A DNA stretch of 23,217 bases from positions 1 to 23,217 of IMG/VR virus record IMGVR_UViG_3300049595_002300; one strand, given 5' to 3'. The stretch is from a virus. The translations under genes and the position numbers were made by a program. Position 1 is the first letter of the stretch. Each line of letters starts with the position of its first letter. Below are positions 1-23,217 of the stretch, one piece after another. Below the pieces are notes generated by a model, which saw nothing but the letters and a program-made list of their open reading frames with translations, was not told the origin of the DNA and searched no databases.

Positions 1-46
1 AGGAGCTTGCGACTGGCACAAAATGAGCCCAAATTTATTGCGATTT

Positions 47-106
47 GCCGAAGTAATAAACACTTCGCACGATTTTGGTCTCAATAAGCCATTTTGATAA
101 TGAGAC
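47..106 (+). promoter_or_regulatory. Leader upstream of terminase with two dyads
   Basis: The 134 bases before the small terminase gene hold two inverted repeats. The first is CGAAGT (49-54) and ACTTCG (62-67) around a 7-nt AT-rich loop; it extends by three pairs if one C is bulged. The second is GTCTCA (78-83) and TGAGAC (101-106). A weak -10-like GATAAT (96-101) sits inside the second dyad, with no convincing -35. In lambda-like phages cos and terminase-binding sites lie just upstream of the small terminase gene, so this could be a packaging or operator region. That role is inferred from position only. Confidence 0.3.
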
Positions 107-134
107 ACGCGACAAAGCTGTATCACAATGCCCA

Positions 135-674
135 ATGGCCCTGACGCAGATCCAACTGGCCAAGTCGCTCGAGGCGAACCAGACCAGCGTCTCCCTTTGG
201 AAAGCCCAGGGGATGCCGACCGAGTCGGTGGACGCGGCCCGGGCGTGGCTGGCAGCCAACATTCGCCGCCGGAAATCGGGCAAGGTGACGGCGCCGACGA
301 CCAGCAGCAACCCGGCGCTGGGGCCGAGGGCGCGGCTGGACCGGGCCGCGGAGGGGGAGATTCGCCATTACGAATTGTGGAAGGCGGCAGCGAACTCGGA
401 GGAGGCCAACAGCCGCACCGTGGCCGAGCTGGCCGGCGCGTGGCGCGACAGCCGAAAGGCCGTGGCGCAGGCCGAGCAGGAGCTGGGGCAATTTCTGTCG
501 ATGACCAAAGCCACGCTGAACAAACAAGAGACGGTGACGGCGATCCGTGGGCTGATCTCAGCCTTGGTGCAGGATTTCTCGACCTTCCCGTGGGGCGAGC
601 AGGCGACCTCGATGCTGCGGAAGCACTTGGCGACCCTGCCGCCGTCCTTGTCGGAGGCGACCGCGAAGGGTTAG
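135..674 (+). CDS. Terminase small subunit (Nu1-like)
   Basis: This 179-residue protein probably recognises the phage packaging site and recruits the large terminase. Residues 1-50 (from MALTQIQLAKSLEANQ) read as a helix-turn-helix: 'QIQLAKSLEANQTSVSLWK' is the usual layout for a DNA-binding small terminase. A basic stretch (RRRKSGK) follows, then a helical middle and C-terminal region suited to oligomerisation and large-subunit contact. The ATG at 135 is chosen because the helix-turn-helix begins right after it. A TTG at 75 would add 20 residues of no evident domain. No good Shine-Dalgarno is seen for either. The large terminase start follows 26 nt after the stop. Function is inferred from the HTH, length and position. 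Confidence 0.75.
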   Translation: MALTQIQLAKSLEANQTSVSLWKAQGMPTESVDAARAWLAANIRRRKSGKVTAPTTSSNPALGPRARLDRAAEGEIRHYELWKAAANSEEANSRTVAELAGAWRDSRKAVAQAEQELGQFLSMTKATLNKQETVTAIRGLISALVQDFSTFPWGEQATSMLRKHLATLPPSLSEATAKG

Positions 675-700
675 CCGAAGCCTGGGCCGCCGGGCATGAG

Positions 701-2371
701 GTGACGCTGACGCCGCCCAAGCCCGGGGTGGTGGCGTGGGCTGAGTCCAATCTCAAGCTCTCCGAGCGCATTACCAACAAGCCGGGCAGCTACCTTACTC
801 AGCGCACGCCGTATGTGCGGGAAGTCTTGGAATGCTTCGCGGACGAGCGCGTGCGTCGGTTGACCTTGGTGTGGGGCGCGCAAACCAGCAAAACTACGGC
901 CATCATTGTGGGCATGGCCTACAAATTGGACGTGGCTCCGGCGCCGTGCCTCTGGGTTATGCCCTCAACGCATCTGGCCCGGTCCTTCTCCGAAACGCGG
1001 TGGATGCCGCTCATCGACCAGAACCCGACGCTCGCCAGACACAAGCAAGCCGACCCGGACAAGTATCGTCTGCTGGAACAGCATTTCGACCGCATGAGCG
1101 TGTGGTTCACTGGCAGCAACTCGCCGGCTTCGCTTTCCTCCCGCTCGATTGCCGCCCTGTGCATGGACGAATTGGACAAGTTCCCGGCCAAAGGCGGCAA
1201 AGAGTCCGCGCCCTTGCAACTGGCCGAGGCCCGGGTGGCAACCTATCCGCAGCACATCATCGTCACCACATCGACGCCGACTTACGAGGACGCGGCGATC
1301 TGGACCGAATGGCTAAAGGGCGACCAGCGCAAATACTTCGTGCCGTGCCTTGCCTGCGGCGAAGCCTGGGCGCTGGAATGGGAGCACATCCGCTGGGACG
1401 AGACGGCCAAGCAGGACGAGGGCTGGGACATGACCAAGGTGGCCGAGACGGCGCGGTGTGTTTGCCCGGCCTGCGGACACGCGCACGCCGAGGCCGACAA
1501 GCCCGTCATGCTGGAGCGCGGCGAGTGGCGAGCCACTGAGCTTGCCGCTGAGCCGGGGCGGCGCAGCTATCACCTTTCCTCGCTCTACGCACCGTGGCGC
1601 AAGTGGGCAGATCTGGCGGTCAAGTTTTTGCAGGACCGCGACGCACCGGGCGGATTGCAGGACTTCCACAACCGCGAGCTGGCCCTGCCTTGGAAGCCTG
1701 ACGGCGCGCTAATCACCACGCAAATGATCCGCGACCGCGTGGACGCCTCGCCCCGCTACACAATAGGCGCCGCGCCTGAGGGGAAGATAATCGGCCGCCT
1801 CATGTCCATCGACGTGGGCCAGACCGAGATGTGGTGGATCGTCCGCGAGCTCCACGAGGACGGCTCAAGCTACCTCCTCGACTACGGCGCAATGATTGGC
1901 TGGGACGGCATCACGGACAAATTCAAGCACTACAAGTGCTATCGCGGCATCGTGGACGCCGGCTACGCGGCCAAGACCCCGGCGGGGGTGTATGATTTCG
2001 TGGCCAAATCGGGCGGGTTGTTTGTCGCCGCCAAGGGCCGCACGGTAAGCCAGGGGCTACGCGAACCCTACAAGTTCCAGCAAATTGTGTCGGGCGGCGC
2101 GGTGTTGTGGGCCGTGCAATTCGACGCCCATTTTTGGCAGGCTCGGCTTTACCACGACATTCTGAGGGATGGGCGCGGCCGGTGGCATTTGCCGCGGGAC
2201 ATCGCGAAAGACTACGTTTCACAGCTACAGGGCGAGGCACTGATTGAAAAAGACGGCGAGGCCAAGTGGCAACGCCTTGGGCCCAACCACCTTGCGGACA
2301 CTGAAAAGATGTGTCTTGTTCTTATCGACTCAATCATGGCCCAATACCGAGCGACCAATGAAACTACTTAG
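701..2371 (+). CDS. Terminase large subunit (phage lambda GpA family)
   Basis: ATPase and nuclease that cuts the concatemer and pumps DNA into the prohead. From a GTG at 701 the product is 556 residues; lambda gpA is 641. The opening 'VVAWAESNLKL' matches the GpA-family start (lambda 'AVEWADANYYL'). ATPase motifs are a non-canonical Walker A, GAQTSKTT (residues 59-66), and Walker B, CMDELD (154-159). Two cysteine pairs, CLAC (216-219) and CVCPAC (253-258), form the zinc-binding insertion usual in this family. Nuclease acidic residues are likely D371 (SIDVGQ), D419 (IVDAGY) and D533 (HLADTEK). The frame is open back to 128, but that upstream part overlaps the small terminase gene and is Gly/Arg-rich shadow sequence. 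The 3' end overlaps the next gene by 14 nt. Confidence 0.96.
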   Translation: MTLTPPKPGVVAWAESNLKLSERITNKPGSYLTQRTPYVREVLECFADERVRRLTLVWGAQTSKTTAIIVGMAYKLDVAPAPCLWVMPSTHLARSFSETRWMPLIDQNPTLARHKQADPDKYRLLEQHFDRMSVWFTGSNSPASLSSRSIAALCMDELDKFPAKGGKESAPLQLAEARVATYPQHIIVTTSTPTYEDAAIWTEWLKGDQRKYFVPCLACGEAWALEWEHIRWDETAKQDEGWDMTKVAETARCVCPACGHAHAEADKPVMLERGEWRATELAAEPGRRSYHLSSLYAPWRKWADLAVKFLQDRDAPGGLQDFHNRELALPWKPDGALITTQMIRDRVDASPRYTIGAAPEGKIIGRLMSIDVGQTEMWWIVRELHEDGSSYLLDYGAMIGWDGITDKFKHYKCYRGIVDAGYAAKTPAGVYDFVAKSGGLFVAAKGRTVSQGLREPYKFQQIVSGGAVLWAVQFDAHFWQARLYHDILRDGRGRWHLPRDIAKDYVSQLQGEALIEKDGEAKWQRLGPNHLADTEKMCLVLIDSIMAQYRATNETT

Positions 2372-2732
2372 CCTTATTTTCGGCTTAGTCCTAGCCCTTG
2401 CAGCCGCCAGCAAGGCACAAGATTATTCCGGCGTCTACGTCGCTGCAGACAATATGATTTCGCAGACACTGGATCTGTCGAGCGGCGGAAGGGCTTTGCA
2501 TACCATTGACGTTAAAGGAACGGAAAACTTGGAGGCCATTGCAATCATCAAGGCTTTTGAAATCAAGCGAGCGACATGGGCTCCCGAGAATGGCAAAATT
2601 CACATTCGCGGCTTTTACAAAAAAGAATCTGGAGAAGAGCAGGAGGCGATTGTGGTCCTCGATATTGAGCCCAACGGCGATTTGATCCGCAACGACCCTG
2701 ACGGGAAATTCGTCCGATTCCAGAAAAGGTAG
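2358..2732 (+). CDS. Small exported protein of unknown function (moron-like)
   Basis: This 124-residue product opens with a clear Sec signal peptide: MK, a hydrophobic core at residues 3-17, and a likely SPase I cut after SKA (20) before Gln21. The mature part of about 104 residues alternates beta-prone segments ('YSGVYVAAD', 'GKIHIRGFY', 'AIVVLDIEPNGDLI', 'KFVRFQKR') and looks like a small beta-barrel or sandwich; I do not recognise the family. The ATG overlaps the terminase 3' end by 14 nt in another frame, so translation is coupled. Base composition is visibly more AT-rich than the flanking genes. An exported protein between terminase and gpW is unusual. It could be a lysogenic-conversion or superinfection-exclusion protein, but only the position and the signal peptide support that. 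Confidence 0.75.
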   Translation: MKLLSLIFGLVLALAAASKAQDYSGVYVAADNMISQTLDLSSGGRALHTIDVKGTENLEAIAIIKAFEIKRATWAPENGKIHIRGFYKKESGEEQEAIVVLDIEPNGDLIRNDPDGKFVRFQKR

Positions 2733-2736
2733 ACTC

Positions 2737-2759
2737 TTGACACAGCCCGCGAGGGCATG
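2737..2759 (+). promoter_or_regulatory. Start-site motif copy 1 (TTGACA ... GCGAGGGCATG)
   Basis: TTGACA begins at 2737 and GCGAGGGCATG ends at the gpW-like start codon (ATG 2757-2759). The inner part GCCC-GCGA-GGGC can fold as a 4-bp stem with a GNRA-type tetraloop. It nearly matches the sequences before 5010, 10834 and 21682. Whether it acts in DNA or in RNA is unknown. Confidence 0.5.
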
Positions 2760-3017
2760 ACCGATGCGTCAATGCTTGCCCGTGTCTTTTCGGCCGGCGA
2801 ACTCTCCCAACTTAAAGCCTCCTGCAAAGCGCAGATCCTTGCGGGCGGCGCCTCTCAAGCGTTTGTCCTGTCAAGCAGCGTGGGTGGTCGGTCGGTGACG
2901 CTTCAGAAAAGCTACGACGCCTGGGAAATGCTGGGCCTCATCGAGACGGCCCTCGCCATCAATGCCGGCGAGATCGGCAACGACCGCGCCAGCCGAGCGC
3001 AATACGGAGTTTACTGA
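2757..3017 (+). CDS. gpW-like head-tail connector / head completion protein
   Basis: This 86-residue protein is likely the gpW-type neck protein that plugs the portal after DNA packaging and prepares the head for tail attachment. It is short and helical, with a central beta hairpin ('SVGGRSVTLQKSYDAWEML'), and ends in 'RASRAQYGVY', a C-terminus like the gpW family ending. It lies exactly between terminase and portal, as W does in lambda (A-W-B); lambda gpW is 68 residues. The start ATG is set by the recurring TTGACA/GAGGGCATG motif directly upstream. The portal ATG follows one base after the stop. Family assignment rests on size, topology and gene order. Confidence 0.8.
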   Translation: MTDASMLARVFSAGELSQLKASCKAQILAGGASQAFVLSSSVGGRSVTLQKSYDAWEMLGLIETALAINAGEIGNDRASRAQYGVY

Positions 3018-3018
3018 T

Positions 3019-4536
3019 ATGGCCAACCTGATCGACAAAATGGCCAAGGCGCTAGGCTTTTCCCGCATGGTCGAGGCCGCCAACTGGCGTCCCGAAGAGC
3101 GCGCCTGGGTGCAATCGCAGGCCCAAGACAGCAAGGTGGACATCAGCAATGGCGACCGGGTGCGCCTACTCGGCCTGTCGCGCAAACTTTTCTACAACAA
3201 CGCGATCGTTAGAAGCGCCATCCGCGACAAGGCAACCTACTCGGTCGGCTCGGCCATCGCCCCGCAGGCCAACAGTGGCGACCCCGCCTGGGACGATGCC
3301 GCCGAAGCTTGGTGGGATAACTGGAGCAAGTCGCCCGAAATCAGCGAGCGGCACGATATGCGCCGGCTGCAAATGCTGGTCTCCGAGGCCATCGACCGCG
3401 ACGGCGAGATTTTTTGCATTCTGACCAACAAGCGCGACGGGATGCCGGCCGTGCAAGTGGTCGAGTCGCACCGTGTGGCCAACCCTCCCGACAGGACGGA
3501 TCAAATTATTGACGGCGTCAGCCTCGACCGCTTCGCCCGTCCGCTCGCTTACCATGTGGTCGAGGGCGACACCTTCAGCCAGCGCACCAGCCGCCGCATC
3601 CAGGCGGATCTGATGCTTCACGTTTACGAGCCCGAGCGTCCCGACCAGGTGCGCGGCTATCCGGCCGTGGCTGTGGCGCTTAACAACCTCCTCGACCGCG
3701 ACGAACTCCTCCGCTTTGAGATGCAGGCCGCGAAGATCGGCAGCAGCATCGGCCTTGTCGTTCAGAACGCGCAGGGCGGAGTCGGCGCCGAGGGATTCTT
3801 TGGCGACTTGTCCAAGACCGCCGGCGAAAGCCTGACCCGCGAAACCGTTTTCGGCGGGGGAATGATCCCGCGACTGAAGGCCACCGAGCGCATCGAGTCG
3901 TTTATGATGAACCGCCCCAACGAGAAGTTGGACGCGCACCTTGAGCAATATATCCGCGCCGCCGCCCTCGGCCTCGGCCTGCCTTACGAATTTATCTGGG
4001 ACACTTCCGCGGTCGGCGGCGTGGCCCAGCGTTTCATCATGCAGAAAGCCGCCCGGACTTTTGCCTCCCGGCAGGACGTTCTGATTTCTACCTTCCTTGG
4101 CAAGCTCTGGAACTACGCGATTGCAAACGCCATGCGCCGCGGCGAACTCACGCAGAACCCCAATTGGCGCAGCGTTCACTGGCAGACCCCGCGCTCCATC
4201 ACGGTGGACGTGGGCCGCGAGGCCACCGCCCGGCGGGACGATGTGAAAGCCGGGCTAATGACCTTGGCTGACTTTTTTGGCGAGCAAGGGCTGGATTGGA
4301 AAACGGCCATGCAGGAGATCGCCGCCGAGCGTCAGTTTGCCGCCGATTTAGGCATTATTGTCGGCGTCGAGCGCAACGAGGGGGCGACGGTTATCGACCC
4401 TGTGCTTACGGGGGACGGCGGTTCAACTCCGCCCGCCTCCACACCGGAGCCGCAAGCCGCAGAGTTTTCGGAACGCGCCCGCAAAAAGAAACGGATCTAC
4501 AAGCGCAAGAAGTCCGAAACCAAGCCGGTTGCTTGA
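3019..4536 (+). CDS. Portal protein (lambda gpB family)
   Basis: This 505-residue portal subunit (lambda gpB is 533) would form the dodecameric DNA channel at one capsid vertex and dock the terminase. Recognisable lambda-type stretches are 'NNAIVRSAIRDKATYSVG' near residues 62-80, 'SEAIDRDGEIFCILT' near 123-138, 'VQVVESHRVANP' near 145-157, 'DQVRGYPAVAVALNNLLDRD' near 213-233, and a C-terminal helical part. The tail end is Pro/Ser-rich and strongly basic ('RARKKKRIYKRKK'). The ATG at 3019 is favoured over an upstream in-frame ATG because it follows the gpW stop by one base and has a CGGAG about 9 nt upstream. The stop (TGA 4534-4536) falls inside a TTGACA sequence just before the protease gene. 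Confidence 0.94.
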   Translation: MANLIDKMAKALGFSRMVEAANWRPEERAWVQSQAQDSKVDISNGDRVRLLGLSRKLFYNNAIVRSAIRDKATYSVGSAIAPQANSGDPAWDDAAEAWWDNWSKSPEISERHDMRRLQMLVSEAIDRDGEIFCILTNKRDGMPAVQVVESHRVANPPDRTDQIIDGVSLDRFARPLAYHVVEGDTFSQRTSRRIQADLMLHVYEPERPDQVRGYPAVAVALNNLLDRDELLRFEMQAAKIGSSIGLVVQNAQGGVGAEGFFGDLSKTAGESLTRETVFGGGMIPRLKATERIESFMMNRPNEKLDAHLEQYIRAAALGLGLPYEFIWDTSAVGGVAQRFIMQKAARTFASRQDVLISTFLGKLWNYAIANAMRRGELTQNPNWRSVHWQTPRSITVDVGREATARRDDVKAGLMTLADFFGEQGLDWKTAMQEIAAERQFAADLGIIVGVERNEGATVIDPVLTGDGGSTPPASTPEPQAAEFSERARKKKRIYKRKKSETKPVA

Positions 4537-4553
4537 CATGAGCGCCCGCCTAT

Positions 4554-5399
4554 ATGGCGGATCTCAAATTTGACGGCATCAGCGTAGCCACCGTTGGCCC
4601 CGCGCTCGGCCACGAGATGTTCGTGGACGATGTCACCCTGCTTCAGGCTGAACAGGCGGGGCAGGCCGGCAGCCCGGTCAAAGTGTTTGTCGATCACGAC
4701 GAGTCCATCGACTCGCTCATCGGCCTTCTCAACAACTTCCGCATTGAGGAAGACCAGCTCCGCGCGGACCTCGAGCTGCTTTCGGCTCATCCGCAGGCGG
4801 AGTTTTACGCCGAGATTCTTTCTAAAGCGCCTGGCCGCGTCGGATTCAGCATGGCCTTCAGTGGCAAGCCCGAAGAAGTGGGCGACCGCCGGTTCGCCCG
4901 GGTGGAAAATCTGGTCAGCGTTGACCTTGTCAGTCGCCCCGCCGCAAACCGCGAAGGCGTCTTCCGCGCCGGCAGTGAGCCCGTCCAAGTTGACACCCCG
5001 GCGGAGGGCATGACCGAATCTTCTGTCACCGAACAAGTCGAGTTTGACGCGAAAGCCGCCATCGAGGCGCTGACCGCTGTTGTCTCCAAGCTCGAAGAAT
5101 CCGTCGCCGCGATCGCCGCCGACAAATCCGAACCCGCCGAGGCTGAAGTTGTCGCCGAGGAAGCAGCGCCGGCTCCCGAGTCCGCCGAGATTTCCGCGCT
5201 CTCCGCCAAAGTCGCCGAGCTGGAAATCGCCCTGGCCGCCAAAGGCAGCGAGGCCGTCGCCAGCAACGCCGTCGCCTCCGAAGACCCGGTCGAGCAGTTC
5301 AAGGCCGCCAGCGAATCGAAGGATTGGAAGCGCGCCGCCCAAATCTTTTCCGCGAACAAGAGCGCCATCTTCCGCGCTCGCAACGCCAAAACTTTCTAA
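4554..5399 (+). CDS. Prohead protease with C-terminal scaffold region
   Basis: This 281-residue fusion combines a maturation protease with a scaffold. Residues 1-140 resemble the assemblin-fold prohead proteases (HK97 gp4 / S78 type): a likely catalytic His48 in 'VFVDHDES', a likely catalytic Ser99 in 'GRVGFSMAF', and the family's closing pattern 'SVDLVSRPAAN' (122-132). Residues 153-281 are Ala/Glu-rich with predicted coiled coil ('ISALSAKVAELEIALAAK') and end in a basic patch ('KSAIFRARNAKTF'), as scaffolds often do for capsid contact. After assembly the protease would cleave scaffold and itself. An internal in-frame ATG at 5010 probably yields the scaffold alone. The protease class is judged by motif, not by search. 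Confidence 0.87.
   Translation: MADLKFDGISVATVGPALGHEMFVDDVTLLQAEQAGQAGSPVKVFVDHDESIDSLIGLLNNFRIEEDQLRADLELLSAHPQAEFYAEILSKAPGRVGFSMAFSGKPEEVGDRRFARVENLVSVDLVSRPAANREGVFRAGSEPVQVDTPAEGMTESSVTEQVEFDAKAAIEALTAVVSKLEESVAAIAADKSEPAEAEVVAEEAAPAPESAEISALSAKVAELEIALAAKGSEAVASNAVASEDPVEQFKAASESKDWKRAAQIFSANKSAIFRARNAKTF
4990..5012 (+). promoter_or_regulatory. Start-site motif copy 2, inside the protease gene
   Basis: TTGACA at 4990-4995, then GCGGAGGGCATG ending at an in-frame ATG (5010-5012). It keeps the 20-nt spacing from TTGACA to ATG seen before 2757 and 10834. Its presence inside a gene, exactly where the scaffold domain begins, marks it as a real initiation signal and not an intergenic relic. 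Confidence 0.5.
5010..5399 (+). CDS. Capsid scaffold protein from internal start (Nu3-like)
   Basis: A 129-residue product would arise from the ATG at codon 153 of the protease-scaffold gene, in frame with it. It would begin MTESSVTEQVEF and contain only the coiled-coil, Ala/Glu-rich scaffold with its basic C-terminus. In lambda the scaffold Nu3 is made exactly this way, from an internal start in the protease gene C. The start is supported by a copy of the TTGACA/GAGGGCATG motif with the usual spacing. This lets the phage make scaffold in excess of protease. Direct proof (a peptide with this N-terminus) is not available from sequence. Confidence 0.6.
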   Translation: MTESSVTEQVEFDAKAAIEALTAVVSKLEESVAAIAADKSEPAEAEVVAEEAAPAPESAEISALSAKVAELEIALAAKGSEAVASNAVASEDPVEQFKAASESKDWKRAAQIFSANKSAIFRARNAKTF

Positions 5400-5451
5400 G
5401 GGCCAACCCCCAAAGAAAAACCAACAACAACCCGAAAAAACCTAAAATAAT
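5400..5451 (+). promoter_or_regulatory. A-rich, G-poor leader of the capsid gene
   Basis: The 52 nt between the scaffold stop and the capsid ATG are dominated by A and C ('AAAGAAAAACCAACAACAAC', then AAAAAACCTAAAATAAT next to ATG) and have no Shine-Dalgarno and no obvious hairpin. Such unstructured leaders favour efficient initiation without SD pairing, as would suit the most abundant virion protein. Confidence 0.45.
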
Positions 5452-6300
5452 ATGGCAAACGTATTCGATTCAGCACTCGTCGTAGCGACGATCTCTGAAC
5501 AGGTGCAGACGGTGCTCGCCAACCGGTTGGCCCCGCTTCGCATCTTCAGCACGGATTTCTCCAACGAAGTCCGCAAACCCAAGGACACCATTCAGGTGCC
5601 CCTCGTCACGGCCACCGCCGCGACCTCGACCAACCCGACCGATTTCACCCCGGCTTCCGACGTTACCGTTGGCAAGGCGACCGTGACGCTCGACCACTAC
5701 AGCCAGTTCTTCGGCATCACACAGGCCGACCTCGCGCTGGGTCACCGTCTGGAAAACTTGGTCCGCATCAACCTCAACGCTCTGGCCGACAAGATCTTTT
5801 CGGTGGCGATCACCCCGATCACCACAGTCAATTTCGGCGCGGCCACGGTCACCACGACCACCATCACCCCCGGCTCCGGCCATCTCGCTACCCTCTGGAG
5901 CGCGATCAGCAAGAGCGACCGCAAGGGTCTGGTTGTCACTCCTGAGATCTACAGCAAGTTGATCCCGACCAACGCCGACTTCCTGCCTTTGGCTAACGGC
6001 GCTTACGGGTTCGACCAGGGCATCTACTACGCCAACAGCTTTAGCGGTGCGGTCACCGGCCTCGATGGCTTTGCGGTTTCGCCCGAAGCGGTTGCGGTGG
6101 CCTCGGCGATGCCGGTCATCGATCCGGCGGTTGCCAATCTGCTCTACGTCTCGGACAACGTGACGCTCGAGCAACTCGGCATGACCGTGATGTATAACAT
6201 CACCGCCTCGCAGTCCACCCGCACGGTGACTGCCTCGGTTGAAGTTATGTTCGGATCGGCAGCCGGTCTGACCAGCGGCACCTGCGCGCTCATCATCTAA
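5452..6300 (+). CDS. Major capsid protein
   Basis: This 282-residue protein is the presumed HK97-fold shell subunit. It lies directly after the protease/scaffold gene and before a strong terminator, the usual place for the capsid gene, and has a leader suited to high expression. Notable stretches are 'FSNEVRKPKDTIQVPLVTA' (N-arm/E-loop-like, near 37-56), 'TLDHYSQFFGITQADLALG' near 78-98, 'DRKGLVVTPEIYSKLIP' near 155-173, and a beta-rich C-terminus ending 'TSGTCALII'. A Thr-rich stretch ('ATVTTTTITPGSG', near 121-135) could be surface exposed. No separate gpD-type decoration gene is seen between scaffold and capsid. Identity rests on context and overall fold pattern. Confidence 0.85.
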   Translation: MANVFDSALVVATISEQVQTVLANRLAPLRIFSTDFSNEVRKPKDTIQVPLVTATAATSTNPTDFTPASDVTVGKATVTLDHYSQFFGITQADLALGHRLENLVRINLNALADKIFSVAITPITTVNFGAATVTTTTITPGSGHLATLWSAISKSDRKGLVVTPEIYSKLIPTNADFLPLANGAYGFDQGIYYANSFSGAVTGLDGFAVSPEAVAVASAMPVIDPAVANLLYVSDNVTLEQLGMTVMYNITASQSTRTVTASVEVMFGSAAGLTSGTCALII

Positions 6301-6314
6301 GTTCGTGTGTTCAC

Positions 6315-6344
6315 CTCCCGGCGGTTTGAGTGGCCCGCCGGGAG
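6315..6344 (+). other. Perfect 10-bp stem-loop after the capsid gene
   Basis: CTCCCGGCGG (6315-6324) pairs fully with CCGCCGGGAG (6335-6344) around a 10-nt loop. No T-run follows, so it is not a classical terminator by itself. It may protect the capsid mRNA 3' end from exonucleases, or cooperate with the terminator 25 nt further on. Confidence 0.6.
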
Positions 6345-6368
6345 TTCCCATCTGGGTTTCGACCCGAA

Positions 6369-6405
6369 GGGTCGCGCTTCCACTCAGCGCGGCCCTTTCC
6401 TTTTG
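6369..6405 (+). terminator. Rho-independent terminator downstream of capsid gene
   Basis: GGGTCGCGC (6369-6377) pairs with GCGCGGCCC (6387-6395), one G-T pair included, around a 9-nt loop, followed by TTTCCTTTT. An alternative hairpin, CGACCC-GAA-GGGTCG (6360-6374), uses the same 5' arm and would compete with it, so the site could be partly read through. It separates the head genes from the glycosyltransferase pair. Confidence 0.7.
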
Positions 6406-6411
6406 TAGCAA

Positions 6412-8136
6412 GTGGCAAAGATTCATCTTGGCATCATTGTAGGCAACGAAGCGGCCAACATTACCCGCTTTCTGGACTCGTTTCAGCCGCACGTTGATTC
6501 CGTCAGCGTAGTCCGCGCCTGCGGCAACCAGACGCCCGACGAGACGCTGGACATTGCCAAAGCCCGCGGCTGCATCACGGGCGAGTATCTGAACGGCGAG
6601 ACCGGCAAGGATTGGCCTCACGTCGATTCGTTCTGCGCGGCCCGAAACCAGACCTTTGCCCTGGCGCCCGAGGGCACCGATTGGCTCATGTGGGCCGACT
6701 GCGACGACCTGCTGGCCGACTCCGGGGCTGAAGTGCTGGCCAAGATCCGCAGCGGCACCGAGATCATCAAAGGCGCAATCTACGCACCGTATGTGACCAG
6801 CGCCAGCGGCAGCTACGCCCGCCGCATCCGTCTCGTCCATGCGGACTTTTACAGCCAGTGGATCAATGCCGTTCACGAGGACATTGAGACCAAGGAGGGG
6901 ACCAAAAACACCTGGTGCATGGAAATGCAGGTCATCCACCTTCCCGAAAACAACAAGCGCAGCAGCGTCACGCGCAACCGCGCCATCCTTGAAAGCGTGG
7001 CACCGGAGCAGCGCACGGGCCGCGAGTGGTGGTTCCTGTTCCGCGAGTGCGAAACGCAGCAAGACATCCCCAAAGCCATGGAGGCCGCGATCTACGCCAC
7101 GGCGCACCCGGACCTCGGCGACGAGGAAAAGTTTGTCGCCTACCAAACCATTGGCCGGTGGATCAAAGACGTGGACGAGGCCGAGCGCCCACTGCTCGAG
7201 GCCGTGCGCCTCATGCCGTGGCGCCGGGAGGGATACGCCGAGCTTTGCAAAATGCACACGGCCAGAGGCAATCCAAGCAAGGCGCTGGCCTATGCCAACG
7301 CGATGGAGGCGCAGCCGATGCCGGACGAACCTTCTTGGACGCACGATGCGTCTCTCTACGGCTGGCGAGCTCACGATCTAAAGACTCTTGCCCTGGCTAA
7401 AGCCGGCCATACCAAGGAAGCCGAACGCATCCGCAAGGAATGGCAGAAGCGCCTCAAACCCCGCATTGCCGTAGGCCACCCGGCGGGCAGGGGGCAGAAG
7501 GACATCGAAGTCCGCAACCTCTGGCTGGAGCGGGCCGCGCACCCGGAGCGCGTGGCCTACTATTTCGGCATTTGCGAAAGCGACAAGGAGGTGGTCGAGC
7601 AGTTGCAGCACTACCCGCACGCGATGGCAACCGCCGTTCCCGAAGGCCATTCCTCTGCCGTGGCCAACTACAACGCCGCCGCCCGAGCCGCCACGGCATC
7701 TGGAGCCCGCATCTTCATTATGGCGCAGTCGGACGTTTACCCGCCCCACGGATGGGACGAGCAAGTGATCCAAGCCATGACCCCGCACATGGAGAAGCCG
7801 GCCGTGCTGCACGTTTCGGACGGCTTCAACAAGCCAGGCGAACAGCTAATGACCATCATGTGCTTCAACTGGCGGTGGTGGCTGGGGCGCGAGTGGCTGC
7901 TTTGCCCCGAATACGACGGCTACTGGTCGGACACTGAGTTTTCTTTCCGCGCTTACCGAGACGGCGTGGTCGAGGACGGGCGGCACATTAAGTTTTACCA
8001 CGACCATCCCATTTTTACGGGCGCGGCCTCAGACGAGTGCTACCGCCGCCAGCAGAATCCCGAAGCCAACGAGCGTGGCAAGGCAGTGTTCCGCCGCCGA
8101 AACCCTGACGCCGTGCTGAAAGGATGGGTGCCATGA
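6412..8136 (+). CDS. Two-domain glycosyltransferase with helical-repeat middle
   Basis: This 574-residue product starts at a GTG. Residues 1-190 form a GT-A fold family-2 glycosyltransferase: 'HLGIIVGNEAANITRFLDS' is the usual nucleotide-sugar-binding opening, and D96-C-D98-D99 in 'WADCDD' is the metal-binding DXD. Residues about 205-350 are helical with TPR-like repeats ('KAMEAAIYATAHPDLGDEEK', 'ALAYANAMEAQP', 'TLALAKAGHTKEAERI'). Residues about 375-574 look like a second GT-A domain, with 'IFIMAQSDVYPP' (D441) in the DXD position and 'GYWSDTEFSFRAYRDG' as the acceptor/catalytic segment. Similar GT2-TPR proteins glycosylate proteins or peptides. Its place after the capsid gene suggests a virion target, which is inference. 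It overlaps the next gene by 4 nt (ATGA). Confidence 0.85.
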   Translation: MAKIHLGIIVGNEAANITRFLDSFQPHVDSVSVVRACGNQTPDETLDIAKARGCITGEYLNGETGKDWPHVDSFCAARNQTFALAPEGTDWLMWADCDDLLADSGAEVLAKIRSGTEIIKGAIYAPYVTSASGSYARRIRLVHADFYSQWINAVHEDIETKEGTKNTWCMEMQVIHLPENNKRSSVTRNRAILESVAPEQRTGREWWFLFRECETQQDIPKAMEAAIYATAHPDLGDEEKFVAYQTIGRWIKDVDEAERPLLEAVRLMPWRREGYAELCKMHTARGNPSKALAYANAMEAQPMPDEPSWTHDASLYGWRAHDLKTLALAKAGHTKEAERIRKEWQKRLKPRIAVGHPAGRGQKDIEVRNLWLERAAHPERVAYYFGICESDKEVVEQLQHYPHAMATAVPEGHSSAVANYNAAARAATASGARIFIMAQSDVYPPHGWDEQVIQAMTPHMEKPAVLHVSDGFNKPGEQLMTIMCFNWRWWLGREWLLCPEYDGYWSDTEFSFRAYRDGVVEDGRHIKFYHDHPIFTGAASDECYRRQQNPEANERGKAVFRRRNPDAVLKGWVP

Positions 8137-8711
8137 AGCTGGAAATCCTAATTCCTACCATGCCGTCCCGAGCGGCCATGCTGGAAAAGCTCCTTGCTGT
8201 ATTAAAACCGCAGGCCAAGCGCAGCGTCCGCATCACCATTGATGACGGCCCTGGCACGGTCGGGGTTAAGCGCCAGCGCATGATCGAGCAGGCCACGGGC
8301 GATTATGTGGCCTTTGTGGACGATGACGACATGGTCGCGCCCGACTACGTTGCTCGCATTCTTGCGTGCCTCAAAAGCGACCCAGACGTGGTTGGAATCA
8401 CCATGCACGTCACCATCGGCGGCGAAAACTACCGACCATCACCAATATTTCGCCACAGCCTACGCTTCCGCGACAATCAACACTGGCAGGGACACAACCG
8501 CACCCCACATCACCTTTGCCCCGTAAAACGCCAAGTGGCGCTAAAAAGCCGTTTTCCCGATATGATGTGGGGCGAGGACTACAACTATGCCCTCGGCCTG
8601 CTGCCGCATTTGCAAACCGAAGGGTGGAGCGGAAACAAGCCAATCTATTTTTACAATTACGTCAGCAAGCACTACGACCCAGCCTGGCGGGGCTTTGACT
8701 CGCAGCCATAG
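8133..8711 (+). CDS. Family 2 glycosyltransferase
   Basis: This 192-residue single-domain GT-A enzyme has an N-terminal 'MKLEILIPTMPSRAAML', a 'TIDDGPGTVGVKRQRMIEQA' segment, the metal-binding acidic run 'FVDDDDMV' (D63-D66) and a likely catalytic 'WGEDYNYA' (E148, D149), the ED motif of family 2. It is shorter than most GT2 enzymes (about 230-300) but all core motifs are present. The ATG at 8133 is preferred over the one at 8124 because AAAGGA (8119-8124) lies at Shine-Dalgarno distance and the start overlaps the previous stop as ATGA. The pair is translationally coupled and probably works in sequence on one glycan. Sugar and acceptor are unknown. Confidence 0.88.
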   Translation: MKLEILIPTMPSRAAMLEKLLAVLKPQAKRSVRITIDDGPGTVGVKRQRMIEQATGDYVAFVDDDDMVAPDYVARILACLKSDPDVVGITMHVTIGGENYRPSPIFRHSLRFRDNQHWQGHNRTPHHLCPVKRQVALKSRFPDMMWGEDYNYALGLLPHLQTEGWSGNKPIYFYNYVSKHYDPAWRGFDSQP

Positions 8712-8714
8712 GGC

Positions 8715-9053
8715 ATGGCCAACCAGTTAGACACCGCGCACATTCTGGGCGTGGCCGCCATCACGGACGTAGGCGGCGAGTGCGTCACCATCGGCGGCAC
8801 TCAGCTCAAGGCCGTGGTGGGCGACATGGACGTGCGCGACGAGCTGGCCGAGGGCGGCGTGCGCCAGATCCGATCGGTGCGCCTGGCGATCCCCCGCAGC
8901 GAGTTTGAGCGGTGCGTGGCTATGGGTATCAAAGAGGTTTCCATCCCGGCCATCTGGAGCCGCATCACCGTGCGCGACATCGAGCTGCAAGTGCTTGGCG
9001 TGGCTCAGGACGCGGCGGTGGTCGAGATCACGGCCGGCGGGCTGGCGGAGTAG
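8715..9053 (+). CDS. Head-tail connector candidate (lambda FII position)
   Basis: This 112-residue protein has the size of lambda gpFII (117) and occupies the same slot, after the capsid region and before gpZ/gpU-like genes. It appears all-beta: 'HILGVAAITDVGGECVTIGG', 'LKAVVGDMDVRDELAEGG', 'IRSVRLAIPRSEF', 'ITVRDIELQVLGVAQD', 'AVVEITAGGLAE'. The likely role is the joint between filled head and tail. Sequence family is not recognised with certainty. The start follows the previous stop by 3 nt, with GGGC directly before the ATG. Confidence 0.65.
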   Translation: MANQLDTAHILGVAAITDVGGECVTIGGTQLKAVVGDMDVRDELAEGGVRQIRSVRLAIPRSEFERCVAMGIKEVSIPAIWSRITVRDIELQVLGVAQDAAVVEITAGGLAE

Positions 9054-9057
9054 GGCC

Positions 9058-9942
9058 ATGGCGGCGGGCGTTTCAGTCGAAGTTTCTTTGGACGAGCTGC
9101 GGAAGTTCGTGCCCAAGTTTGTTAATGCCACGACCCTTGAGATCAGCAAAGAGGTCATGCGCCAAGGGCGACTCATGGTGCGAGACGATGGCGACAACGG
9201 ACTGTTGGCTATCACGCCGCCTAAAACTCAAGAAATGGGCGAGAAAGCCACGTCTCGGGACATCAATCGAGTGTTTGTCACCGCATCAACAATCAGGGCC
9301 ATCTTAAAAGACAGTGGCTCTCGTGGTGCCCGCGCTGCCTTCAAGCGGTATATGACCCCAGGCCCCGACTACTCCACGGCACGGGCATTGGATTTTCTCA
9401 ACAACCAAACGCCAACTTTGGTGGAAGTTCGCCCTTACACAACCAAGAGCGGCAAAAGGGTAAAAAGCTACACGCAGACCCGGCAGGTTTCATCCCTGGG
9501 AGACCCGCGCCTTGGCCGGTTGCAATATGTGGACGAAGCCCCAAGTCGCACCTTGCACAAGTCTCGCAAAAACGCCCAAGGCCAAGTGCGGCAGGCCGCA
9601 TGGAGTCAGCTTGTCATGAGCAAAAGCAAAATGACCAGCTACACGGACCAAGTGGTCGGCAGGGTGGGAACCCTTAAGGCGGGCTGGGGCGCTGCCGCCA
9701 GGCAGGCTGGCATTGAGATCAATCTGCCAGCCTTCGCCGCCCGCAATGCCAAACGCGCCAGCGGCAAGGGAAGATTCAGTAGCTCCAACCCCAGCAGCAT
9801 CTATTTGGAAATGGCCAACACGACACCCAACGCCGCCAGCAAAATTTCCACAGGCGCGGTCAACTGGGTGGTTGGCCTGAGACAGAAACAGATTGAGCGC
9901 GAAATGAACAACCGCCTTGGCAAGCTCGCCGCCGCCGCATGA
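9058..9942 (+). CDS. Tail completion / connector protein (gpZ position)
   Basis: This 294-residue protein lies where lambda has Z, between the FII-like and U-like genes. The N-terminal part ('SLDELRKFVPKFVNATTLEISKEVMRQG') is helical; the middle is basic with Lys/Arg/Ser-rich strands ('YTTKSGKRVKSYTQTRQ'); the C-terminus is helical ('WVVGLRQKQIEREMNNRLGK'). This agrees with HK97-gp10/gpZ-type connectors, but the protein is longer than lambda gpZ (192). The ATG at 9058 lies 4 nt after the previous stop; the frame is open further back to 8905 but would overlap the upstream gene by about 150 nt. The 3' end overlaps the next start as ATGA. Confidence 0.6.
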   Translation: MAAGVSVEVSLDELRKFVPKFVNATTLEISKEVMRQGRLMVRDDGDNGLLAITPPKTQEMGEKATSRDINRVFVTASTIRAILKDSGSRGARAAFKRYMTPGPDYSTARALDFLNNQTPTLVEVRPYTTKSGKRVKSYTQTRQVSSLGDPRLGRLQYVDEAPSRTLHKSRKNAQGQVRQAAWSQLVMSKSKMTSYTDQVVGRVGTLKAGWGAAARQAGIEINLPAFAARNAKRASGKGRFSSSNPSSIYLEMANTTPNAASKISTGAVNWVVGLRQKQIEREMNNRLGKLAAAA

Positions 9943-10817
9943 TCCACCGCGAATTAGAATCCGCTTTTGCCGCATACCTGACGGCCAACCGAACTGGCAC
10001 CGCGCTGGCAGGCATCCCGGTGCGCCACGCCGTGCCGTCCGATGCGCTTGCGCTGCCCTGCGTCATCGTGGCCGCCGCGTCGGCCGAGCTGCTCGAGGGC
10101 GGAGTACGCCAAGCCACCCGCGCCACCATGGATTTCTCTGTCATCTCCGCCGCCAATGCCGGCGCAGGCTGGCAGGCCGCCCAAAAGGACCGCGTGGCCG
10201 CGCTGTCGCGGCTTTTAGATGATACCAATACCAACACCGCGCTCGCTGCGATCAACGCGGCACAGACCGATTTCACGCTCTACGGCTGGCACCTGACCGA
10301 ACTGGCCAGCGAGACGGCCGCCAACTACCAGACCGATGCCATCCGCATCAGCCTGGTTGCTGGCGAACGCATCAACACCACGCCGACCGGCCCCGCGGCC
10401 ACCCCGCAAAACTACAGCCTGCGGCACGAGATCGAGCAGATCGTCTCAGCCCACCTCGGCACCGAGTTGCCGGGCGCCGTGACCGATGACTACACGGTGT
10501 ATCCCTACTACTCCGAGACCACCGCCCCGCACCGCCGCATTGTGGCCGCCTGCCTCTCGGCCGAGCGCCCTTTCCCGCAACTGGCCCGATGGTCGGCGCA
10601 AGTCACGATCCATGTGATTACCCCGGGCGAATACGCCACCGGGCACGACGAGGTTGTAACTTCGGTGCAGGAGACGATCCGCGACATCGTCGCCCAAGAC
10701 TTCACCTCGGCCAACGTCACAGTTGCCGGGATGCTGGAGACAGGCCACAGCGTGGACCGCAACGACAACCGCATCACCGACGTTTTGGCCCTGACCCTCT
10801 ACTGCCAGCAGAATTGA
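9939..10817 (+). CDS. Tail terminator-like protein with duplicated domain (gpU position)
   Basis: This 292-residue protein is about twice the length of lambda gpU (131) and reads as two copies of the same domain. Copy 1 (1-146): 'HRELESAFAAYL' ... 'LALPCVIVAAASAELLEGG' ... 'ATMDFSVIS' ... 'TDAIRISLVAGE'. Copy 2 (about 160-292): 'LRHEIEQIVSAHLG' ... 'HRRIVAACLSAERPFP' ... 'WSAQVTIHVITPGE' ... 'TDVLALTLYCQQN'. Each has the helix, strand, strand, helix, strand order of tail-terminator proteins, which cap the growing tail tube and join it to the head. The link between copies is Pro/Thr-rich (about 147-158). A tandem-domain terminator could build a ring from half the usual number of chains; this is inference. 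Confidence 0.68.
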   Translation: MIHRELESAFAAYLTANRTGTALAGIPVRHAVPSDALALPCVIVAAASAELLEGGVRQATRATMDFSVISAANAGAGWQAAQKDRVAALSRLLDDTNTNTALAAINAAQTDFTLYGWHLTELASETAANYQTDAIRISLVAGERINTTPTGPAATPQNYSLRHEIEQIVSAHLGTELPGAVTDDYTVYPYYSETTAPHRRIVAACLSAERPFPQLARWSAQVTIHVITPGEYATGHDEVVTSVQETIRDIVAQDFTSANVTVAGMLETGHSVDRNDNRITDVLALTLYCQQN

Positions 10818-10836
10818 CATCGCCCGCGAGGGCATG
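10814..10836 (+). promoter_or_regulatory. Start-site motif copy 3
   Basis: TTGACA (10814-10819) contains the TGA stop of the preceding gene. GCCCGCGAGGGCATG follows, ending at the tube-gene ATG (10834). Spacing of 20 nt and the GCCC-GCGA-GGGC hairpin are the same as in copy 1 (2737). Confidence 0.5.
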
Positions 10837-11382
10837 GCTATCACTTACGGCTCGACTGCTGGCTTTTCCAAGTCCACCAGCAAGTCCTACGAATATCTTG
10901 CCGTCCAAGACAATAACGGTGCGGTTGCGGATAACATCCTCAAATATACCCGCACCGAGACCACGACTGAGACGGTCACCACGACTTTCGGGGCGCCTCT
11001 TATTGGAGCCCTGGAAGTCTTAAGCGCGAACGTCACCTGGAGCGTGGACGAGCAGATCATCGATCCCTCGGCCAGCGACACCGCGCCACCGGCTGCCCGC
11101 ACCTACAACCCGCGGGCCGAAGCCTCGGCCACCGTGTTGGGCGAGTTCACCAGCTCCACCTTTACTCTCGACGCAACTACTTTCGAGACCTTGAGCGCCG
11201 AAAAAGCCGAGACGGCCGGCGATGTGGTCAAGACCAACATCCGCGGCGTCTATTACGGTTCCGGCGGAAGCCTGACGGTCGGCAGCATTGCGGCAGGCGG
11301 CACCATCCGCAGCGAAAAACGGTTTAGCAACACCGACTTCGTCCGCACAACCGCAACCACCGTCGCCTTTAGCGGCTCGTAA
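10834..11382 (+). CDS. Putative major tail tube protein
   Basis: This 182-residue, beta-rich, Thr/Ser-rich protein sits between the tail terminator and the tail chaperone, the slot of lambda V. Strand-like stretches include 'ALEVLSANVTWSVDEQ', 'STFTLDATTFETL' and 'NIRGVYYGSGGSLTVGSI'. A dense Thr run ('YTRTETTTETVTTTFG', near 36-53) would be a candidate surface loop. Lambda gpV is 246 residues with an Ig domain; no extra Ig domain is evident here. It has its own start-site motif, as would suit a gene needing strong or separate expression. Identity is by position; no family motif was recognised. Confidence 0.55.
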   Translation: MAITYGSTAGFSKSTSKSYEYLAVQDNNGAVADNILKYTRTETTTETVTTTFGAPLIGALEVLSANVTWSVDEQIIDPSASDTAPPAARTYNPRAEASATVLGEFTSSTFTLDATTFETLSAEKAETAGDVVKTNIRGVYYGSGGSLTVGSIAAGGTIRSEKRFSNTDFVRTTATTVAFSGS

Positions 11383-11397
11383 TCGGAGGCCAGCGTC

Positions 11398-11958
11398 ATG
11401 GACGCGCTTGCCGCCGAATCTTTCCTTAACGCCGAGCACCGCGTTTGCGGGCTGCGGATGAAGCCGCTTTCGGTGGGCCATGCGTTTACCCTCGAGGCCA
11501 TCGCCTCACCTTTTTATCACGGCCAAATGGGCAGCGAGGCCGAGCTGCGGCTTGCCGCCTGGATTTGCTCACGGCCGCCCTTGACCATGCCGAACATGGA
11601 CGGGTGGCGGTGCCGCCTGTGGAAGCTACGCAACATAAACTTTGCGGCGGAAGTGGCCAAATGGAAAACCTACGTTGCCGATTACTGCGCGCCTCCACAG
11701 ATGTGGAACAAAGCGCCAAAGCCAGGCGAAACGCCGCCCGAGCCGTCCCGCATCCCAAACGCTCTTTGCACCGTGAGCAGGCTCATGCGATTGGGCATGA
11801 CTGAATCACAAGCATGGGGCACTCCGGTGGGCGCCGCCTCGTGGTATGAGGCCGCAGCCTACGAAACTGAAACCGGCTCCCGACTCGACATCGTGACCGA
11901 CTCCGAGCGGCTGACCATTGCGCGGAGCAAGGCAAAGAAGGAGGCCCACAATGGCTGA
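11398..11958 (+). CDS. Tail assembly chaperone-like protein (gpG position)
   Basis: This 186-residue protein lies between the tube and tape-measure genes, where lambda has G and GT, chaperones that coat the tape measure before tube polymerisation. It is mostly helical ('LSVGHAFTLEAIASPF', 'LRLAAWICSRPPL', 'TVSRLMRLGMTESQAWGTPVG', 'ERLTIARSKAKKEAHNG'); the phrase 'MTESQAWGTPVGAASWYEA' recalls the helical part of such chaperones. It may begin at ATG 11398 with GGAGG about 9 nt upstream. No slippery heptamer was found at its 3' end, so a gpG-T style frameshift is not supported. It overlaps the tape-measure gene by 8 nt. Confidence 0.6.
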   Translation: MDALAAESFLNAEHRVCGLRMKPLSVGHAFTLEAIASPFYHGQMGSEAELRLAAWICSRPPLTMPNMDGWRCRLWKLRNINFAAEVAKWKTYVADYCAPPQMWNKAPKPGETPPEPSRIPNALCTVSRLMRLGMTESQAWGTPVGAASWYEAAAYETETGSRLDIVTDSERLTIARSKAKKEAHNG

Positions 11959-13324
11959 AGTAAAAGTTAAAATTACGGCACAGAACCAGACCCAAACTGG
12001 ATTCCAAGCTGTTCTGGCAGACGCGCAAAAGACGGCCGCCCAGGTCAAGCAGACGATGGCGCAGGCATCGGACGTGCGCGTGTTTCAGCCTAAGCCATTG
12101 TCGAGCGGACCCATCAGTGTGGACATCGGCGACTATGGTCTTGAGCCGCTGCGCGAGCTGCAAAAGCAGATTGCCGACGTAAGGCGATCCGCACAGGACG
12201 CGCTTGATCCTGAAGCGCCAGCAAGTTTTAGCGATGGCATCGGTGGTGTTATTGGGCGGTTTGCCATTTTGATCGGCATTGCCGCCACGGTTGGGAAAAT
12301 TATTGGCTCGGCGTTTGATCAACTTAGCCAAGCGGTCAGGTCGGCTACGTCCATCCAAGAACAGTTCAATGAAACCATTGCCGCGGCAGGAACGGCGACC
12401 AGCTTGGACGGCGCCATTTCGGGCTTCCGGCAACTGAACGCGCTTGCAGACCAAACAAGCAAAACACTGAAAGAGGCGCAGGGGGCCGGAATCGGCGAGG
12501 CGCTGGCCAACTTTTTTAGCGGCCGGCCAGGGCAGCTACTGGGCAGGGCGGGCGATCTACTCACGGGCGGCAGGGTATCTGGCGGAATCCGCGACCAAGA
12601 GGGAAGACAGCGGGAAATTTCCCGCGACGCTTTCTTGGGCTCTCTTAATCGTCAGAGGATCAATGCCGAGGAATTGGCGTCGGCCGGAGGTGATTCCGCG
12701 GCGATTGAGCGAATACAACAGGAACAACAACGCCGCCAAGAAAGAGAGCGGCTGTTAGACGCTCTTAAGGGCGAAGAACCCGAACTCATAAAAGCAGCAC
12801 AGCTTGAGCAAGAAGCAGCTTTTGCTGCTCAAGACCGGGCCACGGCCGCTCAGGAGGCGTTGGAAAAGGAAAAGCAGATCACGAGAGAAAAAGAAAAACA
12901 AGCCGCCCTCGAATCTGGAACTCGCCGCGGCAATGTCACAGGCCGGCAACTCGGACCCGGCAACTTCGAGGGCATCCGCGAGCTGGAGCGCGAGCGAGAG
13001 GCCGCGGCCCGCGCGCTGGGCCCTCAATTCGGCCCCGGCACCGCCGACGCGGCCTTGGGCGGATTTCGCGTCGATGCGGCTAACTTTGCGCGCGAGCAGC
13101 AGGAAGAGGCTTTGAAATTGGCCCAACAGCAGGCGCAGCAAACGGCCTTTGGAGGAGACTTCGGGGCATCGGCCTTGCAACGCGTGGGCGGCGCCTCGAC
13201 TGAGTTTTTCCGCGTGCGCGGCGAGAGCCAGCAGGAGCAGCAGAAACGCGCAACGGAATTTCTCAAGCAAATCCTGCAAGAATTAAAGAAAGGAGAGCCC
13301 CTCGTCTTGGGCGGCTCGCGCTAA
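11951..13324 (+). CDS. Tail tape measure protein (short)
   Basis: This 457-residue protein is the likely length ruler of the tail and may help DNA pass the membrane. It is almost wholly helical: an N-terminal amphipathic part (1-90), a hydrophobic segment near 97-119 ('IGGVIGRFAILIGIAATVGK') typical of tape measures, and a long Gln/Glu/Arg/Ala coiled-coil region (about 255-345 and 400-457). AGGAGG (11939-11944) sits 6 nt before the ATG, one of the best Shine-Dalgarno sites in the window. At about 1.5 angstrom per residue, the rule of thumb for tape measures, it would specify a tail of roughly 70 nm, half that of lambda. No lysozyme or peptidase domain is visible in it. Confidence 0.72.
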   Translation: MAEVKVKITAQNQTQTGFQAVLADAQKTAAQVKQTMAQASDVRVFQPKPLSSGPISVDIGDYGLEPLRELQKQIADVRRSAQDALDPEAPASFSDGIGGVIGRFAILIGIAATVGKIIGSAFDQLSQAVRSATSIQEQFNETIAAAGTATSLDGAISGFRQLNALADQTSKTLKEAQGAGIGEALANFFSGRPGQLLGRAGDLLTGGRVSGGIRDQEGRQREISRDAFLGSLNRQRINAEELASAGGDSAAIERIQQEQQRRQERERLLDALKGEEPELIKAAQLEQEAAFAAQDRATAAQEALEKEKQITREKEKQAALESGTRRGNVTGRQLGPGNFEGIRELEREREAAARALGPQFGPGTADAALGGFRVDAANFAREQQEEALKLAQQQAQQTAFGGDFGASALQRVGGASTEFFRVRGESQQEQQKRATEFLKQILQELKKGEPLVLGGSR

Positions 13325-13327
13325 ATC

Positions 13328-14014
13328 ATGGCACAAATCACAACATCCGGCGGCGGCGTCAGCTACACCAGTGACGGCAAAAAACTCACCAAGCAGGTTT
13401 ATTTGCTGACCGAGGGGACCAGCAGTGTTGCTCCTGCCTCAGTTTCTGGCGCGGTCATTACTTCCGCGGATTTCAACCAGATTGAAGCAGGCGTGACGCG
13501 GGTCACCGTGACGTGGACGCAAGGCCAAACCGGAGGCAACGGAACGGCCGGCGGAGGAACCACAACTGAACTTATCGGCGGATCGAGGGATGTTCCTATC
13601 GAGTCGCATCCTACATTTAAAGTGGTGACTGACGCCCAGTTAAAAGAGATCAAGAGGGCGATTCAGGCGCAAGACGAGCCAGACAGCGCCATCGTGCCCA
13701 CCAGCGCAACAAACAAGGCCCGGGTTCTTTACCGACTGCTTTTGCGTGGCCAAGAATACTATCTCGCGCCGGCCGTTAGCTACCGGGAGACGACAGTTGA
13801 GCTTAGGCTGCCGACCTTAAACCAGCTTTGCACCGTAAACCCCCCGCGGAATGGCCCGGGCGTGAGCAGCAAACAAAACTGGCTGCTGACTTCGATCAAT
13901 GCCCGCAGCGTGGCGCGGCCCACCGGCTCGGTAGTTTATGAGGTCACAAAAGAATGGCTGCTTTCTGATCGCAATGGGTGGGACCCCGAGAAAGTCATCT
14001 ACAGCGGGACATAA
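13328..14014 (+). CDS. Tail-tip protein, unknown family
   Basis: This 228-residue protein comes first after the tape measure, where siphophages place distal-tail or tip proteins. Beta strands dominate: 'GVSYTSDGKKLTKQVYLLTEG', 'RVTVTWTQGQ', 'VLYRLLLRGQEYYLAPAV', 'TGSVVYEVTKEWLLSD'. A Gly/Thr-rich loop ('GGNGTAGGGTT', near 68-80) probably is flexible. It ends 'GWDPEKVIYSGT'. I do not recognise a family and do not find gpM or gpL features. It starts 3 nt after the tape-measure stop in the form TAA-ATC-ATG, a junction type that recurs in this region. Confidence 0.65.
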   Translation: MAQITTSGGGVSYTSDGKKLTKQVYLLTEGTSSVAPASVSGAVITSADFNQIEAGVTRVTVTWTQGQTGGNGTAGGGTTTELIGGSRDVPIESHPTFKVVTDAQLKEIKRAIQAQDEPDSAIVPTSATNKARVLYRLLLRGQEYYLAPAVSYRETTVELRLPTLNQLCTVNPPRNGPGVSSKQNWLLTSINARSVARPTGSVVYEVTKEWLLSDRNGWDPEKVIYSGT

Positions 14015-14020
14015 TTCGCC

Positions 14021-14590
14021 ATGGAGGGCATTGCACCATTTCAGAGCGGACGGCCTCTTTTGTCGGAATTAAACGCCGACAAGCTCAACCGCATCCTTGC
14101 CGAGATAAAGCGCAACCGCCCAGTTGTTGCCGCCCCCTTGGCCGCGCGAGTCACTGGGGACGGCACCTATATCAGTCTTCTTAAAATGCCAACCGCGGGT
14201 GGGACGGCGCAAGCGACATCGCATCCATTTCAACTTAGCCAAACAACCGGCGAGGAACCTGAACTGATCTACGCCCGAGTCCTCTATGGAACGGTAAACG
14301 GAACCACTCCAACCGGAATGAGCTTGGGCGACGATCCTCCCTACGTGCTCGAACTGACCGAGGCCACCGGCCACATTTACCTTGGCTTGACCGTGGACGA
14401 GGAAACGCTGTTCATCAACAGCCTGTACATCGACCAGGCGGCCACGATGCCTGAGCCCGGAGAATTTGAAGCGTTTCTGGAAATAGGCAGCTACTCCGTG
14501 ACCGAGGGGTCAGCCTCCTTTGCCCAAGCCGTTACGACTTCGTTGGCTTACCTTCGCGCTGGATTCGTTGATCTTTGGGGGGCCGCATAA
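14021..14590 (+). CDS. Tail-tip protein, unknown family
   Basis: This 189-residue protein begins 'MEGIAPFQSGRPLLSELNADKLNRILAEIKRNRP', a helical N-terminus of the kind that anchors small baseplate or fibre proteins ('fix a number of chains on a trunk'), and then becomes beta-rich ('DGTYISLLKMP', 'PELIYARVLYGTVNG', 'YVLELTEATGHIYLGLTVDEE'). No catalytic motif is visible. It lies 6 nt after the previous gene, and its TAA overlaps the next ATG by one base (TAATG), which suggests coupled translation. Role inferred from position between tape measure and spike. Confidence 0.62.
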   Translation: MEGIAPFQSGRPLLSELNADKLNRILAEIKRNRPVVAAPLAARVTGDGTYISLLKMPTAGGTAQATSHPFQLSQTTGEEPELIYARVLYGTVNGTTPTGMSLGDDPPYVLELTEATGHIYLGLTVDEETLFINSLYIDQAATMPEPGEFEAFLEIGSYSVTEGSASFAQAVTTSLAYLRAGFVDLWGAA

Positions 14591-15243
14591 TGCCGGTTGA
14601 ACCCTGCCTGCCGTTGGCAGTGTGGCTGTATGGCCGGCGATTCCCCTGGCCTTTGGTCTGGGAAGTTTCGATTGATTGGTCTTTCAGTGTAGACGCAGAA
14701 AAAGTTGAAGATTTTTCGGGCTACACAGAAACGACAACAATAAGCGGGAGCGGGAGCGGGAGCATTATTATCAGCCTTGATCCGCACAGGGGCAATTTGT
14801 CCGGGGGCGCCAACGTCACCCCGGAAAAATTTATCGTCACCCGGAGGGTTACTTCCAATGTGGCCCAAGCCAGAAGGTTTCAGCTTTACTGCCTGGAGAC
14901 AGCAGTCGCCGGCACGCACTCAATCACATACGTCTCGGACATCGACTACGACGATCCAAACGAGACGGACACATCCAGCGAAAACGAAGTGGCAGGGGAC
15001 TCCACTGTTTCCCAATTCGAAATGATTATCGAGCCAGACATCGTAACGGTCACAAGTATGTTTGTAACTGCGGACTCAAAGTGGGTGGCTCCTGACGATT
15101 GGACCTTTGACCGCGCCGACTTGTTTTTGCCCCAAACCCAGACCCTGACGCGCACGGCGGCCGAGATTGGCTACGACACCGGGACAGGCTGGGAGCAAAG
15201 CGCCACCATTCAGTTGACCTCTTACGCCGACCGCCCGCTTTGA
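14590..15243 (+). CDS. Tail-tip protein, unknown family
   Basis: This 217-residue product starts MPVEPCLPLAVWLYG. A hydrophobic N-terminus is followed by an acidic, Ser/Thr-rich beta protein ('FSGYTETTTISGSGSGSIII', 'EKFIVTRRVTSNVAQARRF', 'SITYVSDIDYDDPNETDTSS', 'TVSQFEMIIEPDIVTVTS'). A short hexanucleotide repeat encodes the SGSGSG run. The net charge is clearly negative and few Lys are present. The ATG at 14590 overlaps the previous stop as TAATG; an in-frame TTG at 14575 is less likely. The gene's TGA is inside the TTGACA of the next start-site motif. No family recognised. Confidence 0.6.
   Translation: MPVEPCLPLAVWLYGRRFPWPLVWEVSIDWSFSVDAEKVEDFSGYTETTTISGSGSGSIIISLDPHRGNLSGGANVTPEKFIVTRRVTSNVAQARRFQLYCLETAVAGTHSITYVSDIDYDDPNETDTSSENEVAGDSTVSQFEMIIEPDIVTVTSMFVTADSKWVAPDDWTFDRADLFLPQTQTLTRTAAEIGYDTGTGWEQSATIQLTSYADRPL
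14743..14763 (+). repeat. Hexanucleotide tandem repeat (AGCGGG x3)
   Basis: Three and a half AGCGGG units encode Ser-Gly repeats. Unit length is a multiple of three, so copy-number change would alter linker length, not frame. Confidence 0.8.
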
Positions 15244-15268
15244 CACAGAGGGCGAGGGCAAGCCCATG
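15240..15268 (+). promoter_or_regulatory. Start-site motif variant
   Basis: TTGACACAG (15240-15248) equals copy 1 at its 5' end, and GGCGAGGGCA follows, but the ATG comes 6 nt later (15266), after an AGCCC that can pair with the GGGC. The TGA inside TTGACA is the stop of the preceding gene. Confidence 0.35.
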
Positions 15269-15901
15269 CGCGTTTTCGTCGATCTCAACACCCGCGCCTT
15301 CGTCACGTCGCCGGTCCTGCTTCAGCGGGTCACGGAATTGTTTTTCACGCGCCGCGACAACGTGCCGGTCGAGGTTCAGTTTGTCCGGGACGGGGAGGTG
15401 GTCGAGCTGGCGGCCGGAGCGACCGGCCGCATGGGCCTTAAAGTGGACTTCGACGGCAGCTTTTTGGCCAATGACTCCGATTGGACAAAGACCGGCACGG
15501 GCACAGACACCATTTATACTTTCGGCCTTAACCTCAACACGGCCAATTTAGACGCCGAATTCCCGACCGACGAAGAGGAGTCGATCGCCGCCCGCGTTGA
15601 AATCGAGTGGACCGCAGACGGGCTGACCAGCTCGACCCTGCCGACGACCGCGACCATTTACAACGACCTGATCCGCGGCTCCGAGGGCTCGGCCTTGGCC
15701 TTTGTCGTCGCCTCCGGCTTCCGCCTGGCTTCGGCCAACGGCACCGTCTGGGAGTTCACCGCGGACAACGACGGCCTGGTGCAATCTACCTCCACGGCCG
15801 CCACAACCGCCCCCTCCGGCCTCGCCCTGCGCTCCGCCAACGGAACGGCCTACACCCTTTCAGTCGCCAACGACGGCGGCCTTATCACAACTCAAGCCTA
15901 A
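15266..15901 (+). CDS. Baseplate / upper tail-tip protein with short C-terminal repeats
   Basis: This 211-residue protein opens 'MRVFVDLNTRAFVTSP', followed by 'VPVEVQFVRDGEVVELAAGATG', a pattern seen in phage beta-sandwich baseplate or fibre-adaptor proteins, where a strand carries the payload of the next protein. The C-terminus holds two copies of a motif near residues 151-172 and 185-207, sharing L.SANGT...(T/S)..NDG, which looks like a duplicated beta hairpin. Composition is acidic and Thr-rich. The first ATG after the motif variant is used. Likely part of the receptor-binding assembly; no exact family named. Confidence 0.65.
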   Translation: MRVFVDLNTRAFVTSPVLLQRVTELFFTRRDNVPVEVQFVRDGEVVELAAGATGRMGLKVDFDGSFLANDSDWTKTGTGTDTIYTFGLNLNTANLDAEFPTDEEESIAARVEIEWTADGLTSSTLPTTATIYNDLIRGSEGSALAFVVASGFRLASANGTVWEFTADNDGLVQSTSTAATTAPSGLALRSANGTAYTLSVANDGGLITTQA

Positions 15902-15907
15902 TAAACC

Positions 15908-16387
15908 ATGAAACTCCTCCTCGCCATCCTGCTCCTCGCCACCGCGGCCACGGCCAGCGCGCAAACTAACCGCTTTGCCGCCACCGTTTTCAACGTGATG
16001 ACAAACGATCTGTCCCTCACAAACCAAACCAACGCCACCACAATCAGCAACCTGACGTTCGCCACGCAGGCCAACGCCAGGTATGCGGTGACTTTCTATC
16101 CAATCATTGAGGCGGCCAGCACCTCCACCGTGCTTCAAGTAGTGGCAAGCAACGCCACGGTCTACGGAACTTGGAACGGCATTACATCTGGATTTGCTGG
16201 CACAAATGCTATCACCAATATCAACGCGTATGGAATCACGACGGCCCGGGCAGTTTTGAACACCTTCTTTGTTCAGGCTGGCACCAATTCTGGAAACGTG
16301 ACCGTGACGCTTTACTCCAGCGTTGCCACCAACACCAACACCATCAAAGCCGGTTCGTTCATGCGGGCCGACCGCGTGCCGCAATGA
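15908..16387 (+). CDS. Exported Thr/Asn-rich protein of unknown function
   Basis: This 159-residue product has a classical Sec signal peptide: MK, core LLLAILLLATAATA, likely cut after ASA (18) before Gln19. The mature protein is rich in Asn, Thr and Ala, with repetitive beta strands ('TNRFAATVFNVMTNDLSL', 'NATTISNLTFATQANARY', 'VTVTLYSSVATNTNTIKAG'). Cytoplasmically assembled virion parts do not carry signal peptides, so an exported protein within the tail-fibre block is odd. It might modify the cell surface, block receptors against rival phages, or be a host-like accretion. The signal peptide is similar in style to that at 2358. It overlaps the next gene by 4 nt (ATGA), so it belongs to the operon. 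Confidence 0.75.
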   Translation: MKLLLAILLLATAATASAQTNRFAATVFNVMTNDLSLTNQTNATTISNLTFATQANARYAVTFYPIIEAASTSTVLQVVASNATVYGTWNGITSGFAGTNAITNINAYGITTARAVLNTFFVQAGTNSGNVTVTLYSSVATNTNTIKAGSFMRADRVPQ

Positions 16388-16572
16388 TGAGCCTCCACGC
16401 CGCCACCGACTTCCTCGCCCGCCCGCTCGTCGCCTCATCGGCCACGCTCAGTTCGGTCGTCATCTCCCTTCTCCCGCACCTCGAAAGCGGTATGCGCCTC
16501 GGAACCCTCGGCTGCGGTTTGCTCATCGGCCTCTTGGCCCTTCGTAAAAGCTGGAGGGACCGCCACAAATGA
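16384..16572 (+). CDS. Small two-helix membrane protein (possible holin)
   Basis: This 62-residue protein has two hydrophobic segments (about 16-31, 'VASSATLSSVVISLL', and 38-53, 'RLGTLGCGLLIGLLAL') joined by a short 'PHLESGM' turn, and a basic C-terminus (RKSWRDRHK). The layout fits class II holins or small inner-membrane phage proteins. It starts within the stop of the exported protein (AATGATGA; ATG at 16384 or 16387) and its own stop overlaps the next start. It would be a second holin candidate besides that at 21682; it may instead work with the exported protein before it. Too short for a firm family call. Confidence 0.65.
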   Translation: MMSLHAATDFLARPLVASSATLSSVVISLLPHLESGMRLGTLGCGLLIGLLALRKSWRDRHK

Positions 16573-16937
16573 GCTGCTGCAACTCCACCAGTGCGGATCT
16601 GACTTGGACCCGTGGCGACTCGGGCCGCCTCGATGTCGTCGTGAAGCAGGCGGATGGCGAGCCGTATGACCTTACCGGGGCGACCCTGTTCTTGACCGTC
16701 AAGACCGCGCTCACCGTCACCGACGCCAACGCGACCATCTCCAAGACCGTCACCGCGCACGACGATGCCGAGGAAGGCGAAAGCCACTTCGACATCACCG
16801 GCGGCGCGACTCCCGACAACCTTACGGCGGGCACTTACTTTTACGACGTTCAACTCAAGGACAGCGCGGCCAAGGTCTACACGCTCTTTGGCGGCCAATG
16901 GCGCGTCCTTGGCGATGTAACCCTTCGCACGACTTAA
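16569..16937 (+). CDS. BppU-N-like baseplate adaptor protein
   Basis: This 122-residue protein has the pattern of the N-terminal domain of phage baseplate upper protein (BppU): 'TWTRGDSGRLDVVVKQADG' followed by 'PYDLTGATLFLTVKTAL', then 'GESHFDITGGATPDNLTAGTYFYDVQL' and 'VYTLFGGQWRVLGDVTLRTT'. In BppU proteins this beta-sandwich binds the tail core and holds receptor-binding trimers. Here it is a free-standing domain directly before the spike gene, so it may be the adaptor onto which the spike docks. The ATG overlaps the previous stop as ATGA. The gene ends in a 12-bp sequence repeated at the end of the spike gene. Confidence 0.72.
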   Translation: MSCCNSTSADLTWTRGDSGRLDVVVKQADGEPYDLTGATLFLTVKTALTVTDANATISKTVTAHDDAEEGESHFDITGGATPDNLTAGTYFYDVQLKDSAAKVYTLFGGQWRVLGDVTLRTT

Positions 16938-16939
16938 TC
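16928..16939 (+). repeat. 12-bp direct repeat, left copy
   Basis: CACGACTTAATC spans the end of the BppU-like gene (TAA 16935-16937) and reaches to 2 bases before the spike ATG. The same 12 bases recur at 19289-19300, at the end of the spike gene. Confidence 0.75.
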
Positions 16940-16940
16940 T

Positions 16941-19298
16941 ATGGCCGACTACTCCGTAGAAATTAGCATCCCGTCAGTCGGTCCAGGGCAAGGCACTATC
17001 AACGTGACCCATGCCGAGCTTTTGTCGCTCATGGGATCGCAGGGTTTGGTCGCCAACGCCGCCTACAGAATCACCGACTTCGTTACCGAATACATGGCAA
17101 ACGACAATTCTGACGAATTGCGTGAATGGATCTCTCCATCCAATACAGCCAATGTAAGCCTAAACAACGGCACGGCTTTTACGGTGGCCTCTATAGCGGC
17201 CACACCAGAGCCATTGATTGTCTATGCTTTTAGTTCAAGTGAAGTATCTGGGGAGGCTTATTCCGAACTATACCCCAAGGATATTATCCGCTACGACCCA
17301 CAACTGACTTACCTTGACGGCACGCGCACCGCCAAAGGATTTATCACTTACCGAAAAGACACCGTTAGGGAAATTGCGTGTGATTACGATTGGCGCAACG
17401 TTCGCTTCAAAAGATGGAAACTTGATCCAACGGCAACAACAAACTTTGCGAATCTCACCAGCACGGCCATTTCGCCGCTTGCCACTTCTACCAGCTACAA
17501 TGTTGGGGATGTTGTAACACTTGGAACTTCTGCTGGAAGCGCAGGGGTTTTATTCTGCGTAAAAAAACACACAAGCCCAGCCAGCATAACCGCCAGCGGA
17601 TATTTGCCGACCTACGATGAAGATGCATGGATTCCGTTTTTCAATCGCGTGCGCGGCTTCATGCACACGCCAGCCCTACCAAAGCCAAGTTACAACGGGG
17701 GCGGCGGATACCTTGGTGGGTATGGGCAGGCCAGTTATCTTTACACATTCTCGGAAAGCAACGGCACGGCTTCAACATCAGCGGCCTCGGCAATTACCAT
17801 TACGCGCCCCACGGGTGGCTTTGCTTTTCCAGATAGATATAGCCTGAGCTTTAACAATATCGTTGTAGTCAGGGCCGCAACTGGAAGCAGCATTTTTGCA
17901 AGAAATCTTGAGTGTGCTAATTGCTACGACATGACGCTTTATGGTATAAGTCAAAAAACCGATTGTGTTTTAAAGGACAGTTACAATCTCTATGTTGACG
18001 GAAGTTTTATAACAAACGAACTTGTTGGCGCGACAAACAGCTTCTTTCTTTCGGACACCCGAAGATGCAAAGTATACAATTTCGATAATTGCATCATTCA
18101 CGGGCAAGCTATTGGCGCTGTTATCGAATCATTGGCATCGTGCTGCATTGGGAGAAACTCCTCACAATCACGTTTTTTAAACTGTCGCAATGTGTCTTTT
18201 GTTAATGGAGGCTCAGACAAAAGGCTGGTTGTGGAGAATCCATTGGAATTGTCTAATGGCCGTGCGCTCTACCTACAGCCGTTGCTCCAACAGGGAATTA
18301 GTGGATCTGGACAACAGGCATCGGATGCAAAAGTAACGGTTGGATTTAGCAAAATACCGCACTACGAATACAGGGACGAAAATGACAATTTGGCGCGTGT
18401 TTCTGCTTACGGAACCACGCCCATTCTTTCGCGCCACGCCGACAATGCGGTAACCAGCCGATTGCAAGCCGCAACTGATCCATCTTTCAAGGCCATTTTT
18501 ACAACTCAAGACCACGCCACGCCAACTTACGTCCGAAACACAGACTGCTGGTGCTATGATCTTGCGGAGGAAATGACCTGCATTAGCCCGTGGAACAGCG
18601 CAAGCGGAAGTCCAAGTGGCGTGACGGGAGGGGGCACATTAATCACGCCGCGCCACATTTATATGGCCGCTCACTTCAAGATCCCTGTCGGTGCTACCAT
18701 CCGATTTGTCACTGCGGATAATCAAGTGGTTAACCGTGAATTGGTGGCAAGCTACACTCACCCATCCTATGTGAATGGCAGCTTTAATTTTGACGTAACA
18801 GTAGGACTGCTGGCCAGCGATGTTCCTGCCTCAATAACTCCCGCTCAGACTCTCCCGCCAAACTTTAACGATTACTTTATTGATCAAGCTGGAGGATTTT
18901 ATCTTTCCAGACCCCCCGCTGGCGCACTTTACACGGATCAAGAGGAAAAAGCATTGGTGATTGATCATGTTGCATCCAGTTCTGACATCCACGATTTTTA
19001 TCCGCCCGTATCCGCGCTAAAATTGTCCGCCTTTGAAACCATAATAGTGGGCGATTCAAGCAATCCTGTTTTTTTCATAATCAACGACAAGTTGGTTTTG
19101 CTTGCTGCTTGGTCAGCGGTGCGCGGGGATAGCTCCGCCTTTGGCTGGGACTACAACACGCCGCTTCGCAATAGCGGCACAACAAAAGCCCCGCTTCTTC
19201 AAGCCATGATCAGTGCGGTAGACGCCGCGCATGGCGTTTCCACGGGCCATCAACTTGACCTTGTTGATTTAAGTTCCTTTGTGAAATTCACGACTTAA
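16941..19298 (+). CDS. Tail spike with C-terminal chymotrypsin-like (S1) domain
   Basis: This 785-residue receptor-binding candidate has three parts. Residues 1-150: beta-rich N-terminus ('HAELLSLMGSQGLVANAAYRI', 'YPKDIIRYDPQLTYLDG'), as in other phage spikes. Residues about 300-450: short repeated strands with regularly spaced Cys, Asn and aromatic residues, probably a parallel beta helix. Residues about 525-760: a trypsin-like serine-protease pattern. 'GGTLITPRHIYMAAHF' places catalytic His578, 'FNFDVTVGLLASDVP' places Asp618, and 'IIVGDSSNPVFFI' places Ser706. The spacings of 40 and 88 residues agree with chymotrypsin (45 and 93). Gly193 and Asp194 equivalents are kept; the usual GDSG is GDSS. 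The DNA is clearly more AT-rich than its neighbours. No signal peptide is present, as expected for a virion part. Confidence 0.85.
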   Translation: MADYSVEISIPSVGPGQGTINVTHAELLSLMGSQGLVANAAYRITDFVTEYMANDNSDELREWISPSNTANVSLNNGTAFTVASIAATPEPLIVYAFSSSEVSGEAYSELYPKDIIRYDPQLTYLDGTRTAKGFITYRKDTVREIACDYDWRNVRFKRWKLDPTATTNFANLTSTAISPLATSTSYNVGDVVTLGTSAGSAGVLFCVKKHTSPASITASGYLPTYDEDAWIPFFNRVRGFMHTPALPKPSYNGGGGYLGGYGQASYLYTFSESNGTASTSAASAITITRPTGGFAFPDRYSLSFNNIVVVRAATGSSIFARNLECANCYDMTLYGISQKTDCVLKDSYNLYVDGSFITNELVGATNSFFLSDTRRCKVYNFDNCIIHGQAIGAVIESLASCCIGRNSSQSRFLNCRNVSFVNGGSDKRLVVENPLELSNGRALYLQPLLQQGISGSGQQASDAKVTVGFSKIPHYEYRDENDNLARVSAYGTTPILSRHADNAVTSRLQAATDPSFKAIFTTQDHATPTYVRNTDCWCYDLAEEMTCISPWNSASGSPSGVTGGGTLITPRHIYMAAHFKIPVGATIRFVTADNQVVNRELVASYTHPSYVNGSFNFDVTVGLLASDVPASITPAQTLPPNFNDYFIDQAGGFYLSRPPAGALYTDQEEKALVIDHVASSSDIHDFYPPVSALKLSAFETIIVGDSSNPVFFIINDKLVLLAAWSAVRGDSSAFGWDYNTPLRNSGTTKAPLLQAMISAVDAAHGVSTGHQLDLVDLSSFVKFTT

Positions 19299-19300
19299 TC
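19289..19300 (+). repeat. 12-bp direct repeat, right copy
   Basis: CACGACTTAATC spans the end of the spike gene (TAA 19296-19298), identical to 16928-16939. The pair brackets the spike coding region exactly. Confidence 0.75.
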
Positions 19301-19302
19301 CC

Positions 19303-20556
19303 ATGACCGCCAGCAGCCAATACTACAAAGCGACCGCCTACCTCGGCACCGGCACGCACCACGAGGTCGAGGTGACCATCCCTCTCGTCGGCCCCGCTGG
19401 CCCGCAAGGCCCGGCAGGCAGTGGGGGCGGCGGCGATGTCGAAAGCGTCAACGGCCAGACCGGCGTGGTTGTCTTGGCGGCGGCAGATGTGGGCGCGGCC
19501 GCAACCTCCCACACCCACGCAGCCGCCGACATCACCAGCGGCACGCTCAACATCGGTCGCATCCCTACCGGCACCGGCTCGACACAGGTGGCCCTCGGGA
19601 ACCACACCCACACCCTCTCTGCCATCACCGACGCAGGCACCGCTGCGGCGCAGGACGCCAATCAAGACCTTGGCACGAGCGACCAAGTGACGTTTCAAGG
19701 CGTCACCGTAAACGGACCGCCCGTCAATGAGATTTATCCCGGCGAAGGAGTGGTAAACTGCGGCAAGCTGAACCTCGACACTTATGCAGTAGACCTCGGC
19801 GGCGGCTCGACGGGAGACGGCTTTCCTTCAATCGTCTTCGGCGCACTCAATGGCGGCATCACGCTTAAAGGACCGGAAGGGGACATCACGACAAGCAAGG
19901 TGATCAATATCCCCAACGCCAGCGGCACCCTCGCCCTAAACCCCCTAACCACCGCAGGCGACCTCTTCGTCGGCGGCACCAGCGGAGCGCCCGCGCGCCT
20001 GGGCATCGGAACGGCGAGCCAGCAGTTGCGCGTTAACTCGGGGGCAACGGGGCTGGAATATTTCACGCCGGCTGCGGGCGGCACCAAGACCCTTGCCGTC
20101 TTCACCGCCGAACACAATCAACCGCCATCGACCAGCTTTGCCACGCTCGACACCCGCAACAGCATCGCCGTCCTCGACTTCGATGACGCCACCGACGAGT
20201 CCGCCGTCTTTGTCGGCATAATGCCCGAAGGCGCCTCGCTCGGCTCTGGCCTCAAGATTCGCCTCCATTGGGCCGCAACCACGGCAACATCTGGCGATGT
20301 CCGATGGGATGTTTCAATTATGCGAACGACCACCGATCTGGACAGCGACTCGTTCGACACGGTGGCCTCGGCGACCGCGACCACCAGCGGCACATCGGGG
20401 ATTCTGACCGTAACCGAAATCACGCTTACGACCATCGACAGCGTGACGGCGGGCGATGGATTTAGGCTGCGTGTGACGAGGGATGCCAATTCTGGGTCAG
20501 ACACGCTCAGTGGAGACTGTGAACTTTACATCTGCGAGGTAAGGAGCGCGGCGTAA
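19303..20556 (+). CDS. Tail fibre with collagen-like segment
   Basis: This 417-residue trimeric fibre candidate has an N-terminal strand region (1-28), a short collagen-like run of Gly-X-Y triplets (GPAGPQGPAG, residues 30-39), a Gly-rich hinge, then the common phage-fibre phrase 'SVNGQTGVVVLAAADVGAAA' with 'SHTHAAADITSGTLNIGRIP' and 'ALGNHTHTLSAITDAG'; the HTH motifs often bind metal along fibre axes. From about 265 to 417 lies a beta-sandwich head ('LDFDDATDESAVFVGIMP', 'LKIRLHWAATTATSGDVRW') that likely contacts the receptor or caps the fibre. It begins 4 nt after the spike gene. Composition returns to GC-rich, unlike the spike. Confidence 0.82.
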   Translation: MTASSQYYKATAYLGTGTHHEVEVTIPLVGPAGPQGPAGSGGGGDVESVNGQTGVVVLAAADVGAAATSHTHAAADITSGTLNIGRIPTGTGSTQVALGNHTHTLSAITDAGTAAAQDANQDLGTSDQVTFQGVTVNGPPVNEIYPGEGVVNCGKLNLDTYAVDLGGGSTGDGFPSIVFGALNGGITLKGPEGDITTSKVINIPNASGTLALNPLTTAGDLFVGGTSGAPARLGIGTASQQLRVNSGATGLEYFTPAAGGTKTLAVFTAEHNQPPSTSFATLDTRNSIAVLDFDDATDESAVFVGIMPEGASLGSGLKIRLHWAATTATSGDVRWDVSIMRTTTDLDSDSFDTVASATATTSGTSGILTVTEITLTTIDSVTAGDGFRLRVTRDANSGSDTLSGDCELYICEVRSAA

Positions 20557-20558
20557 TC

Positions 20559-21206
20559 ATGGCTTACGAATTTAACGGGTCAAGTCAGTATTTGAACACG
20601 GCGTCAACGCCAGTGACGGCGTTTCCTATGACGCTTGCCGCATGGTTTTACCCAGATGCAAATACTCAAAACTATGCGCTGGTGTCTGTCACGGATAATG
20701 CAGAAACCAACAGCAATCGGATTGGCATTACTGCGCTTGGGGGTGTCGCAGGAGATCCGGTGCAGGCTTTTGTCCAAACTTCTGTCGCAACAGGAACAGC
20801 AAACTCAACAGCGGCTTTTGCAAGTGTCGCATGGAATCATGTGTGCGGTGTGTTTGAATCAACAGCGAGCAGAACCGTTTATTTAGACGGAGCCAATTCG
20901 GCGACAAACAACACAAGCGTAACGCCCAGCGGAGTAGACCGTATCAGAATTGCCGCGCGGTTTTCGGGCGGATCGCCAGGACTTTATTTCGATGGCCGCA
21001 TCGCCGAAGTCGGCATTTGGAGCGCCGCCCTCAACGCCGACGAAGTTGCCTCTCTTGCAGACGGCATCACTTGCGACAAAGTCCGCCCGCAGTCCCTTGT
21101 CTTCTACGCGCCGCTGGTCCGCGAACTCATCGACGTGCGCGGCGGCCTAACGATCACCAACAACAACACGGCCACAGTCGCCAACCATCCGCGAGTTTAT
21201 GCCTAA
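20559..21206 (+). CDS. LamG / concanavalin-like domain protein
   Basis: This 215-residue protein is a single laminin-G-type (LamG-like jelly-roll) domain: 'YEFNGSSQYLNTAS', 'PMTLAAWFYPDANTQNYALVS', 'WNHVCGVFESTASRTVYLDG', 'DRIRIAARFSGGSPGLYFDGRIAEVGIWSAALNADEVASLADG'. These are the hallmark strands of the family, which binds sugars or proteins. In a phage it would be a carbohydrate-binding fibre tip or a free adhesin. The first 130 residues are in AT-richer DNA and the last 85 in GC-rich DNA like the neighbours, suggesting a recombinant gene. It starts 2 nt after the fibre stop (TAATCATG) and overlaps the next gene by 8 nt. Confidence 0.85.
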   Translation: MAYEFNGSSQYLNTASTPVTAFPMTLAAWFYPDANTQNYALVSVTDNAETNSNRIGITALGGVAGDPVQAFVQTSVATGTANSTAAFASVAWNHVCGVFESTASRTVYLDGANSATNNTSVTPSGVDRIRIAARFSGGSPGLYFDGRIAEVGIWSAALNADEVASLADGITCDKVRPQSLVFYAPLVRELIDVRGGLTITNNNTATVANHPRVYA

Positions 21207-21630
21207 TCTCTACTACCGCATTTCCGATCCCAACGATGTCCGCGACCTGTCCGAGCAGATGGCCGCGTGGCTGGCCGCTGGCAACCCTAAGGCAGACGAT
21301 TGGGCCGTGCAGCCCGAAGCGCCGTCAGCGGATGCGGTCTGGCAAGATGGCGAATGGGTGGTGCCGCCTGTGGCAACAATGACCGCCGAAGAAGCCGTCT
21401 CCGCATACTTTTCCGCCTACCAGATCGCCGCCCTGCAACGCCTTGAAATGGCCCTCCTGCAAGCAGGCAAACCGCTCGGCCCCGGGATGACCGCCGCGAA
21501 GACCTGGCTCGAAGCCGTCATGCTGGCGTGGGCGCTGAACCCGACGCCTGCGCCAGCCGCGAGCTACGGCCAGCCGCAGGCGACCTTTGAGCAGGCATCG
21601 GCCGAGGCCGTGGCCTCGCTTCAGTCGTAA
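21199..21630 (+). CDS. Possible tail-fibre assembly or tip protein
   Basis: This 143-residue protein has an N-terminal part 'YYRISDPNDVRDLSEQMAAWLAAGNP' and a phrase 'ADAVWQDGEWVVPP' (near 44-57) of the kind found near the ends of fibre-assembly proteins, then a helical part ('AEEAVSAYFSAYQIAALQRLEMALLQAG', 'KTWLEAVMLAWALNP') and an Ala/Gln-rich end. It directly follows the LamG gene with an 8-nt overlap, the usual position for a fibre chaperone. I do not recognise the family; the role is suggested from order and the Trp/Pro phrase only. Confidence 0.6.
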   Translation: MPNLYYRISDPNDVRDLSEQMAAWLAAGNPKADDWAVQPEAPSADAVWQDGEWVVPPVATMTAEEAVSAYFSAYQIAALQRLEMALLQAGKPLGPGMTAAKTWLEAVMLAWALNPTPAPAASYGQPQATFEQASAEAVASLQS

Positions 21631-21643
21631 GTCGCGCGGCCTT

Positions 21644-21662
21644 AGTATCGCATAACGATACT
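21644..21662 (+). other. Perfect 7-bp hairpin / dyad before the lysis block
   Basis: AGTATCG (21644-21650) and CGATACT (21656-21662) flank a 5-nt CATAA loop, in the 51-nt gap between the tail and lysis genes. As RNA it is a stable small hairpin; as DNA it resembles a repressor operator. It directly abuts the TTGACA of the next motif, so it may control the lysis genes. Confidence 0.55.
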
Positions 21663-21684
21663 TTGACACCCCGGCGAGGGCATG
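21663..21684 (+). promoter_or_regulatory. Start-site motif copy 4, before the holin-like gene
   Basis: TTGACA (21663-21668) and GCGAGGGCATG ending at ATG 21682-21684, one base shorter than copies 1-3. This copy lies in a true intergenic gap, so it is not forced by coding on either side. Confidence 0.5.
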
Positions 21685-21855
21685 AACTTGCTCTCGACTG
21701 CGTTGGGAAAATTGAAGGAGAAATCCACCTGGGCAGGCCTCGCCGCCCTCGCCGCTGCGGCCGGATGGAAGCTCGATCCTGAGCAATGGTCGGCCATCGC
21801 CGCCACCGTTGTCGCCGCTGTCGGCCTCTGGGAAGTGTTCCGCCGCGACCGATGA
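21682..21855 (+). CDS. Holin-like small membrane protein
   Basis: This 57-residue protein reads MNLLSTALGKLKEKSTWAG and continues through two hydrophobic, Ala-rich helices (about 15-28, 'STWAGLAALAAAAG', and 36-52, 'WSAIAATVVAAVGLWEVF') to a charged end (RRDR). 'KSTWAGLAAL' followed by 'LDPEQWSAIAATVVAAVGL' is a common layout for short phage holins that gate endolysin release. The following genes (lipoprotein, M15 peptidase) fit a lysis cassette. The start is fixed by the recurring motif; the stop overlaps the next ATG (ATGA). Confidence 0.8.
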   Translation: MNLLSTALGKLKEKSTWAGLAALAAAAGWKLDPEQWSAIAATVVAAVGLWEVFRRDR

Positions 21856-22073
21856 CGCGGCTCGCCTGCATCCTCGCGGCCCTGCTCGCCACCGGCTGCG
21901 CCACCATGCCCGACCTCGACGGCACCGGCCTGCCGCTGGGCAAAAGCGGCTGGCAGATGACCGGAGGCGCGGACTTTGAAAAGAAGCTGTGGTTCGTCAC
22001 GTTTTGGCGTCCTTGGGGCAAGCAGGAGAAGGACGCCGCCATCGACGCCGACCGCATCGTGCTGCCCGAGTGA
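21852..22073 (+). CDS. Small lipoprotein (outer-spanin candidate)
   Basis: This 73-residue product has a signal sequence 'MTRLACILAALLATGC' with a near-canonical lipobox (ATGC, lipidated Cys16). The mature part is only about 58 residues ('GKSGWQMTGGADFEKKLWFVTFWRPWGKQEKDA'). Its place between holin and endolysin and its size resemble Rz1-type outer-membrane spanin subunits, but it is not proline-rich and no inner-membrane partner with a coiled coil was found. It could instead be an unrelated phage lipoprotein. It overlaps both neighbours by 4 nt (ATGA at the start, GTGA at the end). Confidence 0.72.
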   Translation: MTRLACILAALLATGCATMPDLDGTGLPLGKSGWQMTGGADFEKKLWFVTFWRPWGKQEKDAAIDADRIVLPE

Positions 22074-22246
22074 GCCGCCCACCGGTCACGATCACGCCGG
22101 AGATGCTGCGCGCCATCTTCACGCGGCCGACGCCATCTGACACGCGGCCCTTCGTCGTGCGCCTGCTCTCGTCGATCCAACCGGTCGTGAAGTTCACGAA
22201 ACGCGGCATCAGCTACATCGGGGTAAGGGGCGAGGCGCAATTCTAA
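22070..22246 (+). CDS. Short conserved-looking protein, unknown function
   Basis: This 58-residue protein starts at GTG 22070, overlapping the lipoprotein stop (GTGA). Sequence 'MSRPPVTITPEMLRAIF', 'DTRPFVVRLLSSIQPVVKF', 'RGISYIGVRGEAQF'; soluble, basic, no membrane helix. It is probably expressed with the lysis genes by coupling. No family recognised. Confidence 0.5.
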   Translation: MSRPPVTITPEMLRAIFTRPTPSDTRPFVVRLLSSIQPVVKFTKRGISYIGVRGEAQF

Positions 22247-22247
22247 C

Positions 22248-22850
22248 GTGAACACACTTATTACATGGTTGAAGCAATCATTCGTGGCCTTTCTGGCTGG
22301 CCTGCAAACGATAGGAGACAAGTCGCCCTTGCCCTCGTTCGTCGCCTCTCCCCAACCGACCTGTCCGAAGTGCTCGTCGCCGCAACAGACCGCCTCCAAG
22401 CCGAAGCCGCCAAGCGCCGCAAAAAAGCTCACGGGCGCAAAGGCTGACTTTCAGCGACTTCTTGATGAGGCAGGCGTGAGATATTTCACGGCCGACGAAG
22501 TGTTCTTCCGTGGCGCACGGGATGCCCGGCTCAACCTCAACACCGACCCGCCGCGCAGCCTGTGGCCATCCCTGCTGGCCGTCACCAAAGTCGCCGACGA
22601 GGCGCGGCACCGGATCGGCCGTCCGCTGCGGATTAACTCGGCCTACCGCAACGCGGCCTACAATCGCGCCATCGGCGGGGCCTCGGCCTCGATCCATATG
22701 CGCGGCGGCGCGCTTGATCTCTCGGGTTCACCCGTCACGCTGCGACGCATCCTGCGCGAAATGCGCGACGAGGGGCTGTTTCGTGGAGGCATCGGTCGGT
22801 ATCCGACTTTTACGCACGTTGATGTGAGGGGCAAGAGCGTTGATTGGTAA
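22248..22850 (+). CDS. Endolysin, peptidase M15 family
   Basis: This 200-residue product cuts peptide stems of peptidoglycan, as an L,D- or D,D-carboxy/endopeptidase. The C-terminal domain (about 77-200) has the M15 zinc signature: 'SAYRNAAYNRAIGG' then 'SASIHMRGGALDLSG' giving His150 and Asp157, and 'FTHVDVRG' giving His190. The N-terminal 76 residues are a short hydrophobic helix (about 5-20, 'ITWLKQSFVAFLAGLQ') and a Pro/Ser/Lys-rich linker. A second possible start is GTG 22476 (Val77), with GAGG 5-6 nt upstream, which would give a bare 124-residue M15 domain. The longer start is a GTG one base after the previous stop. The choice is uncertain. Confidence 0.85.
   Translation: MNTLITWLKQSFVAFLAGLQTIGDKSPLPSFVASPQPTCPKCSSPQQTASKPKPPSAAKKLTGAKADFQRLLDEAGVRYFTADEVFFRGARDARLNLNTDPPRSLWPSLLAVTKVADEARHRIGRPLRINSAYRNAAYNRAIGGASASIHMRGGALDLSGSPVTLRRILREMRDEGLFRGGIGRYPTFTHVDVRGKSVDW
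22265..22447 (+). CDS. Possible 60-residue protein overlapping the endolysin 5' end
   Basis: In a different frame from the endolysin, ATG 22265 opens a 60-codon reading frame encoding 'MVEAIIRGLSGWPANDRRQV', 'LALVRRLSPTDLSEVLVAAT' and a basic tail 'RLQAEAAKRRKKAHGRKG'. The sequence looks protein-like (helical, amphipathic, few rare residues). If real, the endolysin may start at GTG 22476, leaving no overlap. Codon third positions do not decide between the frames. Confidence 0.35.
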   Translation: MVEAIIRGLSGWPANDRRQVALALVRRLSPTDLSEVLVAATDRLQAEAAKRRKKAHGRKG

Positions 22851-22925
22851 TGCTAATTCTTAGTGCATTGGTTTTGCATTAGTATTTGGCGAGCGCACGG
22901 CGCAACTTGTAAGCAATACTTGTGA

Positions 22926-22984
22926 GTTCAACGGTTGGCGAACGGCGACATTCCCCATTGTCGGCGGGCGGCGACACGTTGAAC
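22926..22984. repeat. Inverted repeat in the terminal intergenic region
   Basis: GTTCAACG (22926-22933) and CGTTGAAC (22977-22984) are perfect 8-bp arms around 43 nt that contain a smaller hairpin, CGACA (22946-22950) with TGTCG (22959-22963). The 216 nt between the endolysin stop and the convergent gene (22851-23066) hold no open gene; the nested structure suggests a binding or attachment site or RNA fold. The role is unknown. Confidence 0.45.
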
Positions 22985-22998
22985 CTTTCGATGCTATC

Positions 22999-23043
22999 GA
23001 CAGGTTCGCGGGACGTGTGCAAAAACCTGTCATTTTTCGACAG
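22999..23043. terminator. Overlapping two-way terminators
   Basis: For the + strand, GACAGGTT (22999-23006) pairs with AACCTGTC (23024-23031), followed by ATTTTT. For the - strand, CTGTC (complement of 23039-23043) pairs with GACAG (complement of 23027-23031), followed by GTTTTT. Both share the 23027-23031 arm. This fits the end of the lysis operon meeting a convergent gene. Confidence 0.55.
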
Positions 23044-23066
23044 ATTAGCAGGCCGCTAATGCAGGT

Positions 23067-23217
23067 CTACTTTACACCTGCCGCGATTAGAAGAAAACCG
23101 AGGTTCCCAATCGTGTAGCCGGTGAAGGCAAGCCCGAGGCCAATGTCGCCGTTGCGATAAAATCCCACAGCCGTGGCGATATAGCACAGCGTGCAAATAA
23201 GCAGCGGCCAGAAGGTC
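23067..23217 (-). CDS. Membrane protein, C-terminal part (cut by window end)
   Basis: On the - strand an open frame enters from the window end and stops at TAG (23069-23067). The 49 visible residues, starting 'TFWPLLICTLCYIATAVGFY' and continuing 'RNGDIGLGLAFTGYTIGNLG' and 'FLLIAAGVK', form two hydrophobic helices joined by 'YRNGDIG'. It is probably a small integral membrane protein of about 50-60 residues or more; the start is not seen. It is the only supported - strand gene, convergent with the lysis operon, and has its own candidate terminator. Unknown family. Confidence 0.6.
   Translation of the reverse strand, partial: TFWPLLICTLCYIATAVGFYRNGDIGLGLAFTGYTIGNLGFLLIAAGVK

Follow-up and report, generated by a model that had tools for sequence, protein, structure and literature searches.

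Why a phage tail fibre should end in a domain resembling chymotrypsin is the question raised by a 785-amino-acid open reading frame (positions 16941–19298, + strand) of a 23.2 kb viral record, which was analysed at its full length and is referred to here as the window. A sequence-only reading had assigned a complete S1-type catalytic triad to the C-terminal third of this tail fibre or spike protein, and inspection of the open reading frame placed the three residues exactly where they had been claimed, at the claimed spacing of 40 and 88 residues. The predicted catalytic His578 (18672–18674, + strand) lies in AAHF and corresponds to chymotrypsin His57, Asp618 (18792–18794, + strand) lies in FDVTVGLL and corresponds to Asp102, and Ser706 (19056–19058, + strand) lies in GDSSNP and corresponds to Ser195; they follow each other in the order His, Asp, Ser within the S1-like contexts AAH, D-[IVL] and GDS. 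The location in the C-terminal third also held, while the span allotted to the domain proved too small. Because the confidence of a full-length model jumps from below 50 to above 80 near residue 490, the boundary was set there, and the S1-fold (chymotrypsin-like) domain, as delimited by AlphaFold2, Foldseek and this boundary, covers approximately residues 490–785 (18408–19295, + strand). Residues 47–480 of the full-length model, for which the alignment held two sequences only, have a pLDDT below 50.

Single-sequence scans of the window protein returned no Pfam or PHROGs match at E ≤ 1, and a single-sequence PDB search gave one weak trypsin-like match (4m7g, E 0.004, residues 550–725). An alignment of the domains of 61 relatives (A3) was used as input for both a PDB profile search and AlphaFold2. 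The profile matched 54 PDB sequences, 53 of them S1 proteases, and its alignments, including that with plasminogen activator 1a5i, paired all three triad residues, which places the triad in S1 register at the level of sequence alignment. Comparison of a predicted structure with S1 structures, as proposed in the sequence-only reading, bore the assignment out: the 61-sequence alignment yielded a confident model (pLDDT 86, pTM 0.88) with the double beta-barrel of the chymotrypsin fold, and Foldseek against the PDB returned 755 matches at E ≤ 0.001, the best 50 of which are all S1-type protease entries or S1-fold chains (E ~1e-8, probability 1.00). We base the fold assignment on Foldseek together with the profile matches in the PDB, given that a profile comparison with HtrA-like S1C sequences by hhalign was weak (E 0.0012 but a probability of 19%, with the Ser motif and the barrel in register); the control comparison with the N-terminal module instead gave E 0.64. 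By fold and triad, there is hardly any doubt that the C-terminal third of the fibre protein is a genuine serine protease of the chymotrypsin type.

With the S1 proteases (clan PA, trypsin/chymotrypsin fold, PF00089) the domain shares the fold, the His-Asp-Ser order, the G-D-S motif and an alignment in register, but identity in structural alignments is only ~10–19%, and the window domain departs from them by an extra N-terminal helix and strands ahead of the barrel and by its GDSS. The Pfam Trypsin family PF00089 gave no match to the window protein at E ≤ 1, nor did it turn up when the window record was searched for families; among the 61 relatives, PF00089 was reached by seven at E ≤ 0.1 (best E 7.8e-5), and PHROGs and NCBIfam scans of all 61 returned no family, save for one irrelevant repeat match. 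The domain is a known enzyme fold, forming a new family in an unusual place, barely within reach or out of reach of all family models tried. Its best viral structural match is the uncharacterised and unannotated protein A0A6J7XEP5 of an uncultured Caudovirales phage (E 6.7e-20, TM 0.78), 23% identical to the window domain, while the only relative of the domain among 50,697 phage records is an unannotated protein of podovirus MW202510 (Manatee Spring), which has the same domain and triad at 21% identity and a different N-terminal partner. S1-type domains in tail fibres are the subject of no paper that we could find in the open-access literature; one article (PMC10783043) names a trypsin-like serine protease as a protein of some T4-like Alphaproteobacteria phages, and tblastn recovered no such phage as a relative.

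Gene context and a shared N-terminal module give good support for placing the domain on a tail fibre or spike, the term spike being drawn from context. The window encodes a GpA-type terminase, a lambda-type portal, a weak capsid match and glycosyltransferase-like genes, followed by tail genes and an M15 peptidase. Directly upstream of the fibre gene lies a gene for a BppU_N-like baseplate protein (16569–16937, + strand; PF10651, E 5.5e-5, over its cut-off; phrog_1084, E 2e-19) and directly downstream one for a tail-fibre protein (19303–20556, + strand; several PHROGs tail families, best E 2.5e-9). The N-terminal fibre module, residues 17–212 (16989–17576, + strand), recurs by tblastn (alignment A6) in other phage fibres, namely Sphingomonas phage PAU gp99 and proteins of the huge phage LR756504 and the gut phage MT835470. 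The latter two carry no protease after the shared module, and the MT835470 protein ends, as judged by eye, in tail-collar-like sequence.

A search with the N-terminal 493 residues found only the near-identical fibre of one other contig (L001/L003). From codon 44 through the stop codon, the fibre gene and this contig share 85% nucleotide identity, the match to L003 beginning at 17070, and the rest of the window gave no further match within the 8.6 kb compared. At the protein level, identity between the window and L001 fibres is 54% over the first 43 codons and 86–91% thereafter, and these 43 codons (16941–17069, + strand), the probable virion anchor, are replaced in the otherwise homologous L001 fibre. 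The fibre has been swapped between viruses from codon 44 on.

Copies of the domain were found in both phages and bacteria, 71 on viral contigs and 81 in bacterial genomes, giving a divergent set of 152. On the viral contigs, the protease domain stands C-terminally after many different partners and N-terminally in others; an 898-amino-acid phage protein (L002:5010-7706) has two tandem N-terminal protease domains, both with canonical GDSG, the domain occurs nearly alone in L067 and L075, and two protease-domain genes lie close together in L017 and L058, each right after a fibre-like gene as judged by eye. The scan of bacterial genomes with a tighter sub-alignment retained 79 loci, mostly from Verrucomicrobiota, Planctomycetota, Lentisphaerota, Kiritimatiellota and patescibacteria, and a search of plasmids found no relative. 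Since L107 (Luteolibacter pohnpeiensis), L091 (Anabaena lutea), L087 and L089 adjoin phage head, tape-measure or tail-fibre genes, they are probably prophage tail genes, which gives named hosts; L. pohnpeiensis has two further copies besides the prophage one. Many other bacterial copies bear signal or lipoprotein leaders (by eye), some bear dockerin, TSP3, PG-binding or T9SS sorting domains, and copies of these kinds look like secreted, extracellular enzymes. The protease domain is a mobile module that occurs both in phage tail regions and on secreted-looking bacterial proteins, a distribution suggesting that the target of these phages is a host-surface protein and not a sugar.

We consider it fairly probable that the window protein is a catalytically competent tail-fibre S1-fold serine protease, from a family absent from Pfam, PHROGs and NCBIfam, which cleaves a protein of the host surface or extracellular matrix. 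Its proteolytic activity, virion location, substrate and step of infection are what we infer: the fibre would hold the protease domain at or near the virion exterior, the domain would cleave the surface or matrix protein on contact, by analogy with depolymerase spikes, and cleavage would allow the receptor to be reached, the path to be cleared or the virion to be released. The protease at the C-terminus of the fibre would then have relatives among the exoproteins of the probable host group. Depolymerase tailspikes, by comparison, attack capsule sugars. These capsule or LPS hydrolases, lyases and esterases likewise place an enzyme on a fibre with an exchanged N-terminal anchor and would work alike if the window enzyme is active, although the fold in the window is that of a protease and not of a sugar-active enzyme, and a beta-helix trimer would be putative in it. 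To our knowledge, tail-borne enzymes are overwhelmingly sugar- or peptidoglycan-active.

An alternative that we regard as unlikely is self-maturation, in which the protease would cut the fibre that bears it, or adjacent virion proteins, as the particle is assembled, and nothing on the host. Self-cleaving C-terminal tail-spike domains exist in the form of the Peptidase_S74 chaperones, which are serine-based and usually located at the spike C-terminus, and the domain likewise occupies the C-terminus of the window protein and of many relatives. It differs from them, however, in its S1 fold with a His-Asp-Ser triad and in not being restricted to C-termini, and the Pfam S74 chaperone domain gave no match in the window protein at E ≤ 1. 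Cleavage at a protein surface is a better fit than self-maturation, because the position of the domain varies, including the N-terminal, tandem and nearly solitary arrangements described above, and because secreted-looking bacterial proteins carry it. The domain thus has no fixed relation to a fibre, and no conserved self-cleavage site is obvious.

Less probable still is that the S1-like fold has been retained as a binding module which would recognise a receptor without cutting it; haptoglobin-like pseudo-proteases exist. The window itself gives some reason to consider this, as the GDSG to GDSS change next to Ser706, pointed out in the earlier reading, is real and represents a minority state: the family consensus is GDSGNP, with GDSG in 64 of the 71 viral and 80 of the 81 genomic copies, and a Ser following the nucleophile (position 196) in 4/71 and 1/81, respectively. 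Further variants retain the triad and have lost Gly193 (to F, Y or L) or Asp194 (to N, S, T or C), as seen in L008, L009, L011, L012, L062, L066, L068 and L073; such losses are confined to a few viral copies and never occur in bacterial ones. Viral relatives without Gly193 or Asp194 may differ in activity, and given these losses not every phage copy need be fully active. Pseudo-enzymes, however, normally lose triad residues, and this triad is complete wherever it can be followed. His and Asp are present in all 152 domains (71/71 viral, 81/81 bacterial) and Ser in the 151 that reach that point (70/70 and 81/81), one viral copy ending before it; with this shortened copy set aside, the three triad residues are the sole invariant columns of the joint alignment. 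In the 61-sequence alignment, they are the only invariant columns outside the fetch peptide GTLISPRHI, within which the other three (G565, L567, H572) fall; the corresponding window signature GTLITPRH (residues 565–572; 18633–18656, + strand), shortly before the catalytic His, is (near-)invariant in the 61 relatives. The fetch peptides included neither His578 nor Asp618, whereas one of the two peptides for the bacterial genome search included GDSGNP, so that conservation of the Ser arises partly by selection in that group and not in the viral one.

That the triad alone is invariant in 152 domains argues for an active enzyme, and the pseudo-enzyme was rejected as the main reading, as was a chance resemblance to a triad in view of the invariance and the fold. 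The dN/dS between the window and L001 over the domain is ~0.08. This pattern is what an active hydrolase maintained by selection would show, and it is at odds with a domain that has decayed or serves structure only. Of the 71 viral copies, 53 have a Glu seven positions ahead of Ser706; a role for it in specificity was weighed and rejected, since Lys is just as frequent in bacterial copies. Finally, it is highly improbable that the triad acts on acylated surface glycans instead of proteins: tailspike esterases are common, S1 enzymes hydrolyse esters in vitro and the window also encodes glycosyltransferase-like proteins, but the structural and profile matches are S1 peptidases and not SGNH or alpha/beta-hydrolase esterases.

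A tree of the domains offers a lead to the host of the window, which may belong to an Akkermansiaceae-type bacterial group, as the window and L001 fall together (SH-aLRT 96) with a TSP3-repeat protein of the Akkermansiaceae. The tree requires no fewer than 10 switches between phage and cell, six of which are forced by well-supported branches, the exact counts being loose in a quick tree with long branches. A wider picture, which we hold tentatively but as a serious possibility, is that unrecognised phages, many of them probably infecting Verrucomicrobiota, Planctomycetota and bacteria like these, use fibre S1-fold proteases as protein depolymerases, that the domain has been transferred repeatedly between phages and bacteria, and that proteolytic access to receptors is general. 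If true, phages would widely reach their receptors by proteolysis as well as by sugar depolymerisation, and a large family of tail-fibre S1-fold proteases would give them a general means against protein coats; surface proteins would also stand out as barriers to phages in little-studied bacteria, and many 'hypothetical' tail and secreted proteins would gain a clear annotation.

Several minor observations accompany these results. The bacterial copies include a distinct Verrucomicrobiota clade (L131, L133, L137-L163) of ~250–340 amino acids with little beyond the protease domain and lipoprotein-like leaders (by eye); L150, the one member that was scanned, gave no Pfam match. The contig that shares the fibre has an open reading frame (L001:6592-7338) resembling, by eye, a GIY-YIG homing endonuclease. 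In the window, a stand-alone concanavalin/Laminin_G_3-like lectin domain (E 3e-21) is encoded at 20559–21206, two genes past the fibre, and is likely another adhesion part, and a Peptidase M15 protein (E 7e-19) at 22248–22850 is probably the endolysin. Two overlapping glycosyltransferase-like genes (6412–8136 and 8124–8711; phrog_13126, E 6e-17, and Glycos_transf_2, E 2e-10) lie within the structural cluster, and their products possibly glycosylate virion or host-surface components.
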